Assembly (NCBI RefSeq): GCF_001425575.1
Contig: NZ_LMRD01000006.1
Span: 445,977-509,976, forward strand
Reading direction: 5' to 3'
From: Aurantimonas sp. Leaf443
GTDB lineage: Bacteria; Pseudomonadota; Alphaproteobacteria; Rhizobiales; Rhizobiaceae
Length of the DNA: 64,000 nucleotides
Part shown: piece after piece, positions 1 to 64,000 of the stretch
Layout: every line of letters begins with the position of its first letter
How positions within the stretch are numbered: position 1 is the first letter of the stretch
Position numbers and translations under genes: made by a program
Notes under the pieces: generated by a model
Databases searched by the model: none
What the model was told of the DNA's origin: nothing
What the model saw: only the letters and a program-made list of their open reading frames with translations

Positions 1-631
1 GGCCAGGGACTGGATGGCGGACGTGCTCGCCGCGCTGAAGCCGGTGCGGGCCGGACGCTTCCTGGTGCATGGGGCGCACGACGCGGACAAGGTGCGGCCC
101 GGGGATCTCTCGATCCTCATCGAGGCGGGCCAGGCCTTCGGCACGGGCCATCACGGCACGACCGCCGGATGCCTGGAGATGATCGAGGCGCTGGTGCGCC
201 GGCGACGGCCGGTGAACGCGCTGGATCTGGGCACGGGCAGCGCTGTTCTGGCGATCGGCCTCGCGCTTCTGGCGCGCGTGCCGGTCCTGGCGACCGACAT
301 CGATCCCGTGGCAACGAAGGTCGCGGCCGGCAATGCGGCGGCGAACGGCGTCTCGCAGCTGGTGAAGACGGTGACGGCGGCCGGTTTCGACGCGCCGGCG
401 GTGCGCGGGCGCGCGCCCTACGACTTCATCGTCGCCAACATCCTGGCGGGGCCGCTGATGCGGCTGGCGCCGCAATTCGAGCACCATCTGGCGCCCGGCG
501 GCGACATCGTCCTCTCGGGCATCCTCGCCACGCAGCGGCGCGCGGTGCTGGCGGCCTTCCGCAATCAGGAGCTCGTCCATCGCGGCACGCTGCAGCGCGG
601 CGACTGGGTGACGCTGCACCTGTCGCGGTGA
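1..631 (+). CDS. prmA: Ribosomal protein L11 methyltransferase, C-terminal part (cut by window edge)
   Basis: The reading frame is open from base 2 to the stop at 629-631, so the gene begins before the window; about 209 of the usual 280-300 residues are visible. The enzyme trimethylates L11 (RplK) in the cytoplasm using S-adenosylmethionine. The sequence shows the class I methyltransferase motif I ([17 protein letters not shown]), an acidic loop (DIDPVA) and the PrmA-type motif IV region (VANILAGPL), preceded by the family's [12 protein letters not shown] segment. A perfect hairpin follows the stop codon. The ATG at base 14 is internal, not the start. Confidence 0.93.
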
Positions 632-666
632 AGCGGAACGGCGCGCGCGCCGGGGTCCGGACATGC

Positions 667-697
667 GAACGCCCGGCCGTTCAGCGACCGGGCGTTC
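667..697. terminator. Bidirectional hairpin terminator between convergent prmA and a small ORF
   Basis: A perfect 10-bp stem (667-676 GAACGCCCGG with 688-697 CCGGGCGTTC) and an 11-nt loop lie 36 bases after the prmA stop and 23 bases before the end of the convergent small ORF. There is no long T-tract, so efficiency is uncertain. Confidence 0.6.
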
Positions 698-719
698 CGT
701 TCATACGTCCGGCGGGCGA

Positions 720-863
720 TCAGTGGCGGCGCGGAGCGCTCGCCTCGAACAGCGACTCGCGGGCGGCGGACAGCGTCTCGCCACGGCCGATGACCGAGTA
801 GGCGTCTTCGTTGAAGCGGCGGGCGGTGCGCTCGCGACCGCTGATATTTCTCTGCATCGACAT
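720..863 (-). CDS. Small protein of unknown function (47 aa)
   Basis: A 47-residue ORF starts with ATG at 863 (MSMQRNISGRERTARRFNE...) and ends ...SLFEASAPRRH. It is basic and hydrophilic with no membrane segment. Its boundaries fit the context: it ends just beyond the hairpin shared with prmA and is divergent from the aminopeptidase gene. Longer in-frame upstream starts exist (to 1043), but that extension has no protein-like composition. I do not recognise a named family, although its position between prmA and an aminopeptidase P gene recalls small hypothetical genes of rhizobia. It may be a real small gene or a chance ORF. Confidence 0.45.
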   Translation of the reverse strand: MSMQRNISGRERTARRFNEDAYSVIGRGETLSAARESLFEASAPRRH

Positions 864-1029
864 GCGACTTAAACCTGTTGAACGCCGGTTTACCCGGCTG
901 GAGGACTGGCAGAAGCTGGCGGACGTCATCGGATCGAACCTCGAACGAATCTTCCTGCCTCCCGTCCATCTCCATATGCGGTGGCGGGCCGCGTTCCGGT
1001 ATGCCCGCCCGCGCATAGGTCCATCCCGG

Positions 1030-1046
1030 ATATTGCATTGCAATAT
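1030..1046. promoter_or_regulatory. AT-rich palindrome, candidate operator upstream of aminopeptidase P
   Basis: ATATTGCA-T-TGCAATAT is a perfect inverted repeat with 8-bp arms and a 1-nt centre, set in very GC-rich DNA. It lies 100 bases before the aminopeptidase start and between two divergent genes, which suits an operator. The regulator is unknown. Confidence 0.35.
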
Positions 1047-1145
1047 GGGCGGCCCCTTCAGCTTGCCTTAAGCTTTCTGGACATTCACCCTGCGGGGCGC
1101 CGTGCCCCATCCGTCATCCTCCGTCCTTTCACGAGACATTTCAGC

Positions 1146-2972
1146 ATGTTCCAGTCCTTCGACGAGACCGCCGACTTCTCGCAGAGCGCCTCGCGCCTCG
1201 CTCGCCTGCGGGCGGCGCTGACAGACGCCGGGGTGGACGGCTTCCTCGTGCCGCGCGCCGACGAGCATCAGGGCGAGTACATTCCCGACAGTGCCGCGCG
1301 GCTTGCCTGGCTCACCGGCTTCTCCGGCTCGGCCGGCATGGCGGTGGTGCTGAGGGACAGGGCGGCGCTTCTCGTCGACGGGCGCTACACGCTGCAGGTC
1401 CGCTCGCAGATCGACACGGGCGCGGTGGAGCCGGTCTCGACGGTCGAGACCTCGCTGGAGGCCTTCCTCGCGGAAGCGGCGCCGGGCGCTTCGATCGGCT
1501 ACGACCCTTGGCTCCACACGAGCGGCGAGGTGGCGCGGCTGGAGAAGGCGCTGGCGGCGACCGGCGGGCGGCTGGTGGCGCTGGCGCACAACCCCGTCGA
1601 CCGCATCTGGAACGACCGGCCGGCGCCGCCGCAGGGGCGCGCCGCGCTCCACCCGGAAGCCTTGGCGGGCGAGAGCGCCGCGGCCAAGCTGGAGCGCATG
1701 CGCGCGGCGATGGCGAAGGCCGATGTCGCCGCGACCGTGCTCACGGACCCGTCCTCGATCGCCTGGACCTTCAACCTGCGCGGTTCGGACGTGCCGCACA
1801 CGCCGCTGATGCTGGCCTTCGCCATCCTGCCGCGCGAGGGGCGGCCGGTGCTCTTCGTCGACGGCGCCAAGCTCGACGCCGAGACGCGCGCCGCGCTCGC
1901 CCCGCTTGCCGAGATCGAGGCGCCGGACGGGCTGGAGGCGGCGCTGCGCCGACGCGCCAGGGGCGGGCGCATCGGCCTCGACCCGGCGCTCGCGGCAAGG
2001 CGCCTCTTCGACCTCGTGGAGCAGGCCGGCGGCACGGCGGTGGAGTTCGCCGACCCGGCGCGCCTGCCGCGCGCGGTCAAGAACGCGGCCGAGCTCGACG
2101 GCGCGCGGGCGGCGCATCGGCGCGACGGGGCGGCCGTCTGCGCCTTCCTCGCCTGGCTGGACGGGCAGGAACCCGGCACGCTGACCGAGATCGGAGCGGC
2201 CAAGGCGCTGGAGGCGGCGCGCGCCGAGCGGGGGCGCAAGGAAGGGATGGACCTTCTCGACATCTCCTTCGACACGATCGCGGGGTCGGGGCCGAACGGG
2301 GCCATCGTCCATTACCGCGTCAACGAGAACAGCGACCGCACGCTCCGGGCGGGCGAACTCTTCCTGCTCGATTCGGGCGCGCAGTATCGCGACGGCACGA
2401 CCGACATCACCCGCACCGTGCCGATCGGTCCCGTGGGCGCCGACGAGCGGCGGATGTTCACGCTGGTCCTGAAAGGCATGATCGCGATCTCCACGGCGCG
2501 CTTTCCCAAGGGCACGCGCGGCCTGGACCTCGACCCGCTGGCGCGCATCGCCCTGTGGAAGGCCGGCGTGAACTACGCGCATGGCACGGGCCATGGCGTC
2601 GGCTCCTATCTCGCCGTGCACGAGGGGCCGCAGTCGCTCTCGCCGCGCGGGGCGGCGGTTCTGCTGCCGGGCATGATCCTTTCCAACGAGCCCGGCTACT
2701 ACCGCGAGGGCGAATTCGGCATCCGCATCGAGAATCTCGTCGTGGTGGAGGAGGCGCGCCCCATCGAGGGCGGCGATCTGCCGATGCACGCGTTCGAGAC
2801 GCTGACGCTGGTGCCCGTCGACCGCCGCCTCGTGGAGGTCGGCCTCCTGACGCCGGAGGAGCGGGACTGGCTCGACGCCTATCACGCGCGTGTGCGCGCC
2901 GAGATCGCGCCGCTTCTGGACGAGCGGGCCCGCGCCTGGCTGGAGGAAAAGACGGCGCCGCTCGCCCCTTGA
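1146..2972 (+). CDS. pepP: Xaa-Pro aminopeptidase (aminopeptidase P, M24B family), 608 aa
   Basis: This cytoplasmic metallopeptidase removes N-terminal residues that precede proline. It has the long three-domain form (about 600 residues, like eukaryotic XPNPEP1): two creatinase-like N-terminal domains, then a pita-bread catalytic domain. Metal ligands are visible in LLDSGAQYRDGTTDITRT (two Asp), HGTGHGVG (His), LSNEPGYY (Glu) and GIRIENLV (Glu). ATG 1146 (MFQSFDETADF) was chosen because homology begins there; an in-frame start at 981 adds unrelated sequence. It appears monocistronic, with a strong hairpin 46 bases past the stop. Confidence 0.92.
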   Translation: MFQSFDETADFSQSASRLARLRAALTDAGVDGFLVPRADEHQGEYIPDSAARLAWLTGFSGSAGMAVVLRDRAALLVDGRYTLQVRSQIDTGAVEPVSTVETSLEAFLAEAAPGASIGYDPWLHTSGEVARLEKALAATGGRLVALAHNPVDRIWNDRPAPPQGRAALHPEALAGESAAAKLERMRAAMAKADVAATVLTDPSSIAWTFNLRGSDVPHTPLMLAFAILPREGRPVLFVDGAKLDAETRAALAPLAEIEAPDGLEAALRRRARGGRIGLDPALAARRLFDLVEQAGGTAVEFADPARLPRAVKNAAELDGARAAHRRDGAAVCAFLAWLDGQEPGTLTEIGAAKALEAARAERGRKEGMDLLDISFDTIAGSGPNGAIVHYRVNENSDRTLRAGELFLLDSGAQYRDGTTDITRTVPIGPVGADERRMFTLVLKGMIAISTARFPKGTRGLDLDPLARIALWKAGVNYAHGTGHGVGSYLAVHEGPQSLSPRGAAVLLPGMILSNEPGYYREGEFGIRIENLVVVEEARPIEGGDLPMHAFETLTLVPVDRRLVEVGLLTPEERDWLDAYHARVRAEIAPLLDERARAWLEEKTAPLAP

Positions 2973-3018
2973 CCTCAAGCCGCCCGGTGGCGTGGTACGA
3001 CGGGCGAGGCATGAAAAA

Positions 3019-3047
3019 GCCCGGCGGCGAGGGGATCGCCGCCGGGC
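3019..3047 (-). terminator. Intrinsic terminator of the BA14K gene (also opposes pepP)
   Basis: A 12-bp perfect stem (3019-3030 with 3036-3047) and a 5-nt loop are followed on the minus strand by CTTTTTC. This is a classical Rho-independent terminator for the minus-strand gene ending at 3091, and the stem also follows the convergent pepP gene. Confidence 0.8.
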
Positions 3048-3090
3048 CGTTCATGGCGCAGAACCGGCGCGCGAGGCGCCGGGCCGAAGC

Positions 3091-3606
3091 CTACTGGCAG
3101 AACTGACGCGGACCGTTATAGGGCTGGAACGTGCCGGACCGGGCGTCGAACGAGCGGTAGCGGGCCGAGCAGTAATTGTACCATTCGCGGCTCCAGGGCG
3201 CCGGGCGCGCCGAGACGTAGCGCGGCGCCGCATGATAGCGGGGAGCGACGCGGTAGTAGGTGGGCGCCGGCGTGTAGTAACGCGGCGCGGCACGATAGTA
3301 GCGGGGCGCGGGCTCGTAGTAGCGCGGCTGGCTCGCGATCGCCGCGCCGATGCCCAGGCCGATGACCGCCCCGGCGAGCGCCGCCCCGCCGGACCCGATG
3401 CCGTTGTGCCGGCGATGGCTGTAATAGCGCCGACCGCCGTCGTGATAGCCGCGATGGCCGTCCCAACCGCGCCGATCCCAGCGCGGATCGGCCTTGGCCG
3501 CCGTGACGCCGACGAGCGGCGTGCCGCTCGGCACGCCGAGCGGCGCCAGCGACACGGCAAGTGCCAGCGCGATCGACTTCACGCCCCAGGACTTCAGGAA
3601 AGACAT
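3091..3606 (-). CDS. BA14K family protein (171 aa), exported Tyr/Pro-rich
   Basis: The start is ATG 3606 with GGAGG a few bases upstream; an in-frame start 15 codons earlier lacks a better site. Residues 1-33 form a signal peptide-like segment (MSFLKSWGVKSIALALAVSL...). The middle has a glycine/alanine hydrophobic stretch (GSGGAALAGAVIGLGIGAAIA) followed by tandem PRYY/APRYY units. The C-terminus (WYNYCSARYRSFDARSG...) is the BA14K signature: W-x-x-x-C-x-x-R-Y-x-S-[FY]-D, then a terminal C. The family was named for an immunoreactive 14-kDa Brucella protein with lectin-like activity and is common in Hyphomicrobiales. The function here is inferred only as a cell-envelope or secreted protein. 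Confidence 0.85.
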   Translation of the reverse strand: MSFLKSWGVKSIALALAVSLAPLGVPSGTPLVGVTAAKADPRWDRRGWDGHRGYHDGGRRYYSHRRHNGIGSGGAALAGAVIGLGIGAAIASQPRYYEPAPRYYRAAPRYYTPAPTYYRVAPRYHAAPRYVSARPAPWSREWYNYCSARYRSFDARSGTFQPYNGPRQFCQ

Positions 3607-3882
3607 GACGACCTCCAAACTCGTGCGAAAGACTTGTGACGATGTAACGCCGTGGAAGCTGAATGGCTCCTGAACACTGTGGCGATCACGCAAGCGTTGA
3701 CGGAACCTTCCGCGACGCGGCGTTCGGCGGAGGCCTTGAAGCCTTTTCGCGGGGCGACAGGTGTGGATGACGGACGTTTCGCCGCAGGGTTGGCGGCACG
3801 ACGGGGGACAAGCGGGCCGTGCACGGGGCATGATGGTGCGCGGGGCGACGGCCCGGAGCGAGGCAGGCAGGGGAGCGAGCGG

Positions 3883-5295
3883 ATGAGCGACACGGCGGCG
3901 GGCAGCGGTGCGGCGGCGGGCGAACTGGAGCCGAGTCTCCATCGCGTGATGGGGCCGGGCCTCCTCCTTCTCTTCATCGTGGGCGATATCCTGGGCACGG
4001 GCATCTACGCGCTGACCGGCAAGGTCGCCGCGCAGGTCGGGGGCGTCGTCTGGCTGCCCTTCCTGTGCGCCTTCGTCGTCGCCTTGATCACCGCCTTCAG
4101 CTATCTCGAACTCGTCACCAAATATCCGAAGGCGGCGGGCGCGGCGCTCTACACGCACAAGGCCTTCGGCGTGCACTTCATCACCTTCCTCGTCGCCTTC
4201 GCGGTCATGTGCTCGGGCATCACCTCGGCTTCCACGGCCAGCCGCGCCTTCGCGGCGAATTTCTCGAGCGGCTTCGGCCTCGGGCTCGGCGATCTCGGCG
4301 TGACGGTCGTGGCGCTTCTCTTCATGACGCTGGTGGCGGTGGTGAACTTCCGGGGCGTCGGAGAAAGCGTGAAGGCGAACGTCGTCCTCACCTGCGTGGA
4401 ACTGACCGGCCTCCTCATCATCATCTGCATCGGCCTCTATGCCATCACGGCCGGGCAGGGCGACGTCTCGCGCATCTGGACCTTCGAGCCGGCGGGCGAC
4501 CGGGGCATGTTCTGGGCCGTGGTGGGCGCGACGACGCTCGCCTTCTTCGCCATGGTCGGCTTCGAGGACTCGGTGAACATGGCCGAGGAGTGCAAGGACC
4601 CCTCGCGCATCTTCCCCAAGGTGCTGCTCACGGGCCTCCTCCTCACCGGCGTCATCTACGTGCTGGTCTCGATCTCGGCGATCACGCTCGTGCCGGCGGC
4701 CGAACTCGGCGAGGGCGAGACGCCGCTCCTGAAGGTGGTGCAGGCGGGCGCGCCGAACTTCCCGATCGGCATCTTCGGCGTCATCACCATGTTCGCCGTG
4801 GCCAATTCCGCGCTCATCAACATGCTGATGGCCAGCCGCCTCGTCTACGGCATGAGCCGCGAGGGCGTGCTTCCCTCGGCGCTGGGACGGGTGCATTCGA
4901 ACCGCCGCACGCCCTTCGTCGCCATCGGCTTCACGTCGCTCCTGGCGATGGGGCTCATCATCGTCGTCGGCGGCGTCGGCAAGCTGGGCGACACGACGGC
5001 GCTCCTGCTTCTGGCGGTCTTCGCCGTCGTCAACGTCGCCGTCCTGGTGCTGCGCAAGGACAAGGTGGCGCACAAGCATTTCCGCACGCCGGCGCCCTTG
5101 CCGATCCTCGGCGCGCTGACCTGCCTCTTCCTCGTCGGCCCCTGGACCGGGCGGCCGGGCGAGGTCTACCAGATCGCCGGCATCCTTCTCCTCATCGGCG
5201 TGGTGCTCTGGGGCGTGACCTCGCTCCTCATGCGCCGACAGGCGACGCTTCGCGGCCATGAACTCGCCAAGACCCGCGTCGGCCCGGTGAACTGA
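3883..5295 (+). CDS. APC-superfamily amino acid permease (470 aa)
   Basis: This is a polytopic inner-membrane transporter with about 12 hydrophobic segments. The first helix carries the APC consensus (LLFIVGDILGTGIYALTGKVA), and the segment FFAMVGFEDSVNMAEECKDPSR is typical of cationic amino acid/polyamine-type members. ATG 3883 (MSDTAAGSGAAAGELEPSL) was selected because the upstream in-frame extension to 3652 is non-homologous arginine/alanine-rich sequence. The substrate cannot be named from sequence alone. It stands alone, divergent from the BA14K gene and convergent with the MmeI-like gene 13 bases away. Confidence 0.85.
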   Translation: MSDTAAGSGAAAGELEPSLHRVMGPGLLLLFIVGDILGTGIYALTGKVAAQVGGVVWLPFLCAFVVALITAFSYLELVTKYPKAAGAALYTHKAFGVHFITFLVAFAVMCSGITSASTASRAFAANFSSGFGLGLGDLGVTVVALLFMTLVAVVNFRGVGESVKANVVLTCVELTGLLIIICIGLYAITAGQGDVSRIWTFEPAGDRGMFWAVVGATTLAFFAMVGFEDSVNMAEECKDPSRIFPKVLLTGLLLTGVIYVLVSISAITLVPAAELGEGETPLLKVVQAGAPNFPIGIFGVITMFAVANSALINMLMASRLVYGMSREGVLPSALGRVHSNRRTPFVAIGFTSLLAMGLIIVVGGVGKLGDTTALLLLAVFAVVNVAVLVLRKDKVAHKHFRTPAPLPILGALTCLFLVGPWTGRPGEVYQIAGILLLIGVVLWGVTSLLMRRQATLRGHELAKTRVGPVN

Positions 5296-5308
5296 GAAAG
5301 GGCGCGCG

Positions 5309-7012
5309 TCACGGGGCGGCGCGGGCCGCACCGCTTCCGCCGCGCGCCGCCAGCATGCGCCCGTCGCCGAGATCGACGATGCGCCCGAAGCGAAGGAGGG
5401 TCTGAAGGGCGCGCGCCGCCCGCGGGCCGACCCTTCGGCCGGGCGCGAAGGCCTCGGCGATCTCGGCCGGCGTCATGGCACGGCCGGACCCGGCGAGGAG
5501 GCGCTCCACCGCGAGCGGCTGATCGATGACGTCCGCGGGAAATACGGGGCGCGGCGGCAGCGCCGGCGGCGGCGGTGGGACCATCGCCGGCGCCTCCTCG
5601 CGAAAGCCCGCGCCGCGCTCCAGAAGGGGGCGCTGATAGTCCGGCCGCAGCCAGCGCACGAGGCCCGCCGCCTCCTCGCGGGCGCGCGCGGCGTTGAGCG
5701 CGACGAGACGCTCCAGCACTGCCTCCTGGCCGAGCTCGGCCGGCCAGCCATAGGCCTGGAGCGTCGCCCGGTCGATCGCCTCGTGCAGTTCCTGGAGGAT
5801 GAGGACGAGGCCGCGACGGCGGATGTCGGCCTGTTTCGCCGAGAGGCCGGCGCCCTGACGCATCGCGTCGAGGACGTTGTAGAGTCCGGTCAGCGTGAGA
5901 TCGGGATTGTCGGCGAGGACGCGCCTGCGGGTTTCGTCCAGTTCCTCGGCCGTCGCCCGAAGCGTCTCGACCGTTCGCCCTTCGAGCGGCGGGAAGGGGA
6001 AAGGGTCGAAGATCGCGGGATCGACCTCCGTCCAGCGCACCCGGGCGGCCGCGAGGAGCTCGGCGATTTCCGCGGCCGGCAGGGCGAAGGCGCTCGCCTC
6101 GCGGAAGAGATTGCCGTTGAAATGGCGCAGATGGGCGCGGAATCCGGTGAAGAAGCGGTCCTCGCGCCGGGGCGCGTCCATCTTGCGCCAGAGTTCGGTG
6201 ACGGTCGGTGCGAAGGCCTCCGGCGTCTCCACGCAATCGGCGAGGAGGCGGGAGAAGCTGTCCTTGGGCAGGAGCCCGACATCCTCGGCGAACATCGTGA
6301 AGATGCAGCGCACCAGGAATTGCGCCACCTCCGCGGGCGGATGCTCGGCCTCCAGATGCCGGCTGACGACGGCCAGGCGCTCGGCGACGCCGCGCGTCAC
6401 GCGGGCGGCCTCGCGGGCGGGGTCGAGCGCGTTCGGGTCCGTCCAGACGAGGGCGAGGCGGCGCCGCACGCTTTCCTCGCGCAGCATGTCCAGCGTGATG
6501 CGGAAGCCGTTGCGGTCCGGGGACTGCCCGTAGCCGCGACCGGTGCCGGTGAAGTCGGCGTAGAGTTCGATGACGCGGCCGACATCCACGACGAGGAGGA
6601 AGGGCGGCGCGGCATGGGAGGGATCGAGCAGGAAGACGTAGCCCTCGGCCTGCCGGCGGGCGTTCTGCATCATCACGTCCCAGTTGCGCGTCGCGCGGCC
6701 CGCCCGCCGCGGCGGCGCCTCGCGTTCGGGCAAGGCCTTCTCCCGCCCGGGCAGGCGCGACTGCTTGGCTTCCAGAATGAAACAGTCGCGCTTGTAGAGA
6801 TCGATCCGGCGCGGCTGGGGCGCCCCCTCGCTCTCGCGCGGGCGCACGGCGCGCTCGAAGACGTAATCGTTGAACCGCGTGTCGGCGCCGGCCGGCTCCG
6901 GACGCGCCACGCCGATGACGTCGCACAGCTCGCTGAGGAACATCATGGTGTTCGCTCGCTCGGCGCCGCCCTCGCGGTCCGACCAGCGGGCGATGAATGC
7001 TTCGACCTGCAC
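5309..7012 (-). CDS. MmeI-like type IIL restriction protein lacking the methyltransferase/TRD core (567 aa)
   Basis: The N-terminal part matches MmeI-type fused restriction-modification enzymes: the IGVARPEP...FNDYVFERAV block, then a PD-(D/E)XK nuclease centre (D71, E81-A-K83 in DLYKRDCFILEAKQ) and the helical spacer (residues about 110-335). At about residue 335 the text jumps from EVDPAIF to DPFPFPPLEG, which in full-length relatives lie on either side of the roughly 500-residue methyltransferase and most of the target-recognition domain. The usual C-terminal helices (LTLTGLYNVLDAMR, LHEAIDRATLQAYGW, GLVRWLRP) and a winged-helix-like tail follow. No motif I (FxGxG) or NPPY motif is present. 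The start is GTG 7012 with GGGAGGAG upstream. It could be a degenerate in-frame deletion product or a nuclease-only variant. Confidence 0.75.
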   Translation of the reverse strand: MQVEAFIARWSDREGGAERANTMMFLSELCDVIGVARPEPAGADTRFNDYVFERAVRPRESEGAPQPRRIDLYKRDCFILEAKQSRLPGREKALPEREAPPRRAGRATRNWDVMMQNARRQAEGYVFLLDPSHAAPPFLLVVDVGRVIELYADFTGTGRGYGQSPDRNGFRITLDMLREESVRRRLALVWTDPNALDPAREAARVTRGVAERLAVVSRHLEAEHPPAEVAQFLVRCIFTMFAEDVGLLPKDSFSRLLADCVETPEAFAPTVTELWRKMDAPRREDRFFTGFRAHLRHFNGNLFREASAFALPAAEIAELLAAARVRWTEVDPAIFDPFPFPPLEGRTVETLRATAEELDETRRRVLADNPDLTLTGLYNVLDAMRQGAGLSAKQADIRRRGLVLILQELHEAIDRATLQAYGWPAELGQEAVLERLVALNAARAREEAAGLVRWLRPDYQRPLLERGAGFREEAPAMVPPPPPALPPRPVFPADVIDQPLAVERLLAGSGRAMTPAEIAEAFAPGRRVGPRAARALQTLLRFGRIVDLGDGRMLAARGGSGAARAAP

Positions 7013-7170
7013 CTGCGCCTTCTCCTCCCGCGATCAAGCCGGAGTGAGAAAAGCAACCCAGGACTGTAGTATCAAGAAAAATGCACGCTTAGGGTGAATG
7101 CCTTGATGCCGCATGTGTGCGGTGGTGGCACGCCCGCCGTCGTCCGAAGCGTCCGAGAACACGTTGCGGA

Positions 7171-7626
7171 ATGACGCAGATCGCGAAATTCGTGGCGCGA
7201 TGGGGGTCGAGCGCGGCGACCGTCGCGCCCCATCCGTTGATCGCCGGCGCAGCCAGGTCGATCGAAGGCGGCTTGTGGCTCGCCGATTATGACGATCCCG
7301 TCGAGACCACTTGCGATGCGCCGAGAACGCCGGGCGAACTGCGGGCCGCCGTGCTCACCGAACGCGGGCGAGCGGGCACGGAAATGCATCCTATCGTGGA
7401 ACGCGCGTCGGCGTATGCGGACGGTTTCCCGAAGGATAAGGTCGAGAACTGGGACAATCTCGTGCGCATTCCGACGTATCGACACCCTGAGGTGAGCGGC
7501 TGGTACATGGTCAGACGAGAGCGGTTTGGCGGGCTCTCTGCCCGGCAATATCTCCGCGGCAAGACCTGGGAAGAACGGCATGCCGTCGGGCTGGAAGCGT
7601 TAAAAGAGTTTGAGGTTCTCAGATGA
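7171..7626 (+). CDS. Candidate HNH-like toxin domain protein (151 aa)
   Basis: The C-terminal half resembles a domain that, as I recall, ends many polymorphic-toxin proteins: M-H-P-I-V-E (H73-E77), NLVRIP (N96) and H105, then GWY, GGLSARQYLRGK and WEERHAVGLEALKEFEVL. The H...N...H order fits a beta-beta-alpha (HNH/AHH-like) nuclease, but the usual HH dyad is HP here, so activity is uncertain. The short, weakly conserved N-terminus suggests an orphan toxin cassette without its delivery domains. ATG 7171 is the chosen start; an in-frame GTG at 7117 adds a very basic stretch. It overlaps the downstream DUF2019 gene by 4 bases (ATGA), implying co-translation with a partner. Confidence 0.55.
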   Translation: MTQIAKFVARWGSSAATVAPHPLIAGAARSIEGGLWLADYDDPVETTCDAPRTPGELRAAVLTERGRAGTEMHPIVERASAYADGFPKDKVENWDNLVRIPTYRHPEVSGWYMVRRERFGGLSARQYLRGKTWEERHAVGLEALKEFEVLR

Positions 7627-8000
7627 AGAGCAGGAAATCTATTGCCGAGATGACGGACGACGAGATCCGCCTCCGCTTCATCGAGATCGGCATCGCCCAG
7701 TTCGACGTAGCTTGCGAGCCGGAAGATGCAGATCAGTTCAATCGTTTCTACGCAGAAAACGAGAAGCTCGAGGAGAAATTGCGGTCGAGGCCAGGCGATA
7801 GGCGGCCCGTGCTCTTCGATCCGATGAAGCATCCGAACATGCAACTGCGGTTCAATGCCGCGACGGCCCTGTTCGCGCTCTACCCGAAAGAGGCACGCGA
7901 AGCGCTTCTCGAGATTCACGAGAAGGCCGACGGACCGATCGCCACCGGTGCGATCGCGCATCTCGACTGGATCGATCAGGGCAAGTTCACGCCGACGTGA
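7623..8000 (+). CDS. DUF2019 domain protein, candidate immunity partner (125 aa)
   Basis: This is a soluble helical protein with the DUF2019 pattern: MTDDEIRLRFIEIGIAQ at the N-terminus, a FNRFYAENEKLEEKL helix, then HPNMQLRFNAATALFALYPKEAREALLEI, which looks like one HEAT-like repeat. The start ATG 7623 overlaps the stop of the preceding gene, so the two are translationally coupled. DUF2019 proteins are often found near toxin cassettes and are plausible immunity proteins, which is an inference from context. The gene ends 16 bases before the convergent uvrD stop. Confidence 0.75.
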   Translation: MKSRKSIAEMTDDEIRLRFIEIGIAQFDVACEPEDADQFNRFYAENEKLEEKLRSRPGDRRPVLFDPMKHPNMQLRFNAATALFALYPKEAREALLEIHEKADGPIATGAIAHLDWIDQGKFTPT

Positions 8001-8016
8001 CGCCGGCGCCGCTCCT

Positions 8017-10680
8017 TCAACCCGCCTGGATGAAGCTTTCCAGCACGCGCTTCTGGCCGGCCTTGTCGAAATCGACGGTGAGCTTGTTGCCCTCGACCAC
8101 CGAGACGGTGCCGGGTCCGAACTTCTGGTGGAAGACCCGGTCGCCGACGGCAAAGAGGCTGTCCTGCGCGGTCACGGACTTGGCGACGAGTTCGCCCTCG
8201 ATCTCGCGCGGGCCGGAGCGCTTGGCGGAGGAGTAGAGGCCGGCGCCGCGCGAGGGCGGCTGATTGGAGCCGCGGCTTTGGGCGGCGGGCGTGAAGGCGG
8301 GGTTCGACGGGGACGGACCGCTTTCGGCGAAGCCGCCGAGACCGGCCTCGCGGGCATAGCGGTCGGCCTTGGCCTTCACGCCGTTCTCGCCATAGGCGAT
8401 CTCGCGGGTGCGCCCGCCCGACCAGCCGTCGCCGCCGACGCCGCCCGAGCGCGGGGCCGCCTCGCCGCGCGCGGCGGCCTGGGCGCGCTTCCAGCCGGGG
8501 GTGGAATAGGCGCCGGCGCCGAAGGCGGCCTGGCCGTCCCAGCGGCTGGCGCCGTAGCCGCCGAAGCCCGACGCGCCGTAGCCGCCATAGGAGCTCGTCG
8601 GCTCCTTCACGTCGACATGGGCCTCGGGCAGCTCGTCCAGGAAGCGCGAGGGGATGGTGGACTGCCACAATCCGTGGATGCGCCGGTTGGAGACGAACCA
8701 GAGCTTCACACGCTTCTTGCCGCGCGTGATCCCGACATAGGCGAGACGGCGCTCCTCCTCCAGTCCCGAACGGCCGCCCTCGTCGAGCGAGCGCTGGTGC
8801 GGGAAGAGGCCTTCCTCCCAACCCGGCAGGAACACGGTCTCGAATTCGAGGCCCTTGGCCGAATGCAGGGTCATGATGGAGACGGCGTCGAGATCGGCGT
8901 TCTGTTCGGCATCCATCACGAGCGCGATATGCTCGAGGAAGGAGGGCAGGCTCTCGTAGTCCTCCATGGAGCGGATGAGCTCCTTGAGATTGTCGAGCCG
9001 GCCCGGGGCTTCGGCCGAACGGTCGTTCTGCCACATCTCGGTGTAGCCGCTCTCTTCCAGGATCGTCTCGGCGAGCTCGGTATGGCTCGTCGCCTCGACC
9101 ATGCCGGCCCAGCGGCGGAAATTGGCGACGACGGTGCGCAGCGTCGCGCGGGGCTTGGGTTTCAGCTCTTCGGTCTCGACGAGTTCGCCGGCCGCCGCGA
9201 TCATCGGAATCTGGCGGTCGCGGGCATAGTCGTGGATCTGGCGGATCGTGGCGTCGCCGAGACCGCGTTTCGGAACGTTGACGATGCGCTCGAAGGCGAG
9301 GTCGTCGGCCGGCTGCACGGTGGCGCGGAAATAGGCCAGCGCGTCGCGGATCTCCTGGCGCTCGTAGAAGCGCGGGCCGCCGATGACGCGGTAGTTGAGG
9401 CCCATCGTGACGAAGCGGTCCTCGAACTCGCGCATCTGGAACGAGGCGCGCACGAGGATCGCCATGTCGTTGAGCCTGTGGGAATGCTTGCGCTGCAGGC
9501 GCTCGATCTCCTCGCCGACGGCGCGCGCCTCCTCCTCCGAATCCCAGGCGGCGTAGACCTCCACCTTCTCGTGCTCGGGATCGGCCTGATCGGTGAAGAG
9601 CGTCTTGCCGAGCCGGTCCTCGTTATGGGCGATGAGATGGGAGGCCGCGCCGAGAATATGGGCGGTGGAGCGGTAGTTGCGCTCCAGCCGGATCACGGTG
9701 GCGCCCGGAAAGTCCTTCTCGAAGCGCAGGATATTGTCGACCTCCGCGCCGCGCCAGCCGTAGATCGACTGGTCGTCGTCGCCGACGCAGCAGAGATTGA
9801 CGCGTGTCCCGCTCGCGCCGTCGCCGCCGTGCGGCTCGCTCCGCGGGGGCGCGGCATCGGCCGCGACGGCCGGTCGGCCTGCGGATCGCTGCGCCAGCAG
9901 ACGCAGCCACATATACTGGGCGACGTTCGTGTCCTGGTACTCGTCGACGAGGATGTAGCGGAAGCGGCGATGATATTCGGCGAGGACGTCCGGATGCGTG
10001 CGCAGGATCTCGATCGGATGCATGAGCAGATCGCCGAAGTCGCAGGCGTTCAGCGCCAGGAGCCGCTCCTGATAGGCGGCGTAGAGCTTGCGGCCGCGCC
10101 CGTCGCCGAAGGCGCGGGCATCGCCCTCGGGAATGGCCTTCGGCCCCAGCGCCTTGTTCTTCCAGCCGTCGATCATCTGGGCGAGCGCGCGCGCCGTCCA
10201 GCGCTTGTCGTCGAGGCCCTCGGCCTGGATGATCTGCTTGAGAAGGCGGACCTGGTCGTCCGTGTCGAGGATGGTGAAGGAGGATTTCAGGCCCGCGAGC
10301 TCGGCATGCCGGCGCAGCATCTTCACCCCGATCGAGTGGAACGTGCCGAGCCAGGGCATGCCCTCCACCTCGCCGCCGCACAGGAGGCCGATGCGCGTCT
10401 TCATCTCGCGCGCGGCCTTGTTGGTGAAGGTGACGGCGAGGATCTGCGAGGGAAAGGCGAGGCCCCGGCCGAGAATATGGGCGATGCGCGTCGTCAGCAC
10501 CCGCGTCTTGCCGGTGCCGGCGCCGGCAAGGACGAGGACCGGGCCTTCCGTCGTCTCCACCGCCGCGCGCTGCTCGGGATTGAGGCCGGCGAGAAGGTCG
10601 GGCGCGCGCGTGCCCCGGGCCGCCATGGCGCGGGCGGCGATGCCGGAGGGGCGGGGGGAGAGGTCGGAGGAGTCGCTCAT
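8017..10680 (-). CDS. uvrD: UvrD/PcrA-type ATP-dependent DNA helicase (887 aa)
   Basis: This superfamily 1A 3'-5' helicase acts in nucleotide excision and mismatch repair and clears replication conflicts. Motifs in order are: Q-motif LNPEQRAAV, Walker A AGAGTGKT (residues 52-59), TFTNKAA (Ia), LVDEYQDTN (II), CVGDDDQSIYGWRGA (III), YRS (IV), IMTLHSAKGLEFE (V) and VGITRGKKR (VI). The C-terminus (DRVFHQKFGPGTVSVVEGNKL...) is the PcrA/UvrD Tudor-like RNA polymerase-interaction domain after a glycine-rich linker. About 25 low-complexity residues are inserted just before motif III; similar linkers of varying length occur in alphaproteobacterial homologues. It is monocistronic. Confidence 0.93.
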   Translation of the reverse strand: MSDSSDLSPRPSGIAARAMAARGTRAPDLLAGLNPEQRAAVETTEGPVLVLAGAGTGKTRVLTTRIAHILGRGLAFPSQILAVTFTNKAAREMKTRIGLLCGGEVEGMPWLGTFHSIGVKMLRRHAELAGLKSSFTILDTDDQVRLLKQIIQAEGLDDKRWTARALAQMIDGWKNKALGPKAIPEGDARAFGDGRGRKLYAAYQERLLALNACDFGDLLMHPIEILRTHPDVLAEYHRRFRYILVDEYQDTNVAQYMWLRLLAQRSAGRPAVAADAAPPRSEPHGGDGASGTRVNLCCVGDDDQSIYGWRGAEVDNILRFEKDFPGATVIRLERNYRSTAHILGAASHLIAHNEDRLGKTLFTDQADPEHEKVEVYAAWDSEEEARAVGEEIERLQRKHSHRLNDMAILVRASFQMREFEDRFVTMGLNYRVIGGPRFYERQEIRDALAYFRATVQPADDLAFERIVNVPKRGLGDATIRQIHDYARDRQIPMIAAAGELVETEELKPKPRATLRTVVANFRRWAGMVEATSHTELAETILEESGYTEMWQNDRSAEAPGRLDNLKELIRSMEDYESLPSFLEHIALVMDAEQNADLDAVSIMTLHSAKGLEFETVFLPGWEEGLFPHQRSLDEGGRSGLEEERRLAYVGITRGKKRVKLWFVSNRRIHGLWQSTIPSRFLDELPEAHVDVKEPTSSYGGYGASGFGGYGASRWDGQAAFGAGAYSTPGWKRAQAAARGEAAPRSGGVGGDGWSGGRTREIAYGENGVKAKADRYAREAGLGGFAESGPSPSNPAFTPAAQSRGSNQPPSRGAGLYSSAKRSGPREIEGELVAKSVTAQDSLFAVGDRVFHQKFGPGTVSVVEGNKLTVDFDKAGQKRVLESFIQAG

Positions 10681-10764
10681 CGCACCCTATTTAGACCATC
10701 GCGCCCAGAACACTAGACGAACATCGCGGCGGGGCGCCGCAGTCGGGCACGCACGTGCGCCGCG

Positions 10765-11265
10765 TCAGGGCGCCCGCTTCGGCCGCATGGCGATGGCCCG
10801 CCCCGCATCCTCGGGGCGCGGCAGGTGGGCGTGTTCCGCCGCGACGGCGGCGAGGCGCCCGGCGATGTCGGGCGGGAAGGGCGCGACCTTCGGGCCGGAG
10901 AGATCGACGGAGAGGATGAGCCCTTCCAGCGTCGCCGCGCACCAGCCCTCGGCGTGGAAGAGGCGCTGGAAGACATGGATGCGCCGCTCGTCGAAGGCGA
11001 TGATCTGGGAGGCGACGCGCACGATGGAGCCCGGCTTCACCTCGCGTCTGTAGACGACATGCGATTCGGCGGCGAAGGTCGTGGCCGAGCTCTCGGCGGC
11101 GCGATGCGGGCCGATGCCGAAGCGCTCGAAGAGTTCGTCCACGCCCCGGTCGAAGAGGACGTGGTAATAGGCGAGGTTCAGGTGCCCGTTATGGTCGATC
11201 CATTGCGGCTCGATCTCCATCGGGGCGCTGACGAAACCCGAGGTCTCGATCGTGGGCTCGTCCAT
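10765..11265 (-). CDS. Thioesterase family protein, hot-dog fold (166 aa)
   Basis: This is a predicted acyl-CoA thioesterase of the 4HBT/hot-dog class, with the segment IEPQWIDHNGHLNLAYYHVLFDRGVDEL containing the Asp of the 4-hydroxybenzoyl-CoA thioesterase type active site, then a five-strand pattern (SHVVYRREVKPGSIVRVASQIIAFDERRIHVFQRLF). Three in-frame ATGs lie together at 11274, 11271 and 11265. The ribosome site GGCGAGG abuts the first and is 9 bases from the third, so 11265 is preferred. The substrate is unknown. It is divergent from the flavoprotein gene at 11352. Confidence 0.8.
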   Translation of the reverse strand: MDEPTIETSGFVSAPMEIEPQWIDHNGHLNLAYYHVLFDRGVDELFERFGIGPHRAAESSATTFAAESHVVYRREVKPGSIVRVASQIIAFDERRIHVFQRLFHAEGWCAATLEGLILSVDLSGPKVAPFPPDIAGRLAAVAAEHAHLPRPEDAGRAIAMRPKRAP

Positions 11266-11351
11266 CGGCATCATCCTCGCCTGTCGCGCCGGGATCGGAT
11301 ACGGGTTTTGAGAAGGGCGTCAACGCCCGATCGGCGGACGGGAGAACGACG

Positions 11352-12758
11352 ATGACGCTGGCCGACATCATGACGGAGCGCCGCGAGACGCGGGCGGGCA
11401 TTCCCGCCGCTCTCGAGGCGCTGGCGCCGCTCTTCGGCGAAAGGCTGGTGCGCGGCGAGGACGTGCGCCGCGCGCACGCCCATTCCACCACCTACATTCC
11501 CAACCAGATGCCGGATGCGGTCGTCTTCGTGCGCAGCGAGGCGGAGGTGCAGGCGGCGGTGCGGATCTGCGCCGAGCATCGCTGCCCGATCGTCGCATTC
11601 GGCACCGGCTCCTCGCTGGAGGGCCACGTCAACGCGCCGCTCGGCGGCATCTCGCTCGACCTGTCGCAGATGGACGCGATCCTGGCCGTCAACGCGCAGG
11701 ATCTCGACTGCCGCGTGCAGCCGGGCGTGACGCGCGAGGCGCTGAACGCCCATCTGCGCGACACCGGCCTGTTCTTCCCCATCGATCCCGGCGCCAACGC
11801 CTCGCTCGGCGGCATGGCGGCGACGCGCGCCTCGGGCACCAACGCGGTGCGCTACGGCACGATGCGCGAGAACGTCATCTCGCTCTGCGCGGTGATGGCC
11901 GACGGACGGCTGGTGCGCACGGCGCGGCGCGCGCGCAAGAGCGCGGCCGGCTACGACCTGACGCGGCTTCTCGTCGGCTCCGAAGGCACGCTCGGCATCA
12001 TCACGGAACTGACGCTGAAGCTCTACGGGATCCCCGAGGCCGTCGTCTCGGGCGTCTGCCCGTTCCCGGACGTGAAGAGCGCCTGCGACACGGTGATCGA
12101 GACGATCCAGACCGGCATTCCCGTCGCGCGCATCGAGCTTCTCGACACGCTCGCCGTGCAGGCCGCGCGCGCCCATTCGGGCCTCGACCTTCCGGTCTCG
12201 CCCTGCCTCTTCGTGGAGTTCCACGGCTCGCCCGCCTCGGTCGCCGAACAGGCGGCGGGCTTCGCCGAGATCGCGGCCGGCAATGGCGGCGGCGCTTTGG
12301 AAAGCGCCTCGCTCGCCGAGGAACGCGCGCGCCTGTGGAAGGCGCGGCACAATTTCTACTGGGCCGCGCTCGCCCTGCGGCCCGGCGCGGCGGGCATCGC
12401 CACCGACGTCTGCGTGCCCGTGTCGCGGCTGGCCGAATGCATCGAGGAGACGCGGCTCGACATCGAGGCGGCCGGCTTCGTCGCCCCGATCGTCGGCCAT
12501 GTCGGCGACGGCAACTTCCACGTGACGCTACTCATCGACACCGCCAACGCGGCCGAGATCGATGCGGCCGAGGCCTTCGGCGCGCGGCTGGCGGCCCGGG
12601 CGCTCGACATGGACGGCACCTGCACGGGCGAGCACGGGATCGGGCAGGGCAAGCGGGCGTATCTCACCGACGAGATGGGCGAGGGCGTCGCGGTGATGCG
12701 GGCGATCAAGCAGGCGCTCGACCCGCTCGCCATCCTCAATCCCGGCAAGATCTTCTGA
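11352..12758 (+). CDS. FAD-linked oxidase, D-lactate dehydrogenase (cytochrome)/GlcD type (468 aa)
   Basis: This flavoprotein of the VAO/PCMH fold oxidises D-2-hydroxy acids (D-lactate or glycolate) and passes electrons to cytochrome c or quinone. The N-terminal FAD-binding domain includes PDAVVFVRSEAEVQAAV, the pyrophosphate loop VAFGTGSSLEGHVNAP and DPGANASLGGMAATRASGTNAVRYGT. The C-terminal FAD-oxidase domain includes PIVGHVGDGNFHV (metal/substrate His), CTGEHGIGQGK and LDPLAILNPGKIF. It has no GlcE or GlcF neighbours, so a stand-alone D-lactate dehydrogenase is more likely than a glycolate oxidase subunit. ATG 11352 follows GGAGAACG. Confidence 0.87.
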   Translation: MTLADIMTERRETRAGIPAALEALAPLFGERLVRGEDVRRAHAHSTTYIPNQMPDAVVFVRSEAEVQAAVRICAEHRCPIVAFGTGSSLEGHVNAPLGGISLDLSQMDAILAVNAQDLDCRVQPGVTREALNAHLRDTGLFFPIDPGANASLGGMAATRASGTNAVRYGTMRENVISLCAVMADGRLVRTARRARKSAAGYDLTRLLVGSEGTLGIITELTLKLYGIPEAVVSGVCPFPDVKSACDTVIETIQTGIPVARIELLDTLAVQAARAHSGLDLPVSPCLFVEFHGSPASVAEQAAGFAEIAAGNGGGALESASLAEERARLWKARHNFYWAALALRPGAAGIATDVCVPVSRLAECIEETRLDIEAAGFVAPIVGHVGDGNFHVTLLIDTANAAEIDAAEAFGARLAARALDMDGTCTGEHGIGQGKRAYLTDEMGEGVAVMRAIKQALDPLAILNPGKIF

Positions 12759-12896
12759 TCGCCGGGGCCGGGCCGCGACGCATGCCGGGGCGAGGTTCGC
12801 GCCGCGTTCCGTGCTAGGCTGATCGACAGTGAGAACTGCGCGCAATCCGCGAAGGGGCCGCGCCGCAAGGGAGGATGCGAACTGGTCAGGGCCTTC

Positions 12897-15800
12897 GTGG
12901 GTCTCGGCGGGCTCATCGTGCTGGCGCTGCTGGCCGTGCTCGTCGCGCCGTTCTTCATCGACTGGACGGCCTACCGCGCCGATTTCGAGCGCGAGGCCTC
13001 GCGAATCCTCGGGCGCCCGGTCGTCGTGCGCGGCCCGGCCGAGGCCTCGATCTTGCCGTTCCCGTCCGTCACCTTCTCCGACGTCGCGGTGCTCGGCGAG
13101 GACGGCGCGCCGCTCCTGTCCGTCGACGGGTTCCGGATGGACGCGGAACTGGCGCCCTACCTCTCCGGCGAGATCCTGATCTACCGCATGGTGCTCGACG
13201 CGCCGGACCTGCGCGTGCCCATCGCGACGGGCGGCGCCATCGAATGGCCGGCGCGCGCGCCGCAGCTGCCCGCCGGTGCGAGGGTCGTTCTGGAGCGGGT
13301 GGAGGTGAAGGGCGGCACGGTGCGGCTGGAGAACGGGCCGGCCGGTCGCACCGAGACGCTGCGGGACGTCGAGGCCGTGTTCTCCGCCGAATCGCTCGCC
13401 GGCCCGATCGCCGGCAGCGGAACGCTCGACCGTAACGGCATGCCGGTGCGCTTCGCGATCAATGCGGGCACGGCCCAGCAAGACGGCCGCCTGCCGCTGA
13501 AACTGGTGGTGGAGAGCGAGGGGCTCGACGCCAGCCTGACCGCGGACGGCGCTGCGCGGATCGTCGACGGGCTGCCCCGGCTCGACGGGAGCCTGACGCT
13601 GCAACGGCCGATGCGCAAGCCGGCACCGAGCGGCCAGGCCGGCCGGCCGGCGGACATGGCATCGACCACGCCGCCGCTGCGCCTTGCCGCGGCGCTCGCG
13701 CTGACGCCGGTGGCGGCAGAGCTGCGCGACCTGCGCCTTGCCGCGGGCGCCGGCCCCCAGCCCTATATCCTCACCGGCGCGGGCGCGCTCGACTACGGCG
13801 CCGCGCCGCGCTTCTCGCTGACGCTCGAAGGCGAGCAGGTGGATGTCGACGCGATCGCGCAGCGGCAGGCCGAGGCGGCGGGGCAAGCGGGCGCCGCTGC
13901 GCCGAGCTTCGCTGGCCGCGTCGCGGCGCTGCGCGCGCTTCTCGCCGAGGTGCCGCGCCCCGCCCTATCCGGCACGGTGGCCCTCAGCCTTCCCGTCGTC
14001 ACCGCCGCGGGCACGGTGATCCGCGACGTCTCCTTCGAGGCCAGCCCGACCCAGACGGGCTGGACGGTGCGGGACGCGGTCGCCGAACTGCCCGGACGCA
14101 CGCGGATCGAGGCGACGGGCGAGGTGACGCTGGAGGGCGAGGGAGGCTTTGCGGGCGACCTCCTCGTCGCCTCGCGCCAGCCGTCCGGCTTCTCCGACTG
14201 GCTCTCCGGCGGCGTCGATCCCGCGCTGCGCGGGCTCGGCGGGGCCGGCCTCTCGGCCCGCGTGGCGCTTGGGACCGAGCGGCAGGCCTTCGAGGCCCTG
14301 GAAGTGACGATCGGCGCGGGCACGCTGAAGGGCCGGCTGGAGCGCAGCGGCGGCGCGCAGCCGGCGATCGACGCGGACCTCTCGGGCGGCGCGCTCGATC
14401 TCGACGCCTTCCTGGCGCTGTCGAAGTTCTTCACGGGCGAAGGCCGGGGCCTGGCCGAAGGCGGCACGGTCGCGCTGCGGCTGGCGGCGGGCCCGGTGAC
14501 CTATGGCGGCGGCACGGCGGCGCGGATCGACGCGGACCTCAAGGTCGACCCGCGGCGGATCGACGTGCGCCGCTTCGACGTGGCGGGGCTTGCGGGCGCG
14601 GATCTCAAGGCGGTCGGCCATCTCGACGAACTGTCGGGCGACGCCAGCGGCACGATGAAGGTCTCGCTGCAGGCCGAAGCGCCGCAGGCCCTGATCGCCT
14701 ATGCGAACGAGCGCCTGCCCGACCGGCCCATCCTCGCGGCGATGGCGCGCCGGGCGGACGTCCTCGGGCCCCTGACGCTGTCGGGCACGCTCGCCACGCA
14801 GGCCGGCGAGCCCGGACGCGCGCCCTCGCTCCTCGTGGACCTGACGGGCACGGCCGCCGGCACCAAGATCGATCTCTCCAGCGCGGTCGAGAACGGCTTC
14901 TCGGCCCTCGCGCGGAGCGGGCGGTTCGGGCTGGACGTGCGGCTCGAGAGCGACGCGCCGGCGGTGCTTCTCGGCCAGCTCGGCCTCGAGGCCCTGCCGC
15001 TCGATACGCTGCCGACGCCGCTGGAATTCGAGGCGACGCTCTCGGCCGCCGAGACCGGGCCCATCGTGACCGCCGCGAGCCTTCGCGCGCCGGGCAGCGA
15101 GCTCATCATGGACGGCATCCTGGAGGCGACGGCGGCCGGGCCGGCGGGCGGCGAGTTCCAGGCCATGCTGCAGAGCGAGGACGTGGCGCCCTTCCTCCTC
15201 TCCACGCTCGCCGATATCGGGCTCGGCCCGCTCGACGCGGTGCCGGCGGACCTTTCGGCCGCGCTTCGCTGGAGCGTCGCCGGCTGGACGCTCGACGGAG
15301 TGACGGGAACGCTCGGCGACACGCGGGTGAAGGCCAGCGCCACCCTGCCGCCGGCGGGCGCGCTGGAGGGTCGGGCCGAACTCAGCGACCTCTCTCTGCC
15401 CTGGCTCGCGCGGCTCTCCTTCGGCGAGGCGCCGGGCGAGGGGGCGGACGGCACGCTGTGGCCGAAGACCGCCTTTCCCGCCAACCGACTGCCGGACCGC
15501 CCGTTCGAGATCGACCTCTCGGCGCAGACGCTCGCTCTGCACGGCGGGTCGGCGCTGACGGATGTGCGCGCGACGCTGCGCGGCGGCGGCGGGCTCGTCG
15601 CCATCGAGGACGTCTCGGCCCGCTATCTCGGCGGCACGCTGGCCGGTTCGCTCGCCCTGCGCAATGCCGGCGGCATCGGCAGCGCGGCTCTGCGCGCGCG
15701 CTTCGATTCGCTCGCGCCCGGGGCGATCTGGCCGGCGCTCGACGCGTCGGGCGGCAAGGCGAGCCTCAGCGGCACGATCTCGCTCGACGGCTCGGCGCAG

Positions 15801-16760
15801 TCCTATGCCGGGCTCGTCTCCGGACTGACGGGGGCGGGCAGCGCGCGCCTCTCCGGCGCGCATGTGCCGGGCGTGGCACCGGACGCCTTCGCCCGGGCGC
15901 TGGTCGTGGCGGACCGGCCGGATTTCCGCCTGGACACGGATGCGGGCGCCGCCGCCATCGCCGCGCTCGCCGACGGGTCCGGCCTTGCCCTCGACGGCGA
16001 GAAATCGAGCGCCTTCACGGTGACGGGCGGGCGCATGAGCTTCGTGCCGGTGACGGAAGAGAACGGGCCGAGCCGCCTGACGCTCTCGGGCGACATCGAT
16101 CTTGCCGCGGCCACCGTCTCCGGCTCCGCCGCGCTCGCCTTCGATGCGGGGCCCGAGGCGATCGAAGGCACCGCGCCGGGCATCGACTACGCGGTCTCCG
16201 GGCCGCTGTCGGCCCCCGTTCTTTCGGCCGACCCGCAGCCGCTCGTCGCCTATCTCTCGGCGCGCGCGCTCGAACGCGAGGAGGCGCGGGTGGAGGCGCT
16301 GCAGGAAAGCCTGCAGGAAAAGCTGCGCCTTCGCCGCGAGAACCGCCTCTATCGCTGGCGCGTGGCCGAGACCGAGCGGGCAAGAGCGGCGCGCGTGGCC
16401 GCCGAGGAGGCGGAGCGGGCGCGGCTGGCGGCCGAGCAGGCGGCCGCCCGGAAGGCCGCGGCGGACGCCGCCGCGCGGCTCGAGGCCGAGCGGCAGGCTG
16501 CGGCGGAACGGGCGGCGCTCGCCGAACGCGAGGCGGCCGAACGGGCCCGCCAGGCGAGCGAACGGCGGCGGGCGGCGGAAGCGGCCGCCGCCGCCGAGCG
16601 CCTGCGCGCCACCGCGCCCCGCATTTCCGAGCCCTCGCCGCAAAGCCCGGCTTCGCCGGCCGGCCCGCTCGATTTCGAGCCGCCCGCGGGCACGCCCGGC
16701 AGCCAGCCCCCGGAGACCTTTCCGAGCCTGCCCGGCGTCGAGAACCCGCTCGAATTCTGA
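12897..16760 (+). CDS. AsmA family protein (1287 aa)
   Basis: This large envelope protein has an N-terminal membrane anchor (GLGGLIVLALLAVLVAPFFI) and a long periplasmic AsmA-type beta-rich region, starting with WTAYRADFEREASRILGRPVVVRG and ending with an AsmA C-terminal domain (about residues 1000-1110). The last 180 residues are a charged coiled coil (EAERARLAAEQAAARKAA...) and a Pro-rich tail. AsmA proteins are linked to outer-membrane lipid transport and biogenesis. The first standard in-frame start is GTG 12897, but the ribosome site GGGAGG (12869-12874) suits a start near 12882, where the codon is CTG (giving LVRAFVGLGG, as in relatives). The true start may therefore be non-canonical. 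The codon pattern supports one continuous gene. Confidence 0.85.
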   Translation: MGLGGLIVLALLAVLVAPFFIDWTAYRADFEREASRILGRPVVVRGPAEASILPFPSVTFSDVAVLGEDGAPLLSVDGFRMDAELAPYLSGEILIYRMVLDAPDLRVPIATGGAIEWPARAPQLPAGARVVLERVEVKGGTVRLENGPAGRTETLRDVEAVFSAESLAGPIAGSGTLDRNGMPVRFAINAGTAQQDGRLPLKLVVESEGLDASLTADGAARIVDGLPRLDGSLTLQRPMRKPAPSGQAGRPADMASTTPPLRLAAALALTPVAAELRDLRLAAGAGPQPYILTGAGALDYGAAPRFSLTLEGEQVDVDAIAQRQAEAAGQAGAAAPSFAGRVAALRALLAEVPRPALSGTVALSLPVVTAAGTVIRDVSFEASPTQTGWTVRDAVAELPGRTRIEATGEVTLEGEGGFAGDLLVASRQPSGFSDWLSGGVDPALRGLGGAGLSARVALGTERQAFEALEVTIGAGTLKGRLERSGGAQPAIDADLSGGALDLDAFLALSKFFTGEGRGLAEGGTVALRLAAGPVTYGGGTAARIDADLKVDPRRIDVRRFDVAGLAGADLKAVGHLDELSGDASGTMKVSLQAEAPQALIAYANERLPDRPILAAMARRADVLGPLTLSGTLATQAGEPGRAPSLLVDLTGTAAGTKIDLSSAVENGFSALARSGRFGLDVRLESDAPAVLLGQLGLEALPLDTLPTPLEFEATLSAAETGPIVTAASLRAPGSELIMDGILEATAAGPAGGEFQAMLQSEDVAPFLLSTLADIGLGPLDAVPADLSAALRWSVAGWTLDGVTGTLGDTRVKASATLPPAGALEGRAELSDLSLPWLARLSFGEAPGEGADGTLWPKTAFPANRLPDRPFEIDLSAQTLALHGGSALTDVRATLRGGGGLVAIEDVSARYLGGTLAGSLALRNAGGIGSAALRARFDSLAPGAIWPALDASGGKASLSGTISLDGSAQSYAGLVSGLTGAGSARLSGAHVPGVAPDAFARALVVADRPDFRLDTDAGAAAIAALADGSGLALDGEKSSAFTVTGGRMSFVPVTEENGPSRLTLSGDIDLAAATVSGSAALAFDAGPEAIEGTAPGIDYAVSGPLSAPVLSADPQPLVAYLSARALEREEARVEALQESLQEKLRLRRENRLYRWRVAETERARAARVAAEEAERARLAAEQAAARKAAADAAARLEAERQAAAERAALAEREAAERARQASERRRAAEAAAAAERLRATAPRISEPSPQSPASPAGPLDFEPPAGTPGSQPPETFPSLPGVENPLEF

Positions 16761-17022
16761 CGCCGCCGCCGTCCTGGCCGGGTGCCTCGGCACCCGCCCG
16801 CACGGGGGTTGGAAGGACGGGCGGCCTGCGCCATAGTCCCGGCCGAATTGGGCCGGGCAGGGTCCTGTGGCGCCGCCGCTGCCGGCTCAGGCGTCGGCAA
16901 GGCCGGACGGGCGGAGGATGCGCCCTATCTGCGCGGGCGATGTCCGTCGCCGGCCGGCGGACGAGGCATGTGCCGGGTGTCCTCGGGGCGGCCGCAGGAC
17001 GACGATGCGAAAGAGAGGTGCG

Positions 17023-17700
17023 ATGTTTCCGAACCGTCTGACCGAAGGCTACAAGTCGTTTCTCGACGGCAGCTTCACCGCGCAGCGCAAGCGCTACCAG
17101 ACCCTCGCGGAGAAGGGCCAGCGGCCGGAGATCATGATCGTCGGATGCGTCGATTCCCGCGTCTCGCCCGAGGCGATCTTCGACGCGGCGCCGGGCGAGC
17201 TTCTCGTGGTGCGCAACGTGGCCAATATCGTGCCGCGCTACGAGCCGGAGAACGAGTTCCAGCACGGCACCAGCGCGGCGCTGGAATTCGGCGTGCAGGC
17301 GTTGCGCGTCAAGCACATCGTCGTCCTCGGCCACGCGTCCTGCGGCGGCATCCGCGCCTTTGCCGACGACAACGAGCCCCTGTCGCCGGGCGACTTCATC
17401 GGACGCTGGATGTCGCAGATCGCGCCGGCGGCCGAAGTGCTGGGCCCGCGCGGCAAGGACCTGACGCGCGACTACCTGCAGGCGCTGGAATTTGCCTCCG
17501 TCGAACTCTCCCTGCGCAATCTCATGACCTTTCCCTGCGTGCGCATCCTCGTGGAGCGCGGCAAGCTGATGCTGCACGGGGCCTATTTCGGCGTCGCGAC
17601 CGGCGAACTGCTGGTGCGCGATCCCGAGACGGGCGCGTTTTCGGCGATCGCCGAAGGGGCGAATCCGCTGAAGATGATCCGCTGCGAGGAAAGCGACTGA
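17023..17700 (+). CDS. Beta-class carbonic anhydrase (225 aa)
   Basis: This cytoplasmic zinc enzyme interconverts CO2 and bicarbonate. The zinc ligands and catalytic dyad are present: C42-x-D44-x-R46 in GCVDSRVSP, and H104-x-x-C107 in LGHASCGG. The motifs RNVANIVPRYEP and HGTSAALEFGV are typical of plant-type beta enzymes. ATG 17023 follows GAGAGG by 6 bases; an earlier in-frame ATG at 17005 and the extension to 16867 are unlikely. The 262 bases before it hold only a short hairpin (16780-16795). Confidence 0.92.
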   Translation: MFPNRLTEGYKSFLDGSFTAQRKRYQTLAEKGQRPEIMIVGCVDSRVSPEAIFDAAPGELLVVRNVANIVPRYEPENEFQHGTSAALEFGVQALRVKHIVVLGHASCGGIRAFADDNEPLSPGDFIGRWMSQIAPAAEVLGPRGKDLTRDYLQALEFASVELSLRNLMTFPCVRILVERGKLMLHGAYFGVATGELLVRDPETGAFSAIAEGANPLKMIRCEESD

Positions 17701-17751
17701 CGAGGCGGGCACGGCCGGACGGGACCCCGCGCCGGCCGTGCCCGGCGCCTC

Positions 17752-18066
17752 TCACGCGGGCGGCGTCGGAGGCGTCGGCAGAGCCTGGTGCTCGTCGGCT
17801 TCGGCCGCCGGTGCGACCGGCTCTCGGCCCTGCCTTGCCGTCTCCTCGAGCGCCGAAGCGCGGGCGAGCGCCTCGTCGATGACGAAGAGGCGGATGGCCG
17901 AGGAGAGGTTGGTCGCCGTGTCGCGCGCGCCGTCGATCTCGGCGACGAGACCGGCAAGTGGAAGGCCGCGGGCGGCGGCGATGACGCGCAGTCGCTCCCA
18001 GAACCGGTCTTCCACGCTGATCGAGGTGCGGTGCCCGCGGATCGACAGCGAGCGCTTCACGATCAA
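17752..18066 (-). CDS. Ribbon-helix-helix domain protein (104 aa)
   Basis: This is a small RHH protein of a type conserved in Alphaproteobacteria next to DUF4169 and sspB. The core is KRSLSIRGHRTSISVEDRFWERLRVIAAARG followed by NLSSAIRLFVIDEAL; the last 35 residues are low-complexity. The start is TTG 18066, which overlaps the DUF4169 stop (TTGA); translation from it gives MIVKRSLSIRG, matching the usual family N-terminus. It is co-transcribed with the two upstream genes. The RHH fold suggests DNA binding, but the target is unknown. Confidence 0.8.
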   Translation of the reverse strand: MIVKRSLSIRGHRTSISVEDRFWERLRVIAAARGLPLAGLVAEIDGARDTATNLSSAIRLFVIDEALARASALEETARQGREPVAPAAEADEHQALPTPPTPPA

Positions 18067-18260
18067 GGACGGTCGAGATCTGTCGGCCGTTCGAGCCGCG
18101 ATCCCTCGAGGCTCCTGGCGGCACGCTCGCGCTCGATTCGCGCGCTCGACACGGTCTCCTTCGGCAGTCCGTGCGCTATGCGGTTCTCGTCGGCGCGTTT
18201 CTCGTCCGCCGCGCGGCGGGCGCGCTTGCGGGCCTGTCGCAGGTTGACGACCTCGCCCAT
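18063..18260 (-). CDS. DUF4169 family protein (65 aa)
   Basis: This is a short, strongly basic helical protein beginning MGEVVNLRQARKRARRAADE..ADENRIAHG, the signature of DUF4169, found almost only in Hyphomicrobiales and Rhodobacterales between sspB and an RHH gene. It starts 8 bases after the sspB stop and overlaps the next gene by 4 bases, so the three form one operon. No biochemical function is known. Confidence 0.85.
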   Translation of the reverse strand: MGEVVNLRQARKRARRAADEKRADENRIAHGLPKETVSSARIERERAARSLEGSRLERPTDLDRP

Positions 18261-18268
18261 GGCCCGGC

Positions 18269-18838
18269 TCAGGGCTTCTTGCGGAACGCGTCGAGGGAGA
18301 CGACCTCGGCGTCCTTCTTGTCCTGCGGCTTGTCGTCGGCCCTGGCCTCCGCGCTCGCCTTCTCCTTGGCGGCGGGCTTGGCCACCGGCAGGCGGGACGG
18401 CTTGGCCGCGAGCGCCGGCGCGGGTGCAAGGGCCGGCTTCGGCGCGGGCGCCGCGGAAGGGACTTCGCCGACGCCCTCGGCGCCGCCCACGTTGAACTCC
18501 AGCTCGAAGTTCACCGCCGGGTCGTAGAAGCCGCGCACCGCCGAGAAGGGGATGAGCAGGCGCTCGGGAATATCGGAGAAGGAGAGGCCGACCTCGAAGC
18601 CGGTGTCGGTGACCTGCAGGTCCCAGTACTGGTGCTGGATGACGATGGTCATCAGCTCGGGATACTTCTCGCGCAGCCGCGAGGAGATCCGCACGCCGGG
18701 CGCGGAGGTCAGGAAGGTGATGAAGAAGTGATGCTCGCCGGGAAGGCCCGTCTTGGCGACCTCGCCCAGCACCTTGCGGATGACGCCGCGAAGGGCGTCC
18801 TGCGCGAGAACATCGTAACGGATGAGATCCTGGCCCAT
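18269..18838 (-). CDS. sspB: SspB-type ClpXP adaptor protein (189 aa)
   Basis: The alphaproteobacterial SspB delivers SsrA-tagged proteins to the ClpXP protease. The SspB fold spans residues 1-125 (MGQDLIRYDVLAQDALRGVIRKVL, HHFFITFLTSAPGVRISSRLREKYP, MTIVIQHQYWDLQV, FEVGLSFSDIPERLLIPFSAVRGFYDP). It is followed by an Ala/Pro/Lys linker and a terminal motif, AEVVSLDAFRKKP, resembling the ClpX-docking tail of the family. It lies about 55 bases downstream of the tmRNA gene on the same strand, so the tagging RNA and the adaptor that recognises the tag are neighbours. Confidence 0.92.
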   Translation of the reverse strand: MGQDLIRYDVLAQDALRGVIRKVLGEVAKTGLPGEHHFFITFLTSAPGVRISSRLREKYPELMTIVIQHQYWDLQVTDTGFEVGLSFSDIPERLLIPFSAVRGFYDPAVNFELEFNVGGAEGVGEVPSAAPAPKPALAPAPALAAKPSRLPVAKPAAKEKASAEARADDKPQDKKDAEVVSLDAFRKKP

Positions 18839-18892
18839 TGCAATGTCCCGAAGTCTGCTGGTTGCGGATCCGGCCGGACCCGCCTCATGAAA

Positions 18893-19238
18893 GTGGAGGC
18901 TTCTGTTGCCAGGCGCCTCCGAGCCCCGCCTAGAAGTGCGAACCCCTAGGGCTTGATTTGAAGCTATCGCACAGCCTTAGGCTGCGAGACGCGCTTCCGC
19001 ATAGTTGTCGTTGGCAACTACTTTTTCAGCCCGATAACGGCGGTACAATGCCGAGCAAAAGTCCGATCTTTACGCCCTCGTCGATCCTGCTTCGCCCCCG
19101 CCTCAAACGCCCGGCCGGGCGGTTCAGGTGGAGGCGCCGGGTACTGCCCCCGGGTCCGAAAGGTTTATTACATCGGCCGTTTATCGCCATATCCGGCTTG
19201 CGCCGGCGAGAGGGAATATAGGGGGTCGCCCTCCCGGT
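18893..19238 (-). ncRNA. ssrA: Circularly permuted two-piece tmRNA (alphaproteobacterial SsrA)
   Basis: Read on the minus strand, the acceptor piece comes first and ends CGCCTCC-A-CC at 19136-19127; the CCA end is completed after transcription because the genome has CCT. Its T-arm has the divergent loop CCGGG-GGCAGTA-CCCGG. A spacer of about 27 nt follows, then the coding piece starts at 19099 with GGGGGCG, which pairs with CGCCTCC. The tag reading frame at 19015-18977 encodes ANDNYAEARLAA and a stop, the expected alphaproteobacterial proteolysis tag. A GGAGGC/GCCTCC helix ends the coding piece near 18895. The outer ends are estimated to within about 10-20 bases. Stalled ribosomes are rescued and products tagged for ClpXP via SspB, encoded just downstream. 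Confidence 0.9.
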
Positions 19239-19460
19239 GAAAAGACGCAAAACGCCAGATGCGCGGCTTGTCCGGAAGAATGGCGATGGAGGTCAGGCGC
19301 ACACAAGTTCGGCGGCCCGTGGCCCGCGTTACGTTTTTGACTCGACTCCCGCCGAACGGCGCGGAATCGATAGGCGACGGCTCGCGGCGGAGCCGCGGTT
19401 CGCGATGGCAGAAACTTAACCGATGGGAGGCAGGCTGTTTCGAGGGCAGCCGGAGCCAAC

Positions 19461-20255
19461 ATGCAGCAATATCTCGACCTCCTCGACCGCGTCCTAAACA
19501 AGGGTACGGTGCGCGGCGACCGCACCGGCACGGGGACGCGCTCGGTCTTCGGCCACCAGATGCGATTCGACCTCGCCGACGGCTTCCCGATGGTGACGAC
19601 GAAGAAGCTGCACTGGCGCTCCATCGCGCACGAACTCCTCTGGTTCCTGAAGGGCGAGACGAATATCGCCTATCTCAAGACGAACGGCGTGCGGATCTGG
19701 GACGAATGGGCCGACGAGAACGGCGATCTGGGACCCGTCTACGGCTCGCAATGGCGCTCCTGGCCGACCTATGACGGTGGCCATATCGACCAGATCGCCA
19801 ATGTCGTCGACGCGATCCGGGCCAATCCCAACTCGCGCCGGCTGATCGTCTCGGCCTGGAACCCGGCGCTGGTCGACGAGATGGCGCTGCCGCCCTGCCA
19901 CTGCCTCTTCCAGTTCTACGTCGCGGACGGCCGGCTCTCCTGCCAGCTCTACCAGCGCTCGGGCGACGTCTTCCTCGGCGTGCCCTTCAATATCGCCTCC
20001 TACGCCTTGCTGACGCAGATGGTGGCGCATGTGACGGGCCTTAAGCCGGGCGAGTTCGTGCATACGCTCGGCGACACGCATCTCTATCTCAACCATCTCG
20101 ATCAGGCGCGCCTGCAGCTGACGCGCGCGCCGCTGCCGCTGCCGCGCCTCGTCCTGAACCCGGCGGTAACAGACCTCTTCGACTTCACGTTCGAGGACAT
20201 CGCCATAGAAGGCTACGAGGCGCATGGGCATATCGCGGCGAAGGTCGCGGTGTGA
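19461..20255 (+). CDS. thyA: Thymidylate synthase ThyA (264 aa)
   Basis: The enzyme converts dUMP to dTMP with methylene-tetrahydrofolate, producing dihydrofolate. The length equals that of the Escherichia coli enzyme. The catalytic cysteine is C146 in [10 protein letters not shown]; the phosphate-binding arginine is R21 (GDRTGTGT), and [20 protein letters not shown] and HLYLNHLDQ are present. ATG 19461 is preceded by CCGGAG. It overlaps folA by 4 bases, so the enzyme that generates dihydrofolate is coupled to the one that reduces it. The region 19239-19460 holds the divergent promoters of thyA and ssrA; I see no clear boxes beyond a small hairpin at 19378-19395. Confidence 0.97.
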
Positions 20256-20767
20256 GCGCCCTTCCGCTGACGGCCGTGGTGGCCTTCGCGCGCAACGGCG
20301 TGATCGGCAGGGACGGGGGCATGCCCTGGTCGATCCCGAGCGACTTGAAGTTCTACCGCCAGCGCACGATGGGCAGGCCGATGATCATGGGCGCGACGAC
20401 GCTGCGCTCCATCGGCCGCGTGCTCGACGGGCGCGACACGATCGTGCTGACGCGCTCGGGCCGCTCGCCCATCGAGGGGGCGGACGTTGCGGCAAGCCGC
20501 GACGAGGCGCTGGCGCTGGCCGGCCGCCGCGCGGCCGAGCGCGGCGCCGACGAAATCGTGATCGCCGGAGGAGCGGAGATCTACCGTCTGTTCTGGCCGC
20601 TCCTGACCGCGATCGCCGCCACCGTGGTCGAGGCCGAGCCGGACGGGGACACGTTCTTTCCGGCGATCGGGCCGGACGAATGGACGCTGGAGGAGGAGCG
20701 CGCTCTGCCGCGCGGACCGCGCGACAGCGCCGCCACCTCGTTCCGCCTCTACGGGCGGCGCGCCTGA
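20252..20767 (+). CDS. folA: Dihydrofolate reductase (171 aa)
   Basis: The enzyme reduces dihydrofolate to tetrahydrofolate with NADPH. Recognisable segments are [31 protein letters not shown] (N-terminal strand, Met20 loop and the acidic residue D in PSDLK), [28 protein letters not shown] and [13 protein letters not shown]. The start is GTG 20252, inside the thyA end (GTGTGA), giving a 4-base overlap and translational coupling. The 222 bases after it carry the promoter region of hflK; no terminator with a T-tract is obvious. Confidence 0.94.
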
Positions 20768-20989
20768 CGGGCCGCCGCGCGGTGCTTCGGGCCTGAAGAG
20801 GAGCGCGCCCGGGCGGAGTAAGCCGTCTTCCTCGGCAAACGTTCACCACGTCGCAGCCCCCGCGCCTGCCAAAACGCCGCCGCGCGTTGAAAGGCCGGAG
20901 GGCAATTCCTATAAGGTCTGAGGCCTGCCGCACGGCGGGCGCGGCGTCCGTCCAAAAGCGCCGGTCTCGCTGAGTTCGGAAGGATTTCG

Positions 20990-22162
20990 ATGCCCTGGAG
21001 TAATCAGACCGGCAATGGTGGCTGGAAAGGCGGAAGCGGCGGCGGGGGCGGTGGCGGCCCCTGGGGCCAGCGTCCGCAGGGACCCCGTCCGGGCGGGGGC
21101 GGCAACTCGCCGGATCTGGAAGACATCCTGCGGCGCGGACAGGATCGGCTGCGACGCGCTCTGCCCGGCGGTGGCGGCGGCGGCGGGCGCGGCGGCTCGG
21201 CCGGCGGCGCGGCGATCGTCGGCCTCGTGGTTGCGGGCCTTGCCGTTCTCTGGCTCGTGAAGGCCGTCTACACCGTGCAGCCCGACCAGGTGGGCGTGGA
21301 AATGCTCTTCGGCAAGCCGAAGGAGGAACTCTCCGGACCCGGCCTGCACTTCGCCCTCTGGCCCTTCGAGACGGTGGACACCGTGCCGGTGGTGGAAAGC
21401 CAGATGGCGATCGGCGCCAACCGGAGCGCCGACAATTCCGGGCTGATGCTCTCGGGCGACCAGAACATCGTCGACGTGCAGTTCGCCGTCCTCTACCAGG
21501 TCGAGAATCCGCGCGACTATCTCTTCAATGTCGACGACCCCGTCTCGATGCTGCGGCAGGTGGCCGAGAGCGCGATGCGCGAAGTGGTCGGCCGGCGCCC
21601 CGTGCAGGACATCTTCCGCGACGACCGCCAGGGCATCGCCGAGGAGGTGCGCCAGATCGCGCAGGACACGATGAACGCCTATTCCTCTGGCCTTCGCGTG
21701 AATGCGATCTCGATCGAGGACGCCGCGCCCCCGCCGCAGGTGGCCGACGCCTTCGACGAGGTTCAGCGCGCCGAGCAGGACGAGGACCGCTTCGTCGAGG
21801 AAGCCAACCGCTATCAGAACCAGCAGCTCGGCCGCGCGCAGGGCGAGGCCGCGCAGATCCGCGAGGACGCCGCCGCCTACAAGAACCGCGTCGTGCAGGA
21901 GGCCGAGGGTGAGGCCCAGCGCTTCATCTCCGTGCTGACGGAATACGAGAAGGCGCCCGAAGTGACGCGCAAGCGACTGTTCCTGGAGACGATGGAGGGC
22001 GTCCTGAAGGATTCCTCCAAGGTCATCGTCGAGGGCGGATCGCAGGCGACGCAGGGCATCGTGCCCTTCCTGCCGCTCGACCGGCTCGGCCAGCGCGCGC
22101 CGAACGCCGCGGCGCCGGCCGCCGGACAGGCGGGCCAGGCCGGCCAGGGAGGTACCAACTGA
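20990..22162 (+). CDS. hflK: FtsH protease modulator HflK (390 aa)
   Basis: This is a SPFH/prohibitin-family subunit that forms a large membrane complex with HflC around the FtsH protease. A Gly-rich cytoplasmic N-terminus (residues 1-75) precedes one membrane helix (AAIVGLVVAGLAVLWLVKAVYTV), then the SPFH domain (VQPDQVGVEMLFGKP...) and a long helical region (DEDRFVEEANRYQNQQLGRAQGEAAQIREDA). GGAAGGA lies just before ATG 20990. The stop overlaps the hflC start by one base (TGATG), so they form an operon. Confidence 0.95.
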   Translation: MPWSNQTGNGGWKGGSGGGGGGGPWGQRPQGPRPGGGGNSPDLEDILRRGQDRLRRALPGGGGGGGRGGSAGGAAIVGLVVAGLAVLWLVKAVYTVQPDQVGVEMLFGKPKEELSGPGLHFALWPFETVDTVPVVESQMAIGANRSADNSGLMLSGDQNIVDVQFAVLYQVENPRDYLFNVDDPVSMLRQVAESAMREVVGRRPVQDIFRDDRQGIAEEVRQIAQDTMNAYSSGLRVNAISIEDAAPPPQVADAFDEVQRAEQDEDRFVEEANRYQNQQLGRAQGEAAQIREDAAAYKNRVVQEAEGEAQRFISVLTEYEKAPEVTRKRLFLETMEGVLKDSSKVIVEGGSQATQGIVPFLPLDRLGQRAPNAAAPAAGQAGQAGQGGTN

Positions 22163-23202
22163 TGTCGAACCGTCTCACCGCCGCGCTCGTCGCGGTCGCC
22201 GCGGGCGCGGTCGTTCTCTGGAACTCGGTCTTCATCGTCAACGAGAAGGAGCAGGCGATCGTCCTGCGCTTCGGCGAGATCCGCCGCGTCGTCAACGAGC
22301 CGGGCCTCTACTTCAAGGTGCCCTTCGGCTTCGCGGGCGCCGACACGGTGCAGATGCTGCCAGACCGGCTCCTGCGCTTCGACCTCGACAATATCCGCGT
22401 GCAGGTCTCGGGCGGCAAGTTCTACGAGGTGGACGCGTTCCTCGTCTATTCGATCTCGGACGCCAAGCGCTTCCGCGAGACGGTGTCGGGCTCGATCCCG
22501 CAGGCCGAGCAGCGGTTGCGCACGCGCCTCGACGCGGCGCTGCGCCGGGTCTACGGCCTTCGCGGCTTCGAGGCGGCGCTTTCGGACGAGCGCGGCGAGA
22601 TGATGCGGCAGGTGCGCGACCAGCTTCGCCCCGACGCCGAATCGCTGGGCATCGAGCTCGCCGACGTGCGCATCCGCCGCACGGACCTGACGCAGGAGGT
22701 CTCTCAGCAGACCTACGAGCGCATGCAGGCCGAGCGCCTCGCCGAGGCCGAGCGCCTGCGGGCCCGCGGTCAGGTCGCCGCCCGGCAGATCCGCGCCACC
22801 GCCGATCGCGGCGCGACGGAGGCCACCGCCAGCGCGCAGCGCGAGTCGGAGATCCTGCAGGGCGAGGGCGATGCGGAACGAAGCCGCATCTATGCCGACG
22901 CCTATTCGCGCAACCCGGAATTCTTCGAGTTCTTCCGGTCGATGCGGGCCTATCGCGAGGCACTGGCCAATACCGGAACGACGATGGTGCTTTCGCCGGA
23001 GTCGGAGTTCTTCCGGTATTTCAACGACGCGGGCACCGGCAGCCCGAGCGGCGCGGCCGCGCCGGCACCGGTGGGCGCCGAGCCCTCGGCCGCGGCGCCC
23101 GCGCCCCTGACAGGCGCGCAGGCTGAGGCGACGGCACCGCTGGCGCAGCCGCAGACGGGCGACCCGGCGACGACGGGCTCGACCACGGCGCCTGCGCAGT
23201 AG
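22162..23202 (+). CDS. hflC: FtsH protease modulator HflC (346 aa)
   Basis: This is the partner of HflK: an N-terminal membrane helix (LTAALVAVAAGAVVLWNSVFIV), an SPFH domain (NEKEQAIVLRFGEIRRVVNEPGLYFKVPF), and a helical segment ending in EFFEFFRSMRAYREALANTGTTMVLSPESEFFRYF, which is strongly conserved in HflC. About 55 Ala/Pro-rich residues extend past this point, longer than in E. coli. A strong intrinsic terminator follows at 23232-23266, so degP downstream probably has its own promoter. Confidence 0.95.
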   Translation: MSNRLTAALVAVAAGAVVLWNSVFIVNEKEQAIVLRFGEIRRVVNEPGLYFKVPFGFAGADTVQMLPDRLLRFDLDNIRVQVSGGKFYEVDAFLVYSISDAKRFRETVSGSIPQAEQRLRTRLDAALRRVYGLRGFEAALSDERGEMMRQVRDQLRPDAESLGIELADVRIRRTDLTQEVSQQTYERMQAERLAEAERLRARGQVAARQIRATADRGATEATASAQRESEILQGEGDAERSRIYADAYSRNPEFFEFFRSMRAYREALANTGTTMVLSPESEFFRYFNDAGTGSPSGAAAPAPVGAEPSAAAPAPLTGAQAEATAPLAQPQTGDPATTGSTTAPAQ

Positions 23203-23231
23203 CCGCGCCGGCCGAGCGCGCCACCAGACAG

Positions 23232-23266
23232 CGCCCCCGCTCGCCAGATGGCGGCGGGGGCGTTTT
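23232..23266 (+). terminator. Intrinsic terminator after hflKC
   Basis: CGCCCCCGC (23232-23240) pairs with GCGGGGGCG (23254-23262); the loop adds an inner CGCC/GGCG pairing, and TTTT follows directly. It sits 30 bases after the hflC stop. Rhizobial genomes often carry a DUF2065 gene between hflC and degP; none is found in the 23203-23432 interval here. Confidence 0.85.
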
Positions 23267-23432
23267 CGTGTCGGCCCTTGCGGCCTGTCGTCCCGCCCGG
23301 GCCGGCGGCGCTTCGCGGGCACCGAAGCTTCTTGATTCGGACGCTTTTTTCAGGTCCCGTCGAGCTTTACGGATTCGAAGCGTCGAGGCCCCAGACACGA
23401 GGGTGCGACGAATCGAGCGACGGGGACAAGCG

Positions 23433-25118
23433 ATGACCGCACGCCTTCTGCGACTGATCCTGCCGACCGTGCTCGCCGCCGCGCTGCCGGCCGCTGGCCT
23501 TGGCGGGCTCGCCCTGGCGCAGACGGTCCTGCCGGACGCCGCGCCCGGACAGCCGGGCGCGGCCGCGCCCGCCTCGCCGCCGCAAGGCCAGCCCACGACG
23601 CCGGACGGCGCGCCCGCGCCCGAGCTCCTGCCGGCACCTCCGCCGCCGGCGCCCGCGAGCGGCTCCGGCGTCACGGCCGGGGCGCCCGTCGTGCCGCCCC
23701 CGCCGGGCCAGACCCAGCACGGGCCGGAATCGGTCGCGGATCTCGCCGAGCCGCTGCTCGACGCCGTCGTCAACATCTCGACCTCGCAGAAGGTCGAGGC
23801 GGCCGGGCGCGGCATTCCGAAGCTCGAGGCGCCCGAGGGCTCGCCGCTCCAGGACTTCTTCGACGATCTCCTGAAGGACGAGGACGGCGTCGGCGACAAG
23901 CGCGTGCAGTCGCTCGGCTCGGGCTTCGTGCTCGATGCCGCAGCCGGCATCGTCGTCACCAACAACCACGTCATCGCCGATGCCGACGAGATCACCGTCA
24001 ACTTCGCCGACGGCCACCAACTCGACGCCGAACTCGTCGGCACCGATCCCAAGACCGACATCGCGGTGCTGCGCGTGAAGCCGGACCGGCCGCTGAAGGC
24101 GGTGGAGTTCGGCGATTCGGAGCATCTGCGGATCGGCGACTGGGTGATGGCGATCGGCAACCCGTTCGGCCTCGGCGGCTCGGTCTCGGTCGGCATCGTC
24201 TCGGCGCGCGGGCGCAACATCAATGCCGGGCCTTACGACAACTTCATCCAGACGGACGCGGCCATCAATCGCGGCAATTCCGGCGGCCCGCTCTTCGACA
24301 TGCATGGGCGCGTGGTGGGCATCAACACGGCGATCATCTCGCCGACCGGCGGCTCGATCGGCATCGGATTCTCGATCCCCTCCCAGCTCGCCGCCAACGT
24401 CGTCGGGCAGTTGCGCGAGTTCGGCGAGACCCGCCGCGGCTGGCTCGGCGTGCGCCTCCAGGCGGTGACCGAGGACATCGCGACCGGCCTCGGCATCGGC
24501 GAGGCGCGGGGCGCGGTCGTCATGGGCATCGTGCCGGAAGGGCCCTCCGACAACGGCGCCCTGAAGATCGGCGACGTGATCGTGACCTTCGACGGCAAGC
24601 CCATCGCCACCTCCCGCGATCTGCCGCGCGTCGTGGCCGAGACGCCGGTCGGCAAGACCGTCGACGTGACGGTGCTGCGCAAGGCCGACGCCAAGGCGCC
24701 CGCGGCCGAAGAGACCGTCCAGGTCACGCTCGGCCGGCTCGAGGACGGCGAGAAGCTGATGGCCGAGAAGGAGGGCGGCGAGGCCGCCGCCGCCGACGCC
24801 GCCGAGCCCGCCGAGGGCGCGACCGAACTCCTCGGCATGACCATCGCCGATGTCGACGCCGCGCAGCGCGCCGAGTTCGACCTCGCGGACGACGCGACCG
24901 GCGTCGTCGTCACCGCCGTGAAGCCGCAGTCGGCTGCCGCCGAGAAGGGCATCGAGCCCGGCATGATCATCCGCGAGGTGGCGCAGGAAACCGTTTCCAC
25001 CGCCGCCGAGGTCGCCGAGAAGGTGGAGAAGCTGAAGAGCGACGGCCGCAAGAACGCGCTGTTCCTGCTGGCGGCGAGCGGCGGCGACCTGCGGTTCATC
25101 GTGGTGCCCGTGGAATAG
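23433..25118 (+). CDS. degP: Periplasmic Do/DegP-family serine endoprotease (561 aa)
   Basis: This HtrA-type protease handles misfolded envelope proteins. The signal peptide is MTARLLRLILPTVLAAALPAAGLGGLALAQ, followed by a Pro/Ala-rich linker to about residue 95. The trypsin-like domain has the triad His (VTNNHVIADADEI), Asp (DPKTDIAVLRV) and Ser (NRGNSGGPLFD). Two PDZ domains follow (RRGWLGVRLQAVTEDIA... and TELLGMTIADVDAAQ...), separated by an acidic Ala-rich linker. ATG 23433 is preferred because the in-frame extension to 23268 removes the signal peptide from the N-terminus. Placement beside hflKC, another quality-control system, is conserved. Confidence 0.94.
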   Translation: MTARLLRLILPTVLAAALPAAGLGGLALAQTVLPDAAPGQPGAAAPASPPQGQPTTPDGAPAPELLPAPPPPAPASGSGVTAGAPVVPPPPGQTQHGPESVADLAEPLLDAVVNISTSQKVEAAGRGIPKLEAPEGSPLQDFFDDLLKDEDGVGDKRVQSLGSGFVLDAAAGIVVTNNHVIADADEITVNFADGHQLDAELVGTDPKTDIAVLRVKPDRPLKAVEFGDSEHLRIGDWVMAIGNPFGLGGSVSVGIVSARGRNINAGPYDNFIQTDAAINRGNSGGPLFDMHGRVVGINTAIISPTGGSIGIGFSIPSQLAANVVGQLREFGETRRGWLGVRLQAVTEDIATGLGIGEARGAVVMGIVPEGPSDNGALKIGDVIVTFDGKPIATSRDLPRVVAETPVGKTVDVTVLRKADAKAPAAEETVQVTLGRLEDGEKLMAEKEGGEAAAADAAEPAEGATELLGMTIADVDAAQRAEFDLADDATGVVVTAVKPQSAAAEKGIEPGMIIREVAQETVSTAAEVAEKVEKLKSDGRKNALFLLAASGGDLRFIVVPVE

Positions 25119-25176
25119 GCGGGGCCGCGCGGCCGGTCGGGCGCGCGCGTGATGCCGTCGGCGCCGTCCGGCCCGA

Positions 25177-26064
25177 TCAGTCCACGAAGTCGGAGCGACG
25201 GTAGCCCTGGACGAAGAGGAGCGCGGTGAGGTCGCCGTGGTCGACGCGGTGCGGGGCGCGGGCGGCGACGGAGGGCTTGGCGTGACAGGCGATGCCGGTG
25301 CCGGCGGCGAGCAGCATGGGCAGGTCGTTGGCCCCGTCTCCGACTGCGAGCGCGTCGGCCGGGGTGAGGCCGAGGCGGGTCGAGATCTGGTCGAGCGCGT
25401 CGACCTTGGCCGCGGCGCCCAGGATCGGTTCGGCGACGGTGCCGGTGAGCGTGCCGTCTCTGCCGTGAAGGATATTGGCGCGCGTCTCGTGGAAGCCGAT
25501 CATCGCCGCGATGGGGCCGGTGAAGGCGGTGAAGCCGCCCGAGACCAGCGCGGTATGGGCGCCTTTGGCGCGCATCGTGGCGACGAGCGTGCGCCCGCCC
25601 GGCATCAGCGTGATGCGCTCGGCGATGACGGCCTCGATGGTGGATTCGGGCAGGCCGGCGAGGAGGGCGACACGTTCTCGCAGCGCCGGCTCGAAATCGA
25701 TCTCGCCGTTCATCGCCCGCGCCGTGATGGCGGCGACCTGATCCTTCAGGCCGAGCACGGCGGCCAGTTCGTCGATACATTCCTGCTCGATCATGGTGGA
25801 GTCCATGTCGGCGATGAGAAAGCGCTTGCGCCGGCCGGCGGCCTCCTGCACCACGCAGTCGAAGCCATGGGTCGCGGCGATCCCGGCGGCGCGTTCGCGC
25901 GATGCGGCGTCGGCCGGGCCCGGCAAGGGCAGATCGCAGGCCTTGGCCTCGTCCAGCCAGTCGGCGGCGTCCGGCCGGGCGCCGAGGGCCTCCGCGACGG
26001 CCGCCACGGCGTCCATGGCGAGATCCGGGCCGGCGGGCGCAGCGACGAGGGTGGCGACGTACAT
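25177..26064 (-). CDS. serB: Phosphoserine phosphatase SerB (295 aa)
   Basis: This catalyses the last step of serine synthesis, hydrolysing O-phosphoserine. It is a HAD-superfamily protein: motif I DMDSTMIEQECIDELA (nucleophile and acid Asp), motif II LVSGGFTAFT and motif III GDGANDLPMLLAAGTGIACHAKP. An N-terminal regulatory (ACT-like) region of about 80 residues (MYVATLVAAPAGPDLAMDAVAAVAEALGA...) precedes it. It ends 58 bases from the convergent degP gene and starts 20 bases from the divergent miaA gene. Confidence 0.94.
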   Translation of the reverse strand: MYVATLVAAPAGPDLAMDAVAAVAEALGARPDAADWLDEAKACDLPLPGPADAASRERAAGIAATHGFDCVVQEAAGRRKRFLIADMDSTMIEQECIDELAAVLGLKDQVAAITARAMNGEIDFEPALRERVALLAGLPESTIEAVIAERITLMPGGRTLVATMRAKGAHTALVSGGFTAFTGPIAAMIGFHETRANILHGRDGTLTGTVAEPILGAAAKVDALDQISTRLGLTPADALAVGDGANDLPMLLAAGTGIACHAKPSVAARAPHRVDHGDLTALLFVQGYRRSDFVD

Positions 26065-26084
26065 GGGTCGGAGCGCTTTCTGAC

Positions 26085-27053
26085 ATGGCGGGCTGGAAGG
26101 CGATCCTGATAGCCGGGCCGACGGCGAGCGGCAAGTCCGGCCTGGCGCTGGATCTGGCGCGACGGCTCGGCGGCACGGTGGTGAACGCCGATTCGCTGCA
26201 GGTCTACGAGGACCTGTCGATCCTGACAGCGCGCCCGACCCCGGCGGATCTCTCGGCCGCGCCCCATCGCCTCTATGGCCATGTGAAGCCCGAAGAGCCC
26301 TATTCCGCCGGCCGCTACCGGCGCGAGGTGGCGGCGCTGTTGCCGCCGCTGGAGGCCGGCGGCTCGCTGCCGATCCTCTGCGGTGGAACGGGCCTGTATT
26401 TCAAGGCCTTGCTCGGGCTTCTCGATGCGATGCCGGACGTGCCTGACGCGATACGCGAATCCTGGCGCGCCCGGCTCGCCGCCGAGGGCGCGCCGGCGCT
26501 GCACGGCGTTCTCGCCGAGCGCGATCCGGCCAGCGCGGCGCGCATCGATCCGGCGGACGGCCAGCGCATCGCGCGGGCACTGGAGGTCGGCGAGGCCGCG
26601 GGGCGGCCGATGAGCGCGCTCACCACCGGCACCGGCGAATCGCTGCTGCGCGAAGACGACTGCCTGAAGATCGTGCTGACGCCAGAGCGCGAGCTCCTGC
26701 GCCGGCGCATCGCCGCGCGCTTCGACGCGATGCTGGACGCCGGCGCCATGGAGGAGGCGGCGGCCTTCCGCGCGCGACACGGCATCCTGCCGGGTTCGAG
26801 CGCGCGGAAGGCCATCGGCCTTTCCGAACTCTGCGCGGCGATCGACGGCGCGATGTCGCCGGCCGAGGCGCGCGAGCGCTCGATCGTGCGCAGCCGGCAA
26901 TATGCCAAGCGGCAGGAGACCTGGTTCCGCCACCAGTTCGGGGCGCACTGGCTGCGGCTGGACCCGGCCGACGCGCTCGACATCGCCCTCGCAGCCTTCG
27001 CCGCCGGGCCTTCGCCGAATGTCGAAGGCGAAACGCCCCGATCGCAGCGCTAG
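26085..27053 (+). CDS. miaA: tRNA dimethylallyltransferase MiaA (322 aa)
   Basis: This adds an isopentenyl group to A37 of tRNAs that read UNN codons. The P-loop is LIAGPTASGKSGLA, followed by VNADSLQVYEDLSILTARP (substrate Asp and conserved DSxQVY), PHRLYGHVKPEEPYSAGRY, ILCGGTGLYFKALL and, near the end, RQYAKRQETWFRHQF. ATG 26085 was chosen from homology; the in-frame extension to 25902 is opposite serB and not protein-like. The spacer to divergent serB is only 20 bases, so the promoters must overlap the coding regions. Confidence 0.95.
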   Translation: MAGWKAILIAGPTASGKSGLALDLARRLGGTVVNADSLQVYEDLSILTARPTPADLSAAPHRLYGHVKPEEPYSAGRYRREVAALLPPLEAGGSLPILCGGTGLYFKALLGLLDAMPDVPDAIRESWRARLAAEGAPALHGVLAERDPASAARIDPADGQRIARALEVGEAAGRPMSALTTGTGESLLREDDCLKIVLTPERELLRRRIAARFDAMLDAGAMEEAAAFRARHGILPGSSARKAIGLSELCAAIDGAMSPAEARERSIVRSRQYAKRQETWFRHQFGAHWLRLDPADALDIALAAFAAGPSPNVEGETPRSQR

Positions 27054-27120
27054 GCGACGTCCCGGAACTTCGTTCGGTGCCCGGCGTATTGTCCGCAGGG
27101 GCGCAGACGGGGGAAGACGC

Positions 27121-27936
27121 ATGACCAGCATTCAAGGCCAGGTCGGGAACCATCACGACTGGATGCGGGGCGCGGCGAAGGCCGGCTATGCCGCGCGCGG
27201 GATCGTGTTCCTCATCATCGGCTTCTTCTCGTTCAAGGCGGCTTACGCAACGGGCCGCCCCATGGGCGAGCGCGACGCGCTGGACGAGATCGCCCGCCAG
27301 CCGCTCGGGCAGTTCGTCATCTTCGTCCTCGTCGCCGCGCTGTTCGCCTTCGCGCTGTGGCGTCTGGCGCAGGCCGTCATGGACATCGACCGTCACGGCA
27401 AGGGCGCCAAGGGTCTCGTCATCCGCGCCGGACTGCTGGCGAGCGCCGTCACCTATGCCGCGCTCGCCGTCTACGCCGCCTCCGCCACGATCGGCCTTGC
27501 GACGGGCGGGGGCGGGACGGGCGGCGAGATGGTCGCCAAGGCCTATCGTGCCGGCTACGGCCAGTGGATCACCTATGCGATCGCCCTGGCGATGGCGGGG
27601 GCGGGGGCCGCCCACATGGTGAAGGGCATCCGCGCCGGGTTCGAGAAATACATGACGATCCCGCCCGAGCGCCGGGCCTGGCTGAAGCCGGTCTGCCAAT
27701 TCGGCCTCATCGCGCGCGGGGTGACCTTCTTCATCCTGGCCGGCCTTCTCGTGACCGGCGCCGAGAGCTACGGCGGCGAGAAAGCGCCGGGGCTCGAAGA
27801 CGTCCTCGGCACCATGGCGGACTGGTCCTCCGGCTGGCTTCTTCTCTCCCTGACGGGCCTCGGCCTGATGGCCTTCGGCGCCTACGCGATCGCCGAGGCG
27901 CATTACCGGCGCATCCCCGTGGAAAAGATCGTCTGA
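27121..27936 (+). CDS. DUF1206 domain membrane protein (271 aa)
   Basis: This inner-membrane protein is built from three tandem units of two helices each. Each unit starts with a GxAARGxxFxxxG-type segment (AKAGYAARGIVFLIIGFFSF, LVIRAGLLASAVTYAALAVYA and CQFGLIARGVTFFILAGLLV), the hallmark of DUF1206. ATG 27121 follows GGGGAAGACGC. No biochemical function is known. It is followed by the ilvB leader region and appears monocistronic. Confidence 0.87.
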   Translation: MTSIQGQVGNHHDWMRGAAKAGYAARGIVFLIIGFFSFKAAYATGRPMGERDALDEIARQPLGQFVIFVLVAALFAFALWRLAQAVMDIDRHGKGAKGLVIRAGLLASAVTYAALAVYAASATIGLATGGGGTGGEMVAKAYRAGYGQWITYAIALAMAGAGAAHMVKGIRAGFEKYMTIPPERRAWLKPVCQFGLIARGVTFFILAGLLVTGAESYGGEKAPGLEDVLGTMADWSSGWLLLSLTGLGLMAFGAYAIAEAHYRRIPVEKIV

Positions 27937-28003
27937 ACGCGGGCGGCTGCGGCGATGCGCGGCGCGATTGACGGGGGCGGCGGACGGCGCTATCGTCCGC
28001 GCC

Positions 28004-28060
28004 ATGTCGATCCGCACCACCCTCATTCTCGTAAGATTGCGCACACGCGAGACGGTCTAG
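28004..28060 (+). CDS. ilvB leader peptide (18 aa)
   Basis: The short ORF encodes MSIRTTLILVRLRTRETV and a stop. It contains Ile, Leu, Val and Thr codons clustered in the first ten positions, which suits sensing of branched-chain aminoacyl-tRNA. It sits directly before a set of competing RNA hairpins ending in an intrinsic terminator, upstream of ilvB. The translation start is inferred; the ribosome site is weak. Confidence 0.75.
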   Translation: MSIRTTLILVRLRTRETV

Positions 28061-28120
28061 GAACCGTCCGGCGAAAGCCATCGTGTGCGCAGACCAAAGG
28101 GCCCTCAGAGGCCCTTTTTT
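28038..28120 (+). promoter_or_regulatory. Transcription attenuator of ilvB
   Basis: The leader RNA can form a long stem between TGCGCACACG (28038-28047) and CGTGTGCGCA (28082-28091), enclosing GACGGT/ACCGTC (28051-28056 with 28063-28068) and a small GGC-GAAA-GCC hairpin. This is followed by a terminator with arms AAAGGGCC (28096-28103) and GGCCCTTT (28110-28117) and a T-tract to 28120. The first arm overlaps the leader peptide codons, so ribosome position should decide which structures form. How the antiterminator excludes the terminator is not fully clear by eye. Confidence 0.75.
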
Positions 28121-28193
28121 GTTGCCTTCGACACCCCATTCCCCGCGAGCCAGCCGGCACCCAAGACCGGGCCAGGAAACGAACGGAAGAGCG

Positions 28194-29978
28194 ATGACAC
28201 CGCAGACCGGACAACGTGAAATGACGGGCGCCGAAATGGTCGTCCAGGCGCTGAGGGACAATGGCGTCACCGACATCTTCGGCTATCCCGGCGGCGCGGT
28301 TCTGCCGATCTACGACGAGCTGTTCCAGCAGGAGGATATCCGGCACATCCTGGTGCGCCACGAGCAGGGCGCGGGCCACGCGGCCGAGGGCTATGCGCGC
28401 TCCACCGGCAAGCCGGGCGTCATGCTCGTCACCTCCGGTCCGGGGGCGACGAACGCCGTGACCCCGCTGCAGGACGCGCTGATGGATTCCATCCCGCTCG
28501 TCTGCATCTCCGGCCAGGTGCCGACCAGCCTCATCGGTTCCGACGCCTTCCAGGAATGCGACACGGTCGGGATCACGCGGCCCTGCACCAAGCACAACTG
28601 GCTGGTGAAGGACGTCAACGACCTGTCGCGCATCCTGCACGAGGCCTTCCATGTCGCCACGACCGGCCGCCCGGGCCCCGTCGTCGTCGATGTTCCGAAG
28701 GACGTCCAGTTCGCGACCGGCCTCTACACGCCCCCGCCGGCGAATGCCACCCACGAGAGCTACCGTCCCAGGCTCGACGGCGATCCGCGCGCCATCGCGG
28801 CGGCCGTCGAGATGCTGGCCGGCGCCAAGCGCCCGATCATCTATTCGGGCGGCGGCGTCATCAATTCGGGACCGGAGGCGACGGCGCTCCTGCGCGAGCT
28901 CGTCGCGGCGACGGGCTTCCCGATCACCTCGACGCTGATGGGGCTCGGCGCCTATCCCGCCTCGGGCGAGAACTGGCTCGGCATGCTCGGCATGCACGGG
29001 ACCTACGAGGCCAATCTCGCCATGCATGGCTGCGACGTGATGCTGTGCGTCGGCGCGCGCTTCGACGACCGCATCACCGGGCGCCTGACGGCCTTCTCGC
29101 CGAACTCGCGCAAGATCCACATCGACATCGACCCGTCCTCCATCAACAAGACGGTGCATGTCGACCTGCCGATCATCGGCGATGTCGGCCACGTCCTGAA
29201 GGACCTCGTCGCCGGCGTGAAGGCGGAGGGCACGCGTTTCGAGCGCGAGGCCATCGCGCCCTGGTGGAGCGAGATCCGCACCTGGCGGGCGCGCAAGTGC
29301 CTCTCCTACAAGCCGAGCCGCGACGTCATCATGCCGCAATTCGCCGTCCAGCGCCTCTACGAGGCGACCAAGGACCGCGAGACCTACATCTCGACGGAGG
29401 TCGGCCAGCACCAGATGTGGGCCGCGCAGTTCTACGGCTTCGAGGCGCCGAACCGCTGGCTGACGTCGGGCGGTCTGGGCACGATGGGCTACGGCCTGCC
29501 GGCCTCGATCGGCGCGGCCATCGCCCATCCCGACGCGCTCTCCGTCTGCATCGCGGGCGACGCGTCCGTGCTGATGAACATGCAGGAGATGTCGACGGCG
29601 GTGCAGCACGGCGCCAACGTCAAGATCTTCATCCTGAACAACCAGTATATGGGCATGGTGCGCCAGTGGCAGCAGCTGCTGCACGGCAACCGCCTGTCGC
29701 ATTCCTACACCGAGGCGCTGCCGGACTTCGTCAAGCTCGCCGAGGCCTATGGCGGGCATGGCATCCGCTGCGAGAAGCCGGACGAGCTGGACGACGCCAT
29801 CGCCGAGATGCTCGCGGTGGACAAGCCCGTGCTCTTCGACTGCCGCGTCGCCAATCTCGCCAACTGCTTCCCGATGATCCCGAGCGGCAAGGCCCATAAC
29901 GAGATCCTGCTGCCTGACGAGGCGACGGACGAGGCGGTCGCCACCGCGATCGATGCCAAGGGCAAGGCACTGGTGTAG
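28194..29978 (+). CDS. ilvB: Acetolactate synthase, large (catalytic) subunit (594 aa)
   Basis: This thiamine-diphosphate enzyme makes acetolactate or acetohydroxybutyrate, the first common step to valine, leucine and isoleucine. The catalytic Glu is in HILVRHEQGAGHAAEGYARSTG; the ThDP-binding motif is GDASVLMNMQEMSTAVQHGANVKIFILNNQYMG; the FAD/central domain contains the segment around LMGLGAYPASGENWLGMLGMHG. ATG 28194 lies 73 bases after the attenuator T-tract. Its regulatory subunit gene ilvN is separated from it by a toxin-antitoxin pair. Confidence 0.96.
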   Translation: MTPQTGQREMTGAEMVVQALRDNGVTDIFGYPGGAVLPIYDELFQQEDIRHILVRHEQGAGHAAEGYARSTGKPGVMLVTSGPGATNAVTPLQDALMDSIPLVCISGQVPTSLIGSDAFQECDTVGITRPCTKHNWLVKDVNDLSRILHEAFHVATTGRPGPVVVDVPKDVQFATGLYTPPPANATHESYRPRLDGDPRAIAAAVEMLAGAKRPIIYSGGGVINSGPEATALLRELVAATGFPITSTLMGLGAYPASGENWLGMLGMHGTYEANLAMHGCDVMLCVGARFDDRITGRLTAFSPNSRKIHIDIDPSSINKTVHVDLPIIGDVGHVLKDLVAGVKAEGTRFEREAIAPWWSEIRTWRARKCLSYKPSRDVIMPQFAVQRLYEATKDRETYISTEVGQHQMWAAQFYGFEAPNRWLTSGGLGTMGYGLPASIGAAIAHPDALSVCIAGDASVLMNMQEMSTAVQHGANVKIFILNNQYMGMVRQWQQLLHGNRLSHSYTEALPDFVKLAEAYGGHGIRCEKPDELDDAIAEMLAVDKPVLFDCRVANLANCFPMIPSGKAHNEILLPDEATDEAVATAIDAKGKALV

Positions 29979-29988
29979 GATCGACCAT

Positions 29989-30012
29989 CGGCGCGCCCTT
30001 CGCGGCGCGCCG
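29989..30012. repeat. GC-rich hairpin between ilvB and the antitoxin gene
   Basis: A perfect 9-bp stem (CGGCGCGCC 29989-29997 with GGCGCGCCG 30004-30012) with a CTTCGC loop starts 10 bases after the ilvB stop. It has no T-tract. It may stabilise or attenuate the mRNA at the junction with the inserted toxin-antitoxin genes. Confidence 0.6.
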
Positions 30013-30039
30013 GCCTTCATCCAGGATGCGAGGTGGCCC

Positions 30040-30330
30040 GTGAACGTCATGATCAGAATATCGGCGGGCGGTTCGGTCGAAATCCCGCGGACTGTCCGGG
30101 AGGCTTGCGGCTGGGAGGCCGGCACGGAACTCGAGCTCGTCACGCATGGAACGGAGGTCGTCCTGAGAGCGGCTCCCCAAACGCGGCAGGAGCGCTTCCC
30201 GCCGGTGACGATGGAGGAATTCCTCGCGCGGCGGCCGCGATACACGGGTCCGCCGGTCAGCGATGCGGAGATGAACGAGGCTATCTTGGACGAGGCGAGG
30301 CGGCGTTGGGATGAAAAGATGGGCGGTTGA
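30040..30330 (+). CDS. AbrB/MazE-like antitoxin (96 aa)
   Basis: The N-terminal 45 residues (MNVMIRISAGGSVEIPRTVREACGWEAGTELEL) form a SpoVT/AbrB-type swapped-hairpin DNA-binding domain. The C-terminal half (FLARRPRYTGPPVSDAEMNEAILDEARRRW) is the type of flexible tail that wraps a PIN toxin. GTG 30040 is preferred to ATG 30049 because GAGGT lies 5 bases before it. The end overlaps the toxin gene by 20 bases. The pair is expected to autorepress through the antitoxin. Confidence 0.85.
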   Translation: MNVMIRISAGGSVEIPRTVREACGWEAGTELELVTHGTEVVLRAAPQTRQERFPPVTMEEFLARRPRYTGPPVSDAEMNEAILDEARRRWDEKMGG

Positions 30331-30709
30331 CACGAACATCCTCGTCCGACTTCTCGTGAAAGACGACCCTGTTCAACTCGAGAAGGTGATCGGAGCCCTG
30401 GCCGAAGGCGTATTCGTGGTTCAAACGACGGTTCTCCTGGAAACCGAATGGGTTCTGCGAGGCGTCTACGGTTACGGACGAAGCGATATCGCGACGGCCC
30501 TCGCCGATCTTCTCTCCCTGCCGGACATCCATTTCGTTGAGGAAGCCAGGATCATGGCGGCGGTGAGCATGCATACACGGGGAATGGATTTCGCCGACGC
30601 CCTTCATCTGGCTGGTGACCACCACGCCGACGCGTTTCTTACCTTCGACCGGCATCTCGCCAAGCGTGCGCTCCGGAACGGCTCCACCGTTCCGGTCAGA
30701 CTGCTTTAA
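30311..30709 (+). CDS. VapC-like PIN-domain toxin (132 aa)
   Basis: This is a predicted ribonuclease of the PIN family. Acidic residues for metal binding are D7 (VDTNILVRLL), E44 (LLETEWVLR), D93/D96 (MDFADALHL) and D113 (FLTFDRHLAK). It overlaps the antitoxin gene by 20 bases and ends 25 bases before ilvN, so it lies inside the ilvB-ilvN transcription unit. All catalytic residues are intact, suggesting a functional pair. VapC toxins typically cut tRNA or rRNA; the target here is unknown. Confidence 0.88.
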   Translation: MKRWAVDTNILVRLLVKDDPVQLEKVIGALAEGVFVVQTTVLLETEWVLRGVYGYGRSDIATALADLLSLPDIHFVEEARIMAAVSMHTRGMDFADALHLAGDHHADAFLTFDRHLAKRALRNGSTVPVRLL

Positions 30710-30733
30710 ACCATCCATCGAGCATCGAGACCA

Positions 30734-31306
30734 ATGAACCAGCCCATCCAGCCGCCGGCCTCGGCCTATTTCATCACCGAGGAGAAGGAGAAGCCCAAGC
30801 CGCGCACGCTGTCGATCCTCGTCGACAACGAGCCGGGCGTGCTTGCCCGCGTCATCGGCCTCTTTTCCGGCCGCGGCTACAATATCGAGAGCCTGACCGT
30901 CTCGGAGACCGAGCACGAGAAGCACCTGTCGCGCATCACCATCGTGACGCGCGGGACGCCGCATGTGGTGGACCAGATCAAGAGCCAGCTCGACCGTATC
31001 GTGCCGGTGCACCGCGTGATCGACCTGACGCGCGCCGCCGATCAGGACGGGGAAAGCGGCCCGATCGAGCGCGAGCTCGCGATCGTGAAGGTCGCGGGCA
31101 CGGGCGATGCGCGGGTCGAAGCGCTGCGCATCGCCGACGTGTTCCGCGCCAAGGTGATCGACACCTCGACGGAGCATTTCGTCTTCGAGGTGACGGGCCG
31201 GACCTCGAAGATCGACAAGTTCGTCTCGATCATGCAGCCGATCGGCCTCGTCGAGATCTGCCGCACGGGCGTCTCGGCGCTCGCGCGCGGCGCTTCCGCC
31301 ATGTGA
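30734..31306 (+). CDS. ilvN: Acetolactate synthase, small (regulatory) subunit (190 aa)
   Basis: This is the valine-sensing regulatory subunit of acetolactate synthase. The N-terminal ACT domain is RTLSILVDNEPGVLARVIGLFSGRGYNIESLTVSETE; a second ACT-like C-terminal domain follows (ELAIVKVAGTGDARVEALRIADVFRAKVIDTS). The length suits the long (IlvH-type) form. It lies 25 bases after the toxin gene and 755 bases after ilvB; its expression presumably depends on read-through across the toxin-antitoxin pair or on an unseen internal promoter. Confidence 0.95.
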   Translation: MNQPIQPPASAYFITEEKEKPKPRTLSILVDNEPGVLARVIGLFSGRGYNIESLTVSETEHEKHLSRITIVTRGTPHVVDQIKSQLDRIVPVHRVIDLTRAADQDGESGPIERELAIVKVAGTGDARVEALRIADVFRAKVIDTSTEHFVFEVTGRTSKIDKFVSIMQPIGLVEICRTGVSALARGASAM

Positions 31307-31327
31307 CCTTCGAGAGGCGGGCTGCGC

Positions 31328-31585
31328 CTAGACCGGCCCGCCCGTCTCCTCCTCCTCGAAGCTGACGGCGACGTCGCCATTGGCGGAGAGGCGCACCCTG
31401 TCGCCTTCGACCTCGGCGACGAGGCCGAGCGGGATGAAATGGTGATGGCCCTTGTGGTGGCCCTCGCCGCTGTCCTTGCGCGTCAGCTTGATGCGCTGGC
31501 CCACCACCCGGTCCACCGTGCCGACATGCACGCCGTCGGCGCCGATGACGTCCATATGTTCGCGAATTGCCGCCGTGTCGCTCAT
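31328..31585 (-). CDS. DUF2171 domain protein (85 aa)
   Basis: This small soluble protein reads MSDTAAIREHMDVIGADGVHVGTVD...IKLTRKDSGEGHHKGHHHFIPLGLV...VRLSANGDVAV, the pattern of DUF2171 and a PRC-barrel-like beta fold with a His-rich loop. ATG 31585 was chosen because the upstream in-frame region is non-homologous. It is convergent with ilvN (21 bases between stops) and divergent from the LysE gene. The function is unknown; homologues are often linked to stress genes. Confidence 0.8.
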   Translation of the reverse strand: MSDTAAIREHMDVIGADGVHVGTVDRVVGQRIKLTRKDSGEGHHKGHHHFIPLGLVAEVEGDRVRLSANGDVAVSFEEEETGGPV

Positions 31586-31684
31586 CTCGTCTCTCCTTGG
31601 GTTCTCCGTCGAGAACGCGAGGGGGAGAAGATGGATGCAAATGTTCGCCCTTCCCGTTCCCCCGTCCGCTGCCAAGGCGATCCC

Positions 31685-32278
31685 ATGACCCCCGACACGT
31701 TCCTGGCGCTTCTCGCCTTCGCCTTCGTCTCTTCCGTCACGCCCGGTCCCAACAACCTGATGCTGCTGGCCTCCGGCGTCAATTTCGGGCTGCGGCGCAC
31801 CGTGCCGCACATGATCGGCATCGCGGGTGGCTTCTGCGTGCTGCTTCTGGCGGTCGGGTTCGGGCTCGGCGCGCTGCTGACGGCGGTGCCGGCGCTGCAC
31901 ACGGCGCTGAAGATCGCCGGCGGCGCCTATCTTCTCTATCTGGCTTGGAAGATCGCGATGTCGCGCGGGATCTCGGATCGCGAGGCGGGCGAGCGGCCGA
32001 TGCGGTTCCTGGAGGCCGCCGCCTTCCAGTGGGTGAACCCGAAGGCCTGGGTGATGGCGGTGACCGCGATGGCCATCTACACGGATGCCGACCATCCGTT
32101 CGCGAGCGTCGTGCTCGTTGCGCTCGCCTTCACCCTCGTCAACCTGCCGAGCGTGTCGGTCTGGGCGGGATTCGGCGTCGTGCTGCGCCAGTTCCTCGCC
32201 GATCCCGTGCGGCTGAAATGGTTCAACGTCGCGATGGGCGTCCTTCTGGCGCTGACGCTCATCCCGCTCTTGCGCTGA
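31685..32278 (+). CDS. LysE/RhtB family amino-acid exporter (197 aa)
   Basis: This six-helix inner-membrane exporter has the family motif in the first helix (FAFVSSVTPGPNNLMLLASGVNFG), then GGAYLLYLAWKIA and the conserved FQWVNPKAWVMAVTA. The length fits the family. Substrates of LysE-type exporters are amino acids or derivatives; the specific one cannot be inferred. ATG 31685 is used; the in-frame extension to 31439 overlaps the DUF2171 gene and is not homologous. Confidence 0.9.
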   Translation: MTPDTFLALLAFAFVSSVTPGPNNLMLLASGVNFGLRRTVPHMIGIAGGFCVLLLAVGFGLGALLTAVPALHTALKIAGGAYLLYLAWKIAMSRGISDREAGERPMRFLEAAAFQWVNPKAWVMAVTAMAIYTDADHPFASVVLVALAFTLVNLPSVSVWAGFGVVLRQFLADPVRLKWFNVAMGVLLALTLIPLLR

Positions 32279-32323
32279 GGCGGCCGGTGGCCGGTCCGCC
32301 GCGGGCCGTTTCGGGTCGATCGA

Positions 32324-33133
32324 TCAGGCGGGGATCTCGTCGATCCAGACCTTGAAGTCGGAAAGGAGGTTGCTGCCGAACGTATGCGTCAGCGGCACGT
32401 CCGCCGCGTCGCGCCCGTAGGCGACGAGGATGCGGCCGAAGCGCACGTCGTTGTTGCGGGGATCGAAGGTCCACCAGCGCCCGCCGAGATAGACCTCCAT
32501 CCAGGCCGCGAAATCCATCGTGGCATAGGGAGGGGGCAGGCCGACATCGCTGATATAGCCCGTGCAGTAGCGCGTCGGGATGTTCATGCAGCGGCAGAGC
32601 GTGACGGCGAGATGGGTGAAGTCGCGGCAAACGCCGACGCCTTCGTTAAAGGCCTCGAAGGCGGTGCGCGTCGCCCGCGAGTGATTGTAGCCGAAGGTGA
32701 TGTGGTTGTGCACGAAGTCGCAGATGGCCTGGACGCGGCCCCAGCCGGGATTGGTGTGCCCGAACAGGCGCCAGGCCTCCTGCATCAGGAGATCGGTCTC
32801 GCAGTAGCGGCTGCCGAGGAGAAAGACCAGCGTGTCCGAAGGCAGGTCCTCGACCGGGTGCTGGATGGCGTCCAGCCCGACCGGATCGGAGAAGCCGTCA
32901 TAGTGGATGATGCCGTCGGTGCGCAGGCGGAACGGGCCGGCGGGGGCCACGACGCGGTTGCACCAGTTGCCGAAACTGTCGCGATAGCTGGTGATGGGCA
33001 CGGCGGGCGTCGTCGTCAGGTAGTCCGGCCTCTCGAAATTGCCGAACTGCGAGAAGTGCACGTTCAGCATGACGATCATCGGTGTCGGCACCGAGAAGTC
33101 GTAGGAGAGTTCGCAGCCCAGTCGCAGTCTCAT
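32324..33133 (-). CDS. Transglutaminase-like protein, predicted cysteine protease fold (269 aa)
   Basis: This belongs to the bacterial transglutaminase-like family (COG1305). An N-terminal beta region (MRLRLGCELSYDFSVPTPMIVMLNVHFSQ) precedes the core: the expected nucleophile Cys in EGVGVCRDFTHLAVTLCR and Asp in WWTFDPRNN. At the position where I expect the catalytic His (usually DFHAWxE) the sequence is DFAAWMEVY, so the triad may be incomplete. ATG 33133 is chosen; an in-frame start at 33178 is possible. The gene is convergent with the LysE gene. Confidence 0.8.
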   Translation of the reverse strand: MRLRLGCELSYDFSVPTPMIVMLNVHFSQFGNFERPDYLTTTPAVPITSYRDSFGNWCNRVVAPAGPFRLRTDGIIHYDGFSDPVGLDAIQHPVEDLPSDTLVFLLGSRYCETDLLMQEAWRLFGHTNPGWGRVQAICDFVHNHITFGYNHSRATRTAFEAFNEGVGVCRDFTHLAVTLCRCMNIPTRYCTGYISDVGLPPPYATMDFAAWMEVYLGGRWWTFDPRNNDVRFGRILVAYGRDAADVPLTHTFGSNLLSDFKVWIDEIPA

Positions 33134-33535
33134 GCTCGTGCCGCTCCGGGAGCGCCGCGCATCCACCGGGATACGCAAGAGACGCTCCGATCTGTCGTCG
33201 CCGCGCCTCCGGCCTTGCCGCCGATGCCGGCGGTTCGACCAGGGCCTGCGCGGGGCGATGCCCGGCCTTGCTCGCGTCTCGCTTGCAAGGCGCGCCGTCG
33301 CCCCTCCTTTCGTGCATCGCAGATTTCACGCTCGAACACGATGGGGCAAGCCCGAGAATCGACGCATCGCACAACGATTGTGACGCGCGTGCGAACAGGG
33401 GTCCAGACCGCCGGAGCAGGCGGCCGGCGCTGGCGGGGACGGACGCTTTTGCCTAAGACCATGGCGAAGACCGAAGCCTGATCCGCCAAACGCGGGGCAG
33501 GGCCCGTCGAGGCGGCCGGCGAAGAGGCACAGCGC
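33134..33535. other. Intergenic region, no gene recognised
   Basis: The 402 bases separate divergent genes. ORFs here are short and arginine-rich, without homology I can see. A small palindrome CACAA-CGA-TTGTG lies at 33370-33382. No RNA gene or terminator is evident; it presumably holds both promoters. Confidence 0.5.
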
Positions 33536-34663
33536 GTGAAGCTCTCACCCCAACAGGACCAGGCGTTGATGGCCGTCGCCAACTGGCTGGAGGCGGGCGA
33601 CACGCCGGTCTTCCGCCTGTTCGGCTATGCGGGCACCGGCAAGACCACGCTGGCGCGCCATTTCGCGGACGGCATCGACGGTGCGGTGCAGTTCGCGGCC
33701 TTCACCGGCAAGGCCGCCCAGGTGCTGCGCTCCAAGGGCGCCAAGAGCGCGCGCACGATCCATTCCCTGATCTACCGCCCGCGCGGCGAGGAGACGGTGG
33801 CGGACGAGACGAGCGGCACGAGCCGCATCTCGCCGACCTTCTCGCTCAACCGCCAGAGCCCCGTCGCCAAGGCCAAGCTCGTCGTGGTGGACGAATGTTC
33901 CATGGTGGACGAGGCGCTGGGGCGCGATCTCATGAGCTTCGGCACGCCGATCCTCGTTCTCGGCGATCCCGGCCAGCTGCCCCCGGTCTCGGGCGGGGGC
34001 TTCTTTACGGAGGCCGAGCCCGATTTTCTCCTGACGGAGGTGCATCGGCAGGCGCGCGACAACCCGATCCTCGATCTCGCCCTGCAGGTGCGCGAAGGGC
34101 GCGAGCTGGTGCTCGGCGACTACGGCAAGGCGCGGGTCATCACCAAGCGGCAGGTGGAGCAGGAGGCCGTGCTGGCGGCGGACCAGGTCCTCGTCGGCAC
34201 CAACCGCACCCGCCGGCGCTACAATGCGCGGCTGCGCGAGCTGAAGGGCTTCGAGGGGCCGCTGCCGCTGGCCGGCGACAAGCTCGTCTGCCTGCGCAAC
34301 GATCCCGCCAAGGGCCTGCTCAACGGCTCGCTGTGGAAGGTGATGACGGCCTCGCGCGAGACCGTGAAGCCCGGCGTGAACCTCATCGTGAAGCCGGACG
34401 ACGACGACATCGACCAGGGCGCGGCGAAGATCCGGCTCCTGAAGGCGGCTTTCGAAGACCCGGACGCCGAGGTGCCCTGGGCGACGAAGAAGCGATTCGA
34501 CGATTTCGACTTCGGCTACGCGCTGACGGTCCACAAGGCGCAGGGCTCGCAGTGGAACGACGTGATGCTCTTCGACGAGAGCTTCGCCTTCCGCGAGACG
34601 CGCGAGCGCTGGCTCTACACGGCGGTGACGCGGGCGGCCGAGACGCTGACGATCGTCAAATAG
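33536..34663 (+). CDS. RecD-like ATP-dependent DNA helicase (375 aa)
   Basis: This superfamily 1B-type helicase core has no RecBC partners nearby. Walker A is FGYAGTGKTTLARHF (residues about 28-42), Walker B is KLVVVDECSMVDEAL, motif III is LVLGDPGQLPPVSGGGFF, and the C-terminal UvrD-like motifs are GYALTVHKAQGSQW and WLYTAVTRAAETL. The start is GTG 33536. It acts in the cytoplasm on DNA; its exact pathway is unknown. A strong hairpin follows at 34709-34742. Confidence 0.88.
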   Translation: MKLSPQQDQALMAVANWLEAGDTPVFRLFGYAGTGKTTLARHFADGIDGAVQFAAFTGKAAQVLRSKGAKSARTIHSLIYRPRGEETVADETSGTSRISPTFSLNRQSPVAKAKLVVVDECSMVDEALGRDLMSFGTPILVLGDPGQLPPVSGGGFFTEAEPDFLLTEVHRQARDNPILDLALQVREGRELVLGDYGKARVITKRQVEQEAVLAADQVLVGTNRTRRRYNARLRELKGFEGPLPLAGDKLVCLRNDPAKGLLNGSLWKVMTASRETVKPGVNLIVKPDDDDIDQGAAKIRLLKAAFEDPDAEVPWATKKRFDDFDFGYALTVHKAQGSQWNDVMLFDESFAFRETRERWLYTAVTRAAETLTIVK

Positions 34664-34708
34664 GGTGGCTGCCGCGAGATCGCTCGGATGCTTCGGACGC
34701 CGCACATG

Positions 34709-34742
34709 CGAAGGCCCGCGATCGCGAGATCGCGGGCCTTCG
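34709..34742. terminator. Shared hairpin terminator
   Basis: A perfect 15-bp stem (34709-34723 with 34728-34742) closes a GCGA tetraloop. It lies between the convergent helicase gene and the triple-repeat protein gene. On the plus strand GTTTCG follows, a weak T-tract. Confidence 0.75.
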
Positions 34743-34763
34743 GTTTCGTGACGGGGCGAACCG

Positions 34764-36128
34764 TCAGCAGCCGGTGGCGGAGAGCGTGGCGGCCCGGCCC
34801 TCGATGCCGTCGAGCTTGACCATGCAGCCGCCCCCGACATCGGCGGAGGCGCCGCTCTCGATCGTCTGGCGGCCCGCGCCGACGACGTAGATCGTCGCGG
34901 CATTGTCGGCGACGCCGGAGAGGAACACCGTCTTCTCGCCGAGCTTCAGCGTCTGGCCGGTCTCGATCGTGCCGCCATTGCCGCCGGCAGGAGCGGCGGC
35001 GGCGGGAGCTGCGGCGGGCGCCGCAGGGGCGGCCGGCGCCGGTGCGGCGGCCGGTGCCGCGGGAGCCGCGGCGGGCGCGGCGGGCGCGGCCGCAGGTGCT
35101 GCCGCCTGTGCCGGTGCGGCACCCTCGCTCGGGGCCGCGTCGGCGGCGGCGGCGCCGCAGCCGGTCGACGACAGCGTCGCCACGCCGTCCGCCACGCTGT
35201 CCACTTTCACGGTGCAGCCATTGCCGGCATCGTAGGTCGCCCCGGTCTCGACCGTCTTGCGGTTGCCCGCCTTGCCGCCCGCCGGGAACAGCGTCACGCC
35301 GTTCTGCGAGACGCCGGAGACGAAGAGCCGCGTCTCGCCGAAGGAGGCCGTCTGTCCGATGCCGACCGTGGCGACAGTGCCGCCGGCGGCCGGAGCGGCC
35401 GGAGCGGCGGCTGGTGCCGCTGCGGCCGGAGGCGCCGCCGGCGCGGCTGCCGGCGTTGAGGCCGAAGCGGCCGCGCCGCAGCCTTCAGGCTTCAGGAAGG
35501 CGAGGCCCTGCGCGACGCCGGCGAGCGTGACGCTGCAGCCGGTGCCGACCTCAAGCGAACTGCCGGTCGCGACTTCCGAGCCCGCCGCGCCGCCGGTGCC
35601 GAGCGTGGCACCCGTGGCCGAGAGGGCCGAGAGGGTGACGGTCGATCCGCCGAAGATGGCGGACTGGCCGGGCACGAGGATCGCGCCGCCGCTGCCGACG
35701 GTGCCGACCAGGGCCGCGACGTCGCCGCCCGCCGGAGCTGCTGCGGCCGGCGCCGGCGCCGGCGCCGGTGCTGCCGCCTGCATGGCCTGAAGCTGCGCGG
35801 CGAGCGCGTCGAGCTTGGCGACGACCTGCGGGTCGCTGGCCGGGGCCGCCGGCGCGGGGGCCGGAGCGGCCGCCTCGGCCTTCACGCTCGCGTCGACCGC
35901 ATCGATCTTGGCGCCGAGATCGGCGATCGCCTGGGCCGTGCCCGTATCGGCCGGCGGCGCGCCGAGCGTCGCCACCTTCTCGTCGATCCGCCCGAGCGTG
36001 CCGCGCACTTCGTCGACGCGGCTGACGATCTCGTCGCGCGCGTCGTCAACGTCCGGTCCCATCCACCATCCGATCAGGATGCCGACGAAGCCCGCGACGA
36101 TGAGAGGTATGAATTTCGATCCGCCCAT
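34764..36128 (-). CDS. Membrane-anchored protein with three Cys-paired beta repeats (454 aa), unknown function
   Basis: I do not recognise a named family. Residues 1-24 (MGGSKFIPLIVAGFVGILIGWW) are a signal or membrane anchor. Residues 25-120 are a likely coiled coil (DARDEIVSRVDEVRGTLGRIDEKVATLG). Three copies of a domain of about 70 residues follow (about 148-217, 255-324 and 387-454), separated by Ala/Pro linkers. Each copy has G-Q-[ST]-A/L at its start, a V-x-L-S-G/A-V strand, and two cysteines exactly 19 residues apart (198/217, 305/324, 435/454), the second always in ...GC. This suggests one disulfide per domain and a periplasmic location. ATG 36128 was chosen because the membrane segment follows it. 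Confidence 0.75.
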   Translation of the reverse strand: MGGSKFIPLIVAGFVGILIGWWMGPDVDDARDEIVSRVDEVRGTLGRIDEKVATLGAPPADTGTAQAIADLGAKIDAVDASVKAEAAAPAPAPAAPASDPQVVAKLDALAAQLQAMQAAAPAPAPAPAAAAPAGGDVAALVGTVGSGGAILVPGQSAIFGGSTVTLSALSATGATLGTGGAAGSEVATGSSLEVGTGCSVTLAGVAQGLAFLKPEGCGAAASASTPAAAPAAPPAAAAPAAAPAAPAAGGTVATVGIGQTASFGETRLFVSGVSQNGVTLFPAGGKAGNRKTVETGATYDAGNGCTVKVDSVADGVATLSSTGCGAAAADAAPSEGAAPAQAAAPAAAPAAPAAAPAAPAAAPAPAAPAAPAAAPAAAAPAGGNGGTIETGQTLKLGEKTVFLSGVADNAATIYVVGAGRQTIESGASADVGGGCMVKLDGIEGRAATLSATGC

Positions 36129-36472
36129 GGAAAATCCTCCGCATGGTGCTCCCCACCACAATGGCGGCAAGGGAATAGCCCGATCCCGGGAGTGTCAACA
36201 CGACCTTCGTCCCGATCTCCCGCACCCCTTCGTGATCTCCACGCCAAGCCTTTGTTCCGGTTACAGGAAGGCAGGGCAAAGATTTGCCGCGGCGCGAGAG
36301 GGGCGGGTGGCCTGGCTTCGCATCTGCAGCAGGACCGTTAGCCCTTCCGTCTCCCTGCGATGCGAACGGGTCGTGCGGGCGGGCGTCCGGCCGATTCCCG
36401 GCCCCGCAGGCTCTGTCCAAGCCCTGCCGCAGCCTCTAGAAGGGCGCCGGACCGAAGGACAAGGATCGCGCG
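36129..36472. other. Divergent promoter region with a GGCAAA-GA-TTTGCC palindrome
   Basis: The 344 bases separate the triple-repeat protein gene from pdxJ. A 14-bp palindrome sits at 36275-36288 (6-bp arms, 2-nt centre), about 150 bases from the left gene start, and could be an operator. No coding region or RNA gene is recognised. Confidence 0.4.
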
Positions 36473-37219
36473 ATGACGACCGAACTCTCCGTCAACCTCA
36501 ACGCCGTGGCCATGCTCCGCAACCGGCGCGACCTGCCCTGGCCGAGCGTCACGGGCCTCGGCCGCATCGCGCTCGCGGGCGGCGCGCACGGGCTGACCGT
36601 CCACCCCCGGCCCGACCAGCGCCACATCCGCTTCAGCGACCTGCCGGAGATCCGGGCGCTCATCGATGCCGAATTCCCGCAGGCCGAGTTCAACATCGAG
36701 GGCTATCCGACGCCGGAATTCCTCGATCTGTGCGAGAGCGTCTCGCCCGAACAGGTGACGCTGGTGCCGGACGACCCGGCGCAGCCGACCTCCGACCACG
36801 GCTGGGACTTTGCGGCCGAAGGCGATTTCCTGCGGCCGATCGTGGAGCGCCTGAAGGCGGGCGGTTCCCGGGTGTCGCTCTTCGCCGACGCGGACGCCGC
36901 GCAGATGCAGGCGGCCGCCGAGACGGGCTGCGACCGCGTCGAGTTCTATACCGGGCCCTATGGCGCGACCCATGACGATGCGGCGGCGGCCGCGCGCGAG
37001 ATCGAGCGGCTGGGGGAGGCGGCGGACGCCGCGCTCGCCCTCGGTCTCGGTCTCAATGCCGGGCACGACCTGACCGTCGCCAACCTGCCCGCCCTTGTCG
37101 CCCGCATTCCCGCGCTGGCGGAGGTCTCCATCGGCCACGGCCTGACCGCGGACGCGCTGGAATACGGCATGGCCGAGACGGTCCGCCGCTTCCGACGCGC
37201 CTGCGGGCAGGCGATCTGA
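36473..37219 (+). CDS. pdxJ: Pyridoxine 5'-phosphate synthase PdxJ (248 aa)
   Basis: This TIM-barrel enzyme condenses 1-deoxyxylulose 5-phosphate with 3-amino-2-oxopropyl phosphate to form pyridoxine phosphate. Family segments are [31 protein letters not shown] (catalytic His and substrate Arg), [13 protein letters not shown] (catalytic Glu), [33 protein letters not shown] and [15 protein letters not shown]. The length is standard. The vitamin B6 product is the cofactor of many enzymes, including the PLP enzyme at 45211. Confidence 0.96.
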
Positions 37220-37294
37220 CAGGCGGGGCGGAGCAAGGTTTCCGGCCCCGCGATCTCGCCTCTTGCAAACCCCTCGGCAGGCCTGTAGAGCGCT

Positions 37295-37313
37295 GTACCG
37301 TAACGTACGGTAC
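37295..37313. promoter_or_regulatory. Palindromic TetR-type operator
   Basis: GTACCGTA-ACG-TACGGTAC is a perfect inverted repeat with 8-bp arms, 37 bases before the TetR-family gene start. Size and position are typical of an autoregulatory TetR operator. Confidence 0.75.
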
Positions 37314-37350
37314 GCATCGGGAGCGGTGCCGGGCGGTCGCGGGCAGGGCG

Positions 37351-38016
37351 ATGGGAGCGGGGATGGACAGCGGGGGCGAGGCGGCGGCGAGCGGGCCGAC
37401 GGAACGGCAGAAGGAGGTGCTGGAGGCCGCCCTGTCGCTTCTCGTCAGCGCCGGCGAGACGCTGACCATGACCGCCGTCGCCCGCCGGGCGAGCTGTTCC
37501 AAGGAAACGCTCTACAAGTGGTTCGGCGACCGGGACGGTCTCCTGACGGCGACGGTGCAGTGGCAGGCGGCGAAGGTGAGGGCGCAACCGCTCGACGCGG
37601 GCACGCTCGACCGGCAGACGCTGCACGAGAGCCTCCAGGCCTTCGCGCGCGACTGGCTGACGGTCCTGTCCGGCGAGACCTCGATCGCGCTGAACCGGCT
37701 GGCCGTCGGCCATGCCGGCACCGAACGCGGCGATCTCGGCGCCATCGTGCTCACCAACGGGCCCTTCGCCATGCGCGGGCGGCTCGGCGCCATCCTCGCG
37801 GCGGGGCGCCTTGCCGGGCTCGTCTCCTGCGAGGACGAGGCGCGCGCCGTCTCCACCTTCTTCGGCCTCGTGGTGCGCGACGTGCAGATCCGCCTTCTCC
37901 TCGGCGATCCCGCGCGGCCCTCCGCCGCCGAGATCGAGCGCGACGCGAGGATCGCGACCGACCAGTTCTTCGCCCTCTACGGGGCCCTCAAGACAACGCC
38001 CGGCGACGGGCGCTGA
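37351..38016 (+). CDS. TetR/AcrR family transcriptional regulator (221 aa)
   Basis: The N-terminal helix-turn-helix is EVLEAALSLLVSAGETLTMTAVARRASCSKETLYKWFGDRDGLLTATVQWQ. The remainder is an all-helical ligand-binding domain of the AefR-like type (SGETSIALNRLAVG..., DARIATDQFFALYGAL). The start is ATG 37351; ATG 37363 is an alternative. The gene is 78 bases upstream of ilvC in the same direction and 37 bases downstream of a perfect palindrome, so it probably controls itself and possibly ilvC. The ligand is unknown. Confidence 0.9.
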   Translation: MGAGMDSGGEAAASGPTERQKEVLEAALSLLVSAGETLTMTAVARRASCSKETLYKWFGDRDGLLTATVQWQAAKVRAQPLDAGTLDRQTLHESLQAFARDWLTVLSGETSIALNRLAVGHAGTERGDLGAIVLTNGPFAMRGRLGAILAAGRLAGLVSCEDEARAVSTFFGLVVRDVQIRLLLGDPARPSAAEIERDARIATDQFFALYGALKTTPGDGR

Positions 38017-39114
<1,098 letters not shown>

Positions 39115-39142
39115 GCCCGTCGCACGGCACGAGATTGGGGAG

Positions 39143-39165
39143 GGGCGGCTCGCGGGCCGCCCTTT
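39143..39165 (+). terminator. Intrinsic terminator of ilvC
   Basis: GGGCGGC (39143-39149) pairs with GCCGCCC (39156-39162), followed by TTT. It lies 29 bases after the ilvC stop. Confidence 0.7.
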
Positions 39166-39245
39166 CCCGTTGCGGCGGGCCCTGGGTTCAGAGATTGGAA
39201 AGAAGCGCGCGTTAAGGTCGGGTTCGTACATCTGTGGAGTGGGGC

Positions 39246-39734
39246 ATGACCGCGATTCCAGAGCTGCAGTCCGATGGGTCCGAACGCCGGGTCGCCCAGC
39301 GCGTGCGCACGCTCAAGCGCGGCAAGGTCGTCTTCAACAACGGCTTCTCCACCTTCGACTGCATCGTGCGCAACATCTCGGCGACCGGCGCGCTTCTGAC
39401 CATCGACGAAGCGGCCCATCTGCCGAAGGAATTCTTCATCCGGATCGGCGAGGACAGGGACGCGCGCCCCGCGCGCCTCGTCTACCGGCGCGGGCTGCTC
39501 GCCGGCATCCGCTTCCTCGACGTGCCGGAGGAGGACGAGGACTATCCCCATGCCGGCGCCTCGGCGGACCATCCGGTGCAGGGCGGGGGGCCTGTCGCGC
39601 CGCCGAGTTCCGAATCCTTCGCCGCCGCCGCAGCGCATCTGCCGCCGATGGAAGATCCCGACCAGCCCGGCATCCGCCGCATCCGGCCCGAGACGCTGCC
39701 CGACGCCCTGATCCGCAATTTCCGCTGGCGCTGA
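39246..39734 (+). CDS. PilZ domain protein (162 aa)
   Basis: The first 95 residues resemble a PilZ domain (cyclic-di-GMP receptor type): RRVAQRVRTLKRGKVVFNNG with the RxxxR-like basic start, then CIVRNISATGALLTI, matching the D/NxSxxG motif as N-I-S-A-T-G. The last 60 residues are Pro/Ala-rich and end RPETLPDALIRNFRWR. ATG 39246 has GGAGTGGGG before it; a GTG at 39234 is in frame. Such proteins usually transmit c-di-GMP signals to motility or polysaccharide functions, but here binding is only inferred. Confidence 0.85.
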   Translation: MTAIPELQSDGSERRVAQRVRTLKRGKVVFNNGFSTFDCIVRNISATGALLTIDEAAHLPKEFFIRIGEDRDARPARLVYRRGLLAGIRFLDVPEEDEDYPHAGASADHPVQGGGPVAPPSSESFAAAAAHLPPMEDPDQPGIRRIRPETLPDALIRNFRWR

Positions 39735-39756
39735 AGGCCCCCGAAAAAGGGGCTTT
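39734..39756 (+). terminator. Hairpin terminator after the PilZ gene
   Basis: GCCCC (39737-39741) pairs with GGGGC (39749-39753), extended by A-T and G-T pairs to AAG/TTT, with an A-rich loop CGAAAAA. It begins at the stop codon. Confidence 0.6.
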
Positions 39757-39889
39757 CCGGCCGTTTTCACCCCTCTTCCAGCCCGTCGGGCCTCTCGCGA
39801 AAATTCTCTGCCGCGATGCGAAGAAACAGGGTGGACAGCGCAAAAGCTCCTGACTATACAGCCGCTACCAGACGCCTCCGGGCGCGGTC

Positions 39890-39965
<76 letters not shown>

Positions 39966-40190
39966 TCTAAAAGATCTTCGAAGATATCCGAGCGCCCTTT
40001 CGGGTGAGCCGTCGTTGTTTCGATGCCATCGGGCAGTTTGCAGTCCGGTTTGAGACCGCACCGGCGCTCGGCCGTGCTGTGGTCACTGTAGAGCGCCACC
40101 GCCTTTTGGATTTCGAGTGCGCATCCTCGAATGGCGGCAGACTCCGTGGCCTTTCTCGTCTGCTGATCCAGGCGCGACTTCGAGAGCCGG
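39966..40190 (-). pseudogene. Possible gene remnant at the tRNA-Lys 3' end
   Basis: On the minus strand one frame reads without a stop through protein-like text (GCALEIQKAVALYSDHSTAERR, CGLKPDCKLPDGIETTTAHP) and ends with IFEDLLDGG, with its stop inside the tRNA gene at 39956-39958. There is no start codon with a ribosome site, and base composition is visibly lower in GC than the flanks. I do not recognise the family. It could be the tail of a mobile-element gene left at a tRNA insertion point, or chance. Confidence 0.3.
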
Positions 40191-40206
40191 TCGGCGCGAC
40201 CGTCCC

Positions 40207-41565
40207 TCACGCCCGTTTCAGGCTGTCCAGCTGGCGATCGGGATGGATCACCTCCGCGAGCGTGCCGGCGAGGGCGGCGCATTGGTTGCGGATGTCGGGG
40301 ACGGCGGTCACCTCCCAGAAACGGCCGGCGGTGAGGGGGCCGAGGGCGAAGAGGCGGCGGCTGGCTTCGCCCGCGGCATTCAGCACGGCATTGGTGGGAG
40401 CGACGTCGAGGCCGAGGCCGAGCGGGTCGCGGCGGATCGTGCCGCGGGCTTCGAGACCGGCGAGGAGCTGCGAGCGGAAGGTCGCGTCGGGGCGCAGGAT
40501 GCCGGTGCAGGAGACGACGCGCCGGGCGGTGAGACTGCGCGCGGCGCTCTCGCGGCGCAGGCGATAGGTGATCTCCGTGCCGTCCGGTCCCTCCCGCATC
40601 GTCGCGATCCGGCCGGCGACGATCTCCAGCCGCCCGTCCGCTCGGGCCTTTTCGATGCGCGCGAGGCTTTCCTCGGGCACGCGGTGGCGGTGGATCTCCC
40701 AGAAGGTGCGGGCATGGCGCAGGAATCGCCGCCGCGCCTCCAGCGGCATCGAGGCCCAGACGGCGGCCGTGTGCGGGCGGATGCCGTCGATCACGTCGCG
40801 CCAGTCGCCGCCCTGCGCCACCGCCCAGTCGATGGTGCGGCGGAACCAGCGCGTGAGATAGGAAATGTCCGTGCCGAAGGGAATGTCGGCGGCGTCCACC
40901 GCCAGCGGCTTGTTGCGCCGGTGGGGCTGGGGCATGAGGCCGTTGCGGGAGAGGGCGACGATGCGCCCCTTGTGGCCCTCGTTCAGGAGCGCGATCACCG
41001 TGTCGATCATCGACAGGCCCGTGCCGACGATGAGGACCGTGTCCTCTTTCGAGGAGGACCGGGCGGGAGCGGCGCCCTCGGCCATGCCGTGACCCGTGGC
41101 AAGGACGGCTGCCTGGGCGATGCGCAGGCTGCCGTCGGAGAGTTCGGCGGCCACGCCGCTCTCGCCGATGCGCAAGGCCGTGCATTCGGCCGTGACGACG
41201 TCCAGCCGCCCGTCTCCGATGCCGGCGCGATAGGGGTCGAGGAGGTGGTCGAGATAGCGCCCGTAATGGCGGCGCGAGACGAAGCAGAAGGCGTCGGTGC
41301 AGCCGTCTTCGCGGGCGAGCCCGCTCGCCTGGAACCAGTCCCAGAAATGCGAGGGCTCGTCGGGAAAGGCGCTCATCGAGGCGGCGCGCGTGTTGAGGAC
41401 GTGGTCGCGCTCGGGCGTCGAATAGGCGAGGCCCCGCCCGATCTCGGGACGGCGCTCGACGATGGTGACGTGGATGCGCTCCTGCGGGCGGCGCAGGAGA
41501 TGGGCCGCCATCAGAGCGCCGCTCGCGCCGCCGCCGACGACGAGGACACGGCCGCCGGCGCTCAT
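40207..41565 (-). CDS. FAD/NAD(P)-binding oxidoreductase, COG4529-like (452 aa)
   Basis: This is a flavoprotein-like enzyme. An N-terminal dinucleotide fold RVLVVGGGASGALMAAHLLRR is followed by VERRPEIGRGLAYSTPERDHVLNTRAASMSAFPDEP, the motif of the FAD-NAD(P)-binding domain type seen in COG4529. A second nucleotide-binding site is TVLIVGTGLSMIDTVIALL. The gene follows the Rrf2 regulator by 28 bases on the same strand and diverges from sulfonate-uptake genes, so a role in sulfur metabolism is likely. The substrate is unknown. Confidence 0.85.
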   Translation of the reverse strand: MSAGGRVLVVGGGASGALMAAHLLRRPQERIHVTIVERRPEIGRGLAYSTPERDHVLNTRAASMSAFPDEPSHFWDWFQASGLAREDGCTDAFCFVSRRHYGRYLDHLLDPYRAGIGDGRLDVVTAECTALRIGESGVAAELSDGSLRIAQAAVLATGHGMAEGAAPARSSSKEDTVLIVGTGLSMIDTVIALLNEGHKGRIVALSRNGLMPQPHRRNKPLAVDAADIPFGTDISYLTRWFRRTIDWAVAQGGDWRDVIDGIRPHTAAVWASMPLEARRRFLRHARTFWEIHRHRVPEESLARIEKARADGRLEIVAGRIATMREGPDGTEITYRLRRESAARSLTARRVVSCTGILRPDATFRSQLLAGLEARGTIRRDPLGLGLDVAPTNAVLNAAGEASRRLFALGPLTAGRFWEVTAVPDIRNQCAALAGTLAEVIHPDRQLDSLKRA

Positions 41566-41593
41566 CGCACGGCTCCCGCGCCGCGCGTGGAAA

Positions 41594-42052
41594 TCAGGCC
41601 GAGGCGGCGAGGCTCGCGGCGTCGATGTCGACCAGCGCGGGCATGGCCTTCAACTCCTCCAGCGTCTTGCCGTCGAGGATCGCCGACATGGCGTCGCGCA
41701 CCTCCAGCATGACGAGGCGCACCGAGCAGCGCTCGACATCCGCGCAGTCGTCGCAGCGCCGGTAGGCCGTGCGGCTGGCGCAGGAGATCGGCGCCAGCGG
41801 TCCGTCGAGAACGCGCAGGACGTGCCCCACCCTGATCTCCGCGGCCGGCCGGGAGAGGGCGTAGCCCCCGTTGCGCCCCTTGCGGGCGTGCACGAAGCCG
41901 GCGTTGCGAAGGTCGCCGAGGATCGTGTCGAGAAACTTCTTCGAGATCGAGTTGGCGGCCGCGATCTCCTCGGACAGGCTGAGGCGCGCGGGGTCGGCGG
42001 CTGCCAGATGCAGCATCGCCTTCAGCCCGTACTTGCCCTTCATCGTCAGCAT
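41594..42052 (-). CDS. Rrf2 family transcriptional regulator (152 aa)
   Basis: The winged-helix DNA-binding domain reads MLTMKGKYGLKAMLHLA, ISKKFLDTILGDLRNAGFVHARKGRNGGYALSRP, as in IscR/CymR. A cysteine cluster follows (CASRTAYRRCDDCADVERC), which could bind an iron-sulfur cluster or act as a thiol sensor. The C-terminus is a helix dimer region. It probably regulates the adjacent FAD protein and the divergent sulfonate genes in response to cysteine or sulfur supply, as CymR-type Rrf2 proteins do; this is inference. ATG 42052 starts MLTMKG, as in relatives. Confidence 0.88.
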   Translation of the reverse strand: MLTMKGKYGLKAMLHLAAADPARLSLSEEIAAANSISKKFLDTILGDLRNAGFVHARKGRNGGYALSRPAAEIRVGHVLRVLDGPLAPISCASRTAYRRCDDCADVERCSVRLVMLEVRDAMSAILDGKTLEELKAMPALVDIDAASLAASA

Positions 42053-42584
42053 CGAGGGTGGCTCTTTCGAACGGCCCGACGGCACAAGCGGGCTGGATCG
42101 ATAAACTATACGGATTGAGTAAGGATATTTCCAGCCGCGTGGGCCGGGTGGCGTGGGCGCGAAGGGAGCGGCCGACCCGGGCACGACGGAAGGCGGGCGG
42201 GGTCTGCGGAAGGGCGGCGGTTGCCATCGGTCGGACCTCGTTTCCAGAATTGCCTTCATGCGTTTCAAACAATCTATAGAAAATGTAGATTGCTGCAAGC
42301 GGGTCCTTTTCGCGCGGGCGCGCCGGCATTCGGTACCATCGCCAGGATCCATGTCTTCGGCCGTCAGGGGCTTGAAGAGCCGGCCGCCGCCGGCACTGCG
42401 ACGAGACGCCCTGCGACGCGATCGACGGTCTGCGACCGAACCGGCGCGACACGGTCCGAACGACATGCGCCGTCTTATATCCACAATGAACGTAGATTTA
42501 GTATTCTATTTCTCGTCCGGTCCGGCGGGTCGGGGTAGCGTTTCGTCCATGCCCTCCCGGCCCGCCTCGTTCGGAGAATTGTCG
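42053..42584. promoter_or_regulatory. Divergent control region between Rrf2 and ssuA
   Basis: This 532-bp region has AT-rich patches unlike its surroundings. One at 42101-42130 lies 50-80 bases before Rrf2 and suits autoregulation. One at 42270-42292 is an inverted repeat CAATCTA-N9-TAGATTG. One at 42493-42509, about 75-90 bases before ssuA, reads on the minus strand ATAGAATACTAAATCTA and resembles a site at 48757-48773 before the SsuD gene. No coding region is supported here. Confidence 0.5.
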
Positions 42585-43538
42585 ATGCGCCTCAACCGCC
42601 GCCATGTCGTCGCCGCCCTCGCGGGCTCCCTCGCCCTGCCGCTACTCGCAAGCCTGCCGGCCCTGGCCGATACGAGGCGCCTGCGCATCGGCTACCAGAA
42701 ATACGGCACGCTCGTTCTCCTCAAGGGCAACGGCCTCCTGGAGAAGGCGCTGCAGCCGCTCGGCTACGAGGTGGAGTGGACCGAGTTTCCCGGCGGCCCG
42801 CAGCTTCTGGAGGCGCTGAATGTCGGCGCCATCGATTTCGGCACGACGGGCGAGGCGCCCCCGATCTTCGCGCAGGCCGCGGGCGCGCCGCTCGTCTACG
42901 TCGCCTACGAGCCGCCCGCGCCGCGCGGCGAGGCCATCCTCGTTCCCAAGGACAGCCCGCTGCAGAGCGTCGCCGAGCTGAAGGGCAGGACGATCGTTCT
43001 GAACAAGGGCTCGAACGTCCATTACCTCCTCGTCAAGGCGCTGGAGGAGGCGGGCGTCGCCTATGGCGACGTCGCCACGCGCTTCCTGCCGCCCGCCGAC
43101 GCCCGCGCGGCCTTCGAGCAGGGGGCGGCGGATGCCTGGGCGATCTGGGACCCGTTCCTGGCGGCGGCCGAAGTCACGATCGAGGCGCGGCAGCTGCGCA
43201 ACGGCGAGGGCATCGTGCCGAACCACCAGTTCTACCTGGCCTCGCGCGACTTCGTCTCCGGCCATGGCGAGGCGCTCAACGCCCTCGTCGCGGCGCTCGG
43301 CGAGATCGACACCTGGGCGCAGGCGAACGCGCTCTCGGCCGCCGAGGAGCTGGCGCCCTCCGTCGGCATTCCCGCCGACATCCTGGCCATCGCGATCGGG
43401 CGCCAGTCCTACGGCGTGAAGCCGCTCGACGCGGCCGTCGTCGCCGCACAGCAGAAGATCGCCGACACGTTCCACGGGCTCGGCCTGATCCCCGAGCGCA
43501 TCTCGATCGCCGACGTTGTGCGGGGGCCGAACTCTTGA
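42585..43538 (+). CDS. ssuA: Aliphatic sulfonate ABC transporter, substrate-binding protein (317 aa)
   Basis: This periplasmic binding protein has a signal peptide ([28 protein letters not shown]). Family segments include [78 protein letters not shown] and [14 protein letters not shown], as in SsuA. ATG 42585 has GGAGA 8 bases upstream; the in-frame extension to 42153 crosses the promoter region. Its stop overlaps the ssuC start (TTGA). Confidence 0.93.
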
Positions 43539-44365
43539 GCGCTCTGACCGAAATCGGCGCATCCTCGCGGCACCCGATCGATCCGCGGGCGATCGGCCGG
43601 GCGCTGGCACCCTGGGCGCTGCCGCTCGGGCTCGTGGTCCTGTGGGAAATCGCCAGCCAGTCCGGGCTCGTCAACGTCCGGCTCCTGCCGGCGCCGTCCA
43701 GAATCGCCGTCGCCTTCTGGACGGCCCTGTCCAACGGCTCGCTCGCCACCCACACGCTTGCCTCCGCGCAGCGCGCGCTGCTGGGCCTTCTCATCGGCGG
43801 CGGCCTCGGCTTTACCGCCGGGCTGGCCTGCGGCCTGTGGCGGCCGGCCGAGACGCTGCTCGACAGTTCCGTGCAGATGCTGCGCAACATCCCGCATCTG
43901 GCGATGATCCCGCTCGTCATCCTCTGGTTCGGCATCGGCGAAAGCGCGAAGATCTTCCTCGTCTCGGTCGGCGTGTTCTTCCCGCTCTACATCAACACCT
44001 TTCACGGCGTGCGCACCATCGACCCGCAGCTCGTCGAGATGGCCGAGGTCTACGGGCTCGACCGGCGGGCGCAGCTCCTGCGCATCGTCCTGCCCGGCGC
44101 CTTGCCCTCGATCCTCGTCGGCCTTCGCTACGCGCTCGGCCTGATGTGGCTGACGCTCATCGTCGCCGAGACGATCTCGGCCACGAGCGGCATCGGCTAC
44201 ATGACGATGAATGCCCGCGAGTTCCTGCAGACCGACATCGTCATTCTCGGCATCGTCACCTACGCGCTGCTCGGCAAGCTGGCCGATGTCGCCACGCGGG
44301 CGATCGAGCGGCGGGCTCTGGTCTGGCACCCCGCCTATCAGACCAACGCGGAGGCACGCCGATGA
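43535..44365 (+). CDS. ssuC: Sulfonate ABC transporter permease (276 aa)
   Basis: This inner-membrane subunit has about six helices and the EAA loop [33 protein letters not shown] typical of the SsuC/TauC/NitT permeases. The start is TTG 43535 ([14 protein letters not shown] after initiation), overlapping the ssuA stop by 4 bases; no ATG or GTG is better placed. The stop overlaps the ssuB ATG by 4 bases (ATGA). Confidence 0.92.
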
Positions 44366-45135
44366 GCGCGGTGGGCGAGGCGCGGGCCCCGCAGGGCCGC
44401 CCGATGTCCGGCCAGGCGTCGAGCCGGCGCGGGCTGTCCCTGGCGCTGGCGGGCGTCTCCAAGGCGTTCGGCGCGACCTCGGTGCTGCGCGGCTTCGACC
44501 TGCGCATTCCCGCCGGCCAGTTCGTCGCGGTCGTCGGGCGTTCGGGCGGCGGCAAGTCCACGCTCCTGCGGCTGATGACCGGGCTCGACCGCCCGAGCGG
44601 CGGGCGCGTGGAGATCGACGGCCGCCCGGTGGACGGGCTCGATCCGGCGGTCCGGCTCCTCTTCCAGGAGGCCCGCCTCGTGCCCTGGCAGACGGTCGTG
44701 GAGAATGTCGGCATAGCGCGCGGGGACGGCTGGCGCGAGACGGCGCTCGGCGCGCTCGCCGATGTCGGTCTCGCGGGGCGCGGCGAGGACTGGCCCTCCG
44801 TCCTGTCCGGCGGCCAGCGCCAGCGCGTGGCGCTCGCCCGCGCCCTCGTCAGCCGGCCGGGCATCCTCCTCCTCGACGAGCCCTTCGGCGCGCTCGACGC
44901 GCTGACGCGGCTCGAGATGCACAAGCTGATCGAGGGCCTGTGGCGCGAGCGGGGCTTCACCACCGTCCTCATCACCCACGACGTCGCCGAGGCGGTGGCG
45001 CTGGCGGACCGCGTGATCGTGCTGCGCCAGGGCGCCATCGCGCTCGACATCGAGATCGACCTCGACCGGCCCCGCCGCGAACTCGCGGACCCGCGCGCGG
45101 TCGACCTGCAGAAGCGCATCCTCGACGAGGTCTGA
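44362..45135 (+). CDS. ssuB: Sulfonate ABC transporter ATP-binding protein (257 aa)
   Basis: This is the energising subunit of the importer. Walker A is GRSGGGKST, the Q-loop is [11 protein letters not shown], the signature is [15 protein letters not shown], Walker B is [16 protein letters not shown] and the H-loop is [10 protein letters not shown]. The variant motif [11 protein letters not shown] is typical of nitrate/taurine/sulfonate transporters. It is translationally coupled to ssuC and followed 75 bases later by the PLP-enzyme gene on the same strand. Confidence 0.94.
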
Positions 45136-45210
45136 CCGGCAGGACCGGATCGGCGCCGCCGGCCCGGTCCTGTCCGGCCCGGCCCCGTCACCAGTCCGGA
45201 GCATTCGTCC

Positions 45211-46632
45211 ATGTCGCATGCCTTTTTTCGAAGCCCCGCCCCGGCGCCGCGCCTCGCGCCGCCCGTCGCTTCCGTCCTCGACCTCATCGGCCACACGCCG
45301 ATGGTGGAGGTGACGGCCTTCGACACCGGCCGGTGCCGCCTGTTCCTGAAGCTGGAGTCGCAAAATCCGGGCGGCTCGATCAAGGACCGCATCGCGCTCT
45401 CGATGATCGAGGCGGCCGAGCGCTCCGGGCAGCTCAGGAAGGGCGGCACGCTGGTGGAGGCGACCGCCGGCAATACCGGGCTCGGCCTTGCGCAGGTGGG
45501 CGTGCCGAAGGGCTACCGCATCGTGCTCGTGGTGCCCGACAAGCTCTCGCGCGAGAAGGTGCAGCACCTGCGCGCGCTCGGCGCCGAGGTGCATCTGTCG
45601 CGCTCGGACGTCGGCAAGGGCCATCCCGACTACTATCAGGACAAGGCGAGGCGCATCGCCCGCGAGACGCCCGGCGCCTTCTTCGTCGACCAGTTCTCCA
45701 ACCCGGCCAACCCGCGGGCGCACGAGGAGACGACGGGACCGGAAATCTTCGAGCAGCTCGACGGCGACGTCGACACGGTGGTGGTCGGCGTCGGCTCCGG
45801 CGGCACGCTGACCGGGCTCGGCCGCTATTTCGCGCGCGTCTCGCCGAAGACCGAGATCGTTCTGGCCGATCCCGTCGGCTCGGTCCTGACGCCCTTCTTC
45901 AAGACCGGGCGGCTGGAGCGCGCCGGCAGCTGGACGGTGGAGGGGATCGGCGAGGATTTCGTGCCCCCCAATGCCGATCTCTCCTTCGTGCGACACGCCT
46001 ATTCGATCACCGACAAGCAGAGCGCGCGCGCCGTGCGGGACCTCCTGTCGAAGGAGGGCATTCTCGGCGGCTCCTCGTCCGGCACGCTTCTCGCCGCCGC
46101 GCTCCTCCATTGCCGGGCGCAGGTGACGGCGAAGCGCGTCGTCACCTTCGTCTGCGACAGCGGCAACAAGTATCTCTCGCGCGTCTTCGACGACGTGTGG
46201 CTGGCCGAGCAGGGGCTCGTGGAGCGCGTGCGCCATGGCGACCTGCGCGACGTGATCGCCCGCTCGCATCGCAGCGGGCAGACGGTGACCGTCTCGCCCG
46301 GCGAGAGTCTTCTGGACGCCTATGGCCGCATGCGCCGGGCGGACGTCTCGCAGCTGCCGGTTCTCGAGGAGGGCCGGCTCGTCGGCCTGATCGACGAGGG
46401 CGACATCCTGCGCCGCATCGAGGGTGCCGTGGAAGGCCGCTGGGAGCGCTTCGCCTCGCCGGTCCACCGGGCGATGACGCGCGACGTCCACACGCTGCAG
46501 GCGACGCAGACCCTCGACGCGCTCCTGCCGGTCTTCGACCGTGACGAGGTGGCGATCGTGATGGACGGCGACGAGTTCGTCGGCCTGGTGACGCGCATCG
46601 ACCTGATCGATCATCTGCGCCGTTCGGGATGA
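45211..46632 (+). CDS. Cystathionine beta-synthase / cysteine synthase type PLP enzyme with CBS domains (473 aa)
   Basis: This is a fold-type II PLP enzyme: the Schiff-base lysine is in NPGGSIKDRIALSMI, the substrate loop in EATAGNTGLGLAQVG, the phosphate-binding loop in GVGSGGTLTGLGRYF, and GGSSSGT lies near the core end (residues about 20-340). Two CBS motifs follow (VTVSPGESLLDAYGRMRRADVSQLPVLEEGRLVGLIDEGDI... and ...MDGDEFVGLVTRIDLIDHL), as in cystathionine beta-synthases. It makes cystathionine from serine and homocysteine, or cysteine from acetylserine and sulfide. Placement after ssuACB suggests it uses sulfur released from sulfonates. Assignment between the two activities is uncertain. 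Confidence 0.85.
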   Translation: MSHAFFRSPAPAPRLAPPVASVLDLIGHTPMVEVTAFDTGRCRLFLKLESQNPGGSIKDRIALSMIEAAERSGQLRKGGTLVEATAGNTGLGLAQVGVPKGYRIVLVVPDKLSREKVQHLRALGAEVHLSRSDVGKGHPDYYQDKARRIARETPGAFFVDQFSNPANPRAHEETTGPEIFEQLDGDVDTVVVGVGSGGTLTGLGRYFARVSPKTEIVLADPVGSVLTPFFKTGRLERAGSWTVEGIGEDFVPPNADLSFVRHAYSITDKQSARAVRDLLSKEGILGGSSSGTLLAAALLHCRAQVTAKRVVTFVCDSGNKYLSRVFDDVWLAEQGLVERVRHGDLRDVIARSHRSGQTVTVSPGESLLDAYGRMRRADVSQLPVLEEGRLVGLIDEGDILRRIEGAVEGRWERFASPVHRAMTRDVHTLQATQTLDALLPVFDRDEVAIVMDGDEFVGLVTRIDLIDHLRRSG

Positions 46633-46795
46633 GGGCGGCCCTGGCGGGCGTGGGTGTCCGGCCCCTGCGCCCGCTGCCCGTGGCGTGACGGACCCCCGTT
46701 CCGTCGTGCCGAGCTTCCACCTCCCTCATCCGCACGCTCCGCCTTCTCCCGGGACGGGAGAGGGCGGAGCGTCGTTGCGATGCGAAGGGATCGGG

Positions 46796-47332
46796 TCAGG
46801 CGTTCAGGTCGAAGGCGCCGTAGCGCCCCTGCGCGTAGAGGAGCGCCGGCCGGGTCTCGCCGAGCACGACGGCGCGCACGGCACCGAAGATCAGCGCGTG
46901 ACTGTAGCGTTCGACGACGTGATCCACCTCGCAGTCGATGGAGGCGAGGGCGCCGACCAGGGCGCCGGAGCCCGTCGCCAGCGCGCGCCAGTCGGCGCCC
47001 TCGTAGCGCTGTTCGCCCTTCAGCCCGCCGCGGCCGGCGAAGCGGTCCGCGACGTCCTGCTGGTCGGCGGCCAGGAGATTGACGCAGAAGGCGCCGGTGG
47101 CGGCGATGACCGGCCAGGTGGAGGAGGAGCGGTTGATCGAGACGAGCATGGTCTCGGGATCGACCGACAGCGAATGGGCCGAGGTGACGGTCGCCCCGGT
47201 GCGGGCCCCCTCGCGGCCGGCGGTGACGACGCAGACGGCGCCCACGAGCTGGCGCATGGCGCGCTTCAGGCCGGGGGCGGGCTCGGGCAGGGCGGCTTCG
47301 GGACGGGGGACGAGTTTCAGGGCGAGGGACAT
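46796..47332 (-). CDS. Flavin reductase-like FMN-binding protein (178 aa)
   Basis: This is a flavin:NAD(P)H reductase-domain protein: VGAVCVVTAGREGARTGATVTSAHSLSVDPETMLVSINRSSSTWPVIAATGAFCVNLLAADQQDVADRFAG is the HpaC/DszD-type core, and HALIFGAVRAVVLGETRPALLYAQGRYGAF is its C-terminal strand set. It should supply FMNH2 to the SsuD monooxygenase encoded just upstream on the same strand (109-base gap). ATG 47332 (MSLALKLVPRP) with GGGAG upstream was chosen over 47383. Confidence 0.88.
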   Translation of the reverse strand: MSLALKLVPRPEAALPEPAPGLKRAMRQLVGAVCVVTAGREGARTGATVTSAHSLSVDPETMLVSINRSSSTWPVIAATGAFCVNLLAADQQDVADRFAGRGGLKGEQRYEGADWRALATGSGALVGALASIDCEVDHVVERYSHALIFGAVRAVVLGETRPALLYAQGRYGAFDLNA

Positions 47333-47441
47333 GAGGGAACTCCCTTCGATAGGGGCGAAACGAGGAACCGCGCCGCGCGCCAAGGCGCAGGGCGCGAGGG
47401 ACGGCCGACGACCGGAATCGCGGCGACGCTCTCGGCTGGGG

Positions 47442-48608
47442 TCACGACTGCGACACGCGCAAGGGCGGCCGGCGGTCGCCCGCGATGGTCTCGCCGAAGG
47501 GGCCGGTGTTCAGGCCGGCCTCGCGCGCCTTGATCGCGTGGTCGAGAGGCAGGAGCGGCAGGACGCGCTCGCCGAAGGAATAGGCCTCTTCCAGATGCGG
47601 GTAGCCCGAGAGGATGAAGCTGTCGATGCCGAGGCGCCGGTACTCGTCGATGCGCTCGGCGACCGTATCCGCGTCGCCGACGAGCGCGGTGCCCGCGCCG
47701 CCGCGCACGAGTCCGACGCCCGCCCAGAGATTCGGCGAGACCTCCAGCCTGTCGCGCCGGCCGCCATGCAGGGCGCGCATGCGCGACTGGCCGACCGAGT
47801 CCATCCGCTCGAAGACCTTTTGCGCGCTCTCGATCGTCTCGTCGTCGAGGCGGCTGATGAGGTCGTTGGCGGCGTCCCACGCCTTCTGCGTCGTCTCGCG
47901 CACGATGACGTGGAGGCGGATGCCGAAACTGACCTCGCGACCGGCCTTGTCGGCGAGGCGGCGGACCGTTTCGATCTTCTCGGCGACCTGCGCGGGCGGC
48001 TCGCCCCAGGTGAGATACTTGTCCACCTGCTCGGCCGCGACCGCGTTGGCCGCTTCCGACGAGCCGCCGAAATAGAGCGGGGGATGGGGCGTCTGCACGG
48101 GCGGGAAGAGAAGGCGGCCGTCCTCGATGCGCAAATGCTTGCCCTCGTGCGCCACCGTCTCCCCGGCGAGCACGGCCTTGTAGATCTGAAGGAACTCGCG
48201 CGTCACCTCGTAGCGCTCGGCATGGCCGAGGAAGATGCCGTCGCCCTTGTTCTCCACCGGGTCGCCGCCGGTGACGACGTTGATGAGGAGACGGCCTCCG
48301 GAAATGCGGTCGAGCGTCGCCGTCATGCGCGCGGCGAGCGTCGGCGACTGCAGGCCCGGCCGCACGGCGACGAGAAAGCGCAGCCGCTGCGTCAGCGGCA
48401 CCAGCGCGGAGGCGATGATCCAGGAATCCTCGCAGGAGCGGCCGGTCGGCAGCAGCGCTCCGTAGAAACCCAGGTCGTCGGCCGCCTGTGCGATCTGGCG
48501 CAGGTAAGGCAGGTCCACCGCCCGTCCGCCGTCCGACGTGCCGAGATAGCGGCTGTCGCCGTGGGTCGGCAGGAACCAGAGGACCTTGATCGTCTCGGGA
48601 ATGCTCAT
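47442..48608 (-). CDS. ssuD: FMNH2-dependent alkanesulfonate monooxygenase (388 aa)
   Basis: This is a luciferase-like TIM-barrel enzyme that cleaves C-S bonds of sulfonates to give an aldehyde and sulfite. The N-terminus is [32 protein letters not shown], followed by [58 protein letters not shown] and [25 protein letters not shown], which match SsuD closely. The C-terminal [23 protein letters not shown] is also typical. ATG 48608 is chosen. It forms an operon with the flavin reductase and is controlled from the AT-rich region at about 48720-48775. Confidence 0.94.
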
Positions 48609-49016
48609 CGAAATCTTCCTTTGCCACGTCGGCGATCGGCCCGGCCGGCGCATGGCAGGCCGGCGCTTCACCAGCGTCCGATCGCCGGTCACCGGATCGA
48701 AGCTAGCGACAGTCCCGACCCGGCAGAAGGAATAAAACCATCCAATACACCGATTATATAGAATATTAGATCGTCACCGAACTCGGGCCTGGAGAGCGTT
48801 GGCCGACCGCCGCTGCAGGTGCGAGCAGGGGGCGAACGACGGGACGCAGTCTCTCCCGCGCAAAGCCGGTGACCGAACGTTTCGACCTCAGATCGTGCCG
48901 CAGCGAATGCGCCGAGCGGCCCAGAGCAAAGCAGCGCTTCGGTTCGCGTCGCCGCGTCCGCGCCGAACCGCCGACCGCGCCCGATCAGCCCTGCCTGCGC
49001 CCCGAAGGGCGATGCG
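48609..49016. promoter_or_regulatory. Control region of ssuD, with a sulfur-motif candidate at 48757-48773
   Basis: The 408 bases carry a patch that is AT-rich compared with the surroundings (48728-48775), including TATAGAATATTAGATCG at 48757-48773. It resembles sequences found before ssuA and Rrf2. Read on the minus strand, CTATA-N8-GTA also resembles the patch before Rrf2 at 42106. The rest (48780-49016) shows no gene or RNA feature that I can support. Confidence 0.4.
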
Positions 49017-49649
49017 TCATGGCCGCTGGAAGGCCAGGTGGGCGCCAAGGCCGACGAGGATCGATCCCCCGGCGCGCCGAACCCAACGCTGGATGGTGCC
49101 CGAGCGTCCGAGCCGCTCCACGACGAGGCCCGCCAGGAGAACGCAGACCATATCGGCGGTGGAAAAGATCGCGTTGATGGCCAGGCCGAAGACGGCCAGT
49201 TGCAGCCAGACGGGAAAGGCCGCGGAGGCATCGACGAATTGCGGCAGGAAGGCGAGGAAGAAGAGCGCCGTCTTCGGATTCAGGACTTCCACCGCGACGC
49301 TTTCGGCGAAGGCGCGCCGCGCGGACTTCGAAGGGACGGGCGGCATGTCGGTCTCGGGCGCGGGGCGCGAGCGGATCAACGCCAGGCCCAGCCACACGAG
49401 GTAGGCGGCGCCTGCCAGCTTGACCGCCAGATAGAGGGTCGGGATCGCGTGGAACAGGACGGACAGGCCCGCCGCCGCCGCCAGGATATGAACGTAACAT
49501 CCCAGATGAATGCCCAGGACGGCCATAGCGCCCGAGCGGCGGCCACCGGCCATGGTCTGGGCGGCCGCATACAGCATCGCCGGACCCGGAATGAAGGCGA
49601 AGACCGCGGTCGTCGCCAGGAACGCCAGGAGGATCTCGATGGACGGCAT
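49017..49649 (-). CDS. LysE/RhtB family exporter (210 aa)
   Basis: This six-helix exporter reads MPSIEILLAFLATTAVFAFIPGPAMLYAAAQTMAGG, with the family FxPGPxxL motif, then GAAYLVWLGLALIRSRP and VEVLNPKTALFFLAFLPQF. ATG 49649 was preferred; the in-frame extension to 49916 has no homology. It is unrelated in sequence detail to the exporter at 31685. The substrate is not inferable; proximity to the sulfur genes may be coincidental. Confidence 0.9.
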   Translation of the reverse strand: MPSIEILLAFLATTAVFAFIPGPAMLYAAAQTMAGGRRSGAMAVLGIHLGCYVHILAAAAGLSVLFHAIPTLYLAVKLAGAAYLVWLGLALIRSRPAPETDMPPVPSKSARRAFAESVAVEVLNPKTALFFLAFLPQFVDASAAFPVWLQLAVFGLAINAIFSTADMVCVLLAGLVVERLGRSGTIQRWVRRAGGSILVGLGAHLAFQRP

Positions 49650-49961
49650 GTCGGTACATCCGATGGGGCGGCCTGGACACCGCGAGCAGCGTCCCAGCAT
49701 GCCATGGCCAGATGGGGTGCGACAGGATCGATGACCGCTTTCGGCGAAAGCCTGCGGTGAAGCGCACCGGCGGCGTGTTCCGCTCGCCCTGTCCAGCGAC
49801 CGGGGGCGGGCACCTGCGGAGCCGGCGGGACTTCTGCGAGCGGCGGCGGTCGCGCCGCTTCCGGCTGCCGCCCAGACGCGAACGCCGCCCGTGAGACAGC
49901 GGGCGGCGCGGCGCAAGACGGTCCGGCAGGTCCGGCGCGGGCGCCGGGCCGGTGCCCTTGC
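49650..49961. other. Intergenic region with a 9-bp hairpin at 49883-49908
   Basis: No gene is recognised. CGCCGCCCG (49883-49891) pairs with CGGGCGGCG (49900-49908) around an 8-nt loop, 54 bases beyond the end of the minus-strand chemotaxis operon. It may terminate that operon, although no T-tract follows. Confidence 0.5.
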
Positions 49962-51749
49962 CTAGAAGAGGATGTCGTCGAGATCGACGTCCCCGGAGGC
50001 CTCCGGGGCGGCGGGTGCTGTCGACAGCATCGCGCCGCCGAAGACGCGCTCGAAGATGCGGCGTTCCTCGACCATCGTGTAGTTGCCGGCGAGAAGGTCG
50101 CGCAGGCGGTCGCTCTCCTCCGGCGTCATCTCCTCGTCCGGGAATTCCGCGAGAAGGCCTTCGAGGATCGCCATCGTGCGCCGCATGCGGTTGCAGCCCT
50201 CGATATGGGGCGTCATCGAATCGGCGAGGCGGGCGACGGTCTCGGCGAGACCGGCGGCATTGGTGGTCGCCTGGCGCAGCTGCTCGTCGCAGACGGCCTC
50301 GACGGCGCGCAGGATCTCGGCGGCGGTGGCGAAGCTCTGGCGCACCTCGCCCTCGTTGCGCCCGATCTCCTGCAGGATGCGCCCGCCCAGATCCTCGGTG
50401 GAGGCGACGGAGCGCTCGATGCCTTCGCGCACCTGCGCCGCCTCCGCCTTGGCGTGGGCGGCCTGCTCGCGGATCTCGCGGGAGATGAAGCCGATCGTCT
50501 CGTCGCCGCTGTCGACATGGGCGGCGCGCACGGCCGCGTTGAAGCCGGCAAGGCTCAGCGTGTGCTCGAGCTCGGAGAGCTCGTCCGTCATCGCGATCAG
50601 CGTGCCGGCGGCCTCGACGCAGCGCGACAGGCTCTCGTCGAGCTGGCGCCGGCCGGTCTCCTCGCGCAGGATCATCGCCTCGATATGCGAGGCTTCGGCC
50701 TGCAGGATGGCGATGGCGCCGTTCTGCCCGTCGCCGGCCAGACCGCGCATCAGCCGGTCGCTGGTGCGCACCTCCGCGCCGATCGTGACGAGATTGTGCT
50801 GCACCGAGCCCATCTCCTCCTCGTAGACGCGGGCCAGATCCTCCAGCTGGGCGATCTCGAGTTCGGCGATGCGGCGCACGGCGAGGCTCGCCTCGCGCGG
50901 CGAGAGCGGCGCCTGGTCGTGGAAGAGGCCGCCGCCGGACGTCAGGAGCATCAGCCGGCGCAGGTTGTCGACCGAATGCTCCATGCGCTGGCGCGCGATG
51001 TCGTGGAACTGGAGGTTGGCGACGAGCCGGCCCGTCGCGTCGCGCACGGTGGAGAAGGAGGCGTGGACCGCCTCGCGCATCTCCGCGGCCTCCTCGCGGC
51101 CGGTGGCCAGGCGTGCGACCAGGGCGCGGATGGCGAGCGGCATGCTCTCGTCGCCCGACTGGCCGAGGCGGCCGACGCGGCGCTCGATGTCGCGGCTCTC
51201 GTCGAAATAGGAGCGCAGGAGGCGCATGCGCTCGTCGAGCTCGCGCGAGATGCGCTGGCCGGTCGCGACGAGTTCGCCGACATGCTCGGTGAAGGGCACG
51301 AGCTCCTCGCGCGCCGTCGCCATGCCCTCGACATGGGTGCGCGCGACAAGGACGACATAGTCCAGAAGCCGGAAGATGAGGCTGACGGCGCCGCTGGCCT
51401 CGGAGGCGAGCGTGATCGCGTCGGAGAGTTCGCCGAGCCGCTGCGAGCGGTCGTCGACGAGGCTGCGGATGGCGTCGGCGGCAAGGCCCGCCTCGCCGAG
51501 CCGCTGCTCGATGCCGACGACGTCGGGGGAGGCGAGCGCCTCGATCGAGCCGCGCACGGCGTTGCGCACGATGCCCATGCGCTTGTGCAGGCGCTGCAGT
51601 TCGGCGCCGGCGTCGAGATAGACCGCCTCGCTGCCGTGGTTCCAGGTGGCGAGACCGTCGATCTCCACCGCGAGCCGGCGCAGGGCGGGGACGGCGCCGA
51701 CGGACAGGCCGGGCAGGCGATGCTCGGCCGCGATCATCTCATCTCGCAT
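49962..51749 (-). CDS. Coiled-coil chemotaxis protein with CheZ-like motifs (595 aa)
   Basis: This is a soluble, almost wholly helical protein with no membrane segment. It overlaps the end of cheB by 11 bases, so it is the last gene of the chemotaxis operon. The segment [19 protein letters not shown] carries D250-x-x-x-Q254, the same spacing as the phosphatase residues D143 and Q147 of E. coli CheZ (QDLTGQ). The C-terminus, [10 protein letters not shown], resembles the CheY-binding tail of CheZ (VDDLLDSLGF). The middle (about residues 375-500) has MCP-like helices ([22 protein letters not shown]). It may be a CheY-P phosphatase or an atypical receptor-like protein; the assignment is inference. 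Confidence 0.65.
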
Positions 51750-52848
51750 GGCTCATCCTCGGCGCGATCTCGTTGGCGAAACGCATGATCTCGGCGGGGA
51801 AGCGCTCGAGGGCCAGTTCGTGCGCCACGGCGCCGAGTTTCATGGCTTCCTTGGGCATGCCGTAGACGACGCAGCTCTCTTCGTTCTGGCCGAGCGTCAG
51901 CGCACCGGCCTGGCGCAGCTCCAGCATGCCGCGCGCCCCGTCGTCGCCCATGCCCGTCATGATGATGGCGAGCGCGTTGGGACCGGCCGAGCGGGCGGCC
52001 GAGCGGAAGAGGACGTCGACCGAGGGGCGGTGGCGGGTGACGAGCGGCCCGTCGCGCACCTCGACGTGATACTGCGCGCCCGAGCGCTGCAGGAGGAGGT
52101 GGGAGTTGCCCGGCGCGATCAGCGCGAGGCCCGGCATGAGGCGGTCGCCGGTCTTGGCCTCGCGCACCTCGACGCGGCACAGGCCGTTGAGGCGGTCGGC
52201 GAAGGCGGCGGTGAAGCCGGCGGGCATGTGCTGCACGATGGCGATGCCCGGCGCGTCGGCCGGCAGCGGCTCGAGGAGGCGGCGCAGCGCTTCGGTTCCG
52301 CCGGTCGAGGCGCCGATGACGATGACCTTGTCGGTGGTGCGGTCGACGAGCCGGCCGCTGGCGGCGGGCGGCAGGACGGCGTCGGCCGTCAGCTTGGCCT
52401 GGCTGCCCTCCGAGGCCGTGCCCGTGGCGCGGCGCACGCGCGGCTTGGACTGCGAGGCGGCGCGCACCGCGTCGCAGATGCGCGTGCGGGCCTCCATCAG
52501 GAACTGCGGCGTGCCGACGCGCGGCTTGGCGATGATCTCGACCGCGCCCGCCTCCAGCGCGTTCAGCGCCGTCTTGGAGCCGGCCTCGGCGAGGGAGGAG
52601 CAGATGACGACCGGCACGGGACGCTGGCTCATCAGCTTCTGCACGAAGGTGATGCCGTCCATGCGGGGCATCTCGATATCGCAGATGATGACGTCCGGCA
52701 CGTCCTGGCGCATGCGCTCGGCGGCGAAATAGGGGTTCGACGCCGTGCCCATGACCTCCATGTCGGCCTCGCCCGAGATGATGTCGGACAGGACGGTGCG
52801 CACGCTGGCGGAATCGTCGACGATCAGGACCTTGATGACTTTCGCCAC
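51739..52848 (-). CDS. cheB: Chemotaxis protein-glutamate methylesterase CheB (369 aa)
   Basis: This response-regulator-controlled enzyme demethylates (and deamidates) receptors. The receiver domain (1-120) has the phosphoacceptor D57 in [13 protein letters not shown]; the linker is about 130-170. The esterase domain has the triad S181 ([12 protein letters not shown]), H207 ([10 protein letters not shown]) and D303 ([12 protein letters not shown]). It lies 13 bases after cheR and overlaps the next gene by 11 bases. Confidence 0.95.
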
Positions 52849-52861
52849 GAGCGCTCCTCCC

Positions 52862-53734
52862 TCAGGTGCGGATGTAGATGTTGTTCTGGATGGGGCGCAG
52901 CGGCAGCTTGGGCGACCGTGTCGTGTCGGAATGGCCGAGAAACAGCAGGCCGCCCGGGCGCAGGTGCTTGCAGAGCTTGGCGAGCACCTGCTCCTGCGTC
53001 GCTGGCTCGAAGTAGATGAGCACGTTGCGCAGGAAGATGATGTCCATCTGGTGCTTCAGCTTGTAGGCCTCGTGCATCAGGTTCACCTGGCCGAACGAGA
53101 CCCGCGAGCGCAGTTCGGGCGCGATGCGCACCCGGTCGTCCTGCGGATCGCGCGCGCCCAGGATGAAGTCGCGCGCCATGGCCGGCGGCGTCGTGGCGAT
53201 CTGGTCGCGCGTGTAGATCGCCTCGCGCGCCTTCTGCAGGACCTTGATGGAGATGTCCGTGCCCAGAATGGACCAGGAGAGGTTGCCGGCGCGCGCGGCC
53301 GTCTCGAGGACCATGGCGAGCGTCCAGACCTCCTCGCCCGACGAGCAGGCCGCGCTCCAGGCGCGGACGCTGGCGCCGGTGCCCTCGGCCGCGATCTGGG
53401 CGACCTGGGCGGGCGAGAGATAGTCGAAGTGGAAGCGCTCGCGGAAGAACGAGGTCTCGTTGGTGACGACGCTGTCGACGAAGTTCTGCAGCTCGCTCTG
53501 GCGCCCGTTCGGGCTGCGCAGGAAGTTGAGATAGCTCTCGAAGTCGGGCAGGTCGCACTCGTTCAGGCGCCGGCGCAGGCGCGTCTCCAGCATCGTGCGT
53601 TTCAGCTTGGACAGCGTGACGCCGCAGCTCTCGTTCACGAGCTTGACGAACTCGTCGAAAGTGCGCTCCGCCAGGACGACCTTCGTCCAGTGGGGGATGG
53701 CGTCTTCTTGGGAAGCGCGAGCCGGGTTCGACAT
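52862..53734 (-). CDS. cheR: Chemotaxis protein methyltransferase CheR (290 aa)
   Basis: This uses S-adenosylmethionine to methylate receptor glutamates. The N-terminal helical domain is [32 protein letters not shown]; the catalytic domain has [26 protein letters not shown] (motif I), [18 protein letters not shown] and [24 protein letters not shown], ending [11 protein letters not shown] 53734 begins [11 protein letters not shown]. It lies 69 bases after cheW in the same operon. Confidence 0.95.
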
Positions 53735-53803
53735 GGGTCCTGACGCGGTTGGCGGGAGGCTCGGCCCGGAGGGGCGCGCCTGGCCGGGCGGTGGTTCAGA
53801 CTG

Positions 53804-54334
53804 TCAGGCCGCGAGAGCGGCCTTCGTGGCGAGGCGGGCGACGGCGCCGTCGAAGAGACGGTCGATCTCCAGAAGGGTCAGGAAGGCGCCCTTGCGCCGT
53901 CCCAGGCCCTTCATGAAGCCGCTGTCCCAGGCCTCGCCGACATCCGGAGCGGCCTCGATCGGCTCTTCGCCGAGATCGGCCACTTCGTGGACGGCGTCCG
54001 CGATGACGGCGACCGTCTGCTGGCGCTCGCCGTCGACGAATTCCAGGACCACGATGCGCGTCTCGCTGCCGACCTCGCGCCGCTCGCCGTCGGGCATGGC
54101 GAGCTTGGATTTCAGGTCCATGACGGGAATGGCGACGTTGCGCACGTCGATGACGCCGAGGACGCTCGACGGGGCATTGGCCAGGGGCTCGACCGGGCGG
54201 TAGTCGAGCACTTCGCGCACCTGGCGCACGGGGATGGCGAAAGCGGCGGTGCCCATCTGGAAGGTCAGGAACTCGCGGTCGGGGGCGGGGCCTTCGAGCT
54301 CGCTGTCGCGATCGAAGTCGGGATTGCCAGACAT
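53804..54334 (-). CDS. cheW: Chemotaxis coupling protein CheW, copy 1 (176 aa)
   Basis: This scaffold protein links receptors to CheA. CheW beta-barrel segments are FLTFQMGTAAFAIPVRQVREVLDYRPVEPLANAPSSVLGVIDVRNVAIPVMDLKSKLAM and RIVVLEFVDGERQQTVAVIADAVHEV. Its ATG overlaps the stop of the frameshifted receptor gene by one base (TAATG), showing the ancestral receptor frame was translationally coupled to it. It has about 20 extra acidic residues at the N-terminus. Confidence 0.93.
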   Translation of the reverse strand: MSGNPDFDRDSELEGPAPDREFLTFQMGTAAFAIPVRQVREVLDYRPVEPLANAPSSVLGVIDVRNVAIPVMDLKSKLAMPDGERREVGSETRIVVLEFVDGERQQTVAVIADAVHEVADLGEEPIEAAPDVGEAWDSGFMKGLGRRKGAFLTLLEIDRLFDGAVARLATKAALAA

Positions 54335-56426
54335 TATGCGCTCATCCTCTCGAAACCGTTGTCATCGCCGGTGAGATCTAAGTCGAAGCCGGTGGAAGAA
54401 GGGGCCGGACCCTGCCGCGCGGGCGCCGGGCGAACGGATGCCGGAGCCGATTGCGACCGGACCTCGGTCGGGGCCGCCGCCGCAGCGATCCTCGGCTTCG
54501 CGCTGCGCGCGGCCGGGGAGGGCGCGGCACTGCGCGGCCGCTCGACCGCCGTTGCGGGCATCTGTTCGAGCCCGGCTTCCAGCTTGAAGAAGCGGGCGCG
54601 CTCGCGCAGCGAGGTCGCCTCGCCGGAGAGCTTTTCGGCGGTCGCCGACATCTGCGTCGCGGCGCCGGCATTGGCCTGGTTCACCTGATCGAGCTGCTGG
54701 ATCGCCCGGTTGATCTGGTCGGCGCCGATATTCTGCTCGCGGCAGGCGGCCGAGATCTCGGAGATGAGCTCGGCCGTGCGCTGGATGTCCGGCACGAGGG
54801 CCGAGGCGTGGCGCTGGAGAGTTCGCCGATCTCGGTCGCCGCCGCCTGGCTGCGCTCGGCGAGCTTGCGAACCTCGGAGGCCACGACCGCGAAGCCCTTG
54901 CCGTGGGCGCCGGCGCGCGCGGCCTCGATGGCGGCGTTCAGCGCCAGAAGGTCGGTCTGGCGGGCGATTTCCTGCACGACGCGGATCTTGTCGGCGATGG
55001 TGCGCATCGCCTCCAGCGACTGCATCACCGCCGCCGAGGAGCGCTCGGCGCTCGCGTTCGCCTGCATCGCGATCTTCTCGGTCTGCGTGGCGTTGTCGGC
55101 GTTCTGGCGGATGTTGGCGGTCATCTCCTCCATCGCGGCGGAAGCCTGCTCGGAGGCCGCCGCCTGCTCGGTGGACCCCTGGCTCAGCTGCTCGGCCGTC
55201 GAGGAGGACTGGCTCGAGCCCGACGCGACCTGATCGGAGGAGGCGCGGACGTCGAGGATGATCTCGTTCAGCTTCAGGCGCATCTGGCAGATGGCGGTGA
55301 GGAGCTCGCCGATCTCGTCCGTCCGGTTGTGGACGATCCGGTGCGAGATGTCGCCGGTGCCGATCCGGACCGCGTTCGCCTTGGCGAGCGCGATGCCCGA
55401 CGAGAGGCTGCGCGACAGGGCGAAGGCGGCGACGGCGCCGATGGCGAGGGCCGCGGCCACGAGGCCGATCAGGATGGCGCGCGTCGTCCCGAAGCTCTGC
55501 GACACGGACTGGGCGTAGGCGGCACCCTCGGCGCTCTCATGGGCGACGAGGTCCTCGATCGACGCGGAGACGGACAGGAGCAGGGGACGCATCTCGGTCG
55601 CGACGATGGCTTGCGCCTTCGCGCTGCTGTCGGTGGAGGCCAGGATGCTGACCTGGCGCATCTGGCCGTTGAAGTCCGAGAAGGTGGTGGCGATGGCGGT
55701 CGCGGCGGCGGCATGGGGCGTGTTCGCCGCCAGCTTCTTGAGGGTTGCGACGTCCTCGGCCGCGTGCCGGATCTCGGCGTCGAAGTCGCGCAGCATCGCG
55801 GTCGTCTGCGCGTCCCTTGTCTCCAGGATGAGGTTTCCGACGATGCCGACGAGGGTCGGGATCTCCGCGCGCAGGTTTCCGAGCGCGAGGCGGGCCGTCT
55901 CGGGAAGCTCGGCCACGGTCGGCGAATTTCGCAGCGTCTTCAGATCGGCCAGGAGCTTGGCAGCCAGCGGCGCGATGCGGTCGGCATTCATCGCGGTCGC
56001 GCGGACGTCGGAATTGGCCTGTGTGAGGTCCATCGCCCGGGCCGCGAGGGTCATCCAGTTGGACATGCCCTCGATCGCGGCGTCGGAAGCCTTGATGGCC
56101 TGCACTTCCTCCGCGGTCAGCCCCTCGCGATAGGTCTTCAGGACGGCGAGAAGCTGCTGCGAGCGCGCTTCGATGTCCTTGCGCAGGTCGGCCATCTCGC
56201 GATCGTCCGACGTCAGGATCATCCAGTTGAGCTGGCGGCCGAGGGCCTGCACCCCGGCGGCCGCGCCGAGGCTCGTCTTCACCTGTTCGAACGGGTGTTC
56301 GACGAATTCCTGCATCGAGTCGTTCGAGGCCGACAGGCTGCTCACGCCGTAGTAACCGGCCATTCCGCTGCAGAGGAGAATGGTGGCAAAGCTGGCGAAG
56401 AGCTTCTTCTTCAACGTGAGCCGCAT
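54334..56426 (-). pseudogene. Methyl-accepting chemotaxis protein with a frameshift in the signalling domain
   Basis: The first part (ATG 56426 to about 54813) encodes an N-terminal membrane helix, a four-helix-bundle sensor (residues about 30-310), a second membrane helix ([23 protein letters not shown]), HAMP and the MCP tip ([52 protein letters not shown]). The frame then changes: residues normally found after ELSS, about 12-15, are missing, and [38 protein letters not shown] continues in another frame to the stop at 54334. Without correction the product ends at 54681 in unrelated sequence. The break lies between 54796 and 54812. A GTG at 54795 could start the C-terminal fragment. A sequencing error is possible but would not restore the missing residues. 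Confidence 0.85.
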
Positions 56427-56501
56427 CGAGGCAATGCTTTCGGGAGGATACGGGCGGCGCTTCGAACGCCGGCTGGGTTGGGAACGGCCGCTCGCGCCGC
56501 C

Positions 56502-56996
56502 TCAGGCGGCGTTTTCGAGATCGGCTTCGAACAGGGCTGCGACATTGAGGAGGACCACGAAGTCGGCTCCGACGCGCACGACGCCGTCCACGAGTTCGGA
56601 CGGCCAGCTCGAGCCATGGTCGGGCATGGCCTCGACCTCCTCGGGGCGCACGTAGATGACTTCCATCACCGCGTCCGCCTTCATCGCGACGAGGAACGTC
56701 TCGCCCGCCGCGCCGACTTCCGAGACGATGATGCGCGTGTTCGGCGTGTCGGCCGAGACATGGGTGCCGAGGCGAAGGCGCAGGTCCACGAGCGGCACCA
56801 CGTTGCCGCGCACGTTGAGGAGGCCGGGCGCGTAGTAGGGCGCGTTCGGCACGGCTGTCATCGCCGGCGGGTCGAGCACTTCGCGCACGACGCCGACGGG
56901 GAGGGCGAAGAGGTCGTCGTTGAGCGCGACCGTGAGATATTCGGCGGCGAGCGCCTGGCTCTCGGCGGTCTCGGCGGCGTCTGGATTGGCGGACAC
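56502..56996 (-). CDS. cheW: Chemotaxis coupling protein CheW, copy 2 (164 aa)
   Basis: The CheW barrel reads EYLTVALNDDLFALPVGVVREVLDPPAMTAVPNAPYYAPGLLNVRGNVVPLVDLRLRLGT and RIIVSEVGAAGETFLVAMKADAVMEVIYVRPEEVE. It lies 13 bases after cheA and before the frameshifted receptor gene. Two CheW proteins in one operon could serve different receptor classes. Confidence 0.93.
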   Translation of the reverse strand: MSANPDAAETAESQALAAEYLTVALNDDLFALPVGVVREVLDPPAMTAVPNAPYYAPGLLNVRGNVVPLVDLRLRLGTHVSADTPNTRIIVSEVGAAGETFLVAMKADAVMEVIYVRPEEVEAMPDHGSSWPSELVDGVVRVGADFVVLLNVAALFEADLENAA

Positions 56997-57009
56997 GGGA
57001 TGGGCCTCC

Positions 57010-59058
57010 TTAGGCCGCCTGCCGCGCGTCGGCGCGCTGCGGGGAGGCGCGCCGGGCGAGGGGGTTGATGTCGAGGATGAGAGCGACCGAACCGTCGCCG
57101 AGGATCGTCGCGCCCACGAGGCCCGGCGTCTTGCGATGGAGCGGCGAGAGCGGCTTGATGACCGTCTGGTGCTGGCCGACGACCTGGTCGACGACGACGC
57201 CGATCTTGCCGGTGTCGCATTCCACGACCACGACGATGCCGCCGCGTTCCGTGGTGCCGAAGACCTCGTTCGTCCACAGGAGCGGGACGAGCGTGCCGCG
57301 GATGTCGACGAAGTTGCGCCCGTTGGAGGACTTGGTCTGCACCGAGGCGAGCTCGACGCATTCCTCGACCGAGGTCAGCGGCAGGATGCAGTGGGTGCCC
57401 CCGACGGCGACCTCGAGCCCGTCGATGATGGCGAGCGTGAGCGGCAGGCGCAGCTGGAAGCGCGTGCCGAGGCCGGGACGCGTCTCGATCTCGATCGTGC
57501 CGTGCAGTTCCTGGATCGTGCGCTTGACCACGTCCATGCCGACGCCGCGGCCCGACAGGTTGGAGACGGCGGCGGCCGTCGACAGGCCGGGATGGAAGAT
57601 CAGCTCGTCGATCTCGCGGTCCGTGATCGGCGCGTCGGCCGCCACGACGCCGTTGGCGATGGCCTTTTCCAGGATGCGGGCGCGGTTGAGGCCGGCGCCG
57701 TCGTCCTCGATCGAGATGATGACCTCGGTGCCGGACTGGCGGGCGCCGAGCACGAGCGAGCCGCGCTTGGGCTTGCCGGCGGCGAGGCGCCGCTCGGCCG
57801 ATTCGATGCCATGGTCGATCGAGTTGCGGATGATGTGGACGAGCGGATCGCCGAGCCGGTCGAGCACGGTCTTGTCGATCTCGGTCTCCTCGCCGAAGAA
57901 GGTGAGGGCGATGTCCTTCTGCAGGTCCGACGAGAGATCGCGCACGACGCGGCGGTAGCGGCCGAAGAGCTGCTCGATCGGCACCATGCGCATGCCCATC
58001 GCGCTGTCGCGAAGGTCGGCGGCGAGGCGCTCGATCTCCTCGCTGACCGTGGTCAGCACGGGGTCGTGGCGGTTGCGGGCGAGCGCCGAGAGGCGGGCCT
58101 GGGCGATGACGAGCTCGCCGACCTGGTCGAGAAGCATGTCGAGGCGCGAGGCGGCGACGCGAACGCTGGCTTCCACGCGCTCGGCGGCTTTCGGCTCGGC
58201 CGGCTCGCGGGCCGCCGCCGAAGCGGCGGGCGCGGCGACGGGCGCCGGGGCCGCGACGGCGGCAGGGGCCGCGACGGGCGCGGGAGCGGCGGGCGCTGCA
58301 GCGGCGGGCTCGGCCGCGAGTTCGGGCTCGGCGAGGGCGGGCGCATCCACCAGGAGCGTGACTTCCAGGACGCCCGGACCGTCGACGAAGATGAAGACGT
58401 CGTCGATGGCGCCGCGGCCCTGCGTGGTGCGCAGTTCCACTTCCCAGGCGAGATGCAGCTGGCCGGGATCGAGATCCTGCAGATGCGGCACCGAATCGTC
58501 GATCAGGCGCACATGGCAATCGCCGAGGCCGCGCAGCTCGTCGAGGAGCGCGAGCGGGTTGGTGCCGTGCACCATGGCGCTGGGGGGCAGGCGGAGCGTG
58601 ATGAGGAAGGCCTCGCCGGCGGAGGCGTCGGCGGCCGGTGCGGCGGCGGCGGACCGGGCCGCCTCTGCCGGCGCTGCGTGGCCCGCGCCGCCGAGTTCGG
58701 CCTGCAGCCGGGCCACGAGCCGCTTGGACTCGGCCGAATTGTCGTCCTGGGCCTGGAAGAGCAGGCGGCGGAGCTGGTCGGTGGCGGCGAGGAAGAGGCC
58801 GCAGAGCGGGGGCGTCAGCGCCACCTCGCCCTGGCGGATGCGCTCGAAGCCGTTCTCCAGCTCGTGGGCGAAGGCCGCCATGTCGGGCGGACCGAACATG
58901 CCGCCCGAGCCCTTCAGCGTGTGAAGCGCGCGGAAGGTCGTGTTGATCAGTTCCCGGTCGTCGGGCTTGCTCTCGAGGTCGAGAAGCGCGGCCTCGAGCT
59001 GCTCGAGCAGGTCGCGCGCTTCGTTGAGGAAGGTTTCGACTGCATCGCCGAGGCTCAT
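57010..59058 (-). CDS. cheA: Chemotaxis histidine kinase CheA, copy 1 (682 aa)
   Basis: P1 (HPt) domain with phosphorylated H46 in TTFRALHTLKGSGGMFG; a CheY-binding region; a long Ala/Pro linker (about residues 235-290); P3 dimerisation (RVAASRLDMLLDQVGELVIAQARL); P4 kinase with HIIRNSIDHGIESAERR (N box), IEDDGAGLN (G1) and GRGVGMDVVKRTI (G2); and a CheW-like P5 to the end. It autophosphorylates and passes phosphate to CheY and CheB. It starts at ATG 59058, 4 bases after the cheY stop. Confidence 0.96.
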   Translation of the reverse strand: MSLGDAVETFLNEARDLLEQLEAALLDLESKPDDRELINTTFRALHTLKGSGGMFGPPDMAAFAHELENGFERIRQGEVALTPPLCGLFLAATDQLRRLLFQAQDDNSAESKRLVARLQAELGGAGHAAPAEAARSAAAAPAADASAGEAFLITLRLPPSAMVHGTNPLALLDELRGLGDCHVRLIDDSVPHLQDLDPGQLHLAWEVELRTTQGRGAIDDVFIFVDGPGVLEVTLLVDAPALAEPELAAEPAAAAPAAPAPVAAPAAVAAPAPVAAPAASAAAREPAEPKAAERVEASVRVAASRLDMLLDQVGELVIAQARLSALARNRHDPVLTTVSEEIERLAADLRDSAMGMRMVPIEQLFGRYRRVVRDLSSDLQKDIALTFFGEETEIDKTVLDRLGDPLVHIIRNSIDHGIESAERRLAAGKPKRGSLVLGARQSGTEVIISIEDDGAGLNRARILEKAIANGVVAADAPITDREIDELIFHPGLSTAAAVSNLSGRGVGMDVVKRTIQELHGTIEIETRPGLGTRFQLRLPLTLAIIDGLEVAVGGTHCILPLTSVEECVELASVQTKSSNGRNFVDIRGTLVPLLWTNEVFGTTERGGIVVVVECDTGKIGVVVDQVVGQHQTVIKPLSPLHRKTPGLVGATILGDGSVALILDINPLARRASPQRADARQAA

Positions 59059-59062
59059 CGCA

Positions 59063-59431
59063 TCAGGCTCCGATGAGCTTGTTGACGACCGCGACGAGCT
59101 TCGTCTGGTCGAAGGGCTTGACGATCCAGCCGGTGGCGCCGGCGGAGCGGCCCTCGGCCTTCTTGGTCTCGTCCGACTCGGTCGTGAGCATCACGATGGG
59201 CACGCCCGCATGCTTGGGCTGGGCGCGGATCTGGCGGATCATCGCGATGCCGTCGAGATTGGGCATGTTGAGATCGGTGATGATGAGGTTGAAGCCTTCC
59301 GTCTCCAGCGTGCGCAGCGCGTCGGCGCCGTCGACGGCGGTCGACGCTTCGTAGCCGGCGGATTCGAGGGTGAAGGCGATCATCTGCCGGATGGAGGCGG
59401 AGTCGTCGACACAGAGAACGCGTTTCGACAT
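59063..59431 (-). CDS. cheY: Chemotaxis response regulator CheY, copy 1 (122 aa)
   Basis: This is a single receiver domain: acidic pocket D9-D10 (VLCVDDSASIRQM), phosphoacceptor D53 in IITDLNMPNLDG, T83/T84 (MLTTES) and K105 (WIVKPFD). Phospho-CheY would bind the flagellar switch. It is followed by cheA with 4 bases between. The second CheY in this window (62635) is closely similar around ATGWIVKPFD, pointing to duplication. Confidence 0.95.
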   Translation of the reverse strand: MSKRVLCVDDSASIRQMIAFTLESAGYEASTAVDGADALRTLETEGFNLIITDLNMPNLDGIAMIRQIRAQPKHAGVPIVMLTTESDETKKAEGRSAGATGWIVKPFDQTKLVAVVNKLIGA

Positions 59432-59480
59432 TGCGGAACTTCCCGTGAGGTTGGGTCTCGGCGCGGGGGAGCGCTTTGGA

Positions 59481-59753
59481 TCAGGCGGCGAATTCGTAGC
59501 CGGCCCGACCGGCCGTGGAGATGAGGTCCTGAGACGGCTCGATGCGCAGGGTCACGCCCTGATCGGCCAGCGTCTTCTTCATGGAGATCAGGAGTTGCAG
59601 CGTCGCCGCGTCCGTCTCGCTGACGCGGGTGAGGTCCAGCGCGACGGTGGTGGCACCGGGCGCTTCGGCGATCCGCAGGAGGGCGTCCCGCATGGCTTCG
59701 CGCTGGGCAAGGCCAGACGGGCCCTCGAGGGCATGGGTGGTCGTCTCGGTCAT
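59481..59753 (-). CDS. STAS domain protein of the chemotaxis operon (90 aa)
   Basis: This is a small STAS-fold protein: VALDLTRVSETDAATLQLLISMKKTL is the core strand-helix, with T or A where anti-sigma-factor antagonists have the phosphorylated Ser. STAS proteins occur as the first gene of many alphaproteobacterial che operons; the function is not established. It is the promoter-proximal gene of the minus-strand operon. Confidence 0.85.
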   Translation of the reverse strand: MTETTTHALEGPSGLAQREAMRDALLRIAEAPGATTVALDLTRVSETDAATLQLLISMKKTLADQGVTLRIEPSQDLISTAGRAGYEFAA

Positions 59754-60062
59754 GGGACATCCGCTTCCGGAACTCTATGCCGACGACCATACGTTGTTGC
59801 TCTTTCTCAAAGCTTAAGCGGTTTCGCTGCCAGAAAATGAACGGAAGTGTCCGTCGCCGTTGGCAAATTCTTCACCTCGTTGCGGCTTGATAGGGCCTGT
59901 CCGACCTTGCGGCCTACCGCAGCGTCAGACCGGGCGGGCGGCCTGCCGCCACCCCGTCGCACTCCGGCCGACCGGCAGGAGGGTCCACAGTTTCCGATCC
60001 TTTCGCGCCCTGCCGGCCTGCCGCCGGCGGACGCGCCGAATTCGAACCGAGCCGGAGTCGAA
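59754..60062. promoter_or_regulatory. Divergent promoter region of the two chemotaxis operons
   Basis: The 309 bases separate the STAS gene (minus) from the receptor gene (plus). The part nearest STAS (59780-59850) is comparatively AT-rich and probably holds promoters. I see no clear consensus boxes or coding region. Confidence 0.45.
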
Positions 60063-62084
60063 ATGCCCAGCGGCACGTCCCTCAAAGCCCATCTCCCGAC
60101 GCTTGGCCTTGCCGTGCTCGCCGCCTCCCTTGCCGGGGGTGCGGCCTTCGGCCTGATGCAGACGCGCCTGCCGGCCGAGCCGAGCGCTTCGGTCTCGCTG
60201 CTCGCCGCGCTCAACGACGCCGAGGAGGCCGGCCTGCGCCGCCGCGCGGCCGTGGCAGACGCCGTGCGTTCGGGCCTGCCGGTGGATCTCGAGGCCTTCG
60301 ACCGTCTGGGCGCCGCGGCGCAGAAGGCGCTGGTGCGCGTGCAGAACGAGCCCGCCGCCGGCAGCCGCGCCGCCGATCTCGTCCGCATCGAGGCGCGTTA
60401 CGCTCAGGAGTTGCGCCAGACGCTGGCGGCGCTCGGCGCCAAGGAGACCCGGGCCGCGGCCATCGCCGCAATCGCCAGCGAGACGGGCGACGCGCAGATC
60501 ACCAGCGGGCTTTCGCTGCTGCGCCGGCAGGGCGAGCGCGAGATCCAGGCTCTCGCCGGCGAGCGCGAGGCCGCTCTTTCGGCCCCGCTCGACGCCATGT
60601 CGAAGGGCGCGGCCGTCATGGCGGCGCTGGCCGCCCTTCTCGGCGTCGTCGTCGCCGGACGCCTCGTCGCCCCCGTCGGGCGCCTGCGTGCCCGCATGGA
60701 GGCGATGGCCGAGGGCGACACGGAGACGCCGGTATCGGCGAAGGGCATGAGTGCCGAACTCGCCGCGCTCGCCCACGCCGCCGAGAAGGTGCGCATCGCC
60801 CTCGATCGACCCTTCGCCGCGCCCGCCCCGGTGCCCGCGCCCGTTCCGGTTCCCGCGCCGGTCGCCATGGTCGAGCCGGTGGCCGTCCCCGCGCCGGAGC
60901 CGGTCGCGGTCGAGGACGACGGCTCGCTCGACATTCTGGCGGCCGCTCTCGCCCGCCTGTCGCGCGGCGACCTCGAGACCCGCATCGACGCGCCGCTGAC
61001 CGGGCGCTATGCCAGCCTCGGCGAGGAGTTCAACACGGCGGTCGGGCGCCTGCAGACGACGATCGGCGCCGTTGCCGCCGCCGTGGGCAGCCTGTCCAGC
61101 GGCATCGGCGAGATCAGCCACGCCGCCGACGACCTCGCCAAGCGGACCGAGCAGCAGGCGACGAGCCTCGACAAGACGGCCTCCGCGCTCGACGAGATCA
61201 CCGCGACCGTCAAGCACAGCGCCGACAACGCGGCTTCCGTGGCGGCCTCCGTCGCGGCCGCACGGCAGGACACGGAGCGCTCGGGCGAGGTCATGGTCGA
61301 GGCGGTCTCGGCGATGAACGCCATCCAGACCTCGGCCCAGCAGATCGCCCGGATCATCGGCGTGATCGACGAGATCGCCTTCCAGACGAACCTCCTGGCG
61401 CTGAACGCGGGCGTCGAGGCGGCGCGTGCGGGAGACGCCGGCCGCGGCTTCGCGGTGGTGGCGCTCGAAGTGCGCGCGCTCGCCCAGCGCTCCTCGGAAG
61501 CGGCCAAGGAGATCAAGGGCCTCATCGGCGCCTCGACCTCGCAGGTCGGCACCGGCGTCGCGCTCGTCAACCGCGCCGGCGAGGTGCTGACGCGAATCGC
61601 CTCGCAGGTCACGCAGATCGACAGCCTCGTCCAGGAGATCGCGAGCTCGGCGCGCGAGCAGTCGATCGGCGTCGGCGAGGTCAACGAGGCGGTCAACAAG
61701 ATGGACCGCGTCACCCAGCAGAACGCCGCGATGGTGGAGGAGACGACCGCCGCCACGCTCTCGCTGCGCACCGAGACCGAAGAGCTCTCGCGCCTCATCT
61801 CCGCCTTCCGCCTCGACGGGCAGGCGGCCGAGGGCAACGAGGTCTCGCTCGCCCGCCTGCGCGACCTGTCGGCGGCCATGCATCAGCAGCCGGTGCGCAC
61901 CGCGCCCGCCCCGGTCCCTGCGCCCCCGCGCCGTTCCATGGCCGGTGGCGGCGCCGCGAGCGCGGCGGCGGTGAAGGTCGCGGCGCCCGCGCCCCAGCCC
62001 GTCGCCCGGGCAGCCGCCGCGCCCGTCGCCGTCGCCGCCGCAGCGCCCGTAGCCGACGCCGATCTCGGCTGGGAGGAGTTCTGA
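60063..62084 (+). CDS. Methyl-accepting chemotaxis protein with C-terminal WEEF tether (673 aa)
   Basis: N-terminal membrane helix ([22 protein letters not shown]), a small periplasmic helical region (about 35-195), a second membrane helix ([22 protein letters not shown]), a HAMP domain, a Pro/Ala/Val linker, a second HAMP-like segment ([14 protein letters not shown]) and the MCP signalling domain with the hairpin tip [22 protein letters not shown]. After an Ala/Pro linker it ends GWEEF, matching the xWxxF pentapeptide that tethers CheR and CheB in enterobacterial receptors. ATG 60063 begins the membrane segment; the extension to 59847 is not homologous. It overlaps the next gene by one base. 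Confidence 0.92.
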
Positions 62085-62638
62085 TGACCGCCGCCACCGA
62101 CGAAAGCCCGAAGAAGAAGCGCGTGCGCAAGCCCGCCGCGCCCAGGACCGCCAAGGCCAAGGCGGCGATCACCATCCCTGAGGACGCGATCGCCCCGCCG
62201 GCGCTCGCCGCGGCGGAGGCCGACCCCTTCGCCGAGCACGATCCCTTCGCCGAATCGCTCGCCTTCTCGGACGAAGCGCCGGCCTTCCCGGACGCGGTGT
62301 CCGACGCCTCCGAACCCGCAGCCGCAGCCGAGGCACCGGAGCCCGGCATGCCCGCAGGTCCCGGCCTCATCGAACTGGCGGCCGTTCTCGACCGCAACGC
62401 CGCGCCCGGCCTGCACGGCGGGCTCCTCGGCCTGCGCGGATCGCCGCTGACGATCGACGCCTCGAAGGTCGAGCGTATCGGCGGGCAATGCGCGCAGGTG
62501 CTCCTTTCCGCCGCCGCGACCTGGCAGGCCGATGGCCAGCCCCTCTCGCTCGTCGAGCCCTCCGCCGGGTTCGAGCGCGACCTGCAGCTTCTCGGCCTCG
62601 GCGTCCACGACTTCCTCACCACGGAAACCGCCCCATGA
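62084..62638 (+). CDS. STAS (MlaB-like) domain protein, second operon (184 aa)
   Basis: The first 95 residues are basic then acidic low-complexity sequence (SPKKKRVRKPAAPRTAKAKA; FAEHDPFAES). The last 90 residues are a STAS fold (LRGSPLTIDASKVERIGGQCAQVLLSAAATWQADGQPLSLV), closer to MlaB than to SpoIIAA. Stop-start overlaps on both sides (1 base with mcp, 4 bases with cheY) show a tight operon. The function is unknown. Confidence 0.85.
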   Translation: MTAATDESPKKKRVRKPAAPRTAKAKAAITIPEDAIAPPALAAAEADPFAEHDPFAESLAFSDEAPAFPDAVSDASEPAAAAEAPEPGMPAGPGLIELAAVLDRNAAPGLHGGLLGLRGSPLTIDASKVERIGGQCAQVLLSAAATWQADGQPLSLVEPSAGFERDLQLLGLGVHDFLTTETAP

Positions 62639-63003
62639 CGAAGACCATTCTCACGGTGGACGATTCGCGCACTATGCGCGAACTCCTGCGCACCGCGCTC
62701 GTGGAGCCGGGCTTCAACGTGCTGCAGGCCGAGGACGGCGTGCACGGGCTGGAAGTGCTGCGGGCCAATCCGCTGCCCGACGTCATCATCACCGACATCA
62801 ACATGCCGCGCATGGACGGGCTCGAGTTCATCGAGACCTGTCGCAAGGATGCGGCGCTGCGCGTGCTGCCGATCATCGTGCTGACGACCGAGAGCGATCC
62901 GGCCAAGAAGGACCGCGCCCGCAAGGCCGGCGCCACGGGCTGGATCGTCAAGCCCTTCGACCCCGCGCGCCTCATCGCGGCCATCAACCGCGTCGCCGCC
63001 TGA
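62635..63003 (+). CDS. cheY: Chemotaxis response regulator CheY, copy 2 (122 aa)
   Basis: This is a single receiver domain with D9-D10 (TVDDSRTMREL), phosphoacceptor D54 (IITDINMPRMDG), T84/T85 (LTTES) and K106 (WIVKPFD). ATG 62635 overlaps the upstream stop (ATGA). It has the same length and shares the tail ATGWIVKPFDPARL with copy 1. Confidence 0.95.
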   Translation: MTKTILTVDDSRTMRELLRTALVEPGFNVLQAEDGVHGLEVLRANPLPDVIITDINMPRMDGLEFIETCRKDAALRVLPIIVLTTESDPAKKDRARKAGATGWIVKPFDPARLIAAINRVAA

Positions 63004-63010
63004 GGACCCC

Positions 63011-64000
63011 ATGAGCGCTCTCGACGAAATCCGCGTCGTCTTCTTCCAGGAATGCGAGGAGCAGCTCCAGGAACTGGAGTCGGGCCTCACCCGGATGGAT
63101 GCCGGCGAAACCGACGCCGACACCGTCAATGCCGTGTTCCGCGCGGTGCATTCGATCAAGGGCGGCGCCGGGGCCTTCAGCCTCGACGCGCTGGTGAAAT
63201 TCGCCCACGTCTTCGAGACGACGCTCGACGCCGTGCGGGCCGGGCGCCTGGAAGCGGGCGAGGAGGTCATGGGCGTGATGCTGCGCTCGGCCGACCTCCT
63301 CAGCGATCTCGTGGCCGCCGGCCAGTCCGGCGAGGAGGTCGATCCCGAGCGCGCCAAGGTGCTGATCGTCGAACTGGAGCGCCTGATCGGCAAGGAGCCG
63401 GGCGACGAGGACGACGAGAATGGCGAGGTCTTCGACGATCTCGTCTTCGAGCCCATCGCCTTCGACCTGTCCGAACTCGACCTGTCCGGCCCGTCCGGCC
63501 CGAACTTCCGGATCACCTTCCGGCCCCGTCCCGAGCTCTACGAGAAGGCCAACGAGGCGACCGTCCTCCTGCGCGAGCTCTCGGCGCTCGGCGAGGCGAG
63601 CGTGACCTGCGACCGCGAGGGCCTGCCGGCGCTCGACGAGCTCGACCCCGACGGGGCCTATCTCGCCTGGACGGTGGAACTGACGACCGACAAGAGCGAG
63701 GCGGAGGTCCGCGAGATCTTCGAGTTCGCCGAATGGGACTGCGACCTGACGGTCGAGGTCCTGGGCCTTGCCGACCTCTCCGAACTCCTCCTGCCGGCGG
63801 CCACCGACGTCGACACCGGCTTCGACGTGGCCGCGCTCTTCGCGCGCCTGCAAACCGAGATGACCGGCGGCGAGGCATCGGCCGAGCCGGAAGGCGCCGA
63901 GCCCGCCGAACCCGCCGCGCCCGAGGAGACGGCGCCCGAGCCCGCAGCGCCCAAGCAGAGCGCCGAGCCCGCTGCCCCGGCCGAGAAGCCGGAAAAGGCC
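63011..64000 (+). CDS. cheA: Chemotaxis histidine kinase CheA, copy 2, N-terminal part (cut by window edge)
   Basis: The frame is open from ATG 63011 to the window end (330 codons). It starts with a P1 domain carrying H47 in AVFRAVHSIKGGAGAFSLDAL and HVFETTLDAVR. A CheY/CheB-binding P2-like region follows (FRITFRPRPELYEKANEATVLLRELSALGE), then a Pro/Ala/Glu linker. Dimerisation and kinase domains would lie beyond the edge. It lies 7 bases after cheY. It is clearly different in sequence from copy 1, so this is a second CheA and not a recent duplicate. Confidence 0.93.
   Translation, partial: MSALDEIRVVFFQECEEQLQELESGLTRMDAGETDADTVNAVFRAVHSIKGGAGAFSLDALVKFAHVFETTLDAVRAGRLEAGEEVMGVMLRSADLLSDLVAAGQSGEEVDPERAKVLIVELERLIGKEPGDEDDENGEVFDDLVFEPIAFDLSELDLSGPSGPNFRITFRPRPELYEKANEATVLLRELSALGEASVTCDREGLPALDELDPDGAYLAWTVELTTDKSEAEVREIFEFAEWDCDLTVEVLGLADLSELLLPAATDVDTGFDVAALFARLQTEMTGGEASAEPEGAEPAEPAAPEETAPEPAAPKQSAEPAAPAEKPEKA

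Follow-up and report, generated by a model that had tools for sequence, protein, structure and literature searches.

In this study, we report the analysis of an MmeI-like (Type IIL/IIG) restriction-modification (RM) gene located at 5309..7012 on the minus strand of the window (the whole 64,000-nucleotide stretch of Aurantimonas sp. Leaf443 DNA that was analysed), and show that its methyltransferase (MTase) and target recognition domain (TRD) are missing at a point marked by a 5-nt microhomology. The gene is highly likely to be a non-functional remnant of a Type IIL/IIG enzyme, left by a recent, private, in-frame microhomology deletion, and its product very probably can neither restrict nor methylate DNA.

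The open reading frame encodes 567 aa, with a GTG start codon at 7012 and the stop codon at 5309-5311. The sequence immediately 5' of the start codon, GGGAGGAG, is ribosome-binding-site-like (GGGAGGAGAAGG at 7013..7030, minus strand). Pfam searches identified the PD-(D/E)XK nuclease domain MmeI_N (PF20464, E 6e-20) at residues 2-222 (6347..7009, minus strand) and the helical spacer MmeI_hel (PF20465, E 5e-18) at residues 228-303 (6104..6331, minus strand), the latter also modelled confidently by AlphaFold2; no MTase or TRD family was found in the protein by this search (PF20473 and PF20466 absent). The catalytic residues D71, E81 and K83, which correspond to D70, E80 and K82 of MmeI, were invariant across 37 aligned proteins; cutting by MmeI requires each of the three (PMC4833311). 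The region 5312..6007 (minus strand) encodes the post-TRD C-terminal helical bundle and a winged-helix-like end (~residues 498-555), as indicated by relatives, the AlphaFold2 model and fold matches. The nuclease centre, spacer and C-terminal helices of MmeI type named in the original prediction were thus borne out by Pfam, by the D71/E81/K83 residues and by the C-termini of the relatives. The PADLOC model REase_MTase_IIG (PDLC03627, 1136 positions) matched the protein in two stretches (E 1.4e-174), the better of which aligned residues 1-335 with model positions 2-333, and ~560-580 central residues of the model are missing from the protein. Membership in the MmeI-like Type IIL/IIG group is indicated by the nuclease with its D...ExK motif and by the helical spacer, with the MTase and TRD absent. 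Plasmid genes of the PDLC03627 type are annotated as 'class I SAM-dependent DNA methyltransferase' or 'DNA methyltransferase'.

The only sequence match in the PDB was the Type IIL RM enzyme MmeI (5HR4), which has in common with the window protein the PD-(D/E)XK N-terminus with its D-X9-E-X-K motif, the helical spacer and the C-terminal helical part. Unlike MmeI, the window protein has neither MTase nor TRD, and it carries a winged-helix-like C-terminal domain, a region common to the full-length relatives of its branch. This domain (residues 498-555; window 5346-5521, minus strand) was matched by no Pfam MmeI model.

The missing segment was defined by alignment with L033, a full-length relative of 1147 aa in which Pfam finds MmeI_N, MmeI_hel, MmeI_Mtase (PF20473, E 3e-31) and MmeI_TRD (PF20466, E 2e-10). 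Residues 1-335 of the window protein aligned with 1-341 of L033 and residues 334-555 with 918-1143, and ~576 aa of L033 are absent. The alignment and the Pfam results agree with the earlier reading that the protein has no methyltransferase core, and the TRD is absent too. That reading had also placed the jump at about residue 335, near base 6006, with about 500 residues missing and the frame kept. Comparison with 12 relatives located the junction at the Ile-Phe codons of residues 334-335 (6004..6013, minus strand), at base ~6010 and exact to within a few bases; the frame is indeed open over all 567 aa, and the size given for the loss was slightly low.

In all intact relatives with both ends measurable, ~560-600 aa (~1.67-1.95 kb, with 2.6 kb in one) are present at the junction point, and the window sequence has nothing between the two flanking sites where relatives carry ~1.7 kb. 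The left site reads ATC TTCGGC in most relatives and the right site TGC TTCGAC, while the window gene reads ATC TTCGAC. The 5 nt common to both flanking sites, CTTCG, form a microhomology at the join; the left copy lies in the conserved 'AIFGTL' codons and the right copy in the 'CFDPFPFP' codons. This microhomology between conserved flanking sites is the trace expected from a simple deletion. In the six relatives with both sites located, the spacing between them was 1683-1734 nt and always a multiple of three, and the deletion coincides exactly with domain borders. Full-length members from the same taxonomic family reach 70% identity to the N part of the window protein and 56% identity to its C part.

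We propose that the ancestor was a single-chain MmeI-like RM enzyme of ~1,140 aa, which would have carried, in order, the nuclease, the spacer, a gamma-class N6-adenine MTase, the TRD, the C-terminal bundle and the winged helix. One ~1.7 kb deletion between the two CTTCG repeats would have removed exactly the MTase and TRD, and by luck (~1 in 3) would have done so in frame. The resulting product would be translatable, and would lack an AdoMet site, target recognition and any MmeI-like way onto DNA, so that it should neither methylate nor restrict. In MmeI, DNA is gripped between the TRD and the MTase, efficient cutting takes two recognition sites, and the nuclease domain is held by a flexible tether only (PMC4833311). 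An inert product, one of the two outcomes originally suggested, is supported by the loss of the recognition and AdoMet-binding parts, which are not supplied elsewhere, and by the microhomology scar.

The search for further proteins with the short architecture used the whole protein against same-family genomes, the named genome collection, viral contigs, plasmids and phages, and the junction-spanning residues 228-440 against genomes of the order and class. The ~1,180 genomes searched (396 from the family, 397 from the order and 385 from the class) and the named genome collection yielded no further protein built in this way. Matches were present in 83 of the 396 same-family genomes, the better-scoring ones being mostly full-length, with N and C matches ~1.7 kb apart, and across the 397 order and 385 class genomes the junction query was matched over its full length in the window's own genome only. 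A few hits of the junction query that overran residue 335, among them those in G572 (query 2-170) and G546 (query 1-144), proved to be loose alignments inside full-length frames of 1,086-1,199 aa and were rejected. Among plasmids, 59 records matched, none of which reached 80% query coverage or gave a second example; the viral contigs held one relative, by its N part only, and likewise no second example; phages gave no match to the 567-aa protein.

Damaged copies of the gene, with breakpoints elsewhere, were found in five other same-family genomes. In L033 numbering, the G034 copy has lost 246-801 and the G202 copy 146-633, both with a changed frame; the G165 copy has a deletion and several frame changes, the G341 copy retains both ends only, with ~3.5 kb of unmatched sequence between them, and the G258 copy consists of the first 46 residues only. 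The broken same-family copies L111, L112, L113, L118 and L119 are of the same gene type and, like the window gene, have an internal deletion; their breakpoints differ, L111-L113 have frame changes, and only the window copy remains in frame. In addition, full-length-type copies whose frames end early occur in Aurantimonas sp. VKM B-3413, the closest named relative, Aureimonas psammosilenae, Mesorhizobium sp. B2-7-2 and Alpha proteobacterium L41A (L031, L037, L038 and L045; 957, 989, 535 and 787 aa); these early ends are frameshifts or sequencing errors. The differing breakpoints together with the early-ending frames indicate that this gene type is lost often and by independent events, and a single in-frame deletion among several losses is unremarkable.

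Several features could be held against the remnant reading, namely the intact frame, the good ribosome-binding site, the kept conserved positions, the breakpoints at domain borders and the confident AlphaFold2 fold. With a young deletion, none of these requires that selection has continued, and they are compatible with selection too. Of the positions with at least 90% conservation among the other proteins, 91 of 93 are retained in the N part of the window protein and 46 of 48 in its C part, much as in intact relatives of similar divergence; conserved residues kept on both sides of the junction fit a recent event, and residual selection would also be compatible with them. Third-position GC is 0.91 in the N part and 0.87 in the C part (0.91-0.93 in neighbouring genes). 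The chance that a random sequence of the same composition stays open for 567 codons is ~1.5e-4, which argues that selection acted on this gene until recently. In both trees the branch of the window protein is long (0.41 for N and 0.87 for C), and in the C tree its root-to-tip distance is the longest among 36 proteins. The conserved-site and tree tests for relaxed selection point neither way, since C/N branch ratios of ~1.6-2.8 are seen in relatives too and the conserved sites hold. Saturation of dS against the available relatives is expected, because protein identity is 65-70%.

The AlphaFold2 model, built from a 37-row alignment, had a mean pLDDT of 83.6 and a pTM of 0.57. Confidence was high for the nuclease and spacer and low at the junction (residues 336-338) and at 455-484; the end, ~498-555, was predicted to be compact, with an H-H-H-E-E order. 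The retained parts can probably fold, and the pTM is too modest to fix how they are placed relative to one another. A fold search of the PDB placed MmeI 5HR4 on top (E 0.007), followed by weak matches, mostly to winged-helix folds, with E above 0.2.

A rival reading is a nuclease-only derivative, in which the deletion made a stand-alone PD-(D/E)XK nuclease with spacer and winged helix that is kept by selection and works together with a second protein that binds DNA, or attacks DNA that is modified or damaged. In keeping with this, the reading frame and start signals are preserved, the catalytic triad and the conserved residues flanking the junction are in place, and a winged-helix-like C-terminal domain remains. 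It is nevertheless a very unlikely explanation: the searched genomes, plasmids, phages and viral contigs gave no second example, the genome offers no cognate MTase for protection (two other N6_N4-type MTase genes only), and MmeI-type cutting relies on site binding via the MTase/TRD (PMC4833311). It is likewise very unlikely that the protein works on its own as a nuclease with a winged-helix tail in a new role, for example as the partner of a DNA-binding protein, which would make it an MmeI-type nuclease released from its methyltransferase. The different role raised as the other outcome in the original prediction, and with it a conserved nuclease-only family, found no support, as the short architecture did not recur in the other genomes searched.

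The remaining alternatives concern the whereabouts of the missing segment. The genome of the window is 3.9 Mb in 13 contigs and 99.9% complete, and no contig was matched by MTase/TRD core queries from L031 and L033, although the same L033 core query recovered full-length genes in G026 (E 1e-246) and G296 (E 9e-283). The separate methyltransferase for which a genome search had been suggested was thus not recovered by these cores. N6_Mtase (PF02384) had no match in the genome either, and neither of its two other N6_N4-type MTase genes was found by the core queries. One gene, with a strong PF01555 match, appears to be CcrM. The other is a 726-aa open frame (G000:C7:694844-695911, L130) in which PF01555 matches twice, more weakly; it may be a Type III-like Mod or else an orphan methyltransferase.

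An assembly or sequencing artefact, in which a truly full-length gene lost ~1.7 kb at a short repeat, would be in keeping with the window protein being the sole one with such a join; it is highly improbable, given that the gene lies inside a large contig of this near-complete genome, that none of the contigs carries the missing segment and that a 5-nt repeat should be far too short to collapse in a normal assembly. Split RM systems exist in general, and a relocated MTase/TRD core acting in trans with the 567-aa protein is extremely unlikely here, being contradicted by the core and PF02384 searches unless the partner is on an unassembled replicon.

The gene adjoins uvrD/pcrA in the window. In Jiella sonneratiae (L087, 5371-8787 plus strand and 9298-12114 minus strand), a full-length MmeI-like gene also adjoins uvrD/pcrA, in the opposite relative orientation, for which an inversion or an integration hot spot is possible. 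With the orientation reversed, this shared neighbour does not establish vertical descent at the locus. At window 7117-8000 (plus strand) lies a 169-aa ORF ending in WDNLVRIPTYRHPEVSGWYM...FGGLSARQYLRGKTWEER, with no Pfam or NCBIfam match, whose end we take to resemble the C-terminal tails of polymorphic bacterial toxins. It is overlapped by a 125-aa DUF2019 ORF (PF09450), which could be the immunity protein of this putative toxin.

The window gene is a known type of gene in altered form and not a new functional system. Retained activity, if true, would matter more, and nothing found points that way. The PADLOC Type IIG model still matches strongly, though the gene very probably no longer restricts. 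The gene thus provides a clean example of the loss of a single-chain RM gene, in which one microhomology deletion takes protection and recognition together; since enzymes of this class depend on the recognition half for cutting, no dangerous free nuclease is expected to be left behind.

Follow-up and report, generated by a model that had tools for sequence, protein, structure and literature searches.

In part of the order Hyphomicrobiales, a VapBC-type toxin–antitoxin module between ilvB and ilvN is probably a swapped and decaying resident of a fixed slot

Why does a toxin–antitoxin pair lie between the genes for the two subunits of acetolactate synthase, and does it serve the operon that houses it? 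The question is raised by a stretch of 64,000 nt from Aurantimonas sp. Leaf443 (contig NZ_LMRD01000006.1, positions 445,977 to 509,976; hereafter the window), in which ilvB, an antitoxin ORF, a PIN toxin and ilvN follow one another on the plus strand (Table 1). The antitoxin comes first and its ORF overlaps that of the toxin by 20 nt on the same strand, and a spacer of 24 nt (30710–30733) separates the toxin from ilvN. An earlier interpretation made from the letters alone (the sequence-only reading) had described a VapBC-like pair inserted between ilvB and ilvN on their shared strand with all acidic residues of the toxin intact. The coordinates, the strand and the residues are confirmed, as is the first of its two spacers (61 nt), while the second, given as 25 bases, is 24 nt. 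From the leader to position 32500, a search of the plus strand gave no terminator-like site. Searched against its own genome at E 0.001, the window toxin matched itself alone. Elsewhere in the window lie a tmRNA gene (18886–19247, minus strand), which the permuted-tmRNA model matches too, and a tRNA-Lys (CTT) gene (39890–39965, plus strand).

Table 1 Features of the ilv region in the window, with the evidence for each assignment.
Feature	Position in window	Strand	Evidence
ilv leader / attenuator region	28009–28131	+	Rfam RF02502 Atu_C8, cmscan 73.2 bits
ilvB, acetolactate synthase large subunit	28194–29978	+	NCBIfam NF006581, 1172.7 bits
Spacer ilvB/antitoxin, 61 nt	29979–30039	+	Palindrome GGCGCGCC-CTTCGC-GGCGCGCC (operator-like or RNA hairpin); read from sequence
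Antitoxin, AbrB/MazE-type (VapB-like), 96 aa, GTG start	30040–30330	+	Pfam PF04014 and TIGR01439, both below cut-off
Toxin, PIN domain (VapC-like), 132 aa	30311–30709	+	PF01850, 37.5 bits; alignment of 27; AlphaFold2; structural matches
ilvN, acetolactate synthase small (regulatory) subunit	30734–31306	+	NF008864, 220.2 bits

PIN toxins of the VapC kind cut RNA, and an overlapping antitoxin holds them. The window toxin matches the Pfam PIN family above its cut-off (23.6 bits; E 4e-9) and carries all four acidic PIN residues, Asp7, Glu44, Asp96 and Asp113, of which the first three are invariant and the last nearly so in an alignment of the toxins of 27 relatives. The antitoxin scores 20.6 bits against PF04014 and 22.9 bits against TIGR01439, under the curated cut-offs of 24.7 and 28.3, respectively, and its AbrB signature loop is degenerate, reading SAGGS where most relatives have SSKGQ; the canonical signature is found at 28 of 44 loci with the module between ilvB and ilvN (two rows corrected by hand). 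PADLOC returned chance-level matches only. Two AlphaFold2 models of the toxin, built from 27 and 71 rows, both have a pLDDT of 95, and the top structural matches include the VapC chains 5x3t, 7vwo and 3zvk together with PcrIIC1 (8wmm, Z 8.4), the last also being the sole match of the toxin profile among PDB sequences at 0.001. Superposition on solved VapCs is limited to toxin residues 1–77 (Z about 4–7), the C-terminal half of the model matches other VapCs separately, and the best Foldseek E value is 3.7e-3. Judged by its sequence, the window pair is a VapBC-type toxin–antitoxin module. Both models, at high confidence, arrange the two PIN halves unlike solved VapCs, with a hinge near residue 77; this placement could be either a modelling artefact or an open or swapped form.

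We explored how far the arrangement extends, beginning with 61 genomes (the window's own and 60 relatives), in 59 of which ilvN was found. The ilvB–ilvN interval of these 59, which we call the slot, holds an antitoxin–toxin pair in 8 (732–782 nt), seven in the window's family and one in another family of the order; the gap is at most 120 nt in 36 and about 220–260 nt in three, and 12 contain other inserts, including EamA transporters and a GST. The survey of the family covered 394 genomes, with IlvN detected in 374 (IlvN positions were obtained for about 155 among the matches listed), and used the window toxin and then a 27-row toxin profile as queries. At E 1e-25 the profile gave 55 matches in 51 genomes, and all profile matches of this strength or stronger were placed, a slot placement meaning that the ilvB and ilvN flanks were detected by tblastn in the DNA around the match; matches of the window toxin between 1e-12 and 1e-18 were placed in part. 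Of the 55, 39 lie at the slot and 16 elsewhere, 15 of the latter having neither ilvB nor ilvN in flanks of about 1.5–2.5 kb and one being placed by contig number only. Slot toxins score 145.8–179.2 bits and the others 99.9–145.7, a separation that narrows to 0.1 bit (G109, 145.8; G232, 145.7) and that is partly built in, since the profile was made from 27 slot toxins. In the sampled family, the high-scoring group is found at the slot in 39 of 39 cases. Among 297 genomes of the order, searched with the profile at E 1e-18, the slot module occurs in the window, in four genomes of a second family (f20) and in one of a third (f16). The 289 genomes of the class yielded at E 1e-25 six further toxin matches, none of them at ilv genes, so that here the window was alone in having the slot module. 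Of at least 544 relatives, the best 80 include three that carry it at the slot, namely Shinella sp. UYSO24, a Phreatobacter MAG and Aureimonas sp. SK2, whose toxin is identical to that of G102.

The slot is patchy, being empty or holding another gene in most relatives. In 18 of 20 further relatives without the module, mostly congeners of carriers, the gap measures 2–145 nt, and together with the 36 short gaps (of 59) in the first sample these show an operon that is continuous where the module is absent. Two congeners of carriers, G128 (L121) and G311 (L122), have an ORF of 85–87 aa in the slot, for which a Pfam search found no family. In G110 the slot is shared by the toxin–antitoxin pair and an EamA gene located after the toxin. 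EamA/DMT transporter genes lie between ilvB and ilvN at L118 (the G110 locus), L020, L031, L039, L045, L074 and L075. Intervals of about 1.6–2.2 kb that contain large ORFs, some of them in opposite orientation, are seen at L071 (G026), L072 (G022), L073 (G036), L295 (G160) and L296 (G279), all in relatives near the window.

Do the toxins found at the slot form one lineage? In a tree of 129 toxins, a branch splits 38 slot toxins from 91 others with 32% SH-aLRT support. In a tree of 161 (42 slot toxins, 119 others), the slot label needs three changes, compared with a mean of 37 for shuffled labels, and constraining the slot toxins to one group improves the likelihood by 35 log units over the tree from the free quick search (AU p 0.83). 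Left out of these trees were G171, in which a stop breaks the toxin frame, and G347, with a mis-called start; G192, G218, G236 and G107 are likewise not among their rows. A well supported clade of slot toxins on a single branch was not obtained, the support being 32% in the smaller tree and the label needing three changes in the larger; one clade as such is not rejected. The tests on the larger tree make a single slot-restricted lineage compatible with the data, and such a VapBC lineage is favoured, not proved, by these sequence comparisons.

Within the slot, the module and its flanks appear to have different histories. G109 and G249 share 100% of IlvN and 98% of IlvB, and their toxins are 39% identical; in G117 and G252 the corresponding values are 100%, 99% and 48%. 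At the DNA level, G109 and G249 are 82–97% identical in ilvB, 32–63% in the module and 92–95% in ilvN, and between congeners the identity breaks sharply at the module edges, with 92% DNA identity persisting in G117/G252 over the first 60 nt past ilvB. Two sisters of genus g118, G413 and G192 (100/100 support from ilvB and ilvN DNA), are 95.0% alike in ilvBN and 59.8% in the module, and the allele classes G117/G306/G413 and G252/G347/G192 are interleaved on the ilvB+ilvN tree. Over 35 slot loci, the correlation of identity between toxin and IlvN is weak (rho 0.28, Mantel p 0.0005) beside that between IlvN and IlvB (rho 0.88), and many pairs of slot toxins share 28–50% identity. No diversifying selection was detected in the module, dN/dS values of 0.04–0.58 all being below 1; together with synonymous distances in the module that differ from those of the flanks, this favours exchange over positive selection. 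Decay is seen as well. G192 has an internal TGA in the toxin with the antitoxin frame open, in G102 the antitoxin frame is broken and toxin Asp113 is replaced by Arg, and in G391 a 243-nt gap holds an antitoxin remnant (23.6 bits; best shuffle 9.9), the sole remnant in 81 gaps, each controlled with 20 shuffles.

The spacers behind ilvB point to regulatory sequence of the module's own in most relatives. Among 36 slot loci (one, G055, from another family; the G102 spacer trimmed to 60 nt owing to its broken antitoxin frame), TCTTAC/GTAAGA occurs in the spacers of 20, with 51 sites in total against a shuffled mean of 1.0 and maximum of 5, and in none of 20 empty slots. It also lies upstream of 12 of 15 unlinked VapBC modules, usually as pairs 11 bp apart, and looks like a putative operator of this antitoxin family. 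Over 44 slot loci, the AbrB signature (KGQ/RGQ) and a TCTTAC-type site are found together in 26, the signature only in 2, the site only in none and neither in 16 (hand corrections: G301, signature out of frame, counted as none; G110, SNKGQ, counted as signature only). The association is strong by Fisher's test (p about 4e-10), a value that rests on about five changes on the tree and on one independent pair only if well supported branches are considered. Many of the 16 loci with neither, among them the window, show another palindrome in this position. A promoter-like TTGAxx-N17-TAxxxT is found in slot spacers, its -35 element coinciding with the ilvB stop or following it directly; the scores of the 36 spacers average 7.4 of 12 compared with 5.9 after shuffling, and 13 of 36 reach p 0.05. 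In the window's 61-nt spacer, TCTTAC/GTAAGA is absent and the promoter score is 6 of 12 (shuffle p 0.42). The palindrome in this spacer was considered as a terminator and rejected, the T run being absent and the fold z only -1.2. Because the DNA-binding loop of the antitoxin is degenerate and a promoter was not found, autoregulation is doubtful in the window, and a spacer with neither promoter nor TCTTAC operator makes read-through from the leader plausible in this genome.

As the most probable account, which we hold with reasonable if not full confidence, a VapBC-type module is resident in a fixed ilvB–ilvN slot in part of the order Hyphomicrobiales (the order as judged from Shinella, Aureimonas and Phreatobacter among the relatives) as a swapped, decaying and largely self-maintaining passenger. 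The toxin would act as an RNase held by its antitoxin, which in most relatives would also repress a promoter immediately behind ilvB; ilvN would be reached by transcripts that cross the module, those from the module promoter included. Homologous recombination within the conserved ilvB and ilvN sequences on either side may swap alleles, which may otherwise decay, and the module is presumably not needed for branched-chain synthesis. In the window genome, expression of the module would most likely depend on read-through from the attenuated ilv promoter. A bolder form of this account treats ilvB–ilvN as a dedicated allelic locus, in which divergent alleles with their own antitoxin–operator pairs compete for the place, swaps between species resemble those of mating-type-like or incompatible alleles and occur by recombination in the conserved enzyme genes, and the essential operon guards against deletion; this is a tentative proposal that we consider doubtful.

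The sequence-only reading described the pair as inserted; taken as a local event, this would be a recent jump of a VapBC module into this lineage's ilv operon. The nearest readable relatives by IlvN (G125, G197, G324, G224 and G065) do have short empty gaps of 98–135 nt, G026, also near the window by IlvN, has another gene in the slot, and the GC content of the module is 61.8% compared with 70.3% in the window, a value equally low in 1.5% of 670-nt stretches. Across 35 slot loci, the module has a lower GC content than its flanks at 34, the mean difference being 5.8 points. Against a recent jump, the same arrangement with slot-associated toxins is present in 39 of the 394 family genomes and recurs in two further families, and no mobile-element signature was found at the two junctions, the longest word common to both being 6 nt, which we take as chance. 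The local insertion is thus unlikely, and we consider it largely refuted by what the tree and the profile survey indicate. The sequence-only reading had also raised the case of an arrangement common to the whole order, which would be ancient; it is indeed old and present in several families, but patchy rather than uniform. In place of the insertion, the comparisons favour an old, slot-bound, swapping VapBC lineage, which in the sampled relatives was found nowhere but at the slot.

Could the module instead be a part of branched-chain control? The RF02502 match directly upstream of ilvB in the window exceeds the gathering threshold of 50 bits and contains a leader peptide ORF read from the sequence, MSIRTTLILVRLRTRETV, rich in Leu, Ile and Val, with a terminator-like hairpin at 28096–28117 and a fold z of -2.4 for the leader RNA. 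The element resembles the alphaproteobacterial ilvB attenuator and RF02502 Atu_C8; an ilvB leader peptide of alphaproteobacteria is mentioned as previously described in the accessible text of PMC1273637, which cites Vitreschak et al. 2004. Catalogued as "Rhizobiales sRNA Atu_C8", RF02502 lies directly upstream of ilvB in the window and in 38 of 40 relatives scanned, and this family looks like an ilv attenuator leader, not a free sRNA. The ilvB attenuator is known on its own; its pairing with a toxin–antitoxin module was not found in the open-access literature searched.

If the attenuator set the dosage of the module, starvation for Leu, Ile or Val would induce it along with ilvB and ilvN. The leader directly upstream, the lack of a detected terminator-like site between ilvB and ilvN and a window spacer without its own promoter are in line with such control. 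However, the leader is found upstream of ilvB in 18 of 20 loci with the module and just as well in 20 of 20 empty loci, and being present with or without the module it is part of the ilv operon, not of the module. In addition, most relatives have promoter or operator sequence of the module's own, the slot also accommodates unrelated genes, a GST and EamA transporters among them, and the module copies are patchy and decaying. We therefore judge a role as a control part improbable; a resident passenger that maintains itself accounts for the slot-confined, patchy, swapped and decaying behaviour better than does a fixed role in branched-chain control. The link that the sequence-only reading proposed between toxin–antitoxin dosage and the attenuator is weak and unproven: the leader is real and the window spacer has no such site of its own, while relatives mostly have their own operator- or promoter-like site, so that such coupling is possible in the window genome and not a general rule. 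Its other proposal, that ilvN is expressed by read-through of the module, is consistent with the 24-nt spacer, in which no terminator-like site was found. As for the isolating terminator and separate promoters that it had named as the opposite case, the former was not detected, and promoter-like sites occur in relatives, not in the window. Still less credible is a feedback loop in which VapC cuts a branched-chain tRNA, the leader peptide stalls and the toxin's own operon rises: the anatomy alone, a leader peptide with Leu/Ile/Val codons ahead of an RNase toxin from a tRNA-cutting family, would suit it, and the frequent 28–50% identity between slot toxins argues against one conserved tRNA target, leaving it very improbable.

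The slot offers material on a wider problem. The persistence of chromosomal toxin–antitoxin pairs is an open question, and slots that are empty, occupied, decayed or swapped within genera, with unrelated alleles of one confined toxin lineage between near-identical flanks, could serve as natural replicates in studies of addiction, allele competition and decay. Co-expression of ilvB and ilvN in these bacteria may also change where an internal promoter precedes the regulatory subunit gene. In open-access literature (subscription journals being outside the scope), no case of a toxin–antitoxin pair at ilvB–ilvN was found.

Among known systems, ccdO157 of E. coli is intergenic and is not known to lie inside an operon, and CcdB is a gyrase poison. 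Located between folA and apaH, it is likewise a chromosomal toxin–antitoxin pair at one fixed intergenic place, with decay, as described in the accessible text of PMC7167474, which cites Mine et al. 2009; it belongs to one species, whereas the ilvB–ilvN module occurs in at least three families. VapBC10 of Sinorhizobium meliloti resembles the window pair in its PIN RNase toxin and overlapping DNA-binding antitoxin, and its VapC10 cuts tRNA-Ser, according to the accessible text of PMC10945364; the VapBC of Bosea sp., as far as its accessible description goes, also combines a PIN toxin with an overlapping antitoxin. For these rhizobial loci an ilvB–ilvN location is not reported in the text available, and the main text of PMC10945364, on S. 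meliloti, does not contain the word "ilv". The closest known kind is the toxin–antitoxin pair of an intercistronic slot, of which relA-mazEF-mazG is an example. In the accessible text of PMC7167474, the intercistronic regions of relA–mazG and dinB–yafP hold toxin–antitoxin pairs, the operons are undisturbed in strains without the pair, and such slots are plastic, with other elements possible. The E. coli relA-mazEF-mazG and dinB–yafP cases thus represent the same kind of place, inside an operon that is intact in relatives without the pair, with other toxin families and in another operon. Unlike relA-mazEF-mazG, the ilvB–ilvN slot lies between two subunit genes of one enzyme and extends over at least three families, and a single toxin lineage appears nearly confined there, its alleles probably swapped.
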